Assembly (NCBI GenBank): GCA_946414075.1
Contig: CAMKNA010000005.1
Span: 1 to 64,000, forward strand
Source of the DNA: an uncultured Fibrobacter sp.
GTDB taxonomy: Bacteria > Fibrobacterota > Fibrobacteria > Fibrobacterales > Fibrobacteraceae
DNA length: 64,000 nucleotides
Direction: 5' to 3'
In this document: piece by piece, positions 1-64,000 of the stretch
How positions within the stretch are numbered: the first letter of the stretch is position 1
Layout of the letters: every line of letters begins with the position of its first letter
Made by a program: the position numbers and the translations under genes
The notes under the pieces: model-generated
Databases searched by the model: none
What the model was told of the DNA's origin: nothing
The model's input: the letters and a program-made list of their open reading frames with translations, nothing else

Positions 1-255
1 GAGAGAATCCGCAATCCGGAGAAGTATTTTTCGCATTTAGCGGATTCGGTCATTGATGTGCGTGGCGTTATGATAGGGGCCAAAAAAAAGCTTTATGCTA
101 AACGGATTGGAGATGCCCGGTCAGATGCGACCGAGACGAGAGATACGCAAGGCATCTTCCGAGTCAAGGTTAATTTGTATGGAATTAACCTGTCTGGAGA
201 ACCAGGTAATCTGACGCTTGGCATAGTTTCGGGTCTGCTGCTTTACTTTGTCTAG
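1..255 (+). CDS. possible partial 3' end of an unknown gene running in from the left edge
   Basis: This frame is open from base 1 to a TAG at 253-255, while the other two plus frames are closed by about position 60. The first 40 residues (for example ..PEKYFSHLADSVIDVRG..) look like ordinary protein and no minus frame is convincing there. The last 135 bases would run antisense into the end of miaA, which is unusual in this compact genome. The frame may therefore be a chance extension, or a gene end with a lost stop. No function is recognised. Confidence 0.2.
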   Translation, partial: ERIRNPEKYFSHLADSVIDVRGVMIGAKKKLYAKRIGDARSDATETRDTQGIFRVKVNLYGINLSGEPGNLTLGIVSGLLLYFV

Positions 256-1011
256 AATCCCACTTATCTCGGACTGATTGTGTGCATTCAGCAGTTCGCG
301 GTAGCCTAGGCTTTGCCATGCCGGTGCATCAAGGGGAACGGTCTTCGAGAGCGTTTGGATTTCGTCGAGCCAGCCATCGCGAATCATCTGGTCCACGCGT
401 TCGTTTATCCGCAAGTAGAGATTCTCGCGACTGCGGTTGAGAAAGTACACCGGAATTTCTCCGATGCCGCCGGAGCGTTCCAGTTTCCATTCCGAAAGCT
501 TGCGGCCCGTGCCCTGGTAGACTTCGAGAATTCGGAGGATGCGATGAGAGTTGTTCTCGTCGGCATCTTGCATGGACTCCGGGTCTACCTTGCGGGCTTC
601 GTCGCACAGCCACGGGAGTCCGTGCTTGTCGCAGTCTGCTTCTAGGGACTGTCGCACCGTCTTGTCTATCTCCGGAATTTTCGGAAGCCCAAGCATCAGA
701 GCCTGAAGGTATAGTCCCGTGCCGCCAACCAAGATGAAATTCTTCTGCGGATTTGCTTCGAGAAGTGTGCGGACATCGGAACAGAAATCTCCGGCGGAAT
801 ACGCCCTGGTAGGGTCGCAGAAATTTATCAGATGGTGAACCACCCGCCGCATCTCGGAAGTGGCAGGCTGCGCCGTGCCTATGGCAAATCCCCTGTATAT
901 CTGGCGGGAATCCACGCCGATAATTTCGGCATGGTGGCGCTCGGCAAGTTCAAGGGATAAGCTCGACTTTCCGACTCCAGTGGGGCCACAGAGGGCAAAG
1001 AGAACAGGCAT
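121..1011 (-). CDS. miaA: tRNA dimethylallyltransferase MiaA
   Basis: MiaA transfers the dimethylallyl group of DMAPP to N6 of A37 in tRNAs that read UNN codons. The 296-residue length is normal for the family. The N-terminal P-loop GPTGVGKSS is at about residues 9-17, followed by the DSRQIYRG motif near residue 34. Further on come the RDGWLDEI, SLGYREL and C-terminal NYAKRQITWFSR blocks typical of MiaA. The ATG at 1011 is right before the P-loop region, so the start is secure. The gene is divergent from the gene at 1043 with a 31-base gap. DMAPP for this enzyme comes from the MEP pathway, of which ispD and ispH are also in this window. Confidence 0.95.
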   Translation of the reverse strand: MPVLFALCGPTGVGKSSLSLELAERHHAEIIGVDSRQIYRGFAIGTAQPATSEMRRVVHHLINFCDPTRAYSAGDFCSDVRTLLEANPQKNFILVGGTGLYLQALMLGLPKIPEIDKTVRQSLEADCDKHGLPWLCDEARKVDPESMQDADENNSHRILRILEVYQGTGRKLSEWKLERSGGIGEIPVYFLNRSRENLYLRINERVDQMIRDGWLDEIQTLSKTVPLDAPAWQSLGYRELLNAHNQSEISGILDKVKQQTRNYAKRQITWFSRQVNSIQINLDSEDALRISRLGRI

Positions 1012-1027
1012 ACATTTTTAATTTAGC

Positions 1028-1035
1028 TATCTTTC
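1028..1035 (+). promoter_or_regulatory. TAnnTTT-type -10 box, 7 nt before the start codon
   Basis: TATCTTTC ends 7 bases before the ATG at 1043. It belongs to the recurrent box set of this window and predicts a nearly leaderless transcript. Confidence 0.45.
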
Positions 1036-1042
1036 CAAAGCG

Positions 1043-2137
1043 ATGAAAAAGTTCAAGCACATTATTGCCATCTTTATCGTTCTCGGGATTATTTCCGGGG
1101 TGGCTTTCCTGTTGCAAGAAACCAGCATCGGCGAGAAGCTTTTCAACCGGGAATCCGCTGCGGCAACGGTCCCAGACACAACCGCAGTCCAGGATACCAC
1201 GCCATTCGTGGAAAAGCTGAAGAAGCACCTGGAAGTGGTCCAGACGCAGAAATCCAGGAAGAAGAAGGAAACCTGGGTTTTGGGAAACGGACGGACCATC
1301 ACCCACTACCTACTGCTGGCCCAGCGATTTTTACGGAAGAACGGCGGCGAGGTTTTATACATGGAAGAGCTGCACGGCGACCCCACGGTTTTTCAGTCGG
1401 CCTCCATGGACGCACTGACCCCGGACGGGGACACCCTACGCCTGGTTCTGAATGTTTCAGAGAATGTTTTTAAGAACAATGCATCCTACCTTTCCATCGC
1501 CTTCCAGGTGACTGGACTTACTCCAGAGCTGATTGTGGCCCTGAACGAGCTGAATTTTCCGTACGACCTGCTGGTTACACCCTTCGGAATGGCCCAAACA
1601 TTCTTCCCGGACCTGGACCGCGTCAAGAACAAGGAACTGGTTCTTTGGCTCCTGATGGAGTCTACCAGCCTGGATTCTAGGCACAACCGTTACCGCCCGA
1701 TAAGAATCCATCACACCGAGCAGCAGATTGAATCGGTTATCCAAGAGGCGAAGACCCTGGTACCAAGCGCCAAGGGGATCGCCACACGCTTTGCGGAACA
1801 GGCGGTGGAACACAGGCAGCTTCTGCAAGCCACCCTGAGCCCCGCCAAGGAAAACGGGCTCTGGTTCCTGGACCTGTCCATGAATGCCAAATCCAAGGTG
1901 CGGGAGACTTGCAAGGACCTGTCCATGGCCTGCAAGACGGCAACCCCCTACAATCCGTCCAACAGCGCCCTGGATGACTACATCAAGAGAAAACTGAAAG
2001 CCGCCGCCAAGAGCGGGATGTCCACCATCATTATCCCCCTTAACGAGGCGAATGTCGCCAAGCTGAAGTTCATAGACGAAAAAGCGTCCGCCCAGGGCAC
2101 CGCTATCGTAAATTTATCTACCTTTATGAAGTACTGA
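1043..2137 (+). CDS. membrane-anchored protein resembling divergent polysaccharide deacetylase (YibQ-like), degenerate
   Basis: The 364-residue protein has one N-terminal membrane segment (about 7-24) and a charged linker. Its C-terminal half follows the order of motifs of the divergent polysaccharide deacetylase family: a strand ending in LLVTPFG, then ELVLWLLMES, then a segment ending in GLWFLDLS, and a final strand near TIIIPL. In the family the segment after the valine-rich turn carries a conserved His/Ser-type motif. Here it reads GIATRFAEQ and has no obvious metal ligands, so activity is doubtful. The gene precedes pdxJ by 13 bases and probably shares its transcript. The family call rests on pattern only. 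Confidence 0.5.
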   Translation: MKKFKHIIAIFIVLGIISGVAFLLQETSIGEKLFNRESAAATVPDTTAVQDTTPFVEKLKKHLEVVQTQKSRKKKETWVLGNGRTITHYLLLAQRFLRKNGGEVLYMEELHGDPTVFQSASMDALTPDGDTLRLVLNVSENVFKNNASYLSIAFQVTGLTPELIVALNELNFPYDLLVTPFGMAQTFFPDLDRVKNKELVLWLLMESTSLDSRHNRYRPIRIHHTEQQIESVIQEAKTLVPSAKGIATRFAEQAVEHRQLLQATLSPAKENGLWFLDLSMNAKSKVRETCKDLSMACKTATPYNPSNSALDDYIKRKLKAAAKSGMSTIIIPLNEANVAKLKFIDEKASAQGTAIVNLSTFMKY

Positions 2138-2150
2138 CAAGGAGACCATC

Positions 2151-2882
2151 ATGACCGTAAAACTGGGTGTGAACATCGACCATATCGCCACCATCCGCGA
2201 AGCCCGTAAGATTAGAGAACCTGATCCCGTTACGGCTGCACTGATGGCCGAACTGGCAGGATGCATGGGCATTACCGCCCATCTGCGCGAAGACAAGCGC
2301 CACATCCAGGACCGCGATATCCGCCTATTGCGCGGGATGGTCACCACCAAGCTGAACCTGAAAATCTCCCCCACGACGGAAATGCTGCAATTCGCCACCA
2401 ATGTCCAGCCGGACATGGTGACCCTGGTCCAGGAAAACCATCAGGAAATCACCATCGAAGGCGGCCTCAATGTGGCAGCCAAAGTGGATGAACTTTCCAA
2501 ATTCGTGATGACCCTGAAAAACAACGACATCGCCGTAAGCGTATTCATCGATCCGGAAACAGACCAAGTGAAGGCCGCCAAGAAAATAGGCGCCGACTTC
2601 GTGGAGTTTAATACAGGCAAGTACGCCACCGCTTGTGAGCTAGGAAGCCTGCAAGAAGTAGACCGTGAAATTTCGGCCATCGAAGACATGACCATGCTTG
2701 CCCGCAAGTATGGGCTGCGGGTCCTGGCAGGTCATGGGCTGAACTACCGCAATGTGGCACCTATCGCCGCCATCGAAGGAATCGAAGAACTGAATATCGG
2801 GCACAGCATTGTGGCCCGCAGCGTCTATGTGGGCATCGAAAAGGCCGTGAAGGAAATGATAGAGGCGATCAGAGCCGTGTGA
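2151..2882 (+). CDS. pdxJ: pyridoxine 5'-phosphate synthase PdxJ
   Basis: PdxJ condenses 3-amino-2-oxopropyl phosphate (from 4-hydroxythreonine phosphate) with deoxyxylulose 5-phosphate to give pyridoxine 5'-phosphate. The 243-residue protein starts LGVNIDHIATIREAR, the hallmark N-terminus, and contains ITAHLREDKRHIQDRD, the EMLQFA segment, SVFIDPE and the C-terminal AGHGLNYRNV and ELNIGHSIVARS blocks. A strong ribosome site (AAGGAG) lies just before the ATG at 2151. It sits downstream of the deacetylase-like gene and faces truA. Confidence 0.97.
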   Translation: MTVKLGVNIDHIATIREARKIREPDPVTAALMAELAGCMGITAHLREDKRHIQDRDIRLLRGMVTTKLNLKISPTTEMLQFATNVQPDMVTLVQENHQEITIEGGLNVAAKVDELSKFVMTLKNNDIAVSVFIDPETDQVKAAKKIGADFVEFNTGKYATACELGSLQEVDREISAIEDMTMLARKYGLRVLAGHGLNYRNVAPIAAIEGIEELNIGHSIVARSVYVGIEKAVKEMIEAIRAV

Positions 2883-2945
2883 AGTGTGTAGTGTGTGATG
2901 TGTAATTATTTAATCTCACACTTCACATTCCAAATTACACACTCT
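2882..2945. repeat. GT-rich inverted repeat between convergent pdxJ and truA
   Basis: The short gap holds GT-rich units (GTGTG spaced by 2-4 bases) followed by their approximate complement (CTCACACTTC, AATTACACAC). The arms GAAGTGTG/CACACTTC and TGTGTAATT/AATTACACA can pair. A bidirectional terminator is plausible, but there is no clean T-run after a GC-rich stem. Confidence 0.4.
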
Positions 2946-3697
2946 TAATAATCCCTGTACTTTACATCGTGGAGCACTAGGCCCTGGGGCGGCGCCCAAG
3001 TGCGTTCGCCTTTGAATTTTTTCTCAAAGATGACTTGAACCGTGCCTGCAGGGTAGCGACCCCGACCTACATCGAAAAGCGTTCCCACCATGGCGCGGAC
3101 CTGCCGGTGCAAGAACCTATTCCCCTTGATATGGAAGACTACGGTCCAGTCGTTTACTCGTTCCAGCCTGAATTCAGTCAGTGTACAGAGCGTAGACTTT
3201 CCGTCATTTCTCGGAATGCAGAAGTCGATAAAGTCGTGCTCTCCCAGAAAGGCGCCCGCCTCCCGTTCCATCAGGTCCAGGTCCAAATTCAGGGAGCCAC
3301 ATTCCCAGCCGTATTCCCGCATGAGCGCCACCGGCCTTGTGAAAATCGTGTATTGGTAATACCTGTAGAGGGCATCGTAACGGGCATTGAACTCATCGCT
3401 ACACGGCTGTAAGTCACGAACCCGGATAAGCCTCTTGGTCAGGCCATTTACCGAACGCTCTGTCTTGCGCGGGTCCAGTTCGCCGTCGTAATCGAAATGG
3501 ACGCACTGCCCACGAGCATGGACCCCCGTATCGGTACGGCCCGAGCCCACGATGTGGATAGGAGTCCGGAGCGCAATGGACAGAGCTTCTTCCAGGGCGG
3601 ACTGTACGGTAACGAATTTCTGCTTACCCGCCTCGTTCTGGACCTGCCAACCAAAGAAGGCACTGCCCAGGTATTCGCAACGGAAGCGGTAGCGCAT
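2945..3697 (-). CDS. truA: tRNA pseudouridine synthase A
   Basis: TruA makes pseudouridine at positions 38-40 of the tRNA anticodon arm. The 250-residue length and order of motifs are standard: FFGWQVQ near the N-terminus, the catalytic Asp in SGRTDTGVHARGQ, RYDALYRYYQYTI in the middle and GNRFLHRQVRAMVGTL towards the C-terminus. It is the last gene of a minus-strand run (GGDEF protein, transmembrane protein, truA) and starts 12 bases after its upstream neighbour. It is convergent with pdxJ. Confidence 0.96.
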   Translation of the reverse strand: MRYRFRCEYLGSAFFGWQVQNEAGKQKFVTVQSALEEALSIALRTPIHIVGSGRTDTGVHARGQCVHFDYDGELDPRKTERSVNGLTKRLIRVRDLQPCSDEFNARYDALYRYYQYTIFTRPVALMREYGWECGSLNLDLDLMEREAGAFLGEHDFIDFCIPRNDGKSTLCTLTEFRLERVNDWTVVFHIKGNRFLHRQVRAMVGTLFDVGRGRYPAGTVQVIFEKKFKGERTWAPPQGLVLHDVKYRDY

Positions 3698-3709
3698 GGG
3701 CGGAAACCC

Positions 3710-4630
3710 CTATTCCATGGCGCTCTTGATGACGGCTTCCACCTGTTCCTGGGGAATCTTCAGCTGGGTAGCGATGGCGGAAGCGGGAAATCCACGACGG
3801 GACATCTGCAGGATCTTGCTCTTCTCAGTAAGTTCCTTGTCAAAACGGCTGGTTTCCAGGGGGTTGCTCCCCTGAAGGTTCGGATTGCCTGTCACATTGT
3901 GGCTCTGGGCCCGAAGTTTCATGGTCCTGTCGCGGGAAAGGCCACGGGGCGCGCGCAGGACATCGGAAAGGGACTGAATGGCGGATGTGATGCGTTCCCT
4001 GGCGGTAGGCCTAAGCTGGGGGCGCTTGTTGCCCAGATCCGAAATCAGGACCTTGTTCTCGGGATTGCCGTTCTCGTCTTCGAAAGATACCTTCGTCTCC
4101 TTGGCTTCGGCAAACTCGTCGGCCTCATCGATAATAGAATGCTTAGGAGCACGGGGACGAGGAGCAATGGTAGGATCGTTTTCGAAACCGTTCTTGGGCT
4201 CGCGGAAGCGGTTCTCCGCCTTCAGGGCTTCCATCCTCTGGGTCAGGACCTTCTTACGGTGGCTCAGCGCCGCGAGAAGAACTATGCAAAGCAGTACCGC
4301 TAGGACTCCCGCAACCACCCATGCAAAGGCGGACTTAGAAATTCCAGCAACCGTCTTCTCGGATTCCTGGGATTCACCCTCAGGAGTCTTCTCTCGCAAG
4401 GCATTCAGATCCTGCCATGCCACATCCAAATCATTACGAATGGCGAGTTGCGCATCGGCATTATCACGGGCTTCCCACAAGGCCACTTCCAGGGAGTCAA
4501 TCTTGCCGCGAGCCTGCAAGTAGGCTTCGGCATCAAAAGAAGACCGTCCAGAAGAAAAGTCCGAAAGCAAATAAAGGAGCACTCCGGCGCACAGGAACAG
4601 AAGGACTATTGGGACGATAATTTTTTTCAT
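3710..4630 (-). CDS. two-TM protein with C-terminal helix-turn-helix-like segment, unknown function
   Basis: The 306-residue protein has a first membrane segment at about 4-25, then a helical, charged stretch (35-75) that may form a coiled coil. A second membrane segment at about 102-124 is followed by a long hydrophilic tail. The last 45 residues (ILQMSRRGFPASAIATQLKIPQEQVEAVI) look like a helix-turn-helix of the sigma-region-4/response-regulator type. A membrane protein with a cytoplasmic DNA-binding-like end suggests a signalling role, but this is inference. It lies between the degenerate GGDEF gene (20 bases upstream) and truA. The exact TAAATTTG box 4 bases before the ATG supports the start and a leaderless transcript. 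Confidence 0.75.
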   Translation of the reverse strand: MKKIIVPIVLLFLCAGVLLYLLSDFSSGRSSFDAEAYLQARGKIDSLEVALWEARDNADAQLAIRNDLDVAWQDLNALREKTPEGESQESEKTVAGISKSAFAWVVAGVLAVLLCIVLLAALSHRKKVLTQRMEALKAENRFREPKNGFENDPTIAPRPRAPKHSIIDEADEFAEAKETKVSFEDENGNPENKVLISDLGNKRPQLRPTARERITSAIQSLSDVLRAPRGLSRDRTMKLRAQSHNVTGNPNLQGSNPLETSRFDKELTEKSKILQMSRRGFPASAIATQLKIPQEQVEAVIKSAME

Positions 4631-4634
4631 GCGA

Positions 4635-4642
4635 CAAATTTA
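4635..4642 (-). promoter_or_regulatory. TAnnTTTG box, 4 nt before the start codon
   Basis: On the minus strand TAAATTTG is followed by four bases and the ATG at 4630. The short distance predicts transcription starting at or next to the start codon. Confidence 0.55.
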
Positions 4643-4649
4643 CAAAAAA

Positions 4650-6011
4650 TCAAGCCTGCTTATTCAACGCCTCGGCCAGGACCACCCGGTTTCCGCCCTT
4701 CGCCGAAGCCAGCTGCATGGAAGCCTCGGCGGTGGCGATCAGGGTCTGGACATCAACGGCATGGATCGGCATCACCGAGACGCCAATACTGAGAGTCGTC
4801 TTGAGAATCCCGTCGCCATAAGCCACCTGAAGCTGAGAAATCTCGTGACGAATCTTCTCGGCCCTGTCCTTGGTAATCTTGTAGTCCGCGCCGGGCAGAA
4901 TCACGCAGAACACATCTCCATTGTAGCGGCAAGGAATGTCTTCGTTCCTGATATAGCCCGGCAGTCGCTGGCCCACTTCCCAAAGCATCTGCTCCACCGC
5001 ATGACGGCCCCGCTTTTCCTGAAGCACGGGAATCTCGTCGGGATAGAGCATGATGATACCGATAGGCGTCTTGTGTCGGGAAGCGGAGAAAATCTCGCGC
5101 CGGAGGGATTCTTCCATGTAGCGCTTGTTAAAAAGCCCTGTCAAGTTGTCGCGAATGCTGTGCTGCAGGAACCGAATGTTCAGATTCTGGTTCGCCACAT
5201 ACAGGCCAAAGGTGGCCGAAACAATGCTGACTTTAGCCTTCCAGAAATCGATATCCTCTCCTTCGGGAAGCTTGTCCGCCTGGATACAGAGCGTACCAAA
5301 GTGTTCTTCCAGGCCTTCGATGGGAGCACAAAAGGCTACACCCTGGCTGTGGTAATGGAGGTGCGTGCAGCCCGTAGTCACGTTATCGTCGCTATAGTCG
5401 TTCACCACGATTTCGCCCAAGTTGAAACTGGCGCATTCCGCAGGCATCATGGTGTCACCGCTAATCACATAGTCACCGAAGGAGAACACCTTGTGCATTT
5501 CAGACTGGGCATCACCATACATATAGAGAACGCCCGCCGCTTCGGGAAACAGCTTGGGCAGGACCTTTTCCAAAGCGCCAACCACTTCGGAGAAAGGCCT
5601 ATTCCTGAGAATCTGCTTGCAGAAATCGTCCCAATCCGAAAGGGGGAAAAGCTCCCTAAACTGGGGGATGGATTCCTGAGTGGGTGGCTCCGTCTCAGCT
5701 CCCGCATTCTCGGTCGTCCCGGTCGAATCCTCTGGCACCGCCGCATCAGCGTTTTCTTCCGCAATCTCTGACGAGACTACAGGGACAAGTTCCGTCACCG
5801 GGCGAGAATTGGATTCTTCGGCATCGTCATTGCCGTTATCCTGAATAGCCCTATTGGCCACTACATAGAAGATATACCCGAGAACCGCGCCCCAGGCGCC
5901 CACAAACAGGAACTTCACTCCTACCGAAAGAGCCGATTCGGGAGCGAAGAAAGACAAAACCACGCCAGCAACGAAGGCGACAAGCCACACGAAGTAATAA
6001 AAGATGCTCAT
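4650..6011 (-). CDS. membrane GAF-GGDEF protein with degenerate GGDEF active site
   Basis: The 453-residue protein has two N-terminal membrane segments (about 5-23 and 30-55) and an acidic, proline-rich linker. A GAF-like region follows at about 155-290, then a GGDEF domain beginning RDNLTGLFNKRYMEESL. The signature reads NGDVF (residues 364-368) instead of GGDEF, so the catalytic Glu is Val. The usual metal-binding Asp region (DIDHFK type) reads LYPDEIP. An active diguanylate cyclase is unlikely; a nucleotide- or c-di-GMP-sensing or purely structural role is more likely. It heads the run with the two-TM protein and truA. The link to type IV pili or surface behaviour is unproven. Confidence 0.88.
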   Translation of the reverse strand: MSIFYYFVWLVAFVAGVVLSFFAPESALSVGVKFLFVGAWGAVLGYIFYVVANRAIQDNGNDDAEESNSRPVTELVPVVSSEIAEENADAAVPEDSTGTTENAGAETEPPTQESIPQFRELFPLSDWDDFCKQILRNRPFSEVVGALEKVLPKLFPEAAGVLYMYGDAQSEMHKVFSFGDYVISGDTMMPAECASFNLGEIVVNDYSDDNVTTGCTHLHYHSQGVAFCAPIEGLEEHFGTLCIQADKLPEGEDIDFWKAKVSIVSATFGLYVANQNLNIRFLQHSIRDNLTGLFNKRYMEESLRREIFSASRHKTPIGIIMLYPDEIPVLQEKRGRHAVEQMLWEVGQRLPGYIRNEDIPCRYNGDVFCVILPGADYKITKDRAEKIRHEISQLQVAYGDGILKTTLSIGVSVMPIHAVDVQTLIATAEASMQLASAKGGNRVVLAEALNKQA

Positions 6012-6085
6012 GCTTCACAATTTATGAAAAGTCCAAGGAATAAGGCAACAGGCACTCACAAAAAAACACAAAAAAAACACTAAGT

Positions 6086-6176
6086 CATGGCGTTCCCCTA
6101 CGGGTCGGGCCATACGAGCTTCGCTCGCCGAGCCCACGGTCTCGGCCCGGGGGTTGCTGTCCCTAACGCGGCCATG
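6086..6176. repeat. 91-bp GC-rich element with inverted ends between divergent genes
   Basis: Between the divergent GGDEF and radical SAM genes, an A-rich stretch gives way to a sharply bounded GC-rich element. Its ends are inverted copies: CATGGCGTT at the left and AACGCGGCCATG at the right. Inside are a perfect CGAGC-TTC-GCTCG hairpin and a GGGCC/GGCCC pair. The element carries no reading frame. It looks like a dispersed palindromic repeat rather than a promoter; its family is not established here. Confidence 0.5.
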
Positions 6177-6203
6177 CTGGTGTGGGGTTTTATTTTCTAG
6201 ATT

Positions 6204-8786
6204 ATGGATTCAATGACGATTTTAGAGAAAATAGCTCTGGCTTTGCCTGCTGTTGAAAGCCCTGCTAGATACATGGGTGGCGAGGCCAACAGCGTGGTGA
6301 AGGACCACAGCCAGATGTTCTGCCGTATGGCGTTCGTCTTCCCGGACACCTACGAAATCGGCATGAGCAACAACGGCATCCGCATTCTGTACCATGTGAT
6401 CAACCGGGAGAGCGACTTGCTTTGCGAAGTCTCCTTTGCACCCTGGGACGACATGGCCGCTGAGATGAAGAAATACGATATTCCGCTGTACAGCTATGCG
6501 ACCTACACGCCGGTACGGGATTTCGAGGTGGTAGGCATGACACTCCAGACGGAGTTGAACTTTACCAATGTGCCCTATGTGCTGGAACTGGCCCGCATCC
6601 CGGCGTGGCAGAAGGATAGGCAGGAAACCGACCCCATCGTTGTGGCGGGCGGGCCTTCCATGGCGAACCCCGAGCCCGTCGCCGACTTTTTTGACGCCTT
6701 TATGATAGGCGACGGGGAAAAAGTCATGATTGACTTTTTGCGGTGCGTAGGCGAGGGCCGCAAAGCGGGCCTGAGTCGCGCCGAAATTCTCGAAAATTTG
6801 TCCAAGATTGACGGCGTGTATGTGCCGAGTTTACGCCCGGTTGTCAAAAATGAATTCGGCGTGATTGTGCCGGCGGAACCAGCCGCCGGCGCCTACGCCA
6901 CCACCAACGGGGTTCGCCGCCTGTTCATCCCTGTCATGGACCCCAAGGACTACCCCGTCAAGAATTTGATTGCCAACATGCAGCTGGTGCATAATCGCTT
7001 CAGCGTAGAGGTCATGCGTGGCTGCGCCCAGGGGTGTCGTTTCTGCCAGGCAGGCATCTGGTACCGCCCCTGCCGCGAGCTGAACCCCGACGATGTTTTG
7101 GACATCGCAAAGGCCGGAATCCAAGCCACCGGCGAGCGGGAGTTGGGACTTTTGAGTCTTTCTACCGCCGACTACAAGCCTGTGGAAGCCCTCACCGACA
7201 GTATCATCGACGACCCCTTCTTCGACACCGTGGATGTGAGCCTCCCCAGCATCCGCGTGAACAGTTTCGGCCAGACCCTAGCCGGAAAGATTGCCGCCTT
7301 AAAGGGGGGCCGCAGCGCCACCTTCGCGCCCGAGACCGGCTCCGAGCGCATCCGCAAGATGATCAACAAGACCATCAGCGACCAGGACATGTACGACGCC
7401 GCCGAGCACGCCTTCAGCAGCGGGTTCAACAAGATCAAGCTATACACCATGATCGGGTTCCCCACCGAGAACGAAGAGGACATGCAGGCCTTCTGTGATC
7501 TCATCTTCAATCTCGTTAAGATAGGGCGCAAATACAACAGGGGAATCCAGATAGCGGTCAGTATCGGGATTCTCATTCCCAAGTCGTTTACAGGACTCCA
7601 GTGGGCCCCCTTCATGGACAAGGAGACTGCCCTTGGCCATATCCGTTTTGTTCGGGAAAAATTCTTCAAGCACCCCAATGTGAAAATCAACTGGGCCGCC
7701 TGGGAAACGAGTTTCCTGGAAGCCATCTACAGCCGTGGCGACCGAAGCCTAGCCCCCGTCATCTACGAAGCCTACAAGCAGGGAATCATCTTCGAAAGCG
7801 ACAGCTACCGGTTCGACTTTGCCAAGTGGGAAGCGGTGTGGCAAAAGACGGGCTACGACACCAGCTGGGTGTACCGCGAACGCGAGAAAGACGAAGTGTT
7901 CCCCTGGGACTTTATCCACGCAGGCACCACCAAGCAGTACCTGCGCCGGGAGTGGGAAAAGGCTTTTGACCCAAACAGCAAACCCGTGCCCAACTGCAAG
8001 TGGGGCGACTGCCAGAAATGCGGCATACCGGGATTCGGGGCCGAAATCAAGCTGGCCGACGACCCCGTACGCCACAAGGCCGTGAGCCGCACCCCCGAAG
8101 AAATCAAGAAGCTGGTGATTGACCGCCGGCCGAAAAAGACGGAAAGTTTCAAGTACAAGATCACCTTCAAGAAAACGGGACTCAGCAGGTTCCTGCCCCA
8201 CCACAACATGCTCAGCTTCTTCGAGCGTACCTTCCTGTGCGCAGGTATCCCGGTAAAGTTCAGCGAAGGGTTCAGCCCCAAGCCGAAGATCGTGAACATG
8301 GGGGCGCTTCCTCTGGGCATGGAGACATACTGCGAGCTTATCAGCGTGGAGCTTTTGAAGCCCCTAGACCTGAACCCCGAAAACCTGCCAAGCCTGATGG
8401 CGGAACTAAGCAGGCCCTTCCCCCGTGGCATGGAAGTCGTGAACATCGAGCCCCTGCAGGAGAAGCTCTCCAAGCATTTCCCCAAGTCCATGACCTACCG
8501 CTACAAGCCCGAAACCATTCCTGCCGACATGATGGAACGGTTCGAAAGCAAGACCTTCCCCACCGTCAAGAACCACCGCGGGCAAGAAATTGACCTAAAC
8601 CAGCATGTCCTGTCTATCGAGAACCGGGAAGGAACCCTGTACATCAAGGTGAAGTGCAACGACCAAGGTACTACGGCCAGCCCCTTCGTGATTTTCGCCG
8701 GAATTCTCGGAATTTCCATAGACCCGGCCAAGCTGGATGAAGTCTCCAGGCGTTTCCTGGTGGCGAAAATGGCCATGGAATGGTGA
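6204..8786 (+). CDS. B12-binding-type radical SAM protein fused to a DUF2344 domain
   Basis: The 860-residue protein joins two parts often found as one or two genes. Residues about 1-630 form a radical SAM protein with an N-terminal cobalamin-binding-like region. Its cluster motif is CAQGCRFC near residue 275, preceded by VEVMRG. Residues about 645-860 match the DUF2344 domain (KYKITFKKTGLSRFLPHHNM..., FSEGFSPKPKIVNMGALPLGMET). The substrate of this family is not known to me; in other genomes it lies beside ribonuclease G or ribosomal protein genes. A second Cys group, CKWGDCQKCGIPG, near residue 595 could bind another cluster or zinc. The ATG at 6204 is chosen; a second ATG follows three codons later. 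Confidence 0.9.
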   Translation: MDSMTILEKIALALPAVESPARYMGGEANSVVKDHSQMFCRMAFVFPDTYEIGMSNNGIRILYHVINRESDLLCEVSFAPWDDMAAEMKKYDIPLYSYATYTPVRDFEVVGMTLQTELNFTNVPYVLELARIPAWQKDRQETDPIVVAGGPSMANPEPVADFFDAFMIGDGEKVMIDFLRCVGEGRKAGLSRAEILENLSKIDGVYVPSLRPVVKNEFGVIVPAEPAAGAYATTNGVRRLFIPVMDPKDYPVKNLIANMQLVHNRFSVEVMRGCAQGCRFCQAGIWYRPCRELNPDDVLDIAKAGIQATGERELGLLSLSTADYKPVEALTDSIIDDPFFDTVDVSLPSIRVNSFGQTLAGKIAALKGGRSATFAPETGSERIRKMINKTISDQDMYDAAEHAFSSGFNKIKLYTMIGFPTENEEDMQAFCDLIFNLVKIGRKYNRGIQIAVSIGILIPKSFTGLQWAPFMDKETALGHIRFVREKFFKHPNVKINWAAWETSFLEAIYSRGDRSLAPVIYEAYKQGIIFESDSYRFDFAKWEAVWQKTGYDTSWVYREREKDEVFPWDFIHAGTTKQYLRREWEKAFDPNSKPVPNCKWGDCQKCGIPGFGAEIKLADDPVRHKAVSRTPEEIKKLVIDRRPKKTESFKYKITFKKTGLSRFLPHHNMLSFFERTFLCAGIPVKFSEGFSPKPKIVNMGALPLGMETYCELISVELLKPLDLNPENLPSLMAELSRPFPRGMEVVNIEPLQEKLSKHFPKSMTYRYKPETIPADMMERFESKTFPTVKNHRGQEIDLNQHVLSIENREGTLYIKVKCNDQGTTASPFVIFAGILGISIDPAKLDEVSRRFLVAKMAMEW

Positions 8787-8790
8787 CAAA

Positions 8791-8819
8791 TTGACACACT
8801 TGTAAAGAATTATTATAAT
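8791..8819 (+). promoter_or_regulatory. perfect sigma70 promoter, TTGACA-N17-TATAAT
   Basis: TTGACA at 8791-8796 and TATAAT at 8814-8819 are separated by exactly 17 bases, ahead of the outer-membrane protein gene at 8860. This is a full consensus match and predicts strong expression. Confidence 0.85.
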
Positions 8820-8859
8820 TCGGTAAGACTAACACAAAATCCCCATAAGGAGAACATAG

Positions 8860-9585
8860 ATGAAGAAGATATTCCTTTCTGCCGTCATTGCCCTGGCACT
8901 TTGCAGCTACGGCTATGCCCAGGACGACGAAGAATACGAAGAAGAAGACGAGGTCCCTGCCAAGGTGGTGAAAAAGGCCGCCGTTGAAGAGGAAGACGAA
9001 GAAGAAGACGAAGCCCCTGTTGCCAAGAAAAAGGAAAAGAAGGCAAAGAAGGGGTCTTCTAACGAATTCGTGGGTTTCGGTATCGGCTGGGACCAGAACC
9101 CTCTCGCTGACTTCAACTACTTTGATATCAAGTTCCGCATAAATGACCAGATGCAGTTGGCAGCCCTCTTTGGCCTGGGCCACTATGGTGTCACCACCGT
9201 TACTGCCCCCAATGAAGATGGCGTCGAAACGGATAACGATCTCGATGACGATTTTACCCCCTTCATCGTCGGTGCCGAATTTAACTACTTCCTGGCCACC
9301 CCGTTCCTGCCCACCTATTTCGGCGCAAGGTTTGCCTACGCCAGCGCTGGCGAAGTCACCGACGAAGACAACGGTAACAAGTATTCCGCAAGCGCCCTTG
9401 AGATTGGACTTCTCTTCGGTGTGCAGGCATCCATTGTCAGCAGCCTCTACCTGTCCGGTCATTTCGGTCTTGACTTCGACTACCTGATGGACGAAACTAA
9501 GACTACTGCTGGCACAAAAAGTGAATCGAGCCGCCTAATCTTCGGTACCTCTGCGGGCATCGAAATTAGCTGGTTCTTCATGTAA
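8860..9585 (+). CDS. secreted/outer-membrane beta-barrel-like protein with acidic-lysine linker
   Basis: The 241-residue protein has a Sec signal peptide ending near YGYAQ. An extraordinary linker of alternating Glu/Asp and Lys blocks follows (about residues 22-65). The remainder consists of alternating hydrophobic strands typical of an outer-membrane barrel, ending in the aromatic SWFFM, as barrels often do. The ribosome site AAGGAGAA and the perfect consensus promoter upstream point to an abundant protein. A rho-independent terminator follows, so it is monocistronic. No specific family is recognised. Confidence 0.8.
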   Translation: MKKIFLSAVIALALCSYGYAQDDEEYEEEDEVPAKVVKKAAVEEEDEEEDEAPVAKKKEKKAKKGSSNEFVGFGIGWDQNPLADFNYFDIKFRINDQMQLAALFGLGHYGVTTVTAPNEDGVETDNDLDDDFTPFIVGAEFNYFLATPFLPTYFGARFAYASAGEVTDEDNGNKYSASALEIGLLFGVQASIVSSLYLSGHFGLDFDYLMDETKTTAGTKSESSRLIFGTSAGIEISWFFM

Positions 9586-9604
9586 TCAGAGTCTGTAGAC
9601 TTAG

Positions 9605-9632
9605 AAGGTCTCCCGTCTGGGAGACCTTTTTT
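9605..9632 (+). terminator. rho-independent terminator after the beta-barrel gene
   Basis: A perfect GGTCTCCC-GTCT-GGGAGACC stem (with flanking A/T pairs) is followed by six T residues, 20 bases after the stop codon. Confidence 0.9.
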
Positions 9633-9642
9633 AGTTGGCAAA

Positions 9643-10473
9643 TCACTCGCCCGCGACAAACCGGACATACATATCCAGCAAGTCCTGACCCCACAGGTAC
9701 ATCACCGGGGCGGACACCGCCAGGAATGGCCCAAAGGGAATCTGGCCAGAACCATCCGTCCTGCCCTTCCTTTCCATTATCTTCGCCCAGGGAATCATGA
9801 TCAAGATTCCAAGGAAAGACGCCAGAATCAGCACTTCCACGGCGGCATCAAGTCCCATAAGGGCCCCATAGCCAGCCAACAGCTTGACATCGCCAAAACC
9901 CATGGCCTCCTTTTTCAGGACTTTCGTCGCAATAAGGCCCAAAAGCCAAAGGCCGCCACCGGCGCCCACAACACCCAGCAGGCTTTGAAAAGGCGTAATG
10001 CCACCCGGAAACATGGAAAGCACCAGGCCCACCACGATACCCCCTACCGAGATGGAATCGGGAATTAGTTTGTACTTAACATCTACGGCACACACGGGAT
10101 ACATGCCCAAGAGCAGCCAGAACATGGCCAGGGCATCCACCCAGTTGGCCACAGGAGCCCTGAAAGGGATGCCGCAATTCACCGAAAAAAGGGCCAAGGC
10201 GCCAAGCAAGCCACATAGGGCTTCCCCTATGGGGTAAATCACGCTGATGGGCTGCTTGCAACAGGCGCTCTTGCCCCGCAACCATAGCCAGCCCACGATA
10301 GGCAGATTGTAGCGGATAGGGATTCTTTTTTTGCACAGCGGGCAATGGGAAGGCGGGTTTATCAGGGAAATTCCGCGGGGCATCCGGTAGACAATCACGT
10401 TGTAGAAACTGCCAACACAGGCTCCCAAGGCAAAAAACAGAACAAGACCGTACCAAAGCGGAATATTTTCCAT
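9643..10473 (-). CDS. pilD: prepilin peptidase / N-methyltransferase (PilD/GspO)
   Basis: This integral membrane aspartic protease cleaves the leader of type IV pilins and type II pseudopilins and methylates the new N-terminus. The 276-residue protein has a cytoplasmic loop with paired cysteines (CPLCKK.. and ..SACCKQ) as in full-length bifunctional enzymes. The first catalytic Asp is in AVDVKYKLIPD and the second in GFGDVKLLAG, and there are about seven membrane segments. The start is placed at the ATG at 10473 (MENIPLWYG). The 15 residues upstream in the same frame are polar and not conserved in type. It is distant from pilT-pilC (52.7-55 kb), whose pilus it would serve. Confidence 0.93.
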   Translation of the reverse strand: MENIPLWYGLVLFFALGACVGSFYNVIVYRMPRGISLINPPSHCPLCKKRIPIRYNLPIVGWLWLRGKSACCKQPISVIYPIGEALCGLLGALALFSVNCGIPFRAPVANWVDALAMFWLLLGMYPVCAVDVKYKLIPDSISVGGIVVGLVLSMFPGGITPFQSLLGVVGAGGGLWLLGLIATKVLKKEAMGFGDVKLLAGYGALMGLDAAVEVLILASFLGILIMIPWAKIMERKGRTDGSGQIPFGPFLAVSAPVMYLWGQDLLDMYVRFVAGE

Positions 10474-10566
10474 AAAAACCCCAAAAACAGGTCGGGGCCC
10501 ACAACCCCTTTTTCTCAAAAAAAGATAAATTTATATCGTAAAGAGCGTATTATAGAGGATTGAATA

Positions 10567-13500
10567 ATGCGGTTAAAATCTTTGTTTTTATTGTTTGGGC
10601 TAACCTTGTGCATCCTGTCCCTGGTCAACTGTTCCAGGGAGTCCTCCATCAAGGAAAATGTGAACCTGCGGAACAACCATTCCGTCGTCTTCGTCTATAA
10701 AACGCCCTTTGAAAACCCCGAAGCATTTGCCGACTCCATCATCAACCTGCCCAACCCCGATTCAGTCATCGTCAGCGACACCATCACCGTTACCATCGGC
10801 GACACCATCCACATGATGGGCTTCTTGCGCTACAACTCCGACAAGATATACCTATACCAGTGGATCCTGGACAGCCTGGTAAAGGATTCTACGGGCAAGG
10901 GAAAGGACAAGATGAAGAAGGCCCTGGTAACGGGCCGCAATGCCACCCCGCAATCCTGGGTATACCTTAAGGAAGGAATCTACTCCCCCCTGTTTGTCGC
11001 CGTCGATGGAAACAGCGCCACCGACACGGCCGGCAAGGACCAGTTCATCCGAGTCATAAACACGCCTCCCTACCTGGGCGTTCCCAGGGACACCCTGTGG
11101 ACTAGGGCCAAGAGCCCCATTACCTTCCCCGTTTTGGCATTGGATTCCTTCGGGACCATCACCTCCTTCAAGGTGGATGTAGACGCCAAGGGCAAGAGAG
11201 AAGCCAAGGAATGGAAGTACACGCAAAGCGAAGACTCGGACAGCGTGCTCATCACCATTCCCTACGACTCCACGCTAACCGACACTCTCGGCAACCAGAC
11301 GATCTACATCATCTTGACCGACGACGACGGCAACACCACCAAGGATAGCGTGCACCTTCATTTCAACCAGCTGCCCACCATCAAGATCCTGGGTCCCGAC
11401 GACCAGCAAAGGATTAGTGACACCGTGGAGTCTTTCCGCCTGTTCTACGAAGGACACGACAGGGACAACGAAGACCAGCTGCGGTACTATGTCCGTGTTG
11501 CGGCCACGCCCGACAACCAGGATGCGGATTTGAACCTGTCCAATGTCTACGACCTGGTCCTGAAGAACAGTACCTCCACCAGCTTCGCCGTTATCGAAAA
11601 CGGCGTAAACGCCCTGAAGAACCTGGGGTATACAGGCAGGTATTTCTCCTGGGATGTATGGGTTACCGACGGCTACGACACCGTGGTTGCCGAGAAGATC
11701 AAAACGGGCAAGGGGAAACAGCGCCCAAGGTACTTCTACCTAGGCCCAAGCAAATCTACCTGTGACTTTATAGGTTCCGCCAAGTTCGAAGGCCTGTCCG
11801 TCCACTCCGGAATCAAGATCACCCTGGTCAATGTGGCCGACACCAACAACATCTACACCGCAGAGACCAAGCCCAACGGCGAGTTCAGAGTGTCCGGCCT
11901 GCCTTCGGGGACATTCAGGCTCACCGCTTCGGACGAAACTGGCCGCGGGTTTGTGAAGGTCACCACCAGGACGCCAAACATCAACGCCGGCGACGAGAAG
12001 GTTCTGCCCCCCATCCTGCTGAAGGACCCCGCGCCCCCCAGGATACTCAACATCAAGGGTGTCGAAGACACGATGACCGTCCGCAGCTTCACCATAACGG
12101 GAAGGTTCAGCGACTACGGTTCCCAGGTCAAAAAAGCGGTAGCCCTGTTGGGCAAGGACACCTGCAGCACCAAGAACAACTCCTGCGGCGAGGTTACCAT
12201 TTCCAAGAGCTTCGCCTGGAGCATCAATCTCGCCAACTTGGCCGATGGCAAGTACAGTTTCAAGCTTACGGCAACCGATAGTGCCGGTCTCCACAGTGAT
12301 ACCACCATTTCGTTCGTCGTGGCGGCGACCAACATGACCATCACCGTGAACGGTGCCAACGCCGCCATGGTGGGTACGAGCGGAGAACTTGTCTTTGCGG
12401 CAACCATTAAACAGGCCAAACCGCGTGTAAATAGGGTCTACTGGATATCCGATGCCAAGGGAAAGAAGGACTCCTCCGATGTGGACGACGAGGGTAACAC
12501 ATCCATCAAGCTGTACAAGGCCGATTTCCCAGACGCAGAACTAGGCAAGCGTTACACCATGCATGCCGTAGCCGACAACGGAAGCGGTTCCAACAATGTC
12601 CGATTCGGTTTCTATGAAAATGGTCCCGTCGTCACCATCGAGAAACCCGCCTACGACACCACCATCACCATAAACGATGTGATTACCGTCCACACGAACG
12701 CTTTCGCAAACAACCAGAACCAGACCGACCTTGATTTTGCCACCTTTGAATGGACTTGTCTCCAGAATGGAACTGCCGGCGGTCCCTGTCTGACAGGAAG
12801 CACCGCCGACCAGACCATATCCTGGACCACCGCAGGAACGAAACTTATTGCCGTACATGTGGTGAACAAGCAAGGCGAACAGGCCTTCGACACCTTGAAA
12901 GTCAATGTCGTGAAAGACCCCCCGACCATCTCCATAGACGAAAATGAAGAAGTCATCACCCAGAAGGTCAGTGCCCACTACACATTCGGGTACACCGCCA
13001 AGGATAGGCTAGGGACTATCGCAAGTATAGGCTGGAGGTGTGGCGACAAGAACGGGGCGTTCACTCCCGCCGCCACTACCATTCCGCCAGAAACGAAACA
13101 ATTGGACGACTCCGTAACCGTTGACCTTCCCAGCACCGAAAAGACCAACTACAAGTGCTTCGTCAAGGTCACCGACGACGACAATCAGGTCGGTTACGAC
13201 TCCATCCGGTTCAACATCATCAAGGACATTCCGACCATCCGCCTGAACATTCAAGAAACGGATGTCACCATCAAGGACCGCGAACAGGTGAAGTTTACCA
13301 CGAGCAACATTCTCGGCGGCCCCATTGACCTGGATCTCGCTTGTGATCTCGATCTGAAAAACCTGAAACCCGCCACCTGGAGTAGCAAATGGCAGGGATC
13401 CCGTAATTCCCAGGCTCCCTATGTAACCATGCCAACTGTGGACAAGGATAAGCCCTACTACTGCGTCATGAAAGCGGCCGATGCTGAAGAACCGACACTC

Positions 13501-15960
13501 TATTCGTTAGACACTACCACCTACATAGTCCACCGAGCGACTCCGACCGTCACCGTAAATGAATCCTACACCATGACCATCAAGGACACCATTACGCTGT
13601 ACGCCAACGCCAAGGACTCCGCCGAAGCGGATCTGCCCGGAAGGATCATCTCCTACGAATGGGGATGCGGCCCCAACAGCGACAACGGCCTTCTGGGCAA
13701 GCTAACCAGTACGGGTAAGAACACCTACAAGGTAACCCTGCCCGATACACCACAGAACGACTACCTATGCATTGTGCAGGTCATGGACGACGACAGTCTC
13801 ACCGCAAGGGACACCACCCACTTTGTCGTTGAGCTGGCCCCGCCTACGGTGAAGGTTGCCCGCGACACAGCCATTGTACGCGAAGGTTTTGCCATAATTC
13901 TCAGCGCGACTGCACACGACGCCCACGAAGGCACCATGGGCTACATTGCCAAACGGGAATGGAGCTGCGGAAGGAATACCACGGATATCAACAGTAACTG
14001 GAAAAAAGTCTCATCCTTTGACACCACATGGACCACCCCCCCGCAAGCGGGCGATATGATCTGTATCGCACGGGCAACCGATGACGACGGGAATATCGCC
14101 TCCGATACAATGTACCTTGTCTATTCCACAGAAATTCCGATAATTTCCGTAGACGAGTCCCAGAAATTCGTGGCCAAGGGCGACCCGTTCCTACTAGATG
14201 CCGACACCAACAGCGTATGGCAGGGCATTGACTGGTATAGCTGGCGTTGCTTCAAGAAGAGCAACAAGCAACCCGTGGAAGACGAGAAGCGGCTAACCTA
14301 TAAGGGGAGATTCTACACTTACCGAGAAGAATTGAGCAAATTGGGAGTGGACCTGTATTGCGTGGTTTCAGCACAAGAATCCGCCACCCAAATGGTATTC
14401 ACCGACACGACCTTCGTCACCGTGATGACCCAGGAAAACCTTCCCATAGCAAAAATTACCGCGGCGGACACGATTTACCCCTGGAGTGGTGATGAGAGTC
14501 TAAGCGGCGAAGCTGTTTACTACTACACACCCGAATGGGGCGGAACCCAATCGGAAATCGGTTCCCTTGGCAACGAGAATCTCAAGGAGTTCTACTGGCA
14601 ATTCAGCAACATAGGTGGGACCTTCTACCAGGGTCGTAATGATGGCACCCTAGATACAACTAGCGGGCAATTCCATGCCGCTTTCAAGCGCCCCACAACG
14701 GAAGATCCCATCAGCGTGTGTCTGGACTTTAGAGACAGTACTTTGGCAGGTGCCGACCAGACATTCATGAACCGTCACCGGGCAGCATTAGTCTGCCGCA
14801 CAATCTATGTGCAAAGGGCCTGGAAGAACCTAGCCGGCGTAGGCGACACGGTCCTAGAACAGTCCACCGTTCGCACACCACCCGCCATAGCAACGGTGGG
14901 GAACCTGCTCACCGTGGCCTACATGACGTCAGGAACCACCATTACATCGAAATACTACGACGGGTCACAATGGTTCAACCTAGGGAACATTACCGTCGCC
15001 GACTCTGTCATAGCCATGCGTATGGTCAGCAACAATAGCATAGCGTACCTGGCCGTACTTACCAAGGCCAACAAACTTTATGTTTACAAGTCCACAGGGG
15101 GAACTTCGGTCTGGAATGCAGTGGGACAGGCCATCAATGGAGCCACCTCTGTAAACTTGACTTACAACACCGACAACAACAACCCCGTGGTGACATACGC
15201 CAAGGCAAATTACCCGTACTTCAGTTATTGGAGCGGGACAAAGTGGGAAGAAAAACAAATTGACAGTACCATCACGGCAAGAGAAGTCAATGGCATCTTT
15301 ACCAGCAAGAAGCTATTCCTGATAACCTTTACAGACAACACCTATCTGTACAACACCTACTACGCCGTATACAGTTTCTCCTACTCAAGGCATGTTTCCC
15401 CCAGAAAAATCGATAGGGAAATGGGCAGCATCAGCCTTGCTTCACAAGAAAACACCATTTACATGGGCTACATCAACCGTTCCTCTGTCGTGGGCAAGGC
15501 AGGTCCCTATGTGAAAATAGGAGAGGTCTCACAAACAGGGCTTTCTTGGGGACAAAATTCCGAGAAGAACCTGCAAGAAGCCATGTTCCCCTCGAATATA
15601 CGGGTGGCCTCGTTTAACGGAAAAATTTATGCCATCATTGACGATAACGGGCGCGGGTTCTCGCACTGTCACGCCTTCTTCTACGACGGTATAAGTTGGA
15701 AACCCTATGGCGAAAACCAGCTTCCCTATTTCAAGGGCGAGTTCTATAATAGAAACCACTACAATCTGTTTGGATTCGCCCCGGAAATAGCCGTTTCTAC
15801 AGACGGGATGGTCTACATCTCCATGATTTCGTGGGCAGGCTTACCCAAAAAAGTAGATTACGGCTCGGGTCCTGTATACATGGTACCCGAAAGTGAGAAC
15901 AACGGCCCCATATTCATGAAGAACATTTCAGAACGATGGACCATCAACACAAAGCCCTAA
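10567..15960 (+). CDS. giant lipoprotein with Ig-like cysteine-paired repeats and a beta-propeller-like C-terminus
   Basis: The 1797-residue protein starts with a lipoprotein signal (LSLVNC, Cys22). Ig/PKD-like segments with GDTI and TIKD turns come next, then a carboxypeptidase-regulatory-like domain at about 398-490 (GEFRVSGLPSGTFRLTA). About six repeats of roughly 100 residues follow (about 690-1300). Most repeats hold a W-x-C near the start and an x-C-hydrophobic-x-DDD segment about 35-60 residues later (YEWGCG..YLCIVQVMDDD; REWSCG..MICIARATDDD). Each repeat therefore probably contains one disulfide. The last 400 residues (from about 1400) have propeller-like strands with WxxLG and YYDGSQW. 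It is probably a surface adhesin or carbohydrate-interacting protein. The stop is one base from the next ATG, suggesting coupling. Confidence 0.88.
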   Translation: MRLKSLFLLFGLTLCILSLVNCSRESSIKENVNLRNNHSVVFVYKTPFENPEAFADSIINLPNPDSVIVSDTITVTIGDTIHMMGFLRYNSDKIYLYQWILDSLVKDSTGKGKDKMKKALVTGRNATPQSWVYLKEGIYSPLFVAVDGNSATDTAGKDQFIRVINTPPYLGVPRDTLWTRAKSPITFPVLALDSFGTITSFKVDVDAKGKREAKEWKYTQSEDSDSVLITIPYDSTLTDTLGNQTIYIILTDDDGNTTKDSVHLHFNQLPTIKILGPDDQQRISDTVESFRLFYEGHDRDNEDQLRYYVRVAATPDNQDADLNLSNVYDLVLKNSTSTSFAVIENGVNALKNLGYTGRYFSWDVWVTDGYDTVVAEKIKTGKGKQRPRYFYLGPSKSTCDFIGSAKFEGLSVHSGIKITLVNVADTNNIYTAETKPNGEFRVSGLPSGTFRLTASDETGRGFVKVTTRTPNINAGDEKVLPPILLKDPAPPRILNIKGVEDTMTVRSFTITGRFSDYGSQVKKAVALLGKDTCSTKNNSCGEVTISKSFAWSINLANLADGKYSFKLTATDSAGLHSDTTISFVVAATNMTITVNGANAAMVGTSGELVFAATIKQAKPRVNRVYWISDAKGKKDSSDVDDEGNTSIKLYKADFPDAELGKRYTMHAVADNGSGSNNVRFGFYENGPVVTIEKPAYDTTITINDVITVHTNAFANNQNQTDLDFATFEWTCLQNGTAGGPCLTGSTADQTISWTTAGTKLIAVHVVNKQGEQAFDTLKVNVVKDPPTISIDENEEVITQKVSAHYTFGYTAKDRLGTIASIGWRCGDKNGAFTPAATTIPPETKQLDDSVTVDLPSTEKTNYKCFVKVTDDDNQVGYDSIRFNIIKDIPTIRLNIQETDVTIKDREQVKFTTSNILGGPIDLDLACDLDLKNLKPATWSSKWQGSRNSQAPYVTMPTVDKDKPYYCVMKAADAEEPTLYSLDTTTYIVHRATPTVTVNESYTMTIKDTITLYANAKDSAEADLPGRIISYEWGCGPNSDNGLLGKLTSTGKNTYKVTLPDTPQNDYLCIVQVMDDDSLTARDTTHFVVELAPPTVKVARDTAIVREGFAIILSATAHDAHEGTMGYIAKREWSCGRNTTDINSNWKKVSSFDTTWTTPPQAGDMICIARATDDDGNIASDTMYLVYSTEIPIISVDESQKFVAKGDPFLLDADTNSVWQGIDWYSWRCFKKSNKQPVEDEKRLTYKGRFYTYREELSKLGVDLYCVVSAQESATQMVFTDTTFVTVMTQENLPIAKITAADTIYPWSGDESLSGEAVYYYTPEWGGTQSEIGSLGNENLKEFYWQFSNIGGTFYQGRNDGTLDTTSGQFHAAFKRPTTEDPISVCLDFRDSTLAGADQTFMNRHRAALVCRTIYVQRAWKNLAGVGDTVLEQSTVRTPPAIATVGNLLTVAYMTSGTTITSKYYDGSQWFNLGNITVADSVIAMRMVSNNSIAYLAVLTKANKLYVYKSTGGTSVWNAVGQAINGATSVNLTYNTDNNNPVVTYAKANYPYFSYWSGTKWEEKQIDSTITAREVNGIFTSKKLFLITFTDNTYLYNTYYAVYSFSYSRHVSPRKIDREMGSISLASQENTIYMGYINRSSVVGKAGPYVKIGEVSQTGLSWGQNSEKNLQEAMFPSNIRVASFNGKIYAIIDDNGRGFSHCHAFFYDGISWKPYGENQLPYFKGEFYNRNHYNLFGFAPEIAVSTDGMVYISMISWAGLPKKVDYGSGPVYMVPESENNGPIFMKNISERWTINTKP

Positions 15961-15961
15961 T

Positions 15962-16396
15962 ATGATTGTTGAAATAGCTTCCATTTGCGATGCGGCCACG
16001 GCCAATGGTGCCGGCGGTCGCTTGAACATCCTTGGATCCTTCGATAGGATTTTCTCCCAATTTCCGCTGGTAATCCCCCAGTGTGCCGCCGCCTTCCGTA
16101 TCCGCTACCAGCGGGCCGAATCGGGCGTCCACAAGCTGGCGCTTTCCATCGAAGATGTGTGCGGGCACCCCATTGTTCCCGGCATGGAATCGAACATTAC
16201 CTTTGAACCTGTGGCGAAGGGCTTTGACACGGCCGCCATGAACCTGATTCTGAACATGCAGCGCCTGAAAATAGAACGGCCTGACAAGTATATCGTCCGC
16301 CTGGTCATCGACGACGAAGAATACGTGGCCCTGCCCCTATACGCCCTGGAAGCGCCCCAGGCTGGTCAGGGAACTGCCGACGAAATGAAGAACTAG
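15962..16396 (+). CDS. DUF6941-like conserved protein
   Basis: The 144-residue protein has no signal peptide. It begins MIVEIASICDAA and contains LNILGSFDRI and a central ESNITFEP segment, with a short beta-sandwich-like pattern. It resembles the small DUF6941 family, whose role is unknown to me. The ATG follows the stop of the giant lipoprotein by one base (TAATATG), so the two are probably translationally coupled. Its stop overlaps the stop of the convergent phosphopantetheinyl transferase by four bases. Confidence 0.75.
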   Translation: MIVEIASICDAATANGAGGRLNILGSFDRIFSQFPLVIPQCAAAFRIRYQRAESGVHKLALSIEDVCGHPIVPGMESNITFEPVAKGFDTAAMNLILNMQRLKIERPDKYIVRLVIDDEEYVALPLYALEAPQAGQGTADEMKN

Positions 16397-16956
16397 CCTA
16401 AAGGCATGGTTGCAAGGCTCAGAGAGCTGGCTCCCTGGATGCCTAGTTCGGCCGGATCCAAATCTGTCAGATGTACATCCCCTACGCAGGTTTCCAACAC
16501 GGGCTTGCGTAGAGTGCCTTCGAAAAAATCGCCGCCGCGACACTTGAAGAGGGCTTCTTTACGGCACCACAGGGTGTAGAAAAATTTTTGAGCGGCGGCG
16601 TCGCCATCAGCCTGAAGAATCTGGTGCAGACGATCTATCTCGACCGTAGAAAAAAAGCGGTCTGCGAGCTTCAGACGGTTTCTGGAATGGTATTCCAGGT
16701 CCACGCCCACACGGCATTCCCTAGAATAAGCCAAAACGCAGGTGTCCTTGGAATGGGTCCAGTTGGCATCGATAGACAGCTCCGGAAATTCCGGTCGGGT
16801 GGATCCTTCCCTAATCTTCAGGTCCCGTTCGGTAACCTTGCGGCTAAGGGCGTCAGATAATTTTTTGAAGATTTGCTCCCTGTGGTTAGCCTTTGGGACA
16901 ACAGTCAGGTAGACCGTGCCATGTAAAGTCGAAACAGGGAGCCATTCGTTTTCCAT
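16393..16956 (-). CDS. 4'-phosphopantetheinyl transferase (Sfp/AcpS-type)
   Basis: The enzyme moves phosphopantetheine from CoA to acyl or peptidyl carrier proteins. The 187-residue protein carries the two family signatures: GVDLEYHSRN (Asp/Glu metal ligands) and FFYTLWCRKEALFKCRG (W..KEA..K). I set the start at 16956 (MENEWLPVS). An exact TATCTTTG box lies four bases upstream, and the longer frame would overlap the opposite gene's start. No polyketide or peptide synthetase is nearby, so the usual partner would be the fatty-acid carrier protein or a distant cluster. Confidence 0.9.
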   Translation of the reverse strand: MENEWLPVSTLHGTVYLTVVPKANHREQIFKKLSDALSRKVTERDLKIREGSTRPEFPELSIDANWTHSKDTCVLAYSRECRVGVDLEYHSRNRLKLADRFFSTVEIDRLHQILQADGDAAAQKFFYTLWCRKEALFKCRGGDFFEGTLRKPVLETCVGDVHLTDLDPAELGIQGASSLSLATMPLG

Positions 16957-16960
16957 AATC

Positions 16961-16968
16961 CAAAGATA
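16961..16968 (-). promoter_or_regulatory. TAnnTTTG box, 4 nt before the PPTase start
   Basis: TATCTTTG on the minus strand is followed by GATT and the ATG at 16956. It supports both a leaderless transcript and this start choice. Confidence 0.55.
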
Positions 16969-16987
16969 ATTTTCTAGTTTAGGACCC

Positions 16988-17488
16988 ATGCCGAACATGC
17001 GCCTAAAACTCTGCCTTGCGGTCCCATTCCTGTTGCTTGCCTGTAGCGACATTAACGATGGTTGGGAAGTCGATGGTGGCGGCTACTTAAAATACGAGAT
17101 TAATGGCGAAGATGAACGAACCATCGAACTGGCCGAGGACGATGTTGAAGTTCCTTTTATCAAGAACAGCCATCGGTATTTCCTTGTGAAGACAAGGGCT
17201 AGCGAAAGCAAGCGGGGGGACCAGTTCTCCATCATGGTAAACAGGCCTGTCCTAGGGGACAACCCCGTCGTGCAAAGGTATTCCTGGTTCAACTATGGCG
17301 CCCTGACCCAGGCCCCGATTCTCGAAGACCTCAGCACCGTCCGTTTTGACCAGAAGGACGACTCTACTTGGACCGCCAACCTGGACCTTTACACCCCGGA
17401 TTGCCGTTCCGGAAGGTGCAGCGATACCCTGCCCAATTTGCATATTACGGGCCGTTTGCGCTACTGGATCGACCCCGATGCCCGTTGA
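16988..17488 (+). CDS. small lipoprotein, unknown function
   Basis: The protein is 166 residues from the ATG at 16988; an ATG three codons later gives a more typical signal start (MRLKLCL). The lipobox is LLAC with Cys19. The body is hydrophilic with beta-strand character. It has two Cys near the C-terminus (DCRSGRCSD) that may form a disulfide. It is divergent from the PPTase with only 31 bases between starts. A tRNA-Val promoter begins just after the stop. No family recognised. Confidence 0.75.
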   Translation: MPNMRLKLCLAVPFLLLACSDINDGWEVDGGGYLKYEINGEDERTIELAEDDVEVPFIKNSHRYFLVKTRASESKRGDQFSIMVNRPVLGDNPVVQRYSWFNYGALTQAPILEDLSTVRFDQKDDSTWTANLDLYTPDCRSGRCSDTLPNLHITGRLRYWIDPDAR

Positions 17489-17492
17489 CCCC

Positions 17493-17521
17493 TTGACAAA
17501 AGGGGGGCAAGTTTCTACTAT
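17493..17521 (+). promoter_or_regulatory. tRNA-Val promoter TTGACA-N17-TACTAT
   Basis: TTGACA at 17493-17498 and TACTAT at 17516-17521 have 17-base spacing, and the mature tRNA begins 15 bases later. Confidence 0.8.
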
Positions 17522-17535
17522 TGGGCTACCTTATT

Positions 17536-17609
<74 letters not shown>

Positions 17610-17613
17610 CGAG

Positions 17614-17641
17614 AAAGCCCCGCTTATGCGAGGCTTTTTTT
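17614..17641 (+). terminator. rho-independent terminator after tRNA-Val
   Basis: A hairpin AAGCC(C)CGC-TTAT-GCG(A)GGCTT runs directly into seven T residues, five bases after the tRNA. Confidence 0.9.
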
Positions 17642-17660
17642 GTTCTTTGAAGAATGCCGG

Positions 17661-18104
17661 CTATTTGTCCAGGGTCTTGATCTGGTCCACGAACTCCCCC
17701 ACCTCCTTGAATTCGCGGTAGACGGAGGCGAAGCGGACATAGGCCACGGGGTCCAGTTTCTTCAACTCCTGCATGACCAGGTTGCCAATCTGGTCGTAGG
17801 TCACTTCCAGATTGTCGTTGGAAATCAGGTTGTTCTCGATGTTGGATGCGATTTCTTCGATGGCGGCCTGGGTCACGGGACGCTTCTTGCAGGAGTTGGC
17901 TATGCCGGCCAAGAGCTTTTCCCGCTGGAAAGGCTCTCGGGTGCCATTACGCTTGACCACGATTAGCGGTTGGATTTCGATATACTCACGGGTAGTAAAG
18001 CGGCGACCGCAGGCCGTACATTCCCGGCGCCTACGGATGGAATCGCCGCTAACGCGGCTGTCCACCACCTTGTCGTTGTCGTTCTTGCAGAAAGGACAAA
18101 TCAT
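17661..18104 (-). CDS. nrdR: transcriptional repressor NrdR
   Basis: NrdR represses ribonucleotide reductase genes in response to ATP/dATP. The 147-residue protein has the N-terminal zinc ribbon (CPFC..CTACG, about residues 3-34) and the ATP-cone beginning VVKRNGTREPF near residue 50. The conserved IENNLISN and YVRFASVYREF segments follow. Length and start (MICPFCKND) are standard. No ribonucleotide reductase gene is in this window. The gene is divergent from the OLD-type gene and convergent with tRNA-Val. Confidence 0.97.
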   Translation of the reverse strand: MICPFCKNDNDKVVDSRVSGDSIRRRRECTACGRRFTTREYIEIQPLIVVKRNGTREPFQREKLLAGIANSCKKRPVTQAAIEEIASNIENNLISNDNLEVTYDQIGNLVMQELKKLDPVAYVRFASVYREFKEVGEFVDQIKTLDK

Positions 18105-18139
18105 ATGCTGAATGTAGAATTTTTTTCTCCTAATTATTG

Positions 18140-18147
18140 TATATTCG
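18140..18147 (+). promoter_or_regulatory. TATATT -10 box, 4 nt before the OLD-gene ATG
   Basis: TATATTCG ends four bases before the ATG at 18152, as in the other short-spaced boxes of this window. It argues for that ATG over an in-frame TTG at 18137, which would lie upstream of the box. Confidence 0.45.
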
Positions 18148-18151
18148 GAGT

Positions 18152-19936
18152 ATGCAGCCCCAGCCGTTAAGATTATCCGATATTACGATTTGCAACCTGC
18201 GGTCCATCCACAGGCAGACATTTCCCCTGAACAACATGACTGCCCTAATCGGCTACAACAATGCGGGCAAGACCAACATCCTCATGGGAATCCGATGGCT
18301 CCTGTCGCCTTTTTCTCTGGATGTCTCGTACTTTGACGATAGCAACGAACCTGTAGAAGTGGAAGGACACTTCCAGGGCATATCGGAAACCGTGCTGAAC
18401 CGCCTGGGCGAAGAAAAAGCCAAAGAAATTGTACCGTTCCTGAATGGCGAAAGCCTACGGGTAAAAAAGATCCAACGGGTGCCAGGAATCCCGCCAGAGA
18501 ATGTGGAACTGTGGGCGCTGGTGCCACCGCAACGCCAGAATGGTAGCCGCAAGGGCTGGATGCGGGTAGGCGACGATTTCAAGCACGCCTTCAAGCGCAT
18601 GTTCCCGGAACCTATCGCCATCTGGGATTTTGAAGGAAACAAGGCTTTTACCAAACTTCTGCATGAAATTTTCAAGCCCCTGGAACGGAGGTTCGGCGGC
18701 GAGTTTAACGATATTATCGGGAAGTTCAACGACCTGCTTTCACCGGGAGGCGAAAACCAGGCCACCGAGATCAAGTCCTTCGACCGGGAAGTCAACGAGA
18801 AATTGCAGCCCCTTTTCCCCAGCGTCCGGGTGGAACTGGACATTCCCATTCCCACGCTGGAAACCTTCCTTAAAACGGCAAGCCTTAAGGTCATCGACGA
18901 AGACGACGGCTTTGAACGGGACATCAACCGCATGGGCGCAGGCTCCCAACGCGCAATCCAGATGGCCCTGGTCCGTTATCTTTCCGAAATCAAAAAACAC
19001 CACAACAACCACTATCTGAGCAGGACCATGCTCCTGATAGATTCGCCGGAACTGTTCCTGCATCCCCAGGCAGTGGAGCTGGTGCGGGTGGCCCTGAAGA
19101 ATCTTTCCAACGAAGGTTACCAAATCGTTTTCGCCACCCATAGCGCCCAGATGGTGACCAGCGAGGATGTGAGCACATCTCTCCTGATCCGCAAGAACAA
19201 GGAACGGGGAACCTTCATGCGCAAGCGTATCGAGGACGCCGTCCACCAGGTGGTGCAAGATGCCCCCAGCCAGCTGCAGATGCTGTTCAGCTTGAGCAAC
19301 AGCAACGAGCTGCTCTTTGCCGATTATGTACTGCTGACGGAAGGCAAGACCGAATGGCGCGTGCTGCCGGCCCTGTTTGAGCGAATTACGGGAAAGTCGT
19401 TTGCCCTTATCAAGTGTGCCCTGGTGCGTCAGGGCGGCGTGAGCAACACCCGCAAGAGCATGCAGGTGCTAAACGCCATGGACATGCCTGTGCGAGCCAT
19501 CGTAGACTTGGACTATGCCTTCACCACCGCTACCCGCGACGGATTCCTGGAAGCAAACGACCCCGATGTAAAGTTCTGTCGGAACCTATTCAGGGAACTG
19601 GCATTCCACCATCACTTGCGGCTGAACAACGGTCTGCCCGTGAGCAAGCACAGCAACATCAGCGCTTCCATGGCCTATTCCATGATGGCCTCCATGCCCG
19701 AAGCGGAACGCCCCATCAGGAGCATCCATGCCAAGCTCAGGAGCCAGGGAATCTGGGTCTGGACCCATGGCGCCATCGAAGAGCACCTGGGAATCAAGGC
19801 GAAAAACGAAGGGGCCTGGAACGGCTTTGTGGAACGGTGCAAATCGCCGGACTTTGTCAAAAGCCTGCCCGACTTCGATGGAATCCAGGAGCTGTGCAAG
19901 TGGATTATCGAAGGCAGCCAGGAAACCAACAGCTAG
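18152..19936 (+). CDS. OLD-family ATPase-TOPRIM protein (putative endonuclease), altered Walker B
   Basis: The 594-residue protein fuses an ABC/SMC-type ATPase to a TOPRIM nuclease-like domain. The Walker A GYNNAGKT is at residues 34-41 and the signature-like MGAGSQRAIQMAL lies near 272. Walker B is LLIDSPELFLHP with D297 followed by Ser298 where the catalytic Glu is usual. The switch is FATHSAQMV. The TOPRIM motifs are LLTEGKTE (E397) and IVDLDYAF (D452, D454). OLD proteins act in phage exclusion or DNA repair. No UvrD-like helicase or reverse transcriptase is adjacent, which fits the stand-alone class. The Ser in Walker B may slow hydrolysis or hint at a different mechanism. Confidence 0.88.
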   Translation: MQPQPLRLSDITICNLRSIHRQTFPLNNMTALIGYNNAGKTNILMGIRWLLSPFSLDVSYFDDSNEPVEVEGHFQGISETVLNRLGEEKAKEIVPFLNGESLRVKKIQRVPGIPPENVELWALVPPQRQNGSRKGWMRVGDDFKHAFKRMFPEPIAIWDFEGNKAFTKLLHEIFKPLERRFGGEFNDIIGKFNDLLSPGGENQATEIKSFDREVNEKLQPLFPSVRVELDIPIPTLETFLKTASLKVIDEDDGFERDINRMGAGSQRAIQMALVRYLSEIKKHHNNHYLSRTMLLIDSPELFLHPQAVELVRVALKNLSNEGYQIVFATHSAQMVTSEDVSTSLLIRKNKERGTFMRKRIEDAVHQVVQDAPSQLQMLFSLSNSNELLFADYVLLTEGKTEWRVLPALFERITGKSFALIKCALVRQGGVSNTRKSMQVLNAMDMPVRAIVDLDYAFTTATRDGFLEANDPDVKFCRNLFRELAFHHHLRLNNGLPVSKHSNISASMAYSMMASMPEAERPIRSIHAKLRSQGIWVWTHGAIEEHLGIKAKNEGAWNGFVERCKSPDFVKSLPDFDGIQELCKWIIEGSQETNS

Positions 19937-19942
19937 CGCTTA

Positions 19943-22894
<2,952 letters not shown>

Positions 22895-22926
22895 TTTTAT
22901 AGTTCGAGTTTTATGAGGAGAAAATA

Positions 22927-23613
22927 ATGAAAAAAGTTCTAGCATTCGCTATCGCCATCCTATGTGCGGCAACCTTTGTCCAGGCACAGGAAGGTGACTC
23001 AACAAACCAGGCAAAGCAATCAGCGGGACTTGGCACACTCGGGCTTGGGGCTCGCCTTGCCGCAGGCTACGGCATGCTCTGGGGACTGGAAGATGACTGG
23101 TCCGATAGCGAAAACGACGAGAAACCTGGGGGCATTGACCTAGAAGCTGGCATCGCCGGCCGTTACGAAATTACCCCCCTGTTTCATTTTACACCGGAAC
23201 TACTGTTCCGATATGCCAGTTATTCCCTGAAGAATGGCTCTTGGGAATATGAATTCAACCAGATGAATATCGAAATTCCCTTGCTGGTACGGGCAAACGC
23301 CACCCCGAAATTTTACGCCTATATAGGCCCGCAGCTTGGGTTCAACTTGAACAATGATGTTTCCCTCAAGGATAATGTGTCCCATTACGACGGCAGGACA
23401 GTAAACTACACCATGGATGAAAAAATCGAACAAGCGACCTTCGGCTTCAGCGTTGCCGCAGGAGCCGGATACTACATTTGGGGTAAACTTAGTGTTGATT
23501 TTCGCGTAGCCCTTGGTCTGAGTGAACTTTATCCCGATTCCGGGAATATTATCAACCTGAATGGCGCCAAGGATATCGTCTTTAAGCTCGGCGTGAACTA
23601 CTGGGTGTTCTAG
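22927..23613 (+). CDS. outer-membrane beta-barrel-like protein
   Basis: The 228-residue protein has a signal peptide ending near FVQAQ. A glycine-rich first strand (GLGARLAAGYGMLWG), amphipathic strands and a C-terminal aromatic end (LGVNYWVF) fit the OmpW/porin-like small barrel pattern. The start follows a good ribosome site (GAGGAGAAA). It lies 32 bases after ispD and 9 bases before the flavin-oxidase-fold gene, so the three may share a transcript. A domain like the bacterial outer-membrane protein beta-barrel family is likely; the ligand is unknown. Confidence 0.8.
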   Translation: MKKVLAFAIAILCAATFVQAQEGDSTNQAKQSAGLGTLGLGARLAAGYGMLWGLEDDWSDSENDEKPGGIDLEAGIAGRYEITPLFHFTPELLFRYASYSLKNGSWEYEFNQMNIEIPLLVRANATPKFYAYIGPQLGFNLNNDVSLKDNVSHYDGRTVNYTMDEKIEQATFGFSVAAGAGYYIWGKLSVDFRVALGLSELYPDSGNIINLNGAKDIVFKLGVNYWVF

Positions 23614-23622
23614 GGGTTTGCC

Positions 23623-24111
23623 ATGCGGCGTAAAGACAGGGAAGTCTTAGGCGACGAAAATATCGCTAAAATTATCGAGCAATGTACAACCTGTCATGTC
23701 GCGATGATGGACGATGCAGGCGCGCCCTATGTGATTCCGCTGTCGTTCGGGTATAGCCTGGAAGGCGGCGTTTTGGAACTGTATTTCCACTGTGCACATG
23801 TCGGCAAAAAGTTGGATTGCATTCGCAAAAATCCCAATGTTGCGTTCAGCATGTGCGTTGAGAATCGCATCGAAATTCATGAAGACAATTATTGCAAGAG
23901 CGGTCGCTTTTACGCAAGCGTCGTCGGGCAGGGCAAGGCCGAAATCGTTGAGGATAGCGCCGAAAAATGCCGAGGGCTCTCGCTCCTGATGGAACGGCAG
24001 ACCGCAGGCGCCCCGCATAGGTTCGAATTCACGCCCGAACAGGCTGCCGCCGTGACCGTATTCAAGATAACGAGCACGAATTTCACCGGGAAAGCGAAGC
24101 CGGAGGCTTAG
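23623..24111 (+). CDS. pyridoxamine 5'-phosphate oxidase-fold flavoprotein (NimA-like)
   Basis: The 162-residue protein has the split-barrel FMN-binding pattern: CHVAMMDDAGAPYVIPLSFGY at the first strand, LYFHCAHVGKKLDCIRKNPNVAF in the middle, and SVVGQGKAEIVED. This is the pattern of NimA-like and related pyridoxamine oxidase-family proteins, in which the family role is often flavin-dependent reduction. Residue Cys21 and His22 are in the usual position of the NimA-type reductases. The substrate cannot be told. It follows the barrel gene by nine bases. Confidence 0.85.
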   Translation: MRRKDREVLGDENIAKIIEQCTTCHVAMMDDAGAPYVIPLSFGYSLEGGVLELYFHCAHVGKKLDCIRKNPNVAFSMCVENRIEIHEDNYCKSGRFYASVVGQGKAEIVEDSAEKCRGLSLLMERQTAGAPHRFEFTPEQAAAVTVFKITSTNFTGKAKPEA

Positions 24112-24129
24112 CGGGCGCTCGCCTTTTAC

Positions 24130-24137
24130 TACATTTG
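24130..24137 (+). promoter_or_regulatory. TAnnTTTG box, 8 nt before pheS
   Basis: TACATTTG is an exact match, ending eight bases before the ATG at 24146. Confidence 0.55.
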
Positions 24138-24145
24138 AGCCCACT

Positions 24146-25168
24146 ATGAGTGAAGCTATTAACAATGTGAAGCAGGCGTTTGACGCAGAACTTGCGCAAA
24201 CCGACCTTACGAACCAAGAAGCCGTCAACAACCTCCGCGTGAAGTACCTGGGCAAGAAGGGGGCCGTCACCGACCTCATGAAGCAGATGGGCACGCTCAG
24301 CGCCGAGGAACGTCCGGCTTACGGCAAGCTCGTGAACGAACTTAAGGTCGCCGTCTCCGAGGCAATCGACAAGGCTATCGAGACCGCGAACCAGGCTGCC
24401 CTCCAGAAGAAGCTGGAAAGCGGCTTTGTAGATACCACGCTCCCGGGTGCAGGCATCCCGGCGGGCAGCACGCATCCGCTTTACGACGTGCGCGAAGAAA
24501 TTATCGACTTCTTTAGCCAGATGGGTTTCGAAGTGGACTTCGGTCGCGACATCGAGACGGACTGGTACAACTTCGAGGCGCTCAATACGCCTCCTGACCA
24601 CCCGAGCCGCGACATGCAGGACACGTTCTACGTGGACGACAAGGTGATGCTGCGTACGCACACCTCCGGCACGCAGATCCACTACATGGAAACGCACAAG
24701 CCGCCGTTCCGCATGATTGCTCCGGGCCACGTGTTCCGCGTCGACAACGATGCGACCCACGCCCCCATGTTCCAGCAGTGCGAAGGCCTGGTGGTCGACG
24801 AGAACATCAGCTTTGCAGACCTCAAGGGTGTCTTGCAGGTGTTCATGAACAAGCTGTTCGGCGAAGGCGTCAAGACCCGTTTCCGCCCGAGCTTCTTCCC
24901 GTTCACGGAGCCGTCTGCCGAAATGGACGTGAGCTGCGTGTTCTGCGGTGGCAAGGGTTGCCGTCGCTGCAAGGGAACCGGCTGGATGGAAATCGGCGGT
25001 TGCGGTTCTGTGGACCCGAACGTGTTCAAGAACTGCGGCATCGATTCCGAGAAGTACACGGGCTTTGCATTCGGCTTCGGTCTCGACCGTATCGCCATGC
25101 TGCGCCACGCTATCCCAGAAATCGGCCTCTTGACCAGCAACGACCAGAGATTCCTGAGCCAGTTCTAA
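24146..25168 (+). CDS. pheS: phenylalanyl-tRNA synthetase alpha subunit
   Basis: PheS charges tRNA-Phe together with PheT. The 340-residue protein has the N-terminal coiled coil (about 1-85) and the class II catalytic core with PLYDVREEIIDFF, HPSRDMQDTF, LRTHTSGTQIHYM and the motif-2 area RVDNDATHAPMFQQCEGL. A CxxC..CxxC pair (CVFCGGKGCRRCKGTGW) is usual in PheS, and motif 3 is GFGLDRIAML. pheT does not follow: the next item is a hairpin cluster and then a convergent glycosidase. The beta subunit is therefore elsewhere. Confidence 0.97.
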   Translation: MSEAINNVKQAFDAELAQTDLTNQEAVNNLRVKYLGKKGAVTDLMKQMGTLSAEERPAYGKLVNELKVAVSEAIDKAIETANQAALQKKLESGFVDTTLPGAGIPAGSTHPLYDVREEIIDFFSQMGFEVDFGRDIETDWYNFEALNTPPDHPSRDMQDTFYVDDKVMLRTHTSGTQIHYMETHKPPFRMIAPGHVFRVDNDATHAPMFQQCEGLVVDENISFADLKGVLQVFMNKLFGEGVKTRFRPSFFPFTEPSAEMDVSCVFCGGKGCRRCKGTGWMEIGGCGSVDPNVFKNCGIDSEKYTGFAFGFGLDRIAMLRHAIPEIGLLTSNDQRFLSQF

Positions 25169-25201
25169 TACAAGCAAACAAGCAGTATCGTGAGCCGAAG
25201 G

Positions 25202-25283
25202 CGACTCGTCTTAACGAGTCGTGGGGCGACCTTTGGCCACTTGGCGCTTCAGCGCCTACGTGGACATGGCCACCTTTAGGTGG
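25202..25283. repeat. cluster of three perfect hairpins between pheS and the GH3 gene
   Basis: Three stems with 4-base loops follow each other: CGACTCGT-CTTA-ACGAGTCG (25202-25221), GGCGC-TTCA-GCGCC (25243-25256) and CCACC-TTTA-GGTGG (25270-25283). There is no T-run directly after any stem. They may be part of a dispersed palindromic element or a structured RNA. They lie between convergent genes. Confidence 0.6.
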
Positions 25284-25334
25284 GAGCGAGTGAGAAACCG
25301 GAGATTCTTTGCCCTAGAAGACGAGCGAGCGGTC

Positions 25335-27641
25335 TTAATAGGTTAAGCCAAATCCGTAAGGGAACAGGCCTTCCTTGTCATCACCTTCGTTGATGGGAAT
25401 CTGATCCAAGGACTTGGGCCATGTGTGGGGCAACTTGCCCGAGGGTTTTACGTCGCCGAACAGCACATCTGCCACACCTGCTCCTTCACTACCCGGCAGC
25501 CAGGCCACCACAAAGGCATCTGCAGCCTCAATGATGGATGTAACAGGCAGCGGACGGCCCGTAATAAGCACCACTACAACCTTCTTGCCTGATTCTTTCC
25601 ATGTATTGATTTGGCTAACATGGTTGCTTATACTATAGCCGCTCAAAGTGATATTCCCATTGTAATAAAGGTTGCTAAAGTCTCCGTTCCATTCGGCATA
25701 GGGAGATTCACCAATGACATATACGACGGTTTCTGCACTACCGACTGCAGTAACCCTAGCACCATTTGCCACCTGATCAAATCCACCTTGAATAGATGTC
25801 GCTCCAGAAATAGAGTAGGTAGTCCCCTGCCAGCCTTGAGTCCATCCGCCGCATTGAACGCCGGAATTATTTGCAGCAGATCCTGTCAGATAAACCTTTG
25901 ATGTCTTTGACAACGGCAAGACGCTTTCGTTCTTCAGAACGACCAAGCTCTTCTGCACCGCCTCGCGGGCAATGGCCCTATGTTCTGCACTACCAATGTT
26001 GGCCGCTTTACCCACATAATTTGACGGACCATTGGGGTTGGCGATACGGCCCCCACGGATTTTTACACGTAAAATACGTCGCACCGCGTCCTTGACCCTA
26101 TCCAATGAAATGTCACCGGACGAAACCAGAGATTTCATGTTACTCATAAATCCGTCCGAAGAATTCGGAACCATGGCCATATCAATGCCGGCATTAATCG
26201 CCTTTTTGACGGCATCTTTCGACGAGCCTGTTACTCCGCCCGAATAACTGCTGGCATCTGTTGCGCCAGGAGTCCTTGAATTTTCAATGCCTTCCCAGTC
26301 CGCAATCACAAATCCGTCAAAACCAAGCTCAACCTTGAGGATTCCCGTAAGCCGTAGGGAATCCACGTGCTGGTGCACTCCATTAATCTGGTTAAAGCTG
26401 GCCATAACACTCTGCACGCCCTGTTCAACAGCTGCTATATAGGGCGGCAGAAGAATTGTTCTAATCTCTTCTTCGGTCAGGGTAGCATTTCCACGGTCAA
26501 CGCCTCCATTCGTAGCGCCGTCACCGATAAAGTGCTTGGCCGTCGCCGGGATACGCCATTCCGCATCAAAGTGGTCACCCTGCAAGCCGCGGATATAGGC
26601 GGCACCAAGGCTGGCTACCAATTCTGGATTCTCGCCAAAGCCCTCGTAAGTTCTTCCCCACCTTTCGTTCCTGGGAACCGTCACCGCCGGGGCAAAGTTA
26701 TAATCAATGTAGGCCGCCCACATCTCGACAGCCACAGCCTTGCCTATTTTACGGACCAGGGCGGAATCCCGAGTGGCACCGAGGCCAATGTTATGGGGGA
26801 AAATCGTAGCGCCAGAGACATCGCCCATGCCATGGACATTGTCCTTGCCGTATAGCACAGGGATTTTCTTTTGCCAAGCACTGGAGTAAAAACTGGAGTA
26901 ATAGTCACCACCCCCTTGAAGAGCCGAACCACAAGCATACCCCCCACAATTTGTGGTCGGAACCAATGGTTGCGTCATCTGGGCAATCATCTCGTCTGTA
27001 CTCATACCCGCAATGATTTCATCAATTTGATCTTCAATAGGGTCTCGTTTCAGTGTTATAGAGCCGTAATCCTTGTCACCGCTCACCTGCAAAGTTTCTG
27101 GCAGGAATCCGGCCTTACGAACAACTAGGACCTGGCTTTCCGCAGAGGACTTAGACAACGAGGACATGTTCACTCGGGTGTATCGGGAATTGCCGCCGTC
27201 CGCATTGACCTTACCGAGCAAGCTTCTCTTACCACCGTCGTTAGCCACCACCAGGTACATTCCGCGGGGCAGCCCCGACAGGAGCGATCTGATTTCTTGA
27301 TTCGAGTTGACAAGATTCTCGACAACGCCCCTTTTCAGGATCCGACCATTCAGATTGGAAATTTCCACCTTGATTGGCGCGCCGGATAAAGACTGGGAAA
27401 TCGGGCGTATCGCCGAGGACTCTTCCGAGCCGTATTTCCCGGAGAACAGGAACTTTCCATCCGTGCCAGACAAAGTCCGTTCCAGCGGCAAGACGGCCGC
27501 TGCTTTCTTGATGCTGACAACTGCATTGTGAATGGGAGCCTTGGACTCGTCCACCACCTTGCCCGTGATGTCCGCGTGAGCACAGGTAAAGCCGGCAACG
27601 AGAAGTCCCAGCACAAAAAAGTCGAAGTGTCCGTTTTTCAT
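25335..27641 (-). CDS. secreted GH3 beta-glycosidase with N-terminal regulatory-like domains
   Basis: The 768-residue protein has a signal peptide ending near FTCAHA. A carboxypeptidase-regulatory-like domain (about 24-95, GKVVDESKAPIHNAVVSI) is followed by a second beta module (about 95-150) with IKVEISNLNGR and GLPRGMYLVV, like bacterial secretion-associated domains. The GH3 catalytic domains begin near residue 205 (QIDEIIAGMSTDEMIAQM). The catalytic nucleophile is the Asp in GFVIADWEG near residue 446. Its C-terminus ends at FPYGFGLTY, so the fibronectin-like domain often found in GH3 enzymes is absent. Likely role: beta-glucosidase or xylosidase in plant wall breakdown. Ribosome site CTGGAGGA precedes the ATG. 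Confidence 0.93.
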   Translation of the reverse strand: MKNGHFDFFVLGLLVAGFTCAHADITGKVVDESKAPIHNAVVSIKKAAAVLPLERTLSGTDGKFLFSGKYGSEESSAIRPISQSLSGAPIKVEISNLNGRILKRGVVENLVNSNQEIRSLLSGLPRGMYLVVANDGGKRSLLGKVNADGGNSRYTRVNMSSLSKSSAESQVLVVRKAGFLPETLQVSGDKDYGSITLKRDPIEDQIDEIIAGMSTDEMIAQMTQPLVPTTNCGGYACGSALQGGGDYYSSFYSSAWQKKIPVLYGKDNVHGMGDVSGATIFPHNIGLGATRDSALVRKIGKAVAVEMWAAYIDYNFAPAVTVPRNERWGRTYEGFGENPELVASLGAAYIRGLQGDHFDAEWRIPATAKHFIGDGATNGGVDRGNATLTEEEIRTILLPPYIAAVEQGVQSVMASFNQINGVHQHVDSLRLTGILKVELGFDGFVIADWEGIENSRTPGATDASSYSGGVTGSSKDAVKKAINAGIDMAMVPNSSDGFMSNMKSLVSSGDISLDRVKDAVRRILRVKIRGGRIANPNGPSNYVGKAANIGSAEHRAIAREAVQKSLVVLKNESVLPLSKTSKVYLTGSAANNSGVQCGGWTQGWQGTTYSISGATSIQGGFDQVANGARVTAVGSAETVVYVIGESPYAEWNGDFSNLYYNGNITLSGYSISNHVSQINTWKESGKKVVVVLITGRPLPVTSIIEAADAFVVAWLPGSEGAGVADVLFGDVKPSGKLPHTWPKSLDQIPINEGDDKEGLFPYGFGLTY

Positions 27642-27682
27642 TTTTCCTCCAGGGAATTACCATCAAATTAACTTTTTTTTAT

Positions 27683-27716
27683 AAAAAAAGGGAGTGTCTG
27701 TACCACAGACATCCCC
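27683..27716 (-). terminator. rho-independent terminator of the polysaccharide operon
   Basis: On the minus strand a stem GGGGATGTCTG-TGGTA-CAGACACTCCC is followed by seven T residues. It lies about 30 bases after the manC stop. Confidence 0.88.
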
Positions 27717-27746
27717 TATTCAGGACTTTTTCCTATAAATCTAGGA

Positions 27747-29129
27747 TCAGCTACAGCGATGGAAGTCGTCTTCCACGCGGATAATGTCGTCTTCACCGGT
27801 GTATTCGCCCACCTGGACTTCCACGATGACCAGCGGAAGCTTGCCTTCGTTCTGCAAACGGTGGACGGTCCCAGCCGGAATGTAGGTGGATTCGTTGGGA
27901 CGCACCAGGAACACCTTGTCGCCTACGGTACATGTCGCCGTTCCACTGACAACGACCCAATGTTCCGAACGATGCAGGTGCTTCTGCAAGCTGAGACGCT
28001 TGCCCGGCTTTACGACAATGCGTTTCATCTTGTAGCTTTCAGAGGATTCCAGCACGGAGTAGGTTCCCCACGGACGGTTCACCGTCTGGGGTACGCTTAC
28101 CAGGTCGCTGCCCTTTTCCTTCAACTTTTCCACCACCTGCTTCACCTTCTGGCTACTAGAACGGGGGGCAACCAGCAGGGCATCCGGCGTATCCACGATG
28201 AGCATGTCGTTCAAGTCGATAGTGGCAATAGTCCGCTGGCTTCCCATCACCAGGGAATCCTTTGTACCTACAGCGATATGGCGGGGGTTCACATTATTGC
28301 CATTCTCGTCGTGGGGGTATTCGCCATAAAGGCTGTCAAAGCTGCCCAGGTCGCTCCAGCCGATGTCGCTGGGGACCACCTTCACCTTGGAAGACTTCTC
28401 CATCACAGCGTAGTCGATGGAATTACTGGGAATGGCCATCATGTCTTCTAAAGAAATGCGGATAGGCTCGCCCTTTTCCTTGTTGGAGCGGTCCAAGGCA
28501 ATCTTTGCCGCATTCAGAATGTCGGGAGAGAACTTCTTCAATTCATCTAGGAAAGTCTTCACCTTGAAGCAGAAGATTCCGCTGTTCCAGTAGAAGTTGC
28601 CTGCCAGCAAGTACTTCTCGGCCGTCGCCAAGTCCGGCTTTTCCACAAAGCGCTTAACATCCTCTCCGTCCGCTTCGATATAGCCATAGCCCGTCTCGGG
28701 ACTTGTGGGCGTGATACCGAAGGTCACCAGGTTTCCTGCCTGGGCCAATTCTTCGGCCCGGAGCAGCACCTTCTTGTATTCATCCTTCTTGCGGATGACA
28801 TGATCCGACGGGGAGACCAGCACAATCTCTTCGGGAGCAAGGGTCAGGCAGGCCAGTGCGATGGCGGGAGCCGTATTCCGGCCTACAGGTTCCAGAAGGA
28901 ACCTACTGCCCTTCATTTTTTCAGCTTCCAACTGGTCCTTGGCCAAAAAGAACTGGTCGGCGTTGCTCACGATAAACTGGGAGCCACAAACAGCGGCATT
29001 GGTCTTGACGGTCTTTCTAAACAGGGACTGACCATCAAACAGCGGGGCAAACTGCTTGGGCATCAACGAACGACTCACAGGCCAAAGCCGCGTTCCACTT
29101 CCACCACAAAGAATCAGGTTTATCATCAT
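27747..29129 (-). CDS. manC: mannose-1-phosphate guanylyltransferase / mannose-6-phosphate isomerase
   Basis: This bifunctional enzyme interconverts fructose-6-P and mannose-6-P and makes GDP-mannose. The 460-residue protein begins INLILCGGSGTRLWPVSR..PKQF, the GT pyrophosphorylase motif. Residues about 350-460 form the type II phosphomannose isomerase cupin (RPWGTYSVLE, QKHLHRSEHWVVVSGTA, STYIPAGTVHRL). It is the last gene of the six-gene operon, nine bases after wza, and is followed by a strong terminator. An alternative name for the same family is AlgA/CpsB. Confidence 0.96.
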   Translation of the reverse strand: MMINLILCGGSGTRLWPVSRSLMPKQFAPLFDGQSLFRKTVKTNAAVCGSQFIVSNADQFFLAKDQLEAEKMKGSRFLLEPVGRNTAPAIALACLTLAPEEIVLVSPSDHVIRKKDEYKKVLLRAEELAQAGNLVTFGITPTSPETGYGYIEADGEDVKRFVEKPDLATAEKYLLAGNFYWNSGIFCFKVKTFLDELKKFSPDILNAAKIALDRSNKEKGEPIRISLEDMMAIPSNSIDYAVMEKSSKVKVVPSDIGWSDLGSFDSLYGEYPHDENGNNVNPRHIAVGTKDSLVMGSQRTIATIDLNDMLIVDTPDALLVAPRSSSQKVKQVVEKLKEKGSDLVSVPQTVNRPWGTYSVLESSESYKMKRIVVKPGKRLSLQKHLHRSEHWVVVSGTATCTVGDKVFLVRPNESTYIPAGTVHRLQNEGKLPLVIVEVQVGEYTGEDDIIRVEDDFHRCS

Positions 29130-29137
29130 CTACCTTC

Positions 29138-30280
29138 TTATTCACCCCAGTGCCCATTCGAAATCAGCTGGGTATTACGCGTAGTCAACACACCATAGTA
29201 GACCGTCTGGACAGAAGGCAAAATCAGGCTGATCAGGCGATTCCATGTGGCAAGACCAGAAGCGTCCACATAGACAACATCATGGGGATTCAGTTCAAAC
29301 CGCTCTGCCATAGCGAGCGCCATGGCATTCTTGGCGTTCAGGTGGAACACATCGATCCTATCTTCAGAAGTATTGCGAATCACATAAATGCCACGGGATG
29401 TGGCGTTCAAGGCCTGGAGACCACCCGCGGTAGACAAAGCCTCCACAAGGTTCACCTTGCCATTCACCAAGTCTACAAGACCGACATTCTGGACTTCTCC
29501 CATCACATAGGCACGATTCTCGCGCTGGGTCTGAGTCAATGCAGGCACATACAACTGGTCATCCGGTTTCAACAGAATCTTATCCAGGGGAAGTTCCTTC
29601 TTGAAGGCCTCCAGGTAGTTGATATTATAGACCTTGTTTCCACGGCGAAGCTGTATGCCAGCCGGGTCCGCATACTGGTTGAACCCTCCCACTTCGGCGA
29701 TGGCCATGGGAATGGTCATAGGAGCTTCCGAGAAATAGGCGTATCCGGGACTTTTCACTTCTCCAGACACCACGGCCTTGAGACTCTTGTATTCCGAAAC
29801 ACGGACATCCACCTGGGGGTCGTTCAGAATCTTATCGGACAGGCGCTTGGTAATTTCGATTCGGAGTTCCTGGGCAGTAAGACCTGCAGCCTGGAGTTCC
29901 CCGGCATAGGGATAGAACAGTTTACCGTCGGTGGTCACCTTCTGACCGGCAGGTTGGTACTGGCCCATAGGAGAAGTCAGTTCCGGATGCTCCCACACCA
30001 CCACCTGGACCATGTCCAGAGGACCGATGCGGTATTCCAGTTTAGGCAGAGAATCCACTATCAATTCGGACAAGTCACCATAAGACGCCGTCGTATCCCC
30101 ACCGGGAGCAGCCTTGATGTCCGTTCCAAAATCACCATCATCTATGGAATGGAGGTAGATGGAAATGCCGTTATACTCCGAAGAATCGCTCGGAGCATAC
30201 ATACTCATCTGGGGGCCAAAGAAGCAACCATTTAGCACGATAGCAGCTCCGGCCAACAACAATAGTTTCATCTTATTCAT
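29138..30280 (-). CDS. wza: polysaccharide export lipoprotein, Wza-like
   Basis: Wza-type proteins form the outer-membrane channel for capsular or exopolysaccharide. The 380-residue protein has a lipobox (VLNGC, Cys19), then the polysaccharide-export domain (RIGPLDMVQVVVWEHPEL, FYPYAGELQAAGLTAQELR). SLBB-like repeats follow (KAVVSGEVKSPGYAY, RAYVMGEVQNVGLV). The C-terminus has a final hydrophobic segment (LISLILPSVQTVYY) that may be the outer-membrane helix. Start at the ATG at 30280 (MNKMKLL), preceded by CTGGAAAG. No Wzc-type tyrosine autokinase is adjacent, although a phosphatase is. Confidence 0.93.
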   Translation of the reverse strand: MNKMKLLLLAGAAIVLNGCFFGPQMSMYAPSDSSEYNGISIYLHSIDDGDFGTDIKAAPGGDTTASYGDLSELIVDSLPKLEYRIGPLDMVQVVVWEHPELTSPMGQYQPAGQKVTTDGKLFYPYAGELQAAGLTAQELRIEITKRLSDKILNDPQVDVRVSEYKSLKAVVSGEVKSPGYAYFSEAPMTIPMAIAEVGGFNQYADPAGIQLRRGNKVYNINYLEAFKKELPLDKILLKPDDQLYVPALTQTQRENRAYVMGEVQNVGLVDLVNGKVNLVEALSTAGGLQALNATSRGIYVIRNTSEDRIDVFHLNAKNAMALAMAERFELNPHDVVYVDASGLATWNRLISLILPSVQTVYYGVLTTRNTQLISNGHWGE

Positions 30281-30293
30281 AATCTTTCCAGGC

Positions 30294-30740
30294 TTAAGCC
30301 TGCCCTTCACTTTCCTTGATTTTCTTTACCCAATAGGGGGTCAATTTTGAAATAAAATTCCACGCCAAAACAAAGGCGTTTTCGGGCCTACGGTAGGGGT
30401 CCGGAATGTCCACCTGGACGCTTTCGCCATAGCGGAAAACCTTGCCTTCGGTCCAGGGGTACTTGCGTAGGATTTCCTGCTTGTGGCCGTTTTCCATGAC
30501 TAAAATCAGGTCCGCCCACTTGAGGATGTCCATGTTGATTTGCCTTGCATGATGGGCACTCATGTCTACCCCATGTTCCAAAGCAATTTTCTGACTTAAT
30601 TCGTGTGCCGGATGGTCCACAAGGGCTCCAAGCCCTGCGCTCATCACATTAAAGCCTTCACCCAGTTCCTTTTTCAGGAGGTATTCCCCCGTAGGACTGC
30701 GGCAAATGTTTCCGGTGCAAACTACTAGAATATTCTTCAT
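30294..30740 (-). CDS. low-molecular-weight protein-tyrosine phosphatase, Wzb-like
   Basis: The 148-residue enzyme has the active-site loop VCTGNICRSP near residue 8 (Cys and Arg of CX5R) and the general-acid Asp in DIPDPY near residue 115. In capsule gene clusters this enzyme dephosphorylates the Wzc kinase and so sets polymer length. It lies just upstream of wza, in the same order as in Wzb-Wza systems. The kinase partner is not in this window. Confidence 0.94.
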   Translation of the reverse strand: MKNILVVCTGNICRSPTGEYLLKKELGEGFNVMSAGLGALVDHPAHELSQKIALEHGVDMSAHHARQINMDILKWADLILVMENGHKQEILRKYPWTEGKVFRYGESVQVDIPDPYRRPENAFVLAWNFISKLTPYWVKKIKESEGQA

Positions 30741-30761
30741 CGTGTATAATGATAGAAAAAG

Positions 30762-31325
30762 CTACATCTCAAACGCAAAGTCCAAGTCCTTCAGGAGAGG
30801 GTTCTTTGTGTCTTTTTCCGAAAGTAGTGGTTCAAATCCATCGCCAACTGGCCATTTGATACCAATTTCAGGATCGTTCCACATCAAGCCACCTTCGTCT
30901 TTGGGGTCGTAAAGACGGGTGCACTTGTATACAAATGTCGCCGTCTCGCTGAGCACAACGAACCCGTGGGCAAAACCTTCGGGAATGTATAGCTGGTTTT
31001 TCTTTTCTGCAGAAAGTACAACGCCTTCCCACTTGCCGAATGTGGGGCTTCCCTTACGAAGGTCCACCGCCACATCAAAAACTTCTCCTTCGATTACGCG
31101 AACAAGTTTGCCCTGAGGATTCTTCTTTTGAAAGTGCAGCCCGCGAAGTACTCCCTTCTTGCTCCTGGATTCATTGTCTTGCACAAAGACCATGTTCAAA
31201 CCAGCCGCATCGAATTCCGCCTTGTTGTATGTCTCCATGAAGTAGCCGCGCTGATCGCCAAAGACCGTCGGCTCGATGATGGTCACGCCCTCGATAGAAG
31301 TCTTGATGAAATTAAACTTGCCCAT
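30762..31325 (-). CDS. rfbC: dTDP-4-dehydrorhamnose 3,5-epimerase
   Basis: RfbC converts dTDP-4-keto-6-deoxyglucose to its 3,5-epimer in dTDP-rhamnose synthesis. The 187-residue cupin protein has TIIEPTVFGDQRGYFMETYN, VLRGLHFQ with its catalytic His, VFDVAVDLRKGSPTFGKW and IPEGFAHGFVVLSETA. Start at the ATG at 31325 (MGKFNFIKT); the longer frame adds 25 atypical residues. It follows rfbB by eight bases. Confidence 0.96.
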   Translation of the reverse strand: MGKFNFIKTSIEGVTIIEPTVFGDQRGYFMETYNKAEFDAAGLNMVFVQDNESRSKKGVLRGLHFQKKNPQGKLVRVIEGEVFDVAVDLRKGSPTFGKWEGVVLSAEKKNQLYIPEGFAHGFVVLSETATFVYKCTRLYDPKDEGGLMWNDPEIGIKWPVGDGFEPLLSEKDTKNPLLKDLDFAFEM

Positions 31326-31333
31326 TTTATCAA

Positions 31334-32470
31334 TTACCTGTTCTTGTACATCATCTCGTAATACTTTTCGTAGTCCCCGCTGGTGATGTTGTCCAGCCAT
31401 TCCTGGTTGTCCAAGTACCAGCGCACCGTCTTCTCGATGCCTTCTTCGAACTGTAGAGACGGTTCCCAGCCCAATTCCTTCTGGAGCTTGGTGGAATCGA
31501 TGGCGTAGCGGGCGTCGTGACCCAAACGGTCCGTGACATAGGTAATGAGGTTCATGTCCTCGCCTTCGGTTCGGCCCAGGAGCTTGTCCACCGTTTTGAT
31601 GACCACTTTGACGATGTCAATATTCTTCCATTCGTTGAAGCCGCCGATGTTGTATGTCTCGGCAATCTTCCCGTTATGGAAAATCACATCGATAGCGCGG
31701 GCATGGTCTTCCACAAAGAGCCAGTCACGAACATTCTCGCCCTTGCCGTAGACCGGTAGCGGTTTCCTGTGGCGGATGTTGTTGATGAACAGCGGAATCA
31801 ACTTCTCGGGGAACTGGTAGGGACCGTAATTGTTGGAGCAGTTCGTCACGATAGTGGGCAGGCCGTAGGTGTCGTGGAATGCGCGCACGAAATGGTCGGA
31901 ACCCGCCTTACTGGCGGAATACGGGGAATGTGGCGTATACTTGGTGGTCTCGTAGAAGAAGTCGTCACCGTAGGCCAGGTGATGTTCGCTGGAGCTAGCC
32001 GTCGTGGTGAACGGGGGCGTGATGCCTTCCGGATGGTTCATCGCAAGGGCGCCGTAAACTTCGTCGGTGGAAATGTGATAGAAACGCTTGCCTTCGAACT
32101 TCTCGGGGAGACTTTCCCAGTAGAGCTTGGCGGCCTGCAACAGACTCAAAGTGCCCATCACATTGGTCTTGGCGAAGGTGAACGGGTCCTTGATGGAACG
32201 ATCCACATGGCTTTCGGCGGCCAGGTGAATGATACCGTCAACCTGTTCGTCCTGCATGAGTTTGTAGAAGGCGTCAAAGTCGCAAATGTCCATCTTCACG
32301 AACTTGTAGTTCGGTTTGCCTTCGATGTCCTTGAGATTTGCCAGGTTGCCCGCGTAGGTAAGCTTATCGAGATTGATAATCCTGTAGTCCGGGTACTTGT
32401 TCACAAAAAGCCGAACCACATGACTTCCGATAAAGCCTGCCCCACCGGTGATTACGATAGATCGCTTCAT
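31334..32470 (-). CDS. rfbB: dTDP-glucose 4,6-dehydratase
   Basis: This SDR enzyme oxidises and dehydrates dTDP-glucose. The 378-residue protein has GGAGFIGSHVVRLF (NAD-binding), HLAAESHVDRSI, the HISTDEVYG motif with catalytic Asp-Glu, YSASKAGSDHFVRAF (YxxxK) and NCSNNYGPYQFPEKLIP. It starts two bases after rfbA's stop. The C-terminal end lies close to rfbC, so the trio is co-expressed. Confidence 0.97.
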   Translation of the reverse strand: MKRSIVITGGAGFIGSHVVRLFVNKYPDYRIINLDKLTYAGNLANLKDIEGKPNYKFVKMDICDFDAFYKLMQDEQVDGIIHLAAESHVDRSIKDPFTFAKTNVMGTLSLLQAAKLYWESLPEKFEGKRFYHISTDEVYGALAMNHPEGITPPFTTTASSSEHHLAYGDDFFYETTKYTPHSPYSASKAGSDHFVRAFHDTYGLPTIVTNCSNNYGPYQFPEKLIPLFINNIRHRKPLPVYGKGENVRDWLFVEDHARAIDVIFHNGKIAETYNIGGFNEWKNIDIVKVVIKTVDKLLGRTEGEDMNLITYVTDRLGHDARYAIDSTKLQKELGWEPSLQFEEGIEKTVRWYLDNQEWLDNITSGDYEKYYEMMYKNR

Positions 32471-32472
32471 AC

Positions 32473-33360
32473 CTAGTACTTAATCCTTCCTTCGGCAACT
32501 TTGCGCAGATGTTGACCGTAGGGAGATTTGCCATACTTTGCCGCAGATTCTAGAAGTTTTTCCTTGCTAATCCAGCCGTTTCTATAAGCGATTTCCTCGA
32601 CAGCACTAATCTGGATGCCCTGGCGATTCTCCACCATCTTCACGAATTCGCCTGCTTCGATAAGGCTATCCATGGTTCCGGTATCCAGCCAGGCAAACCC
32701 CCGGCCCAGCAGCTTGACATCCAGTTCTCCCTTGTCCAGGTAGGTCTTGTTCAGGTCGGTAATTTCCAGTTCGCCGCGGGCGCTGGGCTTTTGAGATTTC
32801 GCAAATTCCGAAACCCGATTGTCGTAAAAGTACAATCCAGTGACGGCATAGTTGCTCTTGGGATCTTTCGGCTTTTCTTCTACCGAAATAACCTTTCCGG
32901 ATTCGTCAAATTCCACCACACCAAAACGTTCAGGGTCTTCTACATAGTAGCCGAACACACTGGCACGACCATGTTGTTCGGCGTTCTTCACAGCGTCCTT
33001 CAAAAGCCGGCTGAAACCGTTGCCGTAGAAGATATTGTCTCCCAGCACCATGGCACAGCAGTCGTTTCCGATAAATTCTTCGCCCAAGATGAAGGCTTGT
33101 GCAAGCCCATCGGGGCTTGGTTGCACCTTGTAGCTCAGGTTCAACCCCATAGCGGAACCGTCACCAAGCAGTCGCTCGAAATTCGGCAGATCCGTAGGTG
33201 TGGAAATGATGAGGATATCCCGGATGCCCGCAAGCATCAGTGTAGAAAGCGGGTAATAGACCAAGGGTTTGTCGTAAACGGGCAGGAGCTGTTTACTGGT
33301 GACCATGGTCAGCGGGTACAGTCTGGTGCCGGAACCCCCGGCGAGAACGATTCCTTTCAT
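32473..33360 (-). CDS. rfbA: glucose-1-phosphate thymidylyltransferase
   Basis: RfbA activates glucose-1-P to dTDP-glucose. The 295-residue protein has [17 protein letters not shown] at the N-terminus, [29 protein letters not shown] and [21 protein letters not shown]. It is first in the operon, divergent from the helicase gene with a 29-base gap that holds two opposed -10 boxes. rfbD, for the last step of dTDP-rhamnose, is not in this run. Confidence 0.97.
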
Positions 33361-33365
33361 AAAGG

Positions 33366-33373
33366 ATAAAATA
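33366..33373 (-). promoter_or_regulatory. TATTTTAT -10 box for the polysaccharide operon
   Basis: On the minus strand TATTTTAT lies five bases before the rfbA ATG at 33360. It is a partial match to TAnnTTTG. Confidence 0.4.
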
Positions 33374-33375
33374 GC

Positions 33376-33383
33376 TATCTTTT
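33376..33383 (+). promoter_or_regulatory. TATCTTTT box, 6 nt before the helicase start
   Basis: TATCTTTT ends six bases before the ATG at 33390. The box and its opposite partner are packed in a 29-base intergenic gap. Confidence 0.45.
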
Positions 33384-33389
33384 GGTCCC

Positions 33390-36008
33390 ATGAGCGAGCA
33401 GAACAAGCCTACTCTCAAGGATTTCATCGCAAAACTCGCTGCAAACGCAGCGAAAAGTAACGGTGCGCCTGCTTCCGAAGACATTCTGGAAGCTTTTATA
33501 GAGTGGGCGGAGTCCCGCGGGACGGTACTTTACCCGGCCCAAGAAGAAGCTATTCTCGAGCTTTTGGACGGCAAGAATGTTATCTTGAATACGCCCACGG
33601 GTTCTGGAAAATCCATGGTGGCCCTGGCGCTCCATTTCGACAGCTTGGTACATGGCCGCAAGAGCGTCTACACATGCCCCATTAAGGCCCTGGTCAATGA
33701 AAAGTGGATGGCCCTCTGCAAGGAATTCGGACCCGAAAATGTAGGGCTTTCTACAGGGGACGCAACCGTCAACCACGACGCCCCTATCCTCTGCTGCACT
33801 GCTGAAATTTTAAGCAACATGTCCCTTTGCGAAGGCGAAAAGCTTGCGATTACCGATGTGGTGATGGACGAGTTCCATTACTACTCCGACAGGGAGCGCG
33901 GCGTGGCCTGGCAGATCCCGCTCCTGACCCTTCCGCAGAGCAGATTCCTGCTGATGAGTGCCACCATTGGCGCCACGGAATTCTTCGAACGGGAAATGAC
34001 AAAGCGGACGGGCAGGGAATCGGTGACGGTGCGTTCGTCCCAGCGGCCCGTTCCCCTGGATTTCAGCTACAGCACTACCGAAATTTCCACCGAAGTTCAG
34101 AAATTGGTGAACGAAGGCAAGGCCCCCGTCTATGTTGTCCATTTTACCCAAGCCGCTGCCGCTACCAACGCCCAGAACTTCATGAGCCTGGACCTTTGCA
34201 CCAAAGAAGAAAAGCAGGCCATAAACGAGGCCATCAAGGAGGTCCGTTTCAGCAGCCCCTACGGTCCCGAAGTCAAGCGCTGGCTCAAGCAGGGCATCGG
34301 GCTTCACCATGCCGGGCTTTTGCCCAAGTACCGAATCCTCTGCGAAAAGCTGGCCCAAAAAGGCCTGCTGAAGGTGATTTGCGGAACCGACACTCTTGGC
34401 GTCGGCGTGAATGTTCCCATTCGCACCGTTCTTTTTACGCAACTCTGCAAGTACAGCGGCGACAAGACCGCAATTTTAACCGCTCGGGACTTCCACCAGA
34501 TTGCAGGCCGCGCCGGCCGAAAGGGTTTCGACATCATCGGCTACGTGGTGGCACAGGCTCCCGAGCATGTCATCGAGAACCTAAAACTAGAAGCCAAGAG
34601 CCGCCAGACCGGCAAGAAATTCCAGAAGCGTAAGCCTCCCGAACACGGCTACGTTCCCTTCGATGAAAGCACATATAAGCGCCTGATTGCCGCCGCTCCC
34701 GAGCCTCTCACCTCAAGCTTCCGCGTAGACCACGGGATGCTCCTGAACATCTTGAGCCGAGAAACCGACGGCTGCCGCGCCATGCGGAACCTGCTCAAGG
34801 ACTGTCATGAAAGCGCCGCCAACAAGAAACTGCTGCAACATCGGTCATTCCAGCTGTTCCGAAGCCTTGTGGAAAAGAAAATCGTGGAGTTCGTAAAACC
34901 TGTGGCTCCCGGTTACAGCCACCTACGGGTCAATTTGGATTTGCAAGATGACTTTGCCATGAACCAGCCCCTTTCGCTGTACCTGGTGGATACCTTGCCG
35001 AAACTGGACAGGGAAAGTCCCGAATACGCTTTGAATGTAATAACCCTGTGCGAATCCATCGTGGAAAATCCCGACGCAATACTGCGCATCCAGCAGAACA
35101 AGGCCCGGAATGCCCGCCTAGACGAGCTCAAAGCCCAGGGCATGGAATTCAACCAGCGCATGGAAGAAATCGAGAAGGTGGAATACCCCAAGCCCCTGCG
35201 AGATTTTATCTACGACACCTATAACGCCTTTGCCGAAGTCCACCCGTGGGTAGATGTGAATGTAGAGCCCAAGAGCATTGTCCGCGAGATGTTCGAAAAC
35301 TTCAGCACCTTTAGCGGCTATGTGAAGCAGTACGGCCTGCAGCGTATGGAAGCAATTCTGCTCCGCCATCTGAACTACGTGTACAAGGTTTTGAGCCAGA
35401 CCGTTCCCGACGGCTACAAGAACGATGAACTTCACGAAATGGAAGACTACCTGGGCGACATGATCCGTCGTACCGACTCGAGCCTTTTGGAAGAATGGGA
35501 AAAGATGGCCCATCCCGAAGACTACCAGAAGCGCCTGGAAGCAGGCCTTACCGAAGACGAGGCCGAAAAGGCCTTCGGTGCCGATAAGGCCGCCGCCGAC
35601 ATCACCTACGACAAGAAACGCTTCTTGGGAATGGTGCGCCAGCGCATCTTCCAGATTATGGGGAGCCTTGCCAAGCAGGACTTTGCTGCGGTTCTGGACA
35701 GCTTGGCCGACGACCTTGCCGAAGGAGAGATGCTTACAGACGGTACGGGAAAACCCTGGACCGAAAATTCCCTGATGGAAATTATGGCCGCCTATACCGC
35801 CGAACACCACCGGTTCCGCCTGGACAACGAAGGCCGCTCGCTACGCCACACCATCGTCACCTACGAGAGCAACATCATGCATGTGCAGCAGATGCTCCAG
35901 GACGAAGAGGATTTCAACGACTGGAGTATCGATTTCGAACTGAATTTAGTTGATTGTGGTGAAGCTGGCGTGCCCCTCTTAAAGATGACCCGAATCGGGG
36001 AAGCGTAA
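33390..36008 (+). CDS. DEAD/DEAH-box helicase with DUF3516-type C-terminus
   Basis: The 872-residue superfamily 2 helicase has a Q-type N-terminus ([13 protein letters not shown]), Walker [15 protein letters not shown] near residue 70 and the DEAH-like box VVMDEFHYY near 160. LLMSATIG follows, and the helicase C motifs are [21 protein letters not shown] and [13 protein letters not shown] 450-residue C-terminal region follows, of the type called DUF3516, as in Ski2-like bacterial helicases. RNA or DNA substrate cannot be told. It is transcribed alone; a GT-rich stretch follows the stop. Confidence 0.92.
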
Positions 36009-36079
36009 TCAGTGTGGAATGTGTGGTGTGGGGTGTGGAATTTATATTTTTGAAGTGAGCTGTTTTTAGGAGAAAGTAC

Positions 36080-36613
36080 ATGCGCCTGTTTGCCTTTTTA
36101 ATTGCCTTTGCCGTTGCCATGCCCTTTGCCTACGATGGCGACATGGACATCTACCACGAAGTCAAGGAAGAACTGTCCCTTGTTCGGGACGGTTACCTTA
36201 CCGCCCTGAACATGGCTATGGACGATGCCAACGAAGGGGATCCCGACGGTTGGTTCAAGGCCCGCGACAACGGGGAATGCGCCGATTGGGACGACCTGGA
36301 ATATGCGGGCCCAGAACTGGAGCATTTCAAGCTCACCGAGATTCCCTACGGGTTCCAGTTCAAAGGCCGTCACGGCGCCTATGTTATGGATGTGAAAATC
36401 AGGGTGGTCACTCGTGATTCCGACGTCTTCTACGACATCCAGTACCAGAAGGGCACAAACGCCCCGGCCAAAGAGGTCATTGAAGAAATTTTCAAGAACG
36501 ACCGCAAGGTCTTCTACAAGGCGAACTCCCCCTGTCCCCGTGAAGCCGTTACCTGCGTAGGCGAGTACAGCAAGGGTACTCTCGGGACTCTAAAAAAGAA
36601 GAAGTCTAAGTAG
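36080..36613 (+). CDS. secreted hypothetical protein
   Basis: The 177-residue protein has a short Sec signal (MRLFAFLIAFAVAMPFAYDG). The mature part is acidic near the front (YHEVKEELS, MDDANEGDPDGW). It has Cys in NGECADW and a CPREAVTC pair, and ends in a lysine run (KKKKSK). A good ribosome site (TAGGAGAAAG) lies before the ATG. It lies six bases before the AlkD-like gene and probably shares the transcript. No family is recognised. Confidence 0.7.
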   Translation: MRLFAFLIAFAVAMPFAYDGDMDIYHEVKEELSLVRDGYLTALNMAMDDANEGDPDGWFKARDNGECADWDDLEYAGPELEHFKLTEIPYGFQFKGRHGAYVMDVKIRVVTRDSDVFYDIQYQKGTNAPAKEVIEEIFKNDRKVFYKANSPCPREAVTCVGEYSKGTLGTLKKKKSK

Positions 36614-36619
36614 GCCTTT

Positions 36620-37366
36620 ATGAAACGATTGCCTGCCAAAGGGTCTTCGGTAGAATGCCGGATTCAGGAGGCCTTGTTTCACGCTCAGGACCTGAAGTTT
36701 AAGGCCTTCCACAGCAGGCTGATCCCTACAATTCCTGCAGATACAGTCATCGGCGTGCGGACTCCGGAACTGCGCCGTATCGCAAAGGAATTCGGCTCTA
36801 ACCCAGACATCAAAAATTTCCTGGAAAAGCTCCCGCACAAGTATTACGACGAGAACCAGGTTCATTCCTTTATCCTGTCGGGCATCAAGAACTTTGACGA
36901 ATGCGTTGAGCAGGTAGAAAAATTCCTGCCCTATGTGGACAACTGGGCTACCTGTGACCAGCTGAGGCCCAAAGTGTTGGGGAATACGGCAGAACACCGT
37001 GAGCGTCTGCTGAAATCGGTGAAGTTTTGGATGCAGGGCAAACTGGTCTCTGGTAAGCGGGTTCAGGACGACACCTATGTGGTGCGCTTTGGAATCGAGA
37101 TGTTGATGACTTACTTTTTGGATAAGGATTTCGATCCGGCCTACCTGAAAAAAGTCGCCGCCATCCGCCGTGAAGATTACTATGTGAAGATGATGGTGGC
37201 CTGGTATTTTGCCACGGCACTAGCCAAGCAGTACGAGACTACCTTGCCCTTTATTCAGGGCCGAAAGCTTGAGCCCTGGACCCACAACAAGGCAATTCAG
37301 AAGGCCATCGAAAGCTACAGGATTACCCCCGAACAAAAGACGTACCTAAAAACGCTGAAAGTGTAG
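36620..37366 (+). CDS. AlkD-like DNA alkylation repair / HEAT-repeat protein
   Basis: The 248-residue protein has the helical repeat pattern and conserved blocks of the DNA alkylation repair family (PADTVIGVRTPELRRIAKEF near residue 35, YVDNWATCDQL near 110, FGIEMLMTYFLD, VKMMVAWYFATALAKQYE). The family includes AlkD-type glycosylases for bulky alkyl bases and relatives without proven activity. Asp of VDNWATCD is at the usual catalytic position. It follows the secreted protein by six bases. Confidence 0.88.
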   Translation: MKRLPAKGSSVECRIQEALFHAQDLKFKAFHSRLIPTIPADTVIGVRTPELRRIAKEFGSNPDIKNFLEKLPHKYYDENQVHSFILSGIKNFDECVEQVEKFLPYVDNWATCDQLRPKVLGNTAEHRERLLKSVKFWMQGKLVSGKRVQDDTYVVRFGIEMLMTYFLDKDFDPAYLKKVAAIRREDYYVKMMVAWYFATALAKQYETTLPFIQGRKLEPWTHNKAIQKAIESYRITPEQKTYLKTLKV

Positions 37367-37378
37367 ACGGTAATGTCA

Positions 37379-37519
37379 TTGCGCAGAGCGCATGACTGCA
37401 TCGGCTCGGCAATAGAACACGCAAGCGGTTCTGCTGCTCTCGCCTCGCGTGTCATTGCGAGCGTAGCGAAGTAATCTCTATCTCGGCTTTTGTCATGTCC
37501 CGCTTGACGGGGCATCTCC
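37379..37519. repeat. array of three related GTCAT-headed palindromic repeats
   Basis: The gap between the AlkD-like gene and the NERD gene holds three short units. Each begins GTCAT: GTCATTGCG-CAGAGCGC-ATGACTG, GTCATTGCG-AGCGTAGCG-AAGTAATCTC, and (37492-37519) GTCATGTCC-CGCTTGACG-GGGCATCTCC. The last is the inverted counterpart of the unit at 40458-40485. Such units are typical of dispersed intergenic repeats. No promoter or terminator is obvious. Confidence 0.6.
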
Positions 37520-37569
37520 TATTGAAGTACGGTCGGTGACACCAAGAGTTGTCTGTTTCCAAGCTTGTA

Positions 37570-38844
37570 TTACAGACGATGTTTATCAGAGTAAAGGGAC
37601 TCTAATTTTTTGCATATCTCATTTTGTAGTTGTTCGGAGATTTTTCGCTTATTTGGAATGTTTCCCAATTCATCAGATAGGTATTGAATTCGCCAAATGG
37701 GAACACTAGGTTTATCTTCGAGACAGATTATATCCGCATTTGCCATAACAACCCTTGGCTCTACCCATTTTTTTTCTTTATTCCTGCAAAAATCAGCTTC
37801 CAAATAATCCGCTAGTCGCGCAGCATTTCTTTTTGCCTGGTTGGTCGGATCATCCTTAAGTTTATGTCGTTTTTTTCCTTTATAGTAGAACCAATCCTCT
37901 TGTACATTTTCATACTTACCATTATAGGTTTTTACTTCAAACACAAAAACACCTTGTGGAGAAACCCAAATTATGTCTATATCCTCTTTTTGACCAGGCA
38001 ATACGCAGTTTCTGAATATGTGACTCGAACCGTCTAGAGCCTCGCGCATAATATCTACAACTTTATCTTCTCCATCTCTTCCCTGCTTATGATTCTTTAT
38101 GGACGAGTCATACTTGTCTATTTTCTTTTCAAGTGTCTGTGTTATAATGAAATTAATAATGGATAAGATAATGACGATAAAGGTGACAATGAAAGCCAAT
38201 CCAATAAACTTTGTTTCTAGTATAAATTTAATAAGAGTGGGAATTGCGCCAATGACTCCCATATATATAAAATCAGCAATTAATAGAATTGCGCATATAG
38301 CGAGAATCGCTCCAACAAATATTCCCTTCTTAAAAGAAATTATTTCAACCTGTTCCTCCATGAAACTTCGATTTGCAGTCACTTTAAGTGCACCTTTTGT
38401 TTCATTTGCCCGATTGTTTTCAATACCTAATTGGTAGGTGAGTATAATGCGCGAAGCCTCGCGAACTTGTTCATCCCAGGCTTTTTCTAAGGCATAGGCT
38501 AAATCCCGTTTGGTTATATCCCGATTGTCCGCGAGTTCGCCCATTGTTTGTCCTGTTTTGCCTAAATATTTGCTAAATGGCCAAACAACAGCTCTGGCTT
38601 CATCTATGTTTCTTGGTAGTTTCCCCTTTTCAATAAAATTTTTCGTACTCTTTTGTTTTTGTGCTAAAAATACTTTGCAAGCCTCTTTAATAGCAGGGTC
38701 ATATGCATTATGTGCGCCCCATTCTAAACGTCGTATGTTTAGAAATCCATTATCAAAAAGTTCGCCCATAGGCCTGTAATTGTTCTTAAGCCAATAGACG
38801 CCGCGTGCGCGTTCTAATGTCATAAATGAATTGGGGTTTAGCAT
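37570..38844 (-). CDS. membrane NERD-domain nuclease-like protein with duplicated N-terminal module
   Basis: The 424-residue protein has three parts. First is an N-terminal region (about 10-150) with two copies of a module. The copies are related to each other in WLKNNYRPMGELFDN...AYDPAIKEACKVFL and the later KTGQTMGELADN...AWDEQVREASRIIL. Second are two membrane helices (about 180-215 and 225-250). Third is a cytoplasmic NERD domain near 275-370 with DIDIIWVSPQGVFVFEVKTYNG, which keeps the Asp and ExK of a PD-(D/E)xK-like site. NERD proteins are nuclease-related and some are associated with DNA processing or defence. The start at 38844 overlaps the upstream stop as TAATG. The gene is AT-rich against its neighbours. 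Confidence 0.82.
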   Translation of the reverse strand: MLNPNSFMTLERARGVYWLKNNYRPMGELFDNGFLNIRRLEWGAHNAYDPAIKEACKVFLAQKQKSTKNFIEKGKLPRNIDEARAVVWPFSKYLGKTGQTMGELADNRDITKRDLAYALEKAWDEQVREASRIILTYQLGIENNRANETKGALKVTANRSFMEEQVEIISFKKGIFVGAILAICAILLIADFIYMGVIGAIPTLIKFILETKFIGLAFIVTFIVIILSIINFIITQTLEKKIDKYDSSIKNHKQGRDGEDKVVDIMREALDGSSHIFRNCVLPGQKEDIDIIWVSPQGVFVFEVKTYNGKYENVQEDWFYYKGKKRHKLKDDPTNQAKRNAARLADYLEADFCRNKEKKWVEPRVVMANADIICLEDKPSVPIWRIQYLSDELGNIPNKRKISEQLQNEICKKLESLYSDKHRL

Positions 38845-40379
38845 TATTCCTTCTCCCAAGCAAGGATAGGATAGCCGGCGTTTAGGCCGCTGTCATAGAC
38901 AAAGTCGTCGCCGAGGAGTTTGGCAAAGTCGGCAGATTTCATTTCGGTTTCGGTCTTGGGAGTTGCCACGCCCCCGCCGTTGTTCTGGCCAAAGGGTTCC
39001 TGGTCGCCTTGTTTCAGGTAATAGTAATCCGCCATGGTGGTATTGTAGTTGTAGCCAATCATTAGGCCCACAAGGGAATCGCCATCGACTTTGCCGGTGG
39101 AATAGGCGGAGCTGGTTACGCCTTCTTGATTGTAACCAGTAATTCCACCAACATTGATTGATCCCGATACATCAGCGGTATTGTATATGCTATTTGTGGT
39201 TGAATTATTTATGTATCCGAATAACCCTCCAACATATTTTTTTCCGTTAACAACGCCACTATTCGCAGCACCTTTATTTGTTGAATTTTCATTTTTACCG
39301 ACAATACCACCGACATATTCTTTCCCTTCAATTTTCCCTGAATTCTCTATATTTGTTATATCTCCCGCAGCCCCTTTAGAACAACAATATCCATAATTAC
39401 CAATTATACCACCTACCGATTCATTCCCTGTAACATTTCCAAAATTTCTTGAGTTTGATAGTTTTGAGTTCTTCCCTAAATTTCCTGCAATTCCTCCCGT
39501 AAGAGATGAACCTGAAATATCAGTGTGATTTTCGGCTTCAGAAATTACAATATCTTGAGCACTACCAATAACGCCCCCAACATATTTTAATGCAGATACC
39601 ATCCCATAATTCTTTACATTTTTAACTGTTCCAATTTTATTGCAGCATACAAAAGTGTAATTACCAACAACCCCGCCAACACCATCACCTGTTCCAATAA
39701 TCGTTGCTTGGTTAATAGAATTTGTTACGGCCGCTGTTCCTGAGATATTTCCAATAATTCCTCCTGTAAACTTTCCTCCTGTTACCCACGAATTATCGAC
39801 GGTAACATTTGACACTGTTCCGCTAGAATTTCCAAACAATCCGTTATGAGAACTTGTGGTATTGATAAACATTCCGCTTATAGTATGCCCATTGCCGTCA
39901 AATGTTCCGTCAAAGGCGATGCTAGAATTTCCGATGGGAGTCCACTTATGGAGTTTGGCAGAATCACCGACCAAGCCTCCCTTGTCATCGATGACCTTCC
40001 CGTCGTTCAGTTTGATGTCTGCCGCCAACTTGTAATATTTACCGCTAAAATTCTTGTCGTTGGCATTTACAACAAAAGACAGATGGGCCAGTTGTTCCGC
40101 CGTCAAGATGATGAACGGACTCAACTTGGTTCCCGAACCGCAGGCAAAATCCTTTGCCGTGGTACCGTCCCAGGGCTTACCCAATTCTCCAACGCAGTCC
40201 TCATTGAGGACTTCTTCCGAACCATTCGAACCCGAAGATCCATTATCGGAGCCCTTGCTATCGGAACTATTTTCGGCAGAGGATTTTTCCTCGTCATCAT
40301 TTGAGGACGCTGACACCGTATGCGAGCAGGCGACAAACATTGCTACCATTCCAAGAATGACAAATAACGCTTTGCGCAT
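38844..40379 (-). CDS. lipoprotein with GLUG-motif repeats
   Basis: The 511-residue protein has a lipobox (MFVAC, Cys18), a Ser/Asp/Glu-rich linker (about 25-60), then a domain beginning LGKPWDGTTAKDFACGSGTK. At least eight repeats centred on GG-I/V-x-G-N/Y follow (GGIIGNIS, GGVVGNYT, GGVIGSAQ, GGIAGNLG, GGIIGNYG, GGIVGKNE, GGLFGYIN, GGITGYNQ), as in GLUG proteins such as IgA protease-like adhesins. It ends with a short WEKE tail. The middle of the gene (about 39130-39800) is very AT-rich while both ends are like the rest of the genome. A strong ribosome site (AAGGAG) is present. It is coupled to the NERD gene (TAATG). Possible adhesin; function unknown. Confidence 0.82.
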   Translation of the reverse strand: MRKALFVILGMVAMFVACSHTVSASSNDDEEKSSAENSSDSKGSDNGSSGSNGSEEVLNEDCVGELGKPWDGTTAKDFACGSGTKLSPFIILTAEQLAHLSFVVNANDKNFSGKYYKLAADIKLNDGKVIDDKGGLVGDSAKLHKWTPIGNSSIAFDGTFDGNGHTISGMFINTTSSHNGLFGNSSGTVSNVTVDNSWVTGGKFTGGIIGNISGTAAVTNSINQATIIGTGDGVGGVVGNYTFVCCNKIGTVKNVKNYGMVSALKYVGGVIGSAQDIVISEAENHTDISGSSLTGGIAGNLGKNSKLSNSRNFGNVTGNESVGGIIGNYGYCCSKGAAGDITNIENSGKIEGKEYVGGIVGKNENSTNKGAANSGVVNGKKYVGGLFGYINNSTTNSIYNTADVSGSINVGGITGYNQEGVTSSAYSTGKVDGDSLVGLMIGYNYNTTMADYYYLKQGDQEPFGQNNGGGVATPKTETEMKSADFAKLLGDDFVYDSGLNAGYPILAWEKE

Positions 40380-40457
40380 ATAAGGCTCCTTCTAACCCCT
40401 TTGACTTGCAGTTTGGGGCTATGTCATTAGTTAATATATATTATTCAAAATGAAAAA

Positions 40458-40485
40458 GGAGATGCCGGGACAAGCCTGGCATGAC
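40458..40485 (+). repeat. 28-nt palindromic repeat unit, copy B
   Basis: The unit GGAGATGCC-GGGACAAGCCTGG-CATGAC matches 22 of 28 positions with the minus-strand unit at 37492-37519. Differences are concentrated in the hairpin arms. The two copies lie in opposite orientation on either side of the NERD/GLUG genes. Confidence 0.6.
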
Positions 40486-40772
40486 AAGAGGACGCACATG
40501 TGTGACTAAAGGGCGTGTGGCATGATAAGATGGTGGTTGCGAAGGAACACCGTGACCGAGCAACCTCCTGCGTAGCGAACCCATTTTTCGAGGCGAGAGG
40601 GCATAGTTGCTAGGCAAAAAATCCGGAGGGTAGCGACGAACAAAGTGAAGTTGCGACCGACGGTCTTTTTTGCAGGCGACTGTGCCCTTGAGACTCGGAT
40701 TATTTAAGGGGGCGTTGCGGGGGACTCCCCGCAGAGGGGGTAGCGGAAAATGCGGCGGGTATGGAATGGTGG

Positions 40773-40790
40773 CCCCGGCATTCGCCGGGG
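40773..40790. repeat. perfect GC-rich hairpin CCCCGGC-ATTC-GCCGGGG
   Basis: Seven-base-pair perfect stem with a 4-base loop, followed by TGACAG as in the other repeat units. It is about 130 bases before the maeB start. Confidence 0.6.
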
Positions 40791-40880
40791 TGACAGTCGG
40801 ATAGAGCCGCAGTTGTAGCGAGGGGGAGACTTCCCCCTTCGTCCCATCAAAACACCCTTGGGGCTTTGTAAACTTTTTTC

Positions 40881-40888
40881 TATATTTG
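40881..40888 (+). promoter_or_regulatory. TAnnTTTG box of maeB
   Basis: TATATTTG lies 34 bases before the maeB ATG. A TTG is found 20 bases upstream of the box. This gene has a normal leader with AAAAGGAAAAA before the start. Confidence 0.6.
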
Positions 40889-40922
40889 GGCGCGAAAAAA
40901 TGCATTTCCAAAAGGAAAAATT

Positions 40923-43247
40923 ATGAGCAAGGATTTGAAGGAACAGGCGCTTGAATACCACGCCATGGGCAAACCCGGCAAGATCGAAATCGTGCCCACC
41001 AAGCCCCACAGCACCCAGACAGACTTGGGTCTCGCGTACACTCCGGGCGTGGCCGCGCCCTGCCTTGAAATCGAGAAGGACAACAACCTGGCCTACGAAT
41101 ACACCGGCAAGGGCAACTTGGTGGCGGTGATCAGTAACGGTACCGCCGTGCTCGGCCTCGGTGACATTGGTGCCCTAGCTGGCAAACCCGTGATGGAAGG
41201 CAAGGCCCTTTTGTTCAAGATTTACGCCGGCATCGATGTGTTCGATATCGAAATCAACGAGAAGGACCCCAAGAAGTTCATCGAGATCGTGAAGGGGATC
41301 GCACCCACCTTTGGCGGCATCAACCTGGAAGATATCAAGGCTCCGGAATGCTTTGAGATCGAGGACACTCTCAAGGAACAGCTTGACATTCCCGTGATGC
41401 ACGACGACCAGCACGGAACCGCTATTATTTCTTCTGCGGGCTTGTTGAACGCCATCGAGGTGGCGGGCAAGAGCATCCGCGAAGTCAAAATGGTGGTGAA
41501 CGGCGCCGGCGCCGCCGCCTGCGCCTGCACCCGCCTGTACCTATCGCTTGGTCTCAAGAAAGAGAACCTGGTCATGTGCGACAGTAAGGGCGTCATCCGC
41601 AAGGACCGCAAGGGCCTTACCGAAGCCAAAGCCTTCTTTGCCACCGACCGCACCGACATCGAGACCCTGGCCGACGCCATGAAGGGTGCCGACGTGTTCG
41701 TGGGCCTTTCCAAGGGCAACATCCTCAACCGCGAAATGATCCGCAGCATGGCGGACCAGCCCATCGTTTTTGCCCTGGCGAACCCCACTCCCGAAATTAG
41801 CTACGAAGAGGCCATGGCCAGCCGTGGCGACCTGATTTTTGCAACGGGCCGTAGCGACTACCCGAACCAGGTAAACAACGTCATCGGCTTTCCTTACATC
41901 TTCCGTGGGGCCCTGGATGTGCGTGCCACCTGCATCAACGAGCACATGAAGCATGCCGCCGTGCGTGCCATTGCCGCCCTGGCCCACCAGCCGGTGCCCG
42001 ATGTGGTGAACATCGCCTACAACGCCCAGCGTTTTACCTTTGGCAAGGAATACCTGATTCCGAAGCCCCTGGACCCGCGCCTGCTTACGGATGTCTCTAT
42101 CGCCGTTGCCAAGGCGGCCATCGAGAGCGGCGTGGCCCGCAAGCCCATTACCGACTGGGACGCCTACTACGACAAGCTCCGCGACATGATGGGCTACGAC
42201 AACAAGCTCATCCGCCAGTTCAGCGATACCGCCCGCAGCAACCCCAAGCGCGTGGTGTTTGCCGAGGGCGACAATCTCAACATGCTCAAGGCCGCCGTAC
42301 AGGCAAAGCTCGAAGGGGTCGCCCATCCGATTCTGCTGGGTAACGCCGAACGCATTCAGATGATGGCGAACAAGGAACAGCTGGACCTTACGGGCATCAA
42401 GATTGTGAACCCCCGTTCTCCCGAAGAATTCGAACGGCGCCGCAAGTATGCCGGCATTTACGCCGAAGAGAATGGCCGCAACGGCGTCACCTTCGACGAG
42501 GCCCGCGATGACATGTTCGAGCCGAACCACTTCGGCATGATGATGGTGAAGGTAGGCGATGCCGACGCATTCATTACGGGCGGCTACTCCAAGTACAGCG
42601 AGACTATTGAACTGGCCAAGGAAATCATCGGCATCCGCGAAGAATACAAGCACTTCGGGGCCATGCACATCCTGAGCACCCGCAAGGGCACCTTCTTCTT
42701 GGCGGACACTCTGGTGAACCGCGACCCCGATGCCGAAACGCTAGTGGATATCGTAAAGCTCACTCACGACGCCGTGAAGTTCTTTGCCCACGAACCGGTG
42801 ATGGCCATGCTCAGCTACGCAAACTTCGGTAGCGATAAGGGCGCCGCCCGGGGAACTTCCAATACGGCCCGCGAAGCGGTGAAAATCCTCCACGAAAAGT
42901 ATCCTGAATACGCTATCGACGGCGAGATGCAGGTAAATGTGGCCCTGGACAAGGAACTGCGCGACACCAAGTACCCCTTCAACAAGCTCAAGGGCCAGAC
43001 CGTCAATACGCTCATCTTCCCTTGCCTCTCTTCGGCGAATACCACCTGCAAGATGCTCCTGGAAATGGGCGTTGGCGAATCTATCGGTCCCGTGCAGATG
43101 GGTTTGAACAAGCCAGTACACTTCACCGACTCCGACGCCTCCGTTCACGACATCTTCAACCTGACTGTGGCCGCCGTCATCGACGCCATCGTCCAGGAGA
43201 AGAAGGACGAAGAGAAAGATCGGAGAAAGTTCGACCGGATCTGGTAG
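40923..43247 (+). CDS. maeB: NADP-dependent malic enzyme with phosphotransacetylase-like domain
   Basis: MaeB decarboxylates malate to pyruvate, producing NADPH. The 774-residue protein has the malic enzyme domain (about 1-430: [69 protein letters not shown]). The C-terminal half (about 435-774) is a phosphate acetyltransferase-like domain ([27 protein letters not shown]), normally regulatory rather than catalytic in MaeB. Size and domain order are as in other long malic enzymes. It is the only gene in its transcript; pheA is convergent directly after the stop. Confidence 0.96.
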
Positions 43248-44111
43248 CTAGTAACTCAACTTTTCCGTCGAGCCTTCCTTAAAGCTGCCCAGACGGTACA
43301 CGAAATCGCAGTAGCTCTGCAACTCTTTCAAGGCTTCCACCACCAGCGGGTCCTTGGGGCTACCCTCGAAGGACAGGTGGAAGATGTATTCCCAGGGGCG
43401 ATCCGGGTGGGGCCTGCTCTCGATGCGGGTCAGGTTCAGGTTACGCTTGGCAAAGCAGCCTAGGGCCGCATGGAGCGCACCGGACTTTCCAGAATCGTTC
43501 AGCATGAACAGCAGCGTCGTCTTGATGGTGGTGTTGTCAGATCCAGCTGCAGGCAGATCCACCGCCACCTTCTGGATGGCGTAGAAACGGGTGAAGTTCA
43601 CGCCCTTCAGGTTCTCGATACCTTCGGCCAGAATGTCCAGGCCGTAGAACTTGGCGGCATAGGCGCTGGCGATGGCGCCAAGCGTCTTGTCTCCACGCTT
43701 GGCCACCTCTTCGGCACTGCCGGCGGTATCGTAGAAGGCGATACTTTCAATACCAGGATTGCGACCGAAGAACCGGCTGCACTGGGCAAGGCCCTGGGGG
43801 TGGCTCAGCACCTTCTTCAGGTCCCCGAGTTTTACTCCGGGCAGTGCGCACAGGGTATGGGAAATCTGGAGTTTCACCTCCGCGACGATAGGCAGGCGCC
43901 ACTTGTAAAGCAGGTCGTAGTTCTCGTAGATAGAGCCTGCCGTAGAATTCTCGATAGGGATTGCACCCCCGTCCACGACGCCGGTCTCGATGCTCTGGAA
44001 AATCTCGCCGAAGGTGTCCATAGGCACCACCTCGATATCGTTTCCGAACAAATGATAAGCGGCACTTTCGCTATAGGCCCCGCGACGACCCTGGAATGCA
44101 ATCTTTTTCAT
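43248..44111 (-). CDS. pheA: prephenate dehydratase
   Basis: PheA converts prephenate to phenylpyruvate in phenylalanine synthesis. The 287-residue stand-alone enzyme has KIAFQGRRGAYSESAA, AIPIENSTAGSI, the catalytic VNFTRFYAI motif near residue 175 and a C-terminal ACT domain with LTRIESRPHPDRPWEYIFHLSFEG, the phenylalanine-binding part. No chorismate mutase domain is attached. A TATCTTTT box lies five bases upstream of the ATG. The stop abuts the maeB stop. Confidence 0.96.
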   Translation of the reverse strand: MKKIAFQGRRGAYSESAAYHLFGNDIEVVPMDTFGEIFQSIETGVVDGGAIPIENSTAGSIYENYDLLYKWRLPIVAEVKLQISHTLCALPGVKLGDLKKVLSHPQGLAQCSRFFGRNPGIESIAFYDTAGSAEEVAKRGDKTLGAIASAYAAKFYGLDILAEGIENLKGVNFTRFYAIQKVAVDLPAAGSDNTTIKTTLLFMLNDSGKSGALHAALGCFAKRNLNLTRIESRPHPDRPWEYIFHLSFEGSPKDPLVVEALKELQSYCDFVYRLGSFKEGSTEKLSY

Positions 44112-44116
44112 GCGCG

Positions 44117-44124
44117 AAAAGATA
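44117..44124 (-). promoter_or_regulatory. TATCTTTT box, 5 nt before pheA
   Basis: TATCTTTT on the minus strand lies five bases from the ATG at 44111, as in the other short-leader genes. Confidence 0.45.
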
Positions 44125-44141
44125 GAAAAGAAGGGGTTAGG

Positions 44142-44798
44142 TTATTTGAACCGCCGCGCCCCTTGGTACTTTGGGCGCCAGTAGTTGTCGCTCATGGGCG
44201 AAATCATCACGCCCTTGCTGGAGCTGGCGTGGGTAAAGCGGTCTCCACTCAGATAAATTCCCACATGGTCGATTTTCCAGAAACTTCCGAAAAACACCAG
44301 GTCCCCTTCCTTGAGACTGCCACGGCTGACGGAACTTCCTCGGCTGTCATCGTACATCTGGCCAGCGTTATGGGGCAGGCTTATGCCGTAATGGGCCTTG
44401 TAAAGTTGCATCACATAGCCGGAACAATCCGTGCCTGATTTGGAGCTGCCCCCATAAACATAGGGTGTGCCAATCCAAGACTTGGCCAACTGTTCCAGGG
44501 AAGAATTGCTGGATGCCTTCGTTGCGTTTTCCTGGGCCATCTTGGTAGTGGCGGCCTGCTTGGTGGCACCGGCACTGGTCTGTTTGTTGGTTGGTTCCCT
44601 GGTTGGTGCTTTTGCCACAGATGCACCTGCTTTGGCGCCCGATTCGGCCTTCGCCGTCGATGCTTCCCGGCTAGGTGCGGCTTTGTACCCACCAATACCC
44701 CTGTCGTAGCCCGTACGCACAGGAAAAGTGCAACTGCACAAAACCAGGCAGAAACAGACTAGAGATAGACCTGCAATGTATTTGACCAACACAGCCAT
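44142..44798 (-). CDS. NlpC/P60 family cell-wall hydrolase lipoprotein
   Basis: The 218-residue protein has a lipobox-like end (VLCSC, Cys23) and a low-complexity Ala/Thr/Lys linker (about 35-85). The NlpC/P60 domain has catalytic Cys in GTDCSGYVMQL, His in KIDHVGIYLSG and a third polar residue in RFTHASSSKG. It probably cleaves peptidoglycan cross-links outside the cytoplasm. The ATG at 44798 is chosen; three bases upstream is only a TTG. It follows ybaK by 21 bases on the same strand. Confidence 0.92.
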   Translation of the reverse strand: MAVLVKYIAGLSLVCFCLVLCSCTFPVRTGYDRGIGGYKAAPSREASTAKAESGAKAGASVAKAPTREPTNKQTSAGATKQAATTKMAQENATKASSNSSLEQLAKSWIGTPYVYGGSSKSGTDCSGYVMQLYKAHYGISLPHNAGQMYDDSRGSSVSRGSLKEGDLVFFGSFWKIDHVGIYLSGDRFTHASSSKGVMISPMSDNYWRPKYQGARRFK

Positions 44799-44819
44799 CA
44801 AGGAAAAGGTAATTAAAAA

Positions 44820-45317
44820 TCAATCCGGCTTTTCTGGGGGCACACGGGCAATAACGCCTACCGTTGCGCGGGTAGCCTTCACCAGGTCGGCCGGGGCAAT
44901 CTTGAACTGCAAGCCACGCTCTCCCGCACTCACATAAATATAGGGAAAGTTCAAAGCGGTCTCGTGAATAAAAATCGGAAAATTTTTCTTGAGCCCAAGC
45001 GGGCTGCAACCACCGCGAATGTAGCCCGTCAAAGGGGTTAGGTCCTTCAGAGGAACGGTATCTATTTTCTTGTTGCCGCTGACCTTGGCAGCCCCCTTCA
45101 GGTCCACCTCGAGATTCCCGGGAATCACGCACATCAAATAACCAATCTTGTCGCCGTGAACCAGAATCGTCTTGAAAACCTGATTGATATCTTCGCCCAG
45201 GGTGTCAGCGACATGCTGCGCCCCCAAGTCGTTTTCGTCCACCTTGTAAGGGATCAGCTCGTACTGAATCTTTTGGCGGTCCAGGATTCGAGCAGCGTTT
45301 GTCTTCTTGATATCCAT
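44820..45317 (-). CDS. ybaK: Cys-tRNA(Pro)/Cys-tRNA(Cys) deacylase YbaK
   Basis: YbaK hydrolyses tRNA-Pro mischarged with Cys. The 165-residue protein has IQYELIPYKVDENDLGAQHVADTLG, VFKTILVHGDKIGYLMCVIPGN and TPLTGYIRGGCSPLGLKKNFPIFI. The final part is LQFKIAPADLVKATRATVGVIAR. Length and order are standard. A TTGAGG ribosome site precedes the ATG. It is upstream of the NlpC/P60 gene on the same strand. Confidence 0.93.
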   Translation of the reverse strand: MDIKKTNAARILDRQKIQYELIPYKVDENDLGAQHVADTLGEDINQVFKTILVHGDKIGYLMCVIPGNLEVDLKGAAKVSGNKKIDTVPLKDLTPLTGYIRGGCSPLGLKKNFPIFIHETALNFPYIYVSAGERGLQFKIAPADLVKATRATVGVIARVPPEKPD

Positions 45318-45475
45318 AAAGTCCTCAAGGGGAAAAAATAAAATATTTATACAGAATCAATGTAGTCTAACTTGGAATATTCCGACTTAGACAGAGAAGG
45401 CCTTACAAAACACTTTAATTTACCTTGTATTTATTTATATATGATTTAAAACCGCCTTTGGGGCAAGGAGAATCA

Positions 45476-46369
45476 ATGTATATGAAAAAGAGCACTCTAA
45501 TCATTTCGTGCTTTGCCGGCATCTCTATGCTGGCACTCGCCGGTTGTGGAGACAGTAGCAGCGGAACTGACGCAAAAGGCCCCGAAGATGAAGGGAAAGT
45601 CATTTGCGATTTTGATGATGATGACCTGTGGATTGTACAAGAAGACGGAGACTATGGTAAGTACCGCTACCACGAATGGCATGGGGACTCCGTCACGGTC
45701 TGGTGGGTCAAAGAAAACGGAAGCATATTCGGGACAAATACCACCAAGCAGGACAAGGCCCAAACCCTTAAGGACTTTAAGAAAAAATGCACCGAGTACA
45801 AGGACTTGACCCCCAAGGAAGGTGACAAGGAAGAAGGCGGTTCCAGCTCGTCTTCTAAGCCCAGCGATGGCTGTATTGTAAGTGTTGGCGGAGAATGCAA
45901 AGCTTGGGCATGCAGCAAGGAGCACACGGATATGTGCACCGACGAAGAACTTTGCGAAATGGGAGATAAGGACTATTGCGAAGAAGAAGATGACGACGAT
46001 ATCGAAGAAAATGATGACGACGATATCGACGATGATGATGACGATGATGATGGCCCCGCTACTACGACTGTCACCTGCGATTTCGACGTTACTGATAACG
46101 AATGGGAAGTTGTAATAAATAACGATATGTCTACGATTTACGAGTGGACCGGAACATCCTACAAGGTTTACAATTTATCTAGAGATGATACGGGTAGTGC
46201 TGACAACTGTCAGTCAACGCTGGAGTCTTTTGGCAGCACTTTCGATGACGCCTCATGCGAAGGGTCTGTCTTTGTCGGATTAACGATGATGAGCGAGCAG
46301 GGGGATTGCGATGAATCATGTCGAGAACAAGTTTATGAAGCAGTAAAGCAAAGGTCCTGTTCCGAATAA
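45476..46369 (+). CDS. acidic cysteine-rich lipoprotein, unknown function
   Basis: The start at 45476 (MYMKKS) is chosen because an AAGGAG ribosome site lies six bases upstream; the longer frame has no site. The 297-residue protein has a lipobox (LALAGC, Cys24) and a Ser/Lys linker. Two similar segments each have C-D-F-D and W-x-V (residues about 45-110 and 205-240), with a paired-Cys segment between them (CIVSVGGECKAWACSKEHTDMC). An aspartate run of more than 15 acidic residues (about 180-200) separates the halves. It is likely a surface lipoprotein. The second segment starts ATTTVTCDFDV and looks like a distant copy of the first. Confidence 0.75.
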   Translation: MYMKKSTLIISCFAGISMLALAGCGDSSSGTDAKGPEDEGKVICDFDDDDLWIVQEDGDYGKYRYHEWHGDSVTVWWVKENGSIFGTNTTKQDKAQTLKDFKKKCTEYKDLTPKEGDKEEGGSSSSSKPSDGCIVSVGGECKAWACSKEHTDMCTDEELCEMGDKDYCEEEDDDDIEENDDDDIDDDDDDDDGPATTTVTCDFDVTDNEWEVVINNDMSTIYEWTGTSYKVYNLSRDDTGSADNCQSTLESFGSTFDDASCEGSVFVGLTMMSEQGDCDESCREQVYEAVKQRSCSE

Positions 46370-46400
46370 TCGCATAATTCTTTACATCTGAAAAATATGG

Positions 46401-46426
46401 GTCCGGGTCTTTTCCCGGACTTTTTT
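46401..46426 (+). terminator. rho-independent terminator
   Basis: GTCCGGG-TCTTTT-CCCGGAC is followed by six T residues, 30 bases after the acidic lipoprotein stop. Confidence 0.9.
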
Positions 46427-46440
46427 ATATTGTCGTTTGA

Positions 46441-48060
<1,620 letters not shown>

Positions 48061-48089
48061 GGACGCACATGCGCCGAGGCGAAACGCCT

Positions 48090-48524
48090 TTACTCTAGCA
48101 TAATCGTGAACGGTCCGTCGTTCACTAGTCTCACCTGCATGTCGGCGCCGAATTTCCCCGTCTGCACGACGGGGATTTCCTTTTTGCATTCGGAAACAAT
48201 GTATTCGTAAAGCTCGTTCGCAAGAGTCGGGTTGCCGGCGCCATTGAATGTGGGGCGATTGCCCTTGTTGCAGTTGGCGTACAGCGTGAATTGCGAAACA
48301 AGCAGGAGTTCGCCTTTCACATCCTTAATAGAAAGATTCGTCTTTCCATTTTCATCGGCAAAAATGCGGAGCGCCAGCATCTTGCGGATAAACCTATCGG
48401 CGATTTCGCGAGTGTCTTCTTCACCGATGCCGATAAGAATCATGTATCCCTTGCCAATCTTGCCGACAATTTCGCCTTCGATATCCACCTGGGCGTTCTG
48501 GACTCGTTGTATCAGGAATTTCAT
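48090..48524 (-). CDS. dtd: D-aminoacyl-tRNA deacylase
   Basis: Dtd removes D-amino acids (or glycine) from mischarged tRNA. The 144-residue protein begins [26 protein letters not shown] and has [28 protein letters not shown] and the Gly-cisPro-like C-terminal part [21 protein letters not shown]. Start at 48524, one base after the sufS stop (TAATATG), so translation is probably coupled to sufS. The longer frame adds 13 residues within sufS. Confidence 0.95.
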
Positions 48525-48525
48525 A

Positions 48526-49752
48526 TTAGCCAAACAGACGCAAAACGCGTTTGATGCCTGCAATAAAGCGGTCGATGTCGCGCTTCAGGGTGTACGCACC
48601 GAAGCTGAGTCGGAGCGTGGCGTCGACACCGAAGCGATCCATCACAGGTTGGGCGCAGTGGTGCCCGCTACGCACAGCCACATTCTCTTCGTCCAGAATC
48701 ATGGCAGCATCGCTTACGGCGATTCCGTCCAGCGTAATGCTGATGAGGGCACCGCGTTCCTTGGGGTTTCCGAAGATTTTCACCTGGGGTATTTTTGCAA
48801 GTTCCGCAAGAGCATACTGCGTAATTTCTTCTTCGTGCTTGCGGATGTTCTCGATTCCCTTTTCATTAATCCACTCGATGGCCTTGCCAAGCCCGATAAC
48901 TTCAGCGATCATGGGAGTACCGGCCTCAAATCGGGCAGGAACATCGGCGTAGGTCGTCTTCTCAAAGGTCACATTCTTGATCATCTCGCCGCCGCCATGC
49001 CAGGGAGGCATGCTGTCAAGAACTTCGTACTTGCCGTAGAGTACGCCCACGCCTGTCGGGCCGTACATCTTGTGACCGCTGAAAGCGAGAAAGTCGCAAT
49101 CCAGCTTTTGCACATCAATCTTGATATGGCTTGAACTCTGGGCGGCATCAATCAAAACTTTTGCCTGGGGCGCAAGCTTACGAACCGTGGCGGTGATTTC
49201 TGCAATGGGGTTCACGGTACCAACGGAATTGCTCACATGGGCGACGGCCACCATCTTAGTGCGTGCATTCAAAAGTTCAGGGAGCTTGCTCAGGTCTAAA
49301 TCGCCGGTGTCGAGAATCGGGATAACCTTAATCTTGGCACCCTTCGTTTCGGCCACCAGCTGCCAGCTCACGATGTTGGCATGGTGTTCAAGCCCGCTAA
49401 TCAAAATCTCGTCGCCCGCTTCGAAGAACTTGCGTCCGTAGCTCCACGCCACCAGATTGATGCTTTCGGTGGTGCCGCGAGTGAATACGATTTCGTCTTC
49501 GGATTTGGCGTTGATGAACTTGGCCACATTCTTACGGGTGGCTTCGAACGCTTCGGTGGTGCGGGCGCTCAAGCGATACACGCCCCGCTTTACGGAACTG
49601 TAATGTTCACGATAGAAGTCGTCCATCACATCGATCACGCAGGCAGGTTTTTGCGTGGTAGCGGTACTGTCCAAAAAGGCGAGAGGCTTTGCATCCTTGT
49701 CCCCAGCCACAAGCATGGGGAATTCACTACGAACTTTTTCGGCATCAAACAT
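48526..49752 (-). CDS. sufS: cysteine desulfurase, SufS type
   Basis: SufS mobilises sulfur from cysteine for Fe-S cluster assembly. The 408-residue protein has [24 protein letters not shown] near residue 50, [17 protein letters not shown], the PLP-lysine segment [21 protein letters not shown] and the catalytic Cys in [17 protein letters not shown]. This is a group II desulfurase. No other suf genes are adjacent, and dtd follows. An exact TAAATTTG box lies five bases before the ATG. Confidence 0.95.
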
Positions 49753-49757
49753 GTCGC

Positions 49758-49765
49758 CAAATTTA
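49758..49765 (-). promoter_or_regulatory. TAnnTTTG box of sufS, 5 nt before the ATG
   Basis: TAAATTTG on the minus strand, exact match, with GCGAC then ATG. It sits in a 54-base gap shared with the opposite box at 49772. Confidence 0.6.
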
Positions 49766-49771
49766 AAAAAC

Positions 49772-49779
49772 TATATTTG
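49772..49779 (+). promoter_or_regulatory. TAnnTTTG box of the FISUMP-epmA operon
   Basis: TATATTTG is an exact match on the plus strand, 27 bases before the ATG at 49807. It is only seven bases from the opposite sufS box. Confidence 0.6.
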
Positions 49780-49806
49780 TCTGCGAAAAAATAATGAAGG
49801 ACTTTT

Positions 49807-51195
49807 ATGAAAAAATCGAGACTTTCCCTAATCAGCCTTATCGTTCTTATTTTTGCAGGTTTTTCCTTTGCACAGGAGGCTTTCCGCGAAGCCATCGATA
49901 ACCAGGATATCGCCACCGCCAAGAAAATGGTCAAGAACGGCGAAATCGAGGAAATCTATTGCGGCAAGCTGAACGCCAATGATGCCGTGGCCGTCTTCGA
50001 GAAAATTTTCAAGTCCATGCCCGACGAATCATTCGCCCAGTGTCCTTCCCAGTTTGCCTACGGTTATGGAGCCAAGGTTTGCGCCAACGCCAAGACAATG
50101 AACGCCTGTAACGAAGTGGTAAGCTACCTGCTCATGGAAGGTACTGCCGGAAACTCCAACGCCCTTGAAGCCCTTGACAAGGTAATCAAGGCAGCCCTCA
50201 AAACCAAAGCCTTTGCCAAGCCTGTCAAAGAACAGGTAGACACCACCACCTGGGTTGCCTGCCCCAAGAAAGGCAAGGACAGGGATTTCTGCAAGTTGCA
50301 GTGCATAACCCAGGCGGATTCCCTGAACGACGAAGCCCACAAGCAATCCTGCGAAACCAAACCCGAGCACTTCATCGAAACCACCATTACCGTCACCAAG
50401 CCTTCCCTCCTTTACGAGAAGATCCGCACAGGGCTTATGGAAGGTTACTGGAAATGCCCCATGACGGTGGCAGAACAGTTCTCCAAGATGATTGGCTCCA
50501 GCGCAAAGGTTCTTTCCATCGCTGACACGACCATTCCGAACCTTGCCTATGTGACCCGCTGGGCCGACAAGCACAAAGCTGATTCCACAGACCTTCCCGG
50601 TGGAGAACTGTTCCGGTTCTGCACCGCCTGGCAGCCTGCCGTAGACTCTATCCTGGCTTCGAAGGAATTCGAGACCCGTTGCCCCGTCTTTGAATCCTTC
50701 GTAGACAACCGCGATGGACAAGCCTACAAGGTCAAGGAAATCAACGGGACCCGTTGGTTTGTTCAGAATCTGAACTACGCTATGGAAGAAGGTTCCATGT
50801 GCTATGACCGCGAAGATGACAACTGCAAGGTCTACGGCCGTCTCTACACGCAAGATGCCGCCCAGACGGCCTGCCCCGAAGGAAGTCACCTTTCCACGGA
50901 CGAAGACTGGAAAATGCTGGAGATTTACGCCGGGGGCGCCAACACGGCCGCCGAAAGGCTCCGCAGCAACGGAAGCGACAACTACGCCTTTACCGCCATG
51001 TTCGGTGGCTACGCCAACAAGAACAACATTTCCGTCATCATCGGCGAGGGCGCCTATTTCTGGACAAACCAAGACGGCGGCGACGGACGCGGCGTGGCCC
51101 GCTCCATGTTCAGCACCGACAAAGAAGTGTCCACCATTTCGGTCAACAAGAAGTTCTCTCTATCGGTCCGCTGCGTAGTCAACAATGAAAAATAA
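49807..51195 (+). CDS. secreted protein with Fibrobacter succinogenes major paralogous domain
   Basis: The 462-residue protein has a signal peptide ending near GFSFAQ and a Cys-rich N-terminal half (about 30-295). The C-terminal domain is of the Fibrobacter major paralogous type (from about 300: DGQAYKVKEINGTRWFVQNLNY, CPEGSHLSTDEDWKMLE, FGGYANKNN, FWTNQDG, LSVRCV). The domain resembles others in its genus that are found in many surface proteins. Its stop overlaps the epmA start by 11 bases (ATGAAAAATAA), so the two are probably coupled. The N-terminal half is unrecognised. Binding role is unknown. Confidence 0.88.
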   Translation: MKKSRLSLISLIVLIFAGFSFAQEAFREAIDNQDIATAKKMVKNGEIEEIYCGKLNANDAVAVFEKIFKSMPDESFAQCPSQFAYGYGAKVCANAKTMNACNEVVSYLLMEGTAGNSNALEALDKVIKAALKTKAFAKPVKEQVDTTTWVACPKKGKDRDFCKLQCITQADSLNDEAHKQSCETKPEHFIETTITVTKPSLLYEKIRTGLMEGYWKCPMTVAEQFSKMIGSSAKVLSIADTTIPNLAYVTRWADKHKADSTDLPGGELFRFCTAWQPAVDSILASKEFETRCPVFESFVDNRDGQAYKVKEINGTRWFVQNLNYAMEEGSMCYDREDDNCKVYGRLYTQDAAQTACPEGSHLSTDEDWKMLEIYAGGANTAAERLRSNGSDNYAFTAMFGGYANKNNISVIIGEGAYFWTNQDGGDGRGVARSMFSTDKEVSTISVNKKFSLSVRCVVNNEK

Positions 51196-52141
51196 TTTCG
51201 CGCCCACATGCTCCCGTGATTCCTGGATAAAGCGCCAGGATTTGATGCGGCGAGTCCGTGCCTTTTTTGAATCCCGCGGAGTACTGGAGGTGGAAACGCC
51301 GGTAGTTTCTAGCGCAGGCGGCACTGACCCACAGTTGGACTATTTCGAAGTGGAAGGCAAACGCTACCTGACGACCAGTCCGGAATTCCATATGAAGCGG
51401 CTACTAGCGGCTGGGTTCGGCGACATCTTCCAAATTACCAAGTCCTTTCGCAAAGATGAATTCGGTGCACACCACAACAACGAATTCAGCATGGTGGAGT
51501 GGTACCGCGTAGGCATGTCCCAGGAACAATTAATGGACGAGGTAGAAGCCCTCGTTTCTGAAATTTTCGGAAAGCCCATCCATGCCCGCCGCACCCGCTG
51601 GATCGACGCCTTCAAGAATTACGCGGGAGTGGACCCGCTTGCAGCCTCTGACAACGATTTCGTCGAAGCCTGCAAATCCCGAAACATTCCGCTCCCCGCC
51701 GACACCACAGACATGTCCCGAGAAGACTGGTGGGACTACCTGATGGTCTTCGCCGTAGAACCGGCCCTGGCAAAGAACGGCCCGGAATTCATTCTGGATT
51801 ACCCGCAGTCCCAGGCAGCGCTGGCCCAGACCTATGTGGGTGAAGACGGTCATACCTGGGCCAGGCGTTTCGAGCTTTTCGTTGAACAGGTAGAACTCTG
51901 CAACGGCTACACGGAACTCACCGATGCCGCTGAACAGCGCCGCCGCTTTCAGGCAGACCTCGAAATCCGCAAGCAGATGGGGAAGCCTTTGCCTACCCTG
52001 GACGAGAACTTTCTTGCGGCATTGGAATCGGGAATGCCCGCTTGTTCCGGCGTGGCTCTGGGCCTGGACCGCCTGTTTATGCTGGCCATGGATAAGAAAG
52101 AAATCAAGGATGTAATTCTATTTCCCAGCCCGGTTGCCTAG
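51185..52141 (+). CDS. epmA: elongation factor P lysine ligase EpmA
   Basis: EpmA attaches beta-lysine to elongation factor P at a conserved Lys. The 318-residue protein is a class II synthetase-like catalytic domain without an anticodon-binding domain. Visible blocks are RAFFESRGVLEVETPVVSSAGGTDP, YLTTSPEFHMKRLLAAGFGDIFQITKSFR, HHNNEFSMVEWYRVGMS and the motif 3 region SGVALGLDRLFMLAMDK. It overlaps the upstream gene. EF-P and EpmB are not in this window. Confidence 0.93.
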   Translation: MKNNFAPTCSRDSWIKRQDLMRRVRAFFESRGVLEVETPVVSSAGGTDPQLDYFEVEGKRYLTTSPEFHMKRLLAAGFGDIFQITKSFRKDEFGAHHNNEFSMVEWYRVGMSQEQLMDEVEALVSEIFGKPIHARRTRWIDAFKNYAGVDPLAASDNDFVEACKSRNIPLPADTTDMSREDWWDYLMVFAVEPALAKNGPEFILDYPQSQAALAQTYVGEDGHTWARRFELFVEQVELCNGYTELTDAAEQRRRFQADLEIRKQMGKPLPTLDENFLAALESGMPACSGVALGLDRLFMLAMDKKEIKDVILFPSPVA

Positions 52142-52154
52142 GTGTTCCAAAGCA

Positions 52155-52667
52155 TTAATTCAGCAACTGCTGGATTCTTTTTTCCAAAACATTTTCGGAA
52201 ACATCGCCTACAACGGCCATCTCGATTTTGTTGTTGGCACCTACCAGGCAAGTGGCCGGGATGAACCCCGGGTTGCCCACGGCGTTCGAGGCGTCGCGGT
52301 TCCAGTGGACCACGGTCCAGGGAAGCTCTTTTGCCTTAATGAACCGTGCCATGGCTTTCAGGTTGTCGTCCTCGTTAATCATCAGGATTTTTAGGCCCTT
52401 ATCGCTGTATTTTTGGTGCAGGCGTTTCAGCATGGGGATTTCCATGAGACATCCTGGACACCAACTGGCGCTTAGCACTATAAGGGTGGCCTTTCCCTTT
52501 TCGCTTTCGTAGTCCGTCTTGCTGCCGTCGGCTTTCAGGGCTACAAAATTGACTATCTCTGTTGGCATTTCCCGAAACTCTGGTTCCTGGGCTGTGATGC
52601 GGGATAGCACGAATAGTGCAAGCAAAAACAGCGGAATCAGGGCCAATTTTCGTATAGAAATTCGCAT
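52155..52667 (-). CDS. TlpA-like membrane-anchored thioredoxin-family protein
   Basis: The 170-residue protein has an N-terminal membrane segment (about 5-23) that could be a signal anchor. It has a thioredoxin-like fold with the CxxC motif VLSASWCPGCLMEIPML near residue 75 and the later IPATCLVGANNKIE segment. TlpA/ResA proteins act as periplasmic thiol reductants in cytochrome assembly. The CxxC is WCPGC as in that family. It is convergent with epmA and divergent from pilT. Confidence 0.88.
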   Translation of the reverse strand: MRISIRKLALIPLFLLALFVLSRITAQEPEFREMPTEIVNFVALKADGSKTDYESEKGKATLIVLSASWCPGCLMEIPMLKRLHQKYSDKGLKILMINEDDNLKAMARFIKAKELPWTVVHWNRDASNAVGNPGFIPATCLVGANNKIEMAVVGDVSENVLEKRIQQLLN

Positions 52668-52706
52668 AACACACTAGAATTTATGAAAATAATCCACCTT
52701 TTTAGT

Positions 52707-52714
52707 TATATTCT
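52707..52714 (+). promoter_or_regulatory. TATATT -10 box, 5 nt before pilT
   Basis: TATATTCT is followed by five bases and the ATG at 52720. Confidence 0.4.
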
Positions 52715-52719
52715 TTGAT

Positions 52720-53787
52720 ATGGCATACAATATTCAAGAACTTCTTTCTGAAATGGTCAAACGCGGAGCCTCCGACTTGCATATCACGGCAGGCTCCCCT
52801 CCCCTTCTCCGTATCTCCGGCAAGCTCACTCCCATCGGGGCCGACAAGCTGAAACCGGACGAAACCATGCGCATGACATACAGTCTCATGAACGAGATGC
52901 AGAAGAAGACCTTCGAGCAGCAGAAGGAATGCGACTTTTCCTTCGGTATTGCGAATCTCGCCCGTTTCCGTGCCAACGCCTACCTGCAGCGCGGTTGCGT
53001 GGCCATCGCCCTGCGTATCATTCCTCTAGATATTCGCACCTTCAAGGACCTAGGTCTTCCGAAGATCCTGGCCGAATTCACCACCCGTCCTTCGGGGCTG
53101 GTGCTGGTGACTGGCGCTACCGGTTCCGGTAAGTCCACCACCCTGGCCGCCATGATCGACAAGATCAACAAGGAGCGCCACGACCACATTCTCACGGTGG
53201 AAGACCCTATCGAATTCTTGCATAAGCACCAGGGATGCATGGTGAACCAGCGTGAGGTCGGGAGCGACACCAACAGTTTTGCCCAAGCCTTGAAGATGGC
53301 TCTCCGTCAGGACCCCGATGTGGTGCTCATCGGCGAAATGCGTGACCTGGAGACGATCCGTGCCGCCCTGACCATCGCCGAAACGGGCCACTTGGCCTTT
53401 GCCACCCTGCATACCAACTCCTGCGTGCAAACGATCAACCGTATTGTGGACGCGTTCCCCAAGGGGGAACAGCAGACGGTCCGTACCCAGCTGTCCTTTG
53501 TGCTTCAGGGCGTAATATGCCAGACCCTGGTCCCGAGAATTGGCGGTGGCCGAGTCATGGCCTACGAGATCATGAATGTGACTCCAGGTATTCGCGCCCT
53601 AATCCGCGACGACAAGGTGCACCAGGTCGAATCCATGATTGAAATCGGTCAGAAGTTCGGCATGAACACCATGAACATGTGCCTATGCGACCTGGTCAAG
53701 AACAGAAAGGTGGACCGTTTCGAAGCTCTTTCCCGCTCCCCCAGCCCCGACCAGTTGGAACAGTTGTTCGTGAAGGAAGGTGTGTAA
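52720..53787 (+). CDS. pilT: type IV pilus retraction ATPase PilT
   Basis: PilT powers pilus disassembly. The 355-residue protein has the N-terminal domain beginning ELLSEMVKRGASDLHITAG and the Walker A LVTGATGSGKSTTLAAM near residue 133. The Asp box is ILTVEDPIEFLH and the Walker B is DPDVVLIGEMRDLETI. It also has His-box GHLAFATLHTNS and the C-terminal regulatory region. Length is standard. pilC follows after three bases, so they form an operon. No pilA, pilB or pilQ is nearby. Confidence 0.96.
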   Translation: MAYNIQELLSEMVKRGASDLHITAGSPPLLRISGKLTPIGADKLKPDETMRMTYSLMNEMQKKTFEQQKECDFSFGIANLARFRANAYLQRGCVAIALRIIPLDIRTFKDLGLPKILAEFTTRPSGLVLVTGATGSGKSTTLAAMIDKINKERHDHILTVEDPIEFLHKHQGCMVNQREVGSDTNSFAQALKMALRQDPDVVLIGEMRDLETIRAALTIAETGHLAFATLHTNSCVQTINRIVDAFPKGEQQTVRTQLSFVLQGVICQTLVPRIGGGRVMAYEIMNVTPGIRALIRDDKVHQVESMIEIGQKFGMNTMNMCLCDLVKNRKVDRFEALSRSPSPDQLEQLFVKEGV

Positions 53788-53790
53788 GCC

Positions 53791-54993
53791 ATGGCAGAAT
53801 TTTTGTACAAGGCCCAGAATACCCAGGGTAATGTTTTCCAGGGCTCCCTAGAAGCCAAGGACAAGGCCGAAGCCGAAGCCATGCTCCTACGCCGTAGACT
53901 GGTGATTACCAGCCTAAAGAAGAAGCCTACCGAAATCAAGATCAAAATTGGTTCCGGCATCAAGCACGCCGATATCGCCCGTTTTACCCGTATGTTCTCA
54001 TCCATGAGTTCTGCCGGTCTTCCCATGCTCCAGTGCCTGAATATTCTGGAAGAGCAGTGCGAAAATCCAGAACTCAAGACCGTCATCCACAAGATCACCC
54101 AGTCCATCAATGGTGGTTCTTCCCTGGCCGACGCCCTATCCCAGCACCCCAAGGTGTTTGGGCCGCTCTACACCAACATGGTGGCGGCCGGTGAAGCAGG
54201 CGGTATCTTGGATGGCATCCTTGCCCGTCTGGCAGAAACTTTGGAAAACCAGGAACGCCTGAAGCGTAAGGTGAAAAAAGCCCTGACCTATCCTGTGATG
54301 CTCGTTATCGTGGGTGTCCTGGTGGTGATCGCCCTTATGACCTTCGTGGTGCCCACCTTTGCCGAGCAGTTTGCCGCCCTAGACGCGGAACTCCCCGCAC
54401 CGACCCTAGTGGTGATGGGCATATCGGACTTTATTCGCGACAACGCCGCATTCATGGTTATAGGCGTTGTAATCCTGATTGTCGGTTTCAAGATGTCCAT
54501 GAAGGTTCCAACCGTACGGTTTGCGTGGGACGGGTTCATGCTTAAGGTACCCAAGCTGGGCGATTTGCAGATTAAGTCTACGACGGCAAGTTTCGCCCGT
54601 ACGCTGGGAACCCTGTTGAATGCCGGCGTATCCATCATGGATTCCCTGAAGGTAGTTGCATCCACCGTGAGTAACAAGGTAGTGGAAAGATCCATCAACA
54701 AGATTTCCATCGGCATCGCAGGCGGTAAATCCATCGCCGAGCCCATGACGGATGTGGGAATCTTCCCGCCCATGGTCATCCAGATGACCGGCGTGGGCGA
54801 AAAGACCGGTAACCTGGGCGGCATGCTCCTGAAGCTCGCCGACTTCTACGACGAAGAAGTGGACGCGGCCGTGGACGCCGTGGTGGGCATGATGGAACCG
54901 ATGATCATCGTGTTCCTGGGCGGTGCCGTCGGTGGCTTGCTGATTGCTATGTATATGCCTATGTTCTCCATGGGCGACGCTATCAAGGGCTAG
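53791..54993 (+). CDS. pilC: type IV pilus inner-membrane platform protein PilC (GspF family)
   Basis: PilC anchors the pilus motors in the inner membrane. The 400-residue protein has two copies of the GspF cytoplasmic domain (FTRMFSSMSSAGLPMLQCLNIL at about 67 and FARTLGTLLNAGVSIMDSLKVV at about 265). Three membrane helices are seen near 165-195, 215-235 and 365-395. Length matches the family. It follows pilT directly. It ends 25 bases before a pair of hairpins. Confidence 0.95.
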   Translation: MAEFLYKAQNTQGNVFQGSLEAKDKAEAEAMLLRRRLVITSLKKKPTEIKIKIGSGIKHADIARFTRMFSSMSSAGLPMLQCLNILEEQCENPELKTVIHKITQSINGGSSLADALSQHPKVFGPLYTNMVAAGEAGGILDGILARLAETLENQERLKRKVKKALTYPVMLVIVGVLVVIALMTFVVPTFAEQFAALDAELPAPTLVVMGISDFIRDNAAFMVIGVVILIVGFKMSMKVPTVRFAWDGFMLKVPKLGDLQIKSTTASFARTLGTLLNAGVSIMDSLKVVASTVSNKVVERSINKISIGIAGGKSIAEPMTDVGIFPPMVIQMTGVGEKTGNLGGMLLKLADFYDEEVDAAVDAVVGMMEPMIIVFLGGAVGGLLIAMYMPMFSMGDAIKG

Positions 54994-55015
54994 GAAGCCG
55001 TCGCAATAGTTCGTC

Positions 55016-55058
55016 ACAACTCCGCTCACGTACGTTTTAGTACGCTACGCGAAGTTGT
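55016..55058 (+). repeat. hairpin A of a covarying pair
   Basis: The arms are ACAACT-C-CGC-TCA-CGTAC and GTACG-CTAC-GCG-A-AGTTGT. The core CTCACGT..GTACGCTACGC is shared with hairpin B, and the outer stem differs but stays paired. The 15 bases following the hairpin (ending CTCTTGCT) are also similar in B. Confidence 0.65.
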
Positions 55059-55136
55059 TCCTGCTCTTGCTAGGCATCCATACGCCCTTAAATCCCTTAC
55101 TAAAAAAAAGTGAAATTTCGTTGAAAATACTGCATC

Positions 55137-55178
55137 ACGCTTTGGCTCACGTGTTGAATGTACGCTACGCCAAAGCGT
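55137..55178 (+). repeat. hairpin B of a covarying pair
   Basis: The arms are ACGCTTTGGC-TCA-CGT and ACG-CTAC-GCCAAAGCGT, a 10-base perfect outer stem with the same TCA/CTAC internal loop as hairpin A. The outer stem sequence is unlike A (ACGCTTTGGC against ACAACTCCGC) but paired in both. Confidence 0.65.
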
Positions 55179-55318
55179 TCTTTGTCTCGCTTGATTTTAA
55201 GCGAAATTTTGAGTATTGCGCCTTTAAATACACTTGATACAGTTATGTATAATTTAACACTTTGTCGGCATCACATAGTCCGAAAACGAGTTTATATTAT
55301 GGAAAAAGAGGTAATCCC

Positions 55319-56329
55319 ATGAAAACGAAATTCATTCTCCCGATTATAGCACTTGGCCTGTTTGCCGCGTGCTCCGACGACAGCAGCTCCACAGGGCCGG
55401 ACGCAAACTCCACAACGGAATCTTCCTCCAGCGTCGAACCGGAGTCTTCTGACGCTGTAGATCCGGAATCTTCCGAAAGCGCCAAGCCGGAACCCTCTGC
55501 CGCTGAAGAAACCGTCCCCCAGGAACCAATCCGCAAGGAAATAGAAAACACCATCCCCAACAATGTCGCAACCGAAGTGGAAGACTTTGCAGACTACCTG
55601 TACTACGGGGCGGAACTTTCAGGTACAGATCAGTTCACCTACGGTCGTTTCGAGGCTCGAATGAAGATGGTTTCCATCTCCGGTTCCGTGAGTTCCATGT
55701 TCCTCTATTACGACCCGTCCTACATGCTGAAAAAACAGCCGTGGAATGAAATCGACATCGAGGTCCTTGGAACAAATCCCGGCTCCTGGCAATCCAACCT
55801 GATTACCCGTGAAGCCGACACCAGCTCTTTCGAGAACCCGAAAATCACCTCCGAGTACAAGACGGGATTTGGTTTCAATTCCACCGAAGATTTCCATCTC
55901 TTCGCCTTTGTGTGGACGCCGGAATACATCTCCTGGGAAATCGACAGTGTCGAAATCCGCCGCGATGTTCTCGGCATGGAGAAGGGCCAGGTGGAGTTCA
56001 TGACCAAGCAGCAAACCCTCCGGTTCAATCTTTGGGCATCCAAGCACTCTGGCTGGACCGGCAAATTCACCGGCGCCGAACTGGCAGACGGGCCCGTCGC
56101 CCAGGAAATCGACTATGTCCGCGTATATAGCTACGACACAGAGACCAAGACTTTCACCAAGGCCTGGCAAGACGATTTCGATGGCGACGCCCTGGACACA
56201 AAGCACTGGAGCAAGGGTGACTGGCTTATGGAAAATGTCAAACTTTCAAAGGACAATGTTGTAGTTGAAGACGGAAAGTGCAAACTGCTGATGTCCCGCA
56301 AGAAAAAAGAAGAACCTGCGGCAGACTAG
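55319..56329 (+). CDS. GH16 endo-beta-1,3-1,4-glucanase (lichenase), circularly permuted, lipoprotein
   Basis: The 336-residue protein has a lipobox (LFAAC, Cys18) and a Ser/Glu/Asp-rich linker. The catalytic domain begins with EDFADYLYYGAELSGTDQFTYGRFEARMKM. The GH16 active site is WNEIDIEVLG with E144 as nucleophile, D146, and E148 as acid/base. As in the F. succinogenes lichenase, a segment usually at the N-terminus of GH16 is at the C-terminus (DDFDGDALDTKHWSKGDW near residue 285), so the fold is circularly permuted. It probably cleaves mixed-linkage beta-glucans at the cell surface. The start is at 55319 with AAGAGG upstream. Confidence 0.93.
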   Translation: MKTKFILPIIALGLFAACSDDSSSTGPDANSTTESSSSVEPESSDAVDPESSESAKPEPSAAEETVPQEPIRKEIENTIPNNVATEVEDFADYLYYGAELSGTDQFTYGRFEARMKMVSISGSVSSMFLYYDPSYMLKKQPWNEIDIEVLGTNPGSWQSNLITREADTSSFENPKITSEYKTGFGFNSTEDFHLFAFVWTPEYISWEIDSVEIRRDVLGMEKGQVEFMTKQQTLRFNLWASKHSGWTGKFTGAELADGPVAQEIDYVRVYSYDTETKTFTKAWQDDFDGDALDTKHWSKGDWLMENVKLSKDNVVVEDGKCKLLMSRKKKEEPAAD

Positions 56330-56351
56330 AAGGTTTTACTCCTCCACAGTT

Positions 56352-56387
56352 CCCCGGGCACGAAAGTGCTCGGGGTTTTATTTTTTC
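56352..56387 (+). terminator. rho-independent terminator after the GH16 gene
   Basis: CCCCGGGCAC-GAAA-GTGCTCGGGG (one G-T pair) is followed by TTTTATTTTTT. The M16 stop lies inside its T-rich end. Confidence 0.92.
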
Positions 56388-57844
56388 AGCAAAAATCCCG
56401 AGACAGACTTTTCCCTGACAAAGGTTTCCTTGGCTATTTTCTGGACATCGGCAGCGGTCACCTTGGAAAGCTCATCGGCCCAATTCAAAAAGATATTATA
56501 GTCCCCGTACATCTCGTACCAGGCAAGCATGGTAGCCACATTTTCCATATCCGTAAGGCTACGGACCAGGGAGGCGTAGGAGTGGTTCTTCACCTTCTCG
56601 AAATCCCTTGCGTCCAACGGTTCAGTTTTCAGCTTCTCCAGTTCTTCCCAGACAATCTGCTCCACCTTGGTCTCGTCTACACCGGGGCGCAAGTTCACAT
56701 GGACCCCGAATTCAGAAACATACTTGTTGGGACTATTGCTGGACCGGATTCCTACGGCAAGTTTTTCCTGTTCCACCAGGCGTTTATACAGCCGACCGGA
56801 GCGCCCATTCAACACACCCTCGATAATGTCCAGGGCATAAAGGCTCTTATCGCCCACCGCCGCCGTTTTGAAGACAAGGTCGTACATGTTGGGGGCATCT
56901 GGGCGTTTTACCACCAACCGCTTTTCCCCCACCTGTTCAGGATCGCGGATAGTCAGCGGCGGGAACGCTTCCCCTGCGGGAATACCCGAGAAATACTTTT
57001 TCACCATCCCCATTGTGGCCGTCGTATCCAAGTCACCTGCCAATACCAGGATGGCGTTTCTCGGTTTGTAGTACTTGCGGTAATGTTTCGCAGCCATTTC
57101 GCGGGTCAGGTTGTCAATATCGCTAGGCCAGCCTATGGTGGGCACGCGGTAAGGGAAAGCCTCGTAAATCATGGAGTTCAGCGTCTCGATGTAGCGGCCC
57201 GCGGGCTTATCGTCGTAACGCATGCGCCGTTCTTCCCGCACCACGGAGCGTTCCGAATAGAACTCCCGCAAAACGGCATTCTGCATGCGGTCCGATTCTA
57301 GCCACATGAACAGTTCAATCTTATCCTTGGGGAGTGTCACGATATAGGCCGTCATCAGGTCCGAGGTAAAAGCGTTGAGTCCCGTACCGCCCACCGCCTG
57401 GTAGGCGCTCCACAGTTCGTCCTTCACGAAAATCTTGCGGTGTTCGTTCACCACGGAATCATGTTCCGCCGTGAGCTTTGAGACCAGGACAGAATCCCCA
57501 GCAAGCTTTGCCGGGCGAATTAGCGCCTGCAGGGAATCCTGCACCGCCATGAACCGCGCATCGGCCACGCTGTCCGTGATGCCCACCTTGCTTGTCCCCT
57601 TGAAAAGTTCGTGCTCCAGGATATGCGCCAGACCCGACTTGCCGGGAACCTCGTGGACAGAACCCGTCACATAAAAAAGCCGGCAGCTCACCGTAGGGGC
57701 CTGGGAATTAGGGTGCAGCAGGACCGTCAGGCCGTTGTCCAGGACCTCCTTGTGGACAGGCATGTTCACCGCCGCTAGGGAAGCTCCAGAAAAAACGGTC
57801 AGGGCAACCGCTGCATATGCAAAAATTTTCGGGGAAACTTTCAT
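56378..57844 (-). CDS. secreted M16 family zinc metallopeptidase
   Basis: The 488-residue protein has a signal peptide ending near SGASLAA. The inverted zinc motif HxxEH is in SGLAHILEHELFKGT near residue 84, with a third ligand Glu expected about 75 residues later (NEHRKIFVKDELW). A second pitrilysin-like half follows (NAILVLAGDLDTTATMGMVKKYFSG). The start is at 57844 (MKVSPKIFA), since the longer frame has a non-signal extension. Pitrilysin-like enzymes in this size range often work in pairs or as heteromers; no partner is adjacent. It is convergent with the GH16 gene. Confidence 0.92.
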   Translation of the reverse strand: MKVSPKIFAYAAVALTVFSGASLAAVNMPVHKEVLDNGLTVLLHPNSQAPTVSCRLFYVTGSVHEVPGKSGLAHILEHELFKGTSKVGITDSVADARFMAVQDSLQALIRPAKLAGDSVLVSKLTAEHDSVVNEHRKIFVKDELWSAYQAVGGTGLNAFTSDLMTAYIVTLPKDKIELFMWLESDRMQNAVLREFYSERSVVREERRMRYDDKPAGRYIETLNSMIYEAFPYRVPTIGWPSDIDNLTREMAAKHYRKYYKPRNAILVLAGDLDTTATMGMVKKYFSGIPAGEAFPPLTIRDPEQVGEKRLVVKRPDAPNMYDLVFKTAAVGDKSLYALDIIEGVLNGRSGRLYKRLVEQEKLAVGIRSSNSPNKYVSEFGVHVNLRPGVDETKVEQIVWEELEKLKTEPLDARDFEKVKNHSYASLVRSLTDMENVATMLAWYEMYGDYNIFLNWADELSKVTAADVQKIAKETFVREKSVSGFLLKK

Positions 57845-57860
57845 AGGGTGAATTATAGAA

Positions 57861-57893
57861 AAAAAGAGACTAATCTTTCGATTAGTCTCTTTA
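57861..57893 (-). terminator. rho-independent terminator-like hairpin upstream of the M16 gene
   Basis: On the minus strand GAGACTAAT-CGAAAG-ATTAGTCTC is followed by seven T residues, and then the M16 -10 box TATAATTC. It would end transcripts coming from the tRNA-Glu side. Confidence 0.8.
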
Positions 57894-57904
57894 TACCCCC
57901 TTAG

Positions 57905-57939
57905 GGTTGGGCCTCGCCACTTCGTGGCTGAGGCCAACC
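57905..57939. repeat. strong 15-bp hairpin between tRNA-Glu and the M16 gene
   Basis: The arms GGTTG-G-GCCTC-GCCAC and GTGGC-T-GAGGC-CAACC pair with a TTC loop and one bulge on each arm. There is no T-run after it. It is one of several GC-rich intergenic palindromes in the window. Confidence 0.6.
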
Positions 57940-57949
57940 TGGGGGTACG

Positions 57950-57974
57950 AAAAAAGACCCGCTTTCGCGAGTCT
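57950..57974 (-). terminator. rho-independent terminator after tRNA-Glu
   Basis: On the minus strand AGACTCGC-GAAA-GCGGGTCT (one G-T pair) is followed by six T residues, a few bases after the tRNA. Confidence 0.88.
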
Positions 57975-57981
57975 TCCTTCG

Positions 57982-58054
57982 TACCCCCAAGCGGTTTCGA
58001 ACCGCTGTTGCGGGAATGAAAATCCCGAGTCCTGGGCCACTAGACGATAGGGGC
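57982..58054 (-). tRNA. tRNA-Glu(TTC)
   Basis: On the minus strand the acceptor starts GCCCCTA. The D-arm has TCGTCTAGTGGCC, and the anticodon arm CGGGA-TTTTCAT-TCCCG holds TTC. The T-arm has AGCGGTTCGAAACCGCT, and the acceptor closes with TGGGGGT and discriminator A. The D-loop and T-loop match the usual tRNA-Glu. CCA is not encoded. Confidence 0.96.
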
Positions 58055-58066
58055 GTTAAGTAAGGC

Positions 58067-58096
58067 CAAATATAGGAAACTTTATTTCTTTGTAAA
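58067..58096 (-). promoter_or_regulatory. tRNA-Glu promoter TTTACA-N16-TATATTTG
   Basis: TATATTTG (58067-58074) and TTTACA (58091-58096) are on the minus strand with a 16-base spacer. The tRNA begins 12 bases after the box. It shows that the TAnnTTTG box overlaps a usual -10 element. Confidence 0.75.
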
Positions 58097-58132
58097 GGGT
58101 GGCCCCTTAAAATTTTTAAATTTTCGCCAAGG

Positions 58133-59707
58133 ATGTTGAAAAAGTGGCTGAAAAAATCCTTTTTGAAAGGCATTTTGCGGTTCCTGCCGCTGGCGATAGC
58201 TTCTAGCGTTGCAGACGGCGCCCTACTTTGGGGAATCCGTTCCTTCATGGACCTGCTCTCCCAGGAATCGCCCTTCACCTTGGCGGAATGGGTGGCCCTG
58301 ATGGTCCTACTGACCGCACTCCGGCTTATATTCCTCTTCGCCAAAGTCCGACAGAACGAAACCTGGATTTTCCAGATCAGTTCCTCCCTGCGGAGCTGGT
58401 TCATCCGCAAGCTCCGGAATCTTTCGCCACGATTTTTCCACGGCGCAGACAGTGGCGCCCAAACCGAAATGGCCTTCGACGCCATCCATACCATCCAAAG
58501 TAACGGAACCGTCTTTTTCCAGGCGACCCAGGCGGCCCTGCAGCTGCTGGTTTTTATCCCGGTGCTCCTCTACATCTCCTGGCCCCTGACCCTGTTCCTT
58601 TTCCTGATTATCACTCCCCTGGTGGCCTGGCTCCAGCGCAAGATCCACCGCATGGGCCCTGAAGAAGAATCCCTGCTGTTCGAAAGGTCGAAATTCCGGA
58701 ACAGCTTCGACACAACCCGAAGGCTTTTCCGCAACTGGAGCGCACCCCAAGAACGGGCCATCCTTTCTTCGAATCTCCAAAAAAATTCCCGGGAGCTGAC
58801 CCAGAATACCAAGCGTTTCTCTATACGCAAGAACGGCCTTTCCCTGGTGATGGAATCCGTCTCCGTGCTGTCCATGATTTTCGTCCTTACCTTCTGCGCC
58901 ATCCTTATCGCCCAAGGCTGGATGGACAGCAAGGGGCTCATCCTGTTCTGCTCCGCCGTACTTTTGAGTTACAAGCCCGTCAAGGAATGCTCCCGCGCCC
59001 TGCCGGAATTCCGGGCCCTAGTAAGCGCCTGCCATTTCCTTTTCAAGTTCGAGACCATTCCCGAAAAATTGCCCGCACCGGCCACCTGCGGCGAAAGCCT
59101 TTCCATCCGGCAAGGCGCTTTCTCCTACGGAGGCCCCTACTGCAATGCTAACACCCCCGAAACCCAAGTCTACCGCAATCTGAACCTGAACTGGAGCGTT
59201 AAGCAGCCCGTACTCCTGAAGGGGAAAAACGGTGCCGGCAAGACCACGCTGTTTAGGCTTATCGCCAATCTGGAAGAATGGAACCAGGGTGATATTTGTG
59301 TCCCTTATCTTAGCGCAGCCGACGGAATTTTTCTCATGTCCCAAGACTTGGAGCTCCCACCGAAAAGCATTCTGAAAGAGCTGTTGGCGCGCTCCCAAGC
59401 CCCCCTGTTGCAAGACTTTATAGAGACATCCCGAATCCAGAAGCAGCTCTCCAAAGAAGTCCTCTCCGGTGGGGAGCGCGCCAAGGTGGCCCTGCTATGG
59501 GCGCTGGCGTCCCCATCCAAAGTCTTGCTGCTGGACGAACCCCTGGCAGGCATAGCCCTTGCCGACCGGGCCCCCATCTTGGAAAAGCTTCTGGAGGCCT
59601 GCGAAAAGCTAGGCAAGTGGCTTTTGATTTCCAGTCACGACCGCTTGCCCGAAATCCTGGAAAACAAGTTCCTGCTGGTAGATTTGGACCATGAAAAGAA
59701 TCTATAA
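58133..59707 (+). CDS. ABC transporter-like protein (fused membrane and ATPase domains)
   Basis: The 524-residue protein has several membrane helices in its first half (about 15-35, 55-75, 120-160, 235-265). An ABC ATPase follows with Walker A LLKGKNGAGKTTLFRLI near residue 365, signature LSGGERAKVALL near 443, Walker B SKVLLLDEPLAG and H-loop LISSHDR. This is the exporter half-transporter type with one polypeptide. The substrate is unknown. Its context with kdtA suggests lipid or envelope transport, but this is inference. It overlaps the next gene by 17 bases. Confidence 0.9.
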   Translation: MLKKWLKKSFLKGILRFLPLAIASSVADGALLWGIRSFMDLLSQESPFTLAEWVALMVLLTALRLIFLFAKVRQNETWIFQISSSLRSWFIRKLRNLSPRFFHGADSGAQTEMAFDAIHTIQSNGTVFFQATQAALQLLVFIPVLLYISWPLTLFLFLIITPLVAWLQRKIHRMGPEEESLLFERSKFRNSFDTTRRLFRNWSAPQERAILSSNLQKNSRELTQNTKRFSIRKNGLSLVMESVSVLSMIFVLTFCAILIAQGWMDSKGLILFCSAVLLSYKPVKECSRALPEFRALVSACHFLFKFETIPEKLPAPATCGESLSIRQGAFSYGGPYCNANTPETQVYRNLNLNWSVKQPVLLKGKNGAGKTTLFRLIANLEEWNQGDICVPYLSAADGIFLMSQDLELPPKSILKELLARSQAPLLQDFIETSRIQKQLSKEVLSGGERAKVALLWALASPSKVLLLDEPLAGIALADRAPILEKLLEACEKLGKWLLISSHDRLPEILENKFLLVDLDHEKNL

Positions 59708-60257
59708 GTGGCGGGGTTTCATTCTAGGCTTGCTAGCCTTGGGTCTGTTCATCAGTCCTGCGGCTGCGTTACAATATGGGCCAACAATAACAGCGGCAAT
59801 TCTCCTAGTTCTCGGAATTCTGCTCCGGATTTTTGCGAGGCGCACCATCGGCGAACATACGAGGGGAGTCGTTCATGCAGCCCCCACCTTGGTCACCACT
59901 GGCGCCTACTCCCTGATGCGGCACCCGCTCTATGTTTCCAACACCCTCATCGCCAGCGGGGCAATCTTTTTCCACCTGGGTTTTGAACTTTGGGCACTCC
60001 CCTTCCTCGCCGTCCTGTTTTCCCTGGAATTCGCCCTTTCCAAGGCGGAGGACCGTTTCCTGGAAGGCTCCTTCCAGGACGAGTGGAAATATTGGAAGGC
60101 TAGGACCTGGGCCTTTTTCCCAAATCCGCGGAATTTCAGGCCTACCCCACAACCCAGAAGTTTTTTCCAATCCTTATGGGCCGACCGATCCACCTGGCTT
60201 TGGGTCTTTTTGTTAATTTTCGTACTGTATGGTAAAAAAGTTTTTCTTGGAGCGTAG
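59691..60257 (+). CDS. isoprenylcysteine carboxyl methyltransferase-like membrane protein
   Basis: The 188-residue protein has four hydrophobic segments. The ICMT/PEMT-like motif is near residues 65-90 (GAYSLMRHPLYVSNTLIASGAI) and a C-terminal EDRFLEGSFQDEWKYWKART block is like the SAM-binding EE/R region. Members methylate lipids or isoprenoids, or have unknown roles; no CAAX substrate is expected here. It overlaps the ABC gene by 17 bases and its stop is adjacent to the kdtA ATG, so the four genes are coupled. Confidence 0.85.
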   Translation: MKRIYKWRGFILGLLALGLFISPAAALQYGPTITAAILLVLGILLRIFARRTIGEHTRGVVHAAPTLVTTGAYSLMRHPLYVSNTLIASGAIFFHLGFELWALPFLAVLFSLEFALSKAEDRFLEGSFQDEWKYWKARTWAFFPNPRNFRPTPQPRSFFQSLWADRSTWLWVFLLIFVLYGKKVFLGA

Positions 60258-61445
60258 ATGTTCAACGCATTCAGTATCGTTCGCGAAGTCGCAGGTGTAG
60301 TGGCCGGCGCCACCACAAAAATCCCAGCCATCGAAAAAAAGTTCCGTATTTCGGAAAGGCTAGACGGCAACTGGCCCGAAGGCCCGTTCCTCTGGCTCCA
60401 CGGGGCAAGTCTCGGCGAATGCCGGATGCTCCTTTCCCTTGCCGGGTTCCTGCAGCAGGACCTGCCCGGCTGCCCGAAAATCCTTATCACGGCACAGAAA
60501 CCCGAGGTCGTCGACTTCTTGAAAAATTCGGGCAAGGATATCGAGGCCGCCATGGCTCCCGCCGACACGCCCACTTCCCTTGCGAAGTTCATCTCCAAGG
60601 TAAAGCCCGTGGGCCTTGTCCTGGGAGAAAATGAACTCTGGCCAGGATACCTATCTGCCATGCGCAGGCTTTCGCTGAAGCCCTCCGTGGCCATCGTGTC
60701 CGGCAGGTTCCGCAGGGCGCTCCCCTTCATGGACTATAGTCCCATCGGGTTCGCCGCCATGCAGACTGGCGCCGATTCCAGCCGTATCCAGGCGGCCTTC
60801 GGCGACACCTGCACCACAAAGGCTGTCATCGGCGGCGACTGGAAGCTGCTTTCCTGGGCCAAGGCCGGCAAGCAGGTCTCCGCTCCCGAAAACCCAAGCG
60901 TGGACACCGTATTCCTTTCCATGCACTTTGCGGAATGGGCAAGCCTAAGCCGCATGATCATTTCTTCTATCAAGCGCCAGGAAGCCGTGGTGCTGGTTCC
61001 CCGCAGGCTCGAAGAGGTGGAGACCTTCCGCAAGGCCCTCCTGGAGCAGGAACTCATCGTCACGGAATGGCCCCTGGTCCAGAAGGGCGCCGTCTCCATG
61101 GTCACGGAATTCGGGCTCGTTCCGGAAATCCTGAAAAATTCAAGGTCAGCCGTCGTGGGCGGCTCCTTCAGCCTGACTCTCGGGGTCCACGACTTCTGGG
61201 AACCGCTCCAGAACGGAGTGGCCACCTGCGTCGGCCCCTATTCCAGAGGGCAAAGGGAGACCGTCTGCACCCTGGTCCGCGAAGGTGTACTGACGCAGAT
61301 CCAGACCACCGCAGGCTTTGTCGACCGGAACAAGGCGGACATCCGGATGGTCCAGTCTTTCCTGGAAAGGGAACGGCTGAAGATTTCCGAATCCTACCAG
61401 CAGCTTCTGGATTTCTTGAAGGACCTGCTCCAAGCTCAAGGCTAA
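60258..61445 (+). CDS. kdtA: 3-deoxy-D-manno-octulosonic acid transferase (Kdo transferase)
   Basis: KdtA (WaaA) adds Kdo to lipid IVA in LPS synthesis. The 395-residue protein has the N-terminal LWLHGASLGECRMLLSLA, LVLGENELWPGYL near residue 130, the SGRF segment and the C-terminal GGSFSLTLGVHDFWEPL and GPYSRGQRETV. Length is near the family's. It shares an operon with the ABC and ICMT-like genes and ispH. The transferase shows an LPS-bearing outer membrane. Confidence 0.94.
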   Translation: MFNAFSIVREVAGVVAGATTKIPAIEKKFRISERLDGNWPEGPFLWLHGASLGECRMLLSLAGFLQQDLPGCPKILITAQKPEVVDFLKNSGKDIEAAMAPADTPTSLAKFISKVKPVGLVLGENELWPGYLSAMRRLSLKPSVAIVSGRFRRALPFMDYSPIGFAAMQTGADSSRIQAAFGDTCTTKAVIGGDWKLLSWAKAGKQVSAPENPSVDTVFLSMHFAEWASLSRMIISSIKRQEAVVLVPRRLEEVETFRKALLEQELIVTEWPLVQKGAVSMVTEFGLVPEILKNSRSAVVGGSFSLTLGVHDFWEPLQNGVATCVGPYSRGQRETVCTLVREGVLTQIQTTAGFVDRNKADIRMVQSFLERERLKISESYQQLLDFLKDLLQAQG

Positions 61446-61450
61446 CGATT

Positions 61451-62395
61451 ATGAAGAAACTGATCCTAGCGACCCCCCGTGGATTCTGCGCCGGAGTGGA
61501 CCGCGCCATCCATGTGGTGGAAAAGGCCCTGGAAAAATTCGGCTCCCCCATCTATGTGCGCCACGAGATAGTCCACAACCGCTATGTGGTGGAAACCCTG
61601 AAATCCAAGGGAGTCATCTTCGTGGACGAGCTGGACGAAGTCCCCGAAGGCTCCGTCGTCATCTTCTCGGCCCACGGGGTGGCAGACCACATCTACCAGG
61701 ACGCCGAAGCCAAGCACCTGAAGGTGGTGGACGCCACCTGCCCGCTGGTGCGCAAGGTCCATTTCAGCGCCAAGAGACATTACTCTGCAGGGCGGCATAT
61801 CATCCTTATCGGGCATGCCGGACACGCCGAAGTGGAGGGCACCCTGGGACAGCTCCCCGAAGGCGCCATCACCCTCATCCGGAACGAATCGGATATCGAG
61901 AAGCTAGCCTTCCAGGACGACAAGGAAATCGCCTATATCACACAGACCACCCTTTCCGTGGCGGAAACCCGAAAAATCATCGCCACCCTAAAGGCAAAAT
62001 TCCCAACCATCATCGGACCGGAGGCCGGAGACCTATGCTACGCTACCGGAAACCGTCAGGCCGCCGTCTTGGACCTGTGTTCCCAGGTGGACCTGCTCCT
62101 GGTGGTAGGGGCAAAGAACTCTTCCAATTCATCCCGTCTCATGGAGCTCGGGCAGGAACAGGGCATCAAGAGTCACCTCATCGAGTCCGTAAACGACCTG
62201 GACCCGAACTGGTTCCAGGGCGTGGAGACCGTGGGGGTCTCCAGCGGGGCCAGTGCACCCGAGATCCTGGTCCAGGAGGTGGTTGACTGGATTAAGACGA
62301 ATTTCAGCCCCATAGAAGTGGAAAATCTCGTAAAATTGGTAGAATCCACCAAATTTAACCTGCCAAAGGAGTTACAAGACGCCCCCCAGTCTTGA
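61451..62395 (+). CDS. ispH: 4-hydroxy-3-methylbut-2-enyl diphosphate reductase
   Basis: IspH makes IPP and DMAPP from HMBPP with a 4Fe-4S cluster. The 314-residue protein begins MKKLILATPRGFCAGVDRAI with Cys13 as first cluster ligand. It also has VVDATCPLVRKVH and a third Cys in EAGDLCYATGNRQ, plus GAKNSSNSSRLMELG and SSGASAPEILVQEVV. The start at 61451 is chosen, six bases after kdtA's stop; a longer frame through kdtA is a shadow. Its stop overlaps the -35 element of rpmB. Confidence 0.97.
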   Translation: MKKLILATPRGFCAGVDRAIHVVEKALEKFGSPIYVRHEIVHNRYVVETLKSKGVIFVDELDEVPEGSVVIFSAHGVADHIYQDAEAKHLKVVDATCPLVRKVHFSAKRHYSAGRHIILIGHAGHAEVEGTLGQLPEGAITLIRNESDIEKLAFQDDKEIAYITQTTLSVAETRKIIATLKAKFPTIIGPEAGDLCYATGNRQAAVLDLCSQVDLLLVVGAKNSSNSSRLMELGQEQGIKSHLIESVNDLDPNWFQGVETVGVSSGASAPEILVQEVVDWIKTNFSPIEVENLVKLVESTKFNLPKELQDAPQS

Positions 62396-62420
62396 CAATT
62401 CCCCCACTTTTAACTAAAAT
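62392..62420 (+). promoter_or_regulatory. rpmB promoter TTGACA-N17-TAAAAT, overlapping the ispH stop
   Basis: TTGACA at 62392-62397 contains the TGA stop of ispH (62393-62395); TAAAAT at 62415-62420 has 17-base spacing. The rpmB ATG follows at 62452 with a CGGAG ribosome site. Confidence 0.85.
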
Positions 62421-62451
62421 TGGTGTCCGTAAAAAACAACGGAGTTTAATT

Positions 62452-62673
62452 ATGAGCCGTATTTGTGAAGTCACCGGAAAAGCCGGCCTCGTGGGCAACA
62501 TGGTTTCCCACTCCAATCGCAAGAAGTTGATGAAGCAGCTTCCCAACCTCCAGAAGAAGCGCTTCTACATTCCCGAAGAAGACCGCTGGGTCACCCTCCG
62601 CGTGAGCGCCGCTGGTCTCCGCACTATCAGCAAGTGCGGCATCCAGGCTGTTGCCCAGGAACTCGGCATCTAA
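62452..62673 (+). CDS. rpmB: 50S ribosomal protein L28
   Basis: The 73-residue basic protein has the L28 pattern: SRICEVTGKAGLVGNMVSHSNRKKLMKQLPN, then RFYIPEEDRWVTLRVSAAGLRTI and GIQAVAQELGI. It has only one cysteine in the usual CxxC position (RICEVTG), so no zinc ribbon pair. Start at 62452, since a longer frame reads through the promoter. It has its own consensus promoter and a terminator. Confidence 0.96.
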   Translation: MSRICEVTGKAGLVGNMVSHSNRKKLMKQLPNLQKKRFYIPEEDRWVTLRVSAAGLRTISKCGIQAVAQELGI

Positions 62674-62695
62674 TTCTCGCCAAGCGTATTTGAAA

Positions 62696-62726
62696 ACCGC
62701 CAAAGCATCACTTTGGCGGTATTTTG
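62696..62726 (+). terminator. rho-independent terminator of rpmB
   Basis: ACCGCCAAAG-CATCA-CTTTGGCGGT is a perfect 10-bp stem followed by ATTTTGTG. It lies about 20 bases after the rpmB stop. Confidence 0.88.
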
Positions 62727-62741
62727 TGTGTTCTAAGCAAC

Positions 62742-63389
62742 CTATTTATTAATAAACTGCGGCGTACCCTTGTACTTGGCCATGCTGGCCATGATGCTTC
62801 CCAGTTCCCAGTCCTTCTCCTTGAACCGGCGGCGGAGGATGGCCACGAAGATCTCCATGAGCATCTCGCAGTCATAGACGGCACGGTGCATCTTCTCGGA
62901 ATCGATGTTCATGGCAATCTCGTTACGGCGCTTGAATAGCCCAGCCATATAGCCCAGCTTGTGGTTTTCTAGTTCAGGCAGGATCGTTCTCGAGACCACC
63001 AGGCTATCAATCACAGGGTTTCCCGGCACCAACTGAGGATTCTTGGCGTATGCCGCCCGCAAGAAGCTGGCGTCAAAGTTTGCATTGTGGGCAACCAATA
63101 TGGAACCCTGGCCGCAAAAGGCCGTAAAGCTCTTGAGACATTCCCCCACTGGCGGGGCATTCTCCACATCCTTGTCGTAGATGTGGTTCACATTGGAGGC
63201 CTCGGCGGGAATCAGCATATTGGGCTTTACGAAGGTCTCGAATTCAGAAAGCAGCTTGGGCACCACCTTGCCGTTCCTGGTTTCCACCGTAAATTTCACG
63301 GCGCCTATTTCGATGATTTCATCTTTCTTGTTGTCAAGGCCTGTCGTTTCCAGGTCAAAAGCCACGAATTTTGGAGCTAAAGCAATCAC
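62742..63389 (-). CDS. DnaQ-like 3'-5' exonuclease
   Basis: The 215-residue protein has the DEDD exonuclease motifs: FVAFDLETTGLDNKKDEIIEIGAV (Exo I), LVAHNANFDASFLRAAY (Exo II) and a HRAVYDCEMLMEIF (Exo III, His-containing) region. The length fits DnaQ-like exonucleases (polymerase III epsilon or PolC-associated). The GTG at 63389 is the likely start because no ATG is in frame. It lies 18 bases after the DUF374 gene on the same strand. Confidence 0.92.
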   Translation of the reverse strand: MIALAPKFVAFDLETTGLDNKKDEIIEIGAVKFTVETRNGKVVPKLLSEFETFVKPNMLIPAEASNVNHIYDKDVENAPPVGECLKSFTAFCGQGSILVAHNANFDASFLRAAYAKNPQLVPGNPVIDSLVVSRTILPELENHKLGYMAGLFKRRNEIAMNIDSEKMHRAVYDCEMLMEIFVAILRRRFKEKDWELGSIMASMAKYKGTPQFINK

Positions 63390-63407
63390 GGGACATCATC
63401 CTTTTTT

Positions 63408-63923
63408 CTATTCGTCACAAAAATACTTAATTCTCACGACAATGGTTGACAAGGGAAAGGGAATTACAAACCGGTCCCATGTATGGAGTGTGACATGCCT
63501 TCCATACTGCACCTGGACTTCCCATAGGGGGCGGCCCGATTTCCTTGACAGCCAAAGAGATCCAGGCTTCGCAACACCCGCAGGTCCCCGGGGACCGTCC
63601 AAGGCCATGCCCACAAATTGTCCGGCACTCAGGGAGCCAAGCAGATGGCGTACATTGAGCGCCCCGTGACTGTCCGAACCCCGAGTAACCCTGTACCCCA
63701 ACCGTTTGACCGTTTCGGAAAAAAATTCCCCGTCCCTGGACTCCGAGATAAAGGCATGGACATTCATGTCCTTAAAGGCGGCACAGCAAGCAAGCAGGTC
63801 ACGGTGCCAGACTCCAAGAATCCCAGGGCCATAGCCTTCCGGGACTTCCAGCCGGACTCTGAGACTCCGCAACCAGAGGGACACCGCCAAAGAGGCAAAT
63901 TTCGCCTTAAAAACGCCAAACAT
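63408..63923 (-). CDS. DUF374 lysophospholipid acyltransferase-like protein
   Basis: The 171-residue protein has the HX4D-like motif in GILGVWHRDLLACC near residue 38 (His and Asp of the acyltransferase fold) and the ALDGPRGPAGVAKPGSLWLS block typical of DUF374. DUF374 proteins are often found with lipid A genes and are thought to act as acyltransferases. It has a hydrophobic start but no clear signal peptide. An exact TATTTTTG box lies five bases before the ATG. kdtA is 2 kb away. Confidence 0.85.
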   Translation of the reverse strand: MFGVFKAKFASLAVSLWLRSLRVRLEVPEGYGPGILGVWHRDLLACCAAFKDMNVHAFISESRDGEFFSETVKRLGYRVTRGSDSHGALNVRHLLGSLSAGQFVGMALDGPRGPAGVAKPGSLWLSRKSGRPLWEVQVQYGRHVTLHTWDRFVIPFPLSTIVVRIKYFCDE

Positions 63924-63928
63924 GGCCC

Positions 63929-63936
63929 CAAAAATA
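63929..63936 (-). promoter_or_regulatory. TAnnTTTG box of the DUF374-dnaQ operon, 5 nt before the ATG
   Basis: TATTTTTG on the minus strand is an exact match to TAnnTTTG. GGGCC then ATG at 63923 follow. Confidence 0.6.
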
Positions 63937-64000
63937 GTTTTTTTAGCATTTTGCCCTTGGAAAACGGCCTTCCATTACCTATATTACGCCTCACATTGGC

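Follow-up and report, generated by a model that had tools for sequence, protein, structure and literature searches.

A giant Fibrobacter lipoprotein with conserved cysteine pairs along a chain of Ig/PKD-like domains and a predicted C-terminal beta-propeller

The locus raises the question of what a giant lipoprotein with a regular series of Cys pairs does in the envelope of an anaerobe, and whether these pairs are disulfides. The gene at 10567-15960 on the forward strand of the window (the whole 64,000-nucleotide stretch of Fibrobacter DNA analyzed here) starts with ATG and encodes a protein of 1797 aa with 20 Cys residues.

Gene, lipobox and domain chain

The N terminus carries a signal peptide, consisting of a hydrophobic stretch followed by an SLVN-C22 lipobox, and lipidation is predicted. 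The lipobox Cys C22 is identical in 54 of 54 orthologues. Signal peptide, lipobox, and invariant Cys together mark the protein as a bacterial lipoprotein, so that the giant lipoprotein of the original prediction, made from the sequence of this gene, is borne out by both reading frame and lipobox. The motif C22-S-R-E (10630-10641) is near-invariant, no fewer than 53 of the 54 orthologues sharing each of its residues. S-R-E does not follow any other lipobox Cys listed in a sample of 20 lipoboxes and is possibly a sorting signal. The domain boundaries below were set by us from the sequence, and the two neighboring genes are included.

9643-10518, reverse strand: type IV prepilin peptidase, divergent neighbor (Pfam PF06750 and PF01478)
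10567-10632, forward strand: signal peptide and lipobox, predicted lipidated Cys22 (sequence)
10681-11751, forward strand: Ig/PKD-like segments N1-N3, aa 39-395 (boundaries from sequence)
11752-12036, forward strand: carboxypeptidase-regulatory-like domain, aa 396-490 (Pfam PF13620, E 4.3e-6, below the curated cut-off)
12037-12636, forward strand: two Ig-like domains, aa 491-690 (Pfam PF22352, best stretch aa 542-582)
12637-12918, forward strand: domain D1, aa 691-784, C731/C741 (alignment)
12919-13227, forward strand: domain D2, C825/C864 (alignment; model strands 234-241 and 275-286)
13228-13539, forward strand: domain D3, C926/C966 (alignment; model strands 336-343 and 379-388)
13540-13839, forward strand: domain D4, C1034/C1068 (alignment; model strands 443-452 and 479-490)
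13840-14136, forward strand: domain D5, C1134/C1166 (alignment; model strands 543-551 and 580-588)
14137-14442, forward strand: domain D6, C1228/C1265 (alignment; model strands 637-646 and 679-687)
14443-14820, forward strand: domain D7, aa 1293-1418, C1385/C1410 (alignment; low-confidence model)
14821-15957, forward strand: C-terminal beta-propeller, aa 1419-1797 (AlphaFold, VIA, conservation)
15962-16396, forward strand: DUF6941 gene, adjoining the giant gene on the same strand (Pfam PF22091, E 2.3e-28)

The five tandem PKD/Ig-like domains D2-D6 span aa 785-1292. The whole protein matches the K319L-like PKD family (PF22352) in three stretches with E 4.1e-10 and 40 bits against a curated cut-off of 27, which makes it PKD/Ig-like by that cut-off, whereas D4 alone stays below it (22.8 bits); 19 of 42 repeat sequences match the family at E 0.01. 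With PKD and K319L-like PKD domains (PF22352, PF00801, PF18911) the repeats share the order of motifs, a YxW strand C and a YxC/V strand F followed by a D-rich turn. PKD chains of collagenases are weak PDB matches of the repeat profile and have Phe and Val at the two positions where the Fibrobacter repeats have Cys. The likeness to CarboxypepD_reg (PF13620) reaches 27.4 bits against a cut-off of 32.3 (E 4.3e-6) and falls short of membership; the regulatory-like domain predicted for the N terminus thus has a counterpart, but as the fourth segment, with three Ig-like ones preceding it. The whole protein has no match among PDB sequences and only sub-threshold matches in NCBIfam.

An AlphaFold model of aa 585-1300, built from 12 sequences, has a mean pLDDT of 83.4 and a pTM of 0.40, so that the individual domains can be trusted further than their arrangement relative to one another. 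Each repeat is modeled as a seven-strand Ig-like sandwich, and Ig-like folds dominate the structure matches. In the model of D2-D6, the first Cys falls close to the end of the strand taken as C, and its partner close to where strand F starts. Because strands C and F adjoin in one sheet in the Ig/PKD topology, a bond within the pair would staple that sheet, whereas the classical bond links strand B with strand F; D4 has no Cys in its strand B (model 424-432). Canonical Ig domains likewise have a strand-F Y-x-C close to the strand-C Trp, whereas the partner Cys of the repeats sits two residues past that Trp, in strand C and the same sheet, rather than in strand B of the other sheet as in the familiar Ig topology. 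The best match of the stalk is another long bacterial Ig-like chain, the Aureispira grappling hook GhpA (9flp and 9fls, known by their PDB titles), with Foldseek E 1.2e-21 and VIA Z 11.7 (325 residues aligned, rmsd 20.5). At 15-17% identity and with so poor a multi-domain rmsd, the match indicates a similar kind of chain and not kinship or common function.

For the C-terminal region, the block means of the AlphaFold model are mostly above 90 for aa about 1440-1640, and D7 is modeled with low confidence. Model and VIA fold comparison agree with the propeller-like domain originally proposed, a predicted seven-bladed beta-propeller whose core is modeled with confidence. VIA aligns 326 residues with CylK (7fh6; Z 32.4, rmsd 2.8), and PLL/PHL lectins follow at Z about 26-27, the match to 5c9l (Z 27.3, 301 aligned, rmsd 2.8) assigning the domain to the propeller-lectin (PLL type) fold with putative sugar binding. 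The Photorhabdus PLL fucose-binding lectins and CylK share only this fold with the Fibrobacter domain at about 10-12% identity, and the latter differs in being fused to a lipid-anchored stalk. A profile of the C terminus found nothing convincing in the PDB, and a Pfam search at E 0.1 gave no match for the window protein and single-member matches only among 12. Within the propeller, the loop GENxLPYF at aa 1715-1722 is conserved, with few other conserved polar residues.

Conservation of the cysteine pairs

Similar architectures, which the original prediction proposed to look for in Fibrobacter, were found: of the 80 genomes of the genus, 62 contain a long match. The search of 167 Fibrobacterota genomes added 13 genomes of other Fibrobacteraceae genera and, outside the Fibrobacteraceae, short Ig-like matches only. 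Long matches were thus seen in 75 Fibrobacteraceae genomes, of which 54 contributed a full-length orthologue to the alignment (identity to the 1797-aa protein 28-72%); the other 21 were omitted, partly because their matches are fragments. The alignment excludes loci L031-L041 (score and length as in rows among L002-L013), the partial second copy L066, and the distant loci L067-L073.

Both Cys residues of the pairs 825/864, 1034/1068, 1134/1166, and 1228/1265 are present in 54/54 orthologues, and both Cys of 926/966 in 53/54, with neither in the remaining one. These five pairs fit the repeats with one Cys pair each that had been noted near residues 822, 925, 1030, 1131, and 1225. The C-hydrophobic-x-DDD/AxD motif expected after the second Cys holds in part: three of these domains have DDD, a fourth has ADA, and no such motif follows C1265. 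The variant repeat noted near residue 727 has a pair, 731/741 in D1, but its second Cys lies ten residues on, in the loop after strand C and not in strand F. The spacing inside the pairs varies from 26 to 44 residues for 825/864 (D2) and from 34 to 59 for 1228/1265 (D6), with both Cys kept. In the whole protein, 147 columns are identical in 53 or all 54 orthologues, and these hold 11 of the 20 Cys (that of the lipobox and the ten of the D2-D6 pairs); this share exceeds those of the next residues, Trp (10/32) and Asp (39/130), indicating that the pairs in the repeats are more than chance.

Outside D2-D6 the pairs are less constant. Pair 731/741 is complete in 49/54 orthologues, with the first Cys only in three and neither in two, and pair 1385/1410 (D7) is complete in 27 and wholly missing in 27, with no mixed case. 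Pair 533/540, in the first Ig-like domain of aa 491-690, is clade-specific, with both Cys in 13 orthologues and neither in 41; pair 544/551 has the same counts in a different clade. On a FastTree tree built without the Cys columns in question, positions 1385 and 1410 change twice each, in the same rows, and 533, 540, 544, and 551 once each, whereas 731 changes once and 741 twice, one of these times alone; the unpaired C1533 changes seven times. On this tree the pairs outside D2-D6 are mostly gained or lost together, with too few independent changes for significance in a sign test. C399 occurs in the same 13 rows as 533/540, showing that a shared clade alone can make Cys residues look linked, which limits the weight of single-clade pairs.

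Among 53 copies of the domain in seven loci of distant Fibrobacterota, 34 have the F-strand Cys only, five have both Cys, one has the strand-C Cys only, and 13 have neither. Loci L067, L068, L069, L071, and L072 encode large proteins with many copies, mostly with one lone F-strand Cys each. Because the lone F-strand Cys is the commonest state among the distant copies, this residue would either predate its partner or be the easier of the two to acquire, and its presence alone, judged from the alignments, is no sign of a disulfide.

Distribution, synteny and loss of the gene

The giant gene is usually single-copy, and its frame is 1748-1833 aa long in 52 of 54 orthologues, the outliers being 1617 aa and a read-through frame of 2125 aa. 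One Fibrobacter genome has a second, shorter relative (the 1089-aa frame L066) on another contig. When 24 genomes, of which 23 lack the orthologue, were searched with a profile of aa 1280-1797, no second carrier of this C-terminal part emerged. The gene sits in a conserved block consisting of the divergent prepilin peptidase, the giant gene, DUF6941, and usually a phosphopantetheinyl transferase and a small lipoprotein. Prepilin peptidase and DUF6941 both flank it in 25 of 27 loci, the exceptions (L086 and L087) being the most divergent orthologues; neither neighbor gives a hint of the function of the giant protein. The one copy in most genomes, the constant length, and the fixed synteny speak against an adhesin that varies rapidly, and a variable, repeat-expanding adhesin was rejected on the clustering of frame lengths.

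Protein search and domain profile agree that 18 of 80 Fibrobacter genomes lack the gene. DUF6941 was found in 13 of 15 gene-lacking genomes searched, all 13 of them Fibrobacter, and the frames of prepilin peptidase and DUF6941 abut in 8/8 loci viewed from gene-lacking genomes (L145-L152), by which incomplete assembly was rejected for these eight. In a prepilin-peptidase tree the eight loci form one clade inside Fibrobacter (support 96). The gene occupies the same position in other genera, so a single loss would be the simplest account of its absence from this clade, and the best reading of the sequence data is that the protein is ancestral in Fibrobacteraceae and usually single-copy.

Oxidation, location and function of the rod

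The reading we favor, to which we give about even chances, is that the protein is an outer-membrane lipoprotein forming a long Ig/PKD-like rod, with C-F Cys staples in D2-D6 and a lectin-like propeller at the far end. The lipid would anchor it at the outer membrane and leave a long rod exposed; in D2-D6 the Cys near the end of strand C would pair with that near the start of strand F, and this staple would hold the sheet together; the propeller at the tip would bind a glycan or another surface ligand. Most of the distal beads are probably pinned by one internal Cys pair each. This arrangement supposes that the pairs are oxidized and that the rod is on the cell surface. On judgement, not computation, we consider the disulfide state likely and the surface location fairly likely, while ligand binding by the propeller, judged in the same way, has somewhat less than even chances.

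The genomic setting bears on the first of these points. Neither DsbB (PF02600) nor VKOR (PF07884) was found in any of 80 Fibrobacter genomes, with control genomes matched, although a very divergent relative could escape such a search, and neither was found in 18 wider Fibrobacterota genomes, five of them from other Fibrobacteraceae genera; at the level of sequence, a DsbA/DsbB or DsbA/VKOR oxidative pathway is therefore not recognized. A DsbA-fold match is present in 17/17 genomes tried and, in the four Fibrobacteraceae loci read, including the window's own genome, is a lipoprotein with CPYC. It scores above the cut-offs of Pfam Thioredoxin_4 and DSBA, and its solved relatives include DsbA, BdbD, and ScsC-type copper-sensitivity proteins. 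At L094:2820-3554, L093:1219-1953, and L091:1219-1956 it has no obvious DsbB-like neighbor. The DsbD family occurs in 14/14 genomes, and the DsbA-fold lipoprotein may be an isomerase partnered by DsbD or may rely on an unknown oxidant.

A crude Cys parity test, using our own signal-peptide caller, was applied to predicted exported proteins with 1-8 Cys from the window and from 400 kb of one Fibrobacter genome (L095-L114), the stretch at 320-340 kb of the latter being left out by choice because it holds the orthologue. Even Cys counts occur in 40 of 78 Fibrobacter proteins (null 0.49) against 22 of 34 from E. coli (null 0.42), a difference that is not significant (Fisher p 0.22), and the lack of an even-Cys bias gives no general sign of disulfide use in Fibrobacter. 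Cys makes up 1.13% of the exported Fibrobacter proteins, a high content next to the 0.72% of the E. coli sample, and only five of 97 have no Cys. According to the available text of PMC12453122, obligate anaerobes tend to keep Cys out of exported proteins, and some have DsbA-like proteins but no partner to regenerate them; the sampled Fibrobacter proteins do not follow that exclusion trend. Cys-rich exported proteins without an even-number bias are odd for an obligate anaerobe without recognized DsbB or VKOR. DsbA-like proteins that likewise have no recognized regenerating partner are described in the same text for Streptococcus gordonii (SdbA), Staphylococcus aureus (DsbA), and some anaerobes. 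Unlike the SdbA-type cases, Fibrobacter also has DsbD-type proteins, and the relatives of its DsbA-fold protein include the ScsC type, so that its direction may be that of an oxidase or of an isomerase.

These data also accommodate a rival reading in which the gut niche is reducing and the Cys are free thiols buried in the core, that of strand F being an old core residue of the domain family and that of strand C a secondary core substitution, with no staple formed. The 34 of 53 distant domains whose only Cys is in strand F, the unrecognized DsbB and VKOR in both genome sets, and the Cys-rich exported proteins without even-Cys bias fit such thiols and count against disulfides. Core residues, however, usually drift among Val, Ile, Ala, and Cys, as seen at the strand-C positions of distant domains, whereas both Cys are kept in essentially all 54 orthologues, and pairs elsewhere in this protein are gained or lost as units, among them loop pairs with a spacing of seven residues that resemble disulfide hairpins. 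We consider free thiols unlikely; near-invariant pairs despite variable spacing, joint gain or loss elsewhere in the protein, and the CPYC lipoprotein of DsbA fold support the disulfide reading.

As regards location, about thirteen Ig-like beads in extended form are probably too long for the periplasm, which argues for a rod on the surface. A periplasmic scaffold or envelope spacer at the outer membrane, with the propeller docked on another envelope protein, would suit the mostly single copy, the constant length (52/54 at 1748-1833 aa), the fixed synteny, and the conservation of the N-terminal domains and of the GENxLPYF loop, but about thirteen domains far exceed the usual periplasm unless bent, the propeller is less conserved than the base, and the gene is dispensable in one clade; we consider such a scaffold unlikely. 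Mean identity is 0.49-0.61 in N1-N3, among the most conserved parts (58-61% in N1 and N2), and 37% in the propeller, as expected for an exposed tip. D1-D3, at 0.32-0.37, are no better kept than the propeller, whose lower identity may therefore reflect weak constraint. If the tip were instead a sugar-acting or cyclizing enzyme, this would agree with the closest propeller folds, which include CylK (Z 32.4) and, at Z about 24-26, several glycoside hydrolases and one lyase. The propeller is a common arrangement, however, and with the low identity to these folds, the Pfam result at E 0.1, and so few conserved polar residues beyond the GENxLPYF loop, we regard an enzyme as very unlikely.

The stapled surface rod can be extended to a broader proposal, which we rate as doubtful: that a strict anaerobe of the gut with neither DsbB nor VKOR maintains a giant surface rod in which five or more conserved disulfides of an unusual, in-sheet C-F kind act as staples, for which an undescribed oxidant or regenerator of the DsbA-fold lipoprotein would be needed, and that the stapled domain arose stepwise from the lone-thiol form still seen elsewhere in the phylum. 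The repeat type is already known; the novelty lies in the pairing of strands C and F and in its occurrence in an anaerobe with no recognized DsbB or VKOR. A literature search returned no paper linking Fibrobacter with 'PKD domain' and nothing evident on Fibrobacter disulfides, and a search combining Fibrobacter, PKD, lipoprotein, adhesion, and cellulose returned a match that concerns Cytophaga instead. The available text of PMC6851124 reports four 'Carboxypeptidase regulatory-like' lipoproteins of F. succinogenes S85, which may or may not include this orthologue.

Fibrobacter is a major fiber degrader of herbivore guts. If the pairs are disulfides, the rod would be a well-conserved substrate with which to learn how Fibrobacter oxidizes its envelope proteins while lacking both known regenerating enzymes. 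The clade that has cleanly lost the gene provides natural knockouts, and a comparison of isolates could reveal a link to attachment or substrate use.

Follow-up and report, generated by a model that had tools for sequence, protein, structure and literature searches.

The window, that is, the whole stretch of 64,000 nucleotides analyzed here, is part of a 2.31-Mb Fibrobacter assembly that is 82% complete. A variable slot (37367..40922) is located in this window between a DNA-alkylation-repair-like gene (36620-37366) and the gene for malic enzyme (40923-43247). Two genes on the minus strand occupy the slot: one for a 511-aa lipoprotein with GLUG repeats (38844..40379) and, downstream of it, one for a 424-aa NERD membrane nuclease-like protein (37570..38844). 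As stated in the original prediction, both genes are real and overlap at GGAATAATGC, where the TAA stop codon of the GLUG gene and the ATG start codon of the NERD gene have one base in common. In this coupling junction (GAGAAGGAATAATG, 38842..38855, minus strand), the last GLUG codons are the likely Shine-Dalgarno sequence (AAGGA) for the NERD ATG. The pair is also AT-rich, as had been noticed, with 37% GC for the NERD gene and 44% GC for the GLUG gene versus 47-59% in most neighboring kilobases.

In the NERD protein that had been proposed at 37570-38844, the domain was recovered by the Pfam profile (PF08378, E = 1.1e-19, residues 255-367; 71.4 bits versus a gathering score of 22.1), with only a sub-threshold match to TraG_N besides it. 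The protein starts with a domain of ~55 aa in tandem duplicate (repeat alignment score of 77 versus a shuffle maximum of 41), followed by two hydrophobic segments and then by the NERD domain. By hydropathy, these segments are two predicted transmembrane helices (the hydrophobic windows begin at residues 166-188 and 204-222), with positive charge flanking their outer sides. In an alignment of seven homologues (A1), all PD-(D/E)xK catalytic residues are kept, and E259, D288, D290, E303, K305, and Q336 are invariant. The AF2 model has a pLDDT of 72, and its best Foldseek matches, all below significance, are mostly PD-(D/E)xK-type nucleases such as Can2. Full-length homologues of this architecture were found eight times in 111 Fibrobacteraceae genomes, and strong matches in 9 of 168 genomes of the phylum. 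Two of the eight, in G059 and G102, are decayed by in-frame stops. No close relatives were found in the genome_contigs collection and no matches in the phage or plasmid collections. PADLOC matches of the NERD protein are partial and, for both PglW and MkoA, extend over no more than the NERD domain; a complete PADLOC defense system was not found for the pair, and the GLUG protein had no PADLOC match.

The lipoprotein gene had likewise been placed correctly at 38844-40379, although its match to the GLUG profile is weak (PF07581, E = 7.8e-4, 20.1 bits versus a cut-off of 20.5). The protein consists of a lipobox-like N terminus (C18), a linker rich in Ser, Asp, and Glu, a conserved N domain (60-186), a hypervariable AT-rich β-helix (187-409), and a conserved C-terminal region (410-511). 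The lipobox cysteine C18 (..MFVAC|S) is invariant in 19 orthologues, as read by eye from the alignment (A2). The two ends have pairwise identities of ~0.8, versus 0.32-0.49 for the middle, in which the third-position GC falls from ~0.5 to 0.27. The β-helix was modeled by AF2 with a pLDDT of >90 over much of residues 210-390, and by Foldseek it is nearest to the GLUG-type β-helix of M26 IgA1 proteases; both results speak for the GLUG assignment. The relatives encoding GLUG proteins are nearly all gut Fibrobacter MAGs. A GLUG orthologue was also found on a contig of a MAG labeled Paludibacteraceae (L241), which is probably misbinned Fibrobacter DNA.

In total, 40 full-length GLUG orthologues from Fibrobacteraceae were analyzed with their surroundings; many of the MAGs are incomplete, related loci are non-independent, gene calling was mechanical, and in some cases a lack of downstream cargo may reflect a contig end (e.g., L144). 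A NERD gene was counted if located on the same strand within the first 2.8 kb downstream of the GLUG gene. By this definition, membrane NERD genes were found behind 21 of the 40 orthologues versus ~0.05 expected by chance. This expectation was calculated from the NERD frequency, with ~145 genes scoring over the cut-off among 111 genomes that are each about 3 Mb in size. The same GLUG-NERD pair is present at another locus in G020 (57% identity for GLUG, 67% for NERD, 1-nt gap), so that the pair recurs, as had been proposed to be checked. The NERD proteins found behind GLUG have three architectures, C36 (2 loci), C1 (12 loci), and C6 (7 loci), and other cargo includes zinc-ribbon/OB (tRNA_anti-like), RDD, and bPH proteins. 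Neither gene strictly requires the other, because GLUG occurs without NERD in 19/40 loci and the NERD family of the window occurs without GLUG in 6/8 full-length occurrences (G021, G059, G035, G091, G097, and G102). No significant link was detected between the GLUG variable region and the cargo type (50 of 500 shuffles were as good). A three-gene zinc-ribbon/RDD/NERD cassette without a GLUG gene was found in G054 and G061 (L162, L163). The GLUG gene of G110 was considered as a remnant and rejected, since its two pieces end two contigs; the assembly has probably split one gene.

The tight junction of the window is common among these loci. The first cargo gene starts from -1 to +7 nt relative to the GLUG stop codon in 17/40 loci, and this cargo belongs to classes C36, C3, C1, C6, and C14; for the two C14 loci among them, a start ~28 nt downstream with its own Shine-Dalgarno sequence, GAGGT, is likelier. 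Such junctions occur with unrelated cargo; hence, genes are exchanged with almost single-nucleotide precision downstream of a lipoprotein platform that stays constant. The tail of the GLUG gene (..GAGAAGGAA-stop) supplies AGGA at the proper distance before the cargo ATG. Motifs resembling a Shine-Dalgarno sequence were found in 14 of the 17 coupled loci versus 5 of the other 23 (Fisher p = 3e-4, uncorrected for relatedness). Thus, the last GLUG codons, in which the motif is seen directly, probably double as the ribosome-binding site of the cargo. Conservation at 4-fold sites is 0.36 for residues 461-511 and 0.42 for residues 410-460, versus 0.36 in the GLUG N domain. Gene conversion at the 3' end was rejected as a driver of the exchange, these sites showing no strong synonymous signal.

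The same chromosomal sites bear different GLUG/NERD cassettes in different species. At one site (A; L027, L118, L135, L136, and L160), GLUG is followed by C12 and C6 in G062 and by C3, C4, and C1 in G057 and G088. Reduced forms were found there in G056, where C3' and C1 are preceded by a GLUG remnant of the last ~50 codons, and in G059, with only a decayed NERD gene. At another site (B; L122, L129, L130, and L161), GLUG and C6 are present in G093, G094, and G096, and NERD only in G021.

The slot of the window is variable in a similar way, and both genes flanking it are conserved in nearly all members of the genus. Presence or absence of the pair between relatives had been suggested as a check, and it does vary. 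The slot is empty in three relatives, with 115 nt in G031, ~126 nt in G032, and 206 nt in G085, and it is occupied by restriction-modification or type IIG genes in four others. In G067, G023, and G065 these are N6-methylase and specificity genes (type IIG-like), and in G024 (L150) the slot contains an MmeI-type IIG enzyme, an EndoU nuclease, and a ToxN-like toxin. The GLUG-NERD site is, thus, a variable slot shared with defense genes. The slot of the window also contains an element that the original prediction had missed, a MITE-like 135-nt sequence forming a long imperfect hairpin (40578..40712, plus strand), which is a dispersed repeat with three copies in its own genome. The other two copies (G000 C11:26783-26916 and C3:78079-78203) are 99 and 79% identical to it, and in G067 and G023, whose slots are occupied, a near-identical element is located just upstream of the malic enzyme gene. 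An AT-rich gene for a 316-aa protein adjoins the C11 copy.

Defense contexts were also found for NERD genes away from this slot. Four distant full-length homologues (G035, G091, G097, and G102) are located in defense-type neighborhoods, with type I restriction-modification, GmrSD, Schlafen PDC-S50, and PDC-M30A genes as neighbors, as well as a weak AbiH match, JetC-like, and KAP PDC-S20 genes. Together with the data on the slot, these neighborhoods make defense, by association only, the most likely role. NERD domains are known from the defense proteins MkoA of Mokosh type I, Nhi-like, and PglW of BREX (PMC10952713) as well as from TALON (PMC12458937). The protein of the window has the NERD domain in common with all of these and partially matches the PglW and MkoA profiles, but those systems also comprise a helicase, a kinase, or other partners, whereas here only a short membrane protein follows the lipoprotein. 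Another known parallel is SNIPE, a membrane-bound anti-phage nuclease that cuts phage DNA at injection (PMC13190303). In both, the nuclease domain is anchored by transmembrane segments, and an attack on incoming DNA at the inner membrane is proposed. However, SNIPE combines GIY-YIG with DUF4041, neither of which was found by Pfam in the NERD (PD-(D/E)xK) protein of the window, and the putative defense protein described here has two transmembrane helices, its N-terminal domain is duplicated, and its gene is coupled to that of a surface-type lipoprotein. Among GLUG-motif β-helix proteins, the lipoprotein resembles the M26 IgA1 protease and surface adhesins in the predicted folding of its repeats as a parallel β-helix; unlike the protease, it has no protease domain, and it is anchored as a lipoprotein, its hypervariable middle lying between constant ends.

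Taken together, these observations are consistent with an exchangeable defense cassette, a reading to which we assign about even probability, in which the nuclease would cut foreign DNA at the membrane and the lipoprotein would be its partner or its translational platform. The conserved gene for the GLUG β-helix lipoprotein serves as a constant 5' platform for downstream genes that differ between species. In the window, the gene placed behind it encodes a NERD protein with all PD-(D/E)xK residues and two hydrophobic segments, in a slot where relatives have restriction systems. This putative nuclease would be anchored in the inner membrane on its cytoplasmic side and would cut foreign DNA on entry, and the tethering may spare the chromosome. 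More speculatively, the surface-type lipoprotein with its hypervariable β-helix might act as a phage sensor or decoy; alternatively, it might provide only co-translation and a recombination anchor.

The original prediction had also described the pair as an island bounded by inverted palindromic repeats. Pattern search and hairpin folding identified REP-like palindromes at 37491..37519 (minus strand) and 40458..40486 (plus strand), and this part of the description holds: the pair is flanked by two opposed units with 37-nt arms that are 78% complementary, both fit one pattern with 0-1 mismatches (none being expected by chance), and each folds as a hairpin on its own. Their role as island boundaries was ruled out, because the same pattern is dispersed at 11 places on nine contigs of the 2.31-Mb assembly. 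The six other copies inspected are at ordinary intergenic sites, beside or between ordinary genes, one of them just after an ftsZ-like gene. The locus gave only a sub-threshold match in Rfam. A mobile cassette simply bounded by these palindromes is very improbable: even the empty slot of G031 has a related palindrome of its own, and no transposase- or integrase-like ORF was found in the GLUG-NERD interval by ORF list or Pfam.

Two further explanations concern the roles of the two genes. The NERD protein could defend alone, with the lipoprotein being only a landing platform (a 3' Shine-Dalgarno sequence and recombination homology) that has an unrelated surface role. We consider this possible, if clearly less probable than the exchangeable defense cassette. 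It accounts for the 19/40 loci with GLUG alone, for the NERD family without GLUG in G021 and G059 and in the defense-type neighborhoods of G035, G091, G097, and G102, for the variable region being unlinked to cargo, for the Shine-Dalgarno-like codons being mostly in coupled loci, and for the last ~50 GLUG codons retained upstream of the G056 cargo. The solitary occurrences of both genes and the lack of a variant-cargo link also weaken an obligate partnership. Against a mere platform, separate NERD families independently arrive behind the same lipoprotein, and the GLUG 3' end barely exceeds the N domain in conservation at 4-fold sites, so that recent gene conversion there is not strongly indicated. 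An unlikely explanation is a module for envelope or surface maintenance, with a SmdA-like NERD protein in division or morphology and an adhesin as the lipoprotein. SmdA of Staphylococcus aureus, a one-transmembrane protein with a cytoplasmic part partially similar to NERD, acts in cell division and is needed for staphylococcal cell shape (PMC9040797), so NERD is not always a defense domain; GLUG β-helices, moreover, resemble adhesins and the IgA-protease β-helix. However, the gene for SmdA is monocistronic and conserved within its family, and the protein, according to its authors, lacks several of the residues that are most conserved in NERD (PMC9040797), whereas the NERD gene of the window is sporadic (8 full-length occurrences in 111 family genomes; strong matches in 9/168 phylum genomes), operonic, and keeps all catalytic residues. 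Accessory rather than housekeeping genes also fit the stop codons by which the G059 and G102 copies are decayed, the exchange of cassettes, and the sharing of slots with restriction-modification genes.

A broader form of the exchangeable defense cassette would be a class of Fibrobacter immune loci not described before, in which a surface lipoprotein with a hypervariable β-helix traps or senses phages and is translationally coupled to swappable inner-membrane entry nucleases. These would be installed exactly at its stop codon, with its last codons as their ribosome-binding site. We regard this form as doubtful. No GLUG lipoprotein-NERD pair was found in the literature searched, which leaves out most subscription journals, and little was found there on immunity in the Fibrobacter phylum, whose members are major cellulose degraders. 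Independently of function, the precise exchange of unrelated genes behind a constant gene that provides, in its own last codons, the ribosome-binding site of the following gene would represent an unusual way for a genome to keep a swappable effector slot. If the role in defense is correct, the locus would add a membrane-tethered NERD entry nuclease to the idea embodied by SNIPE.
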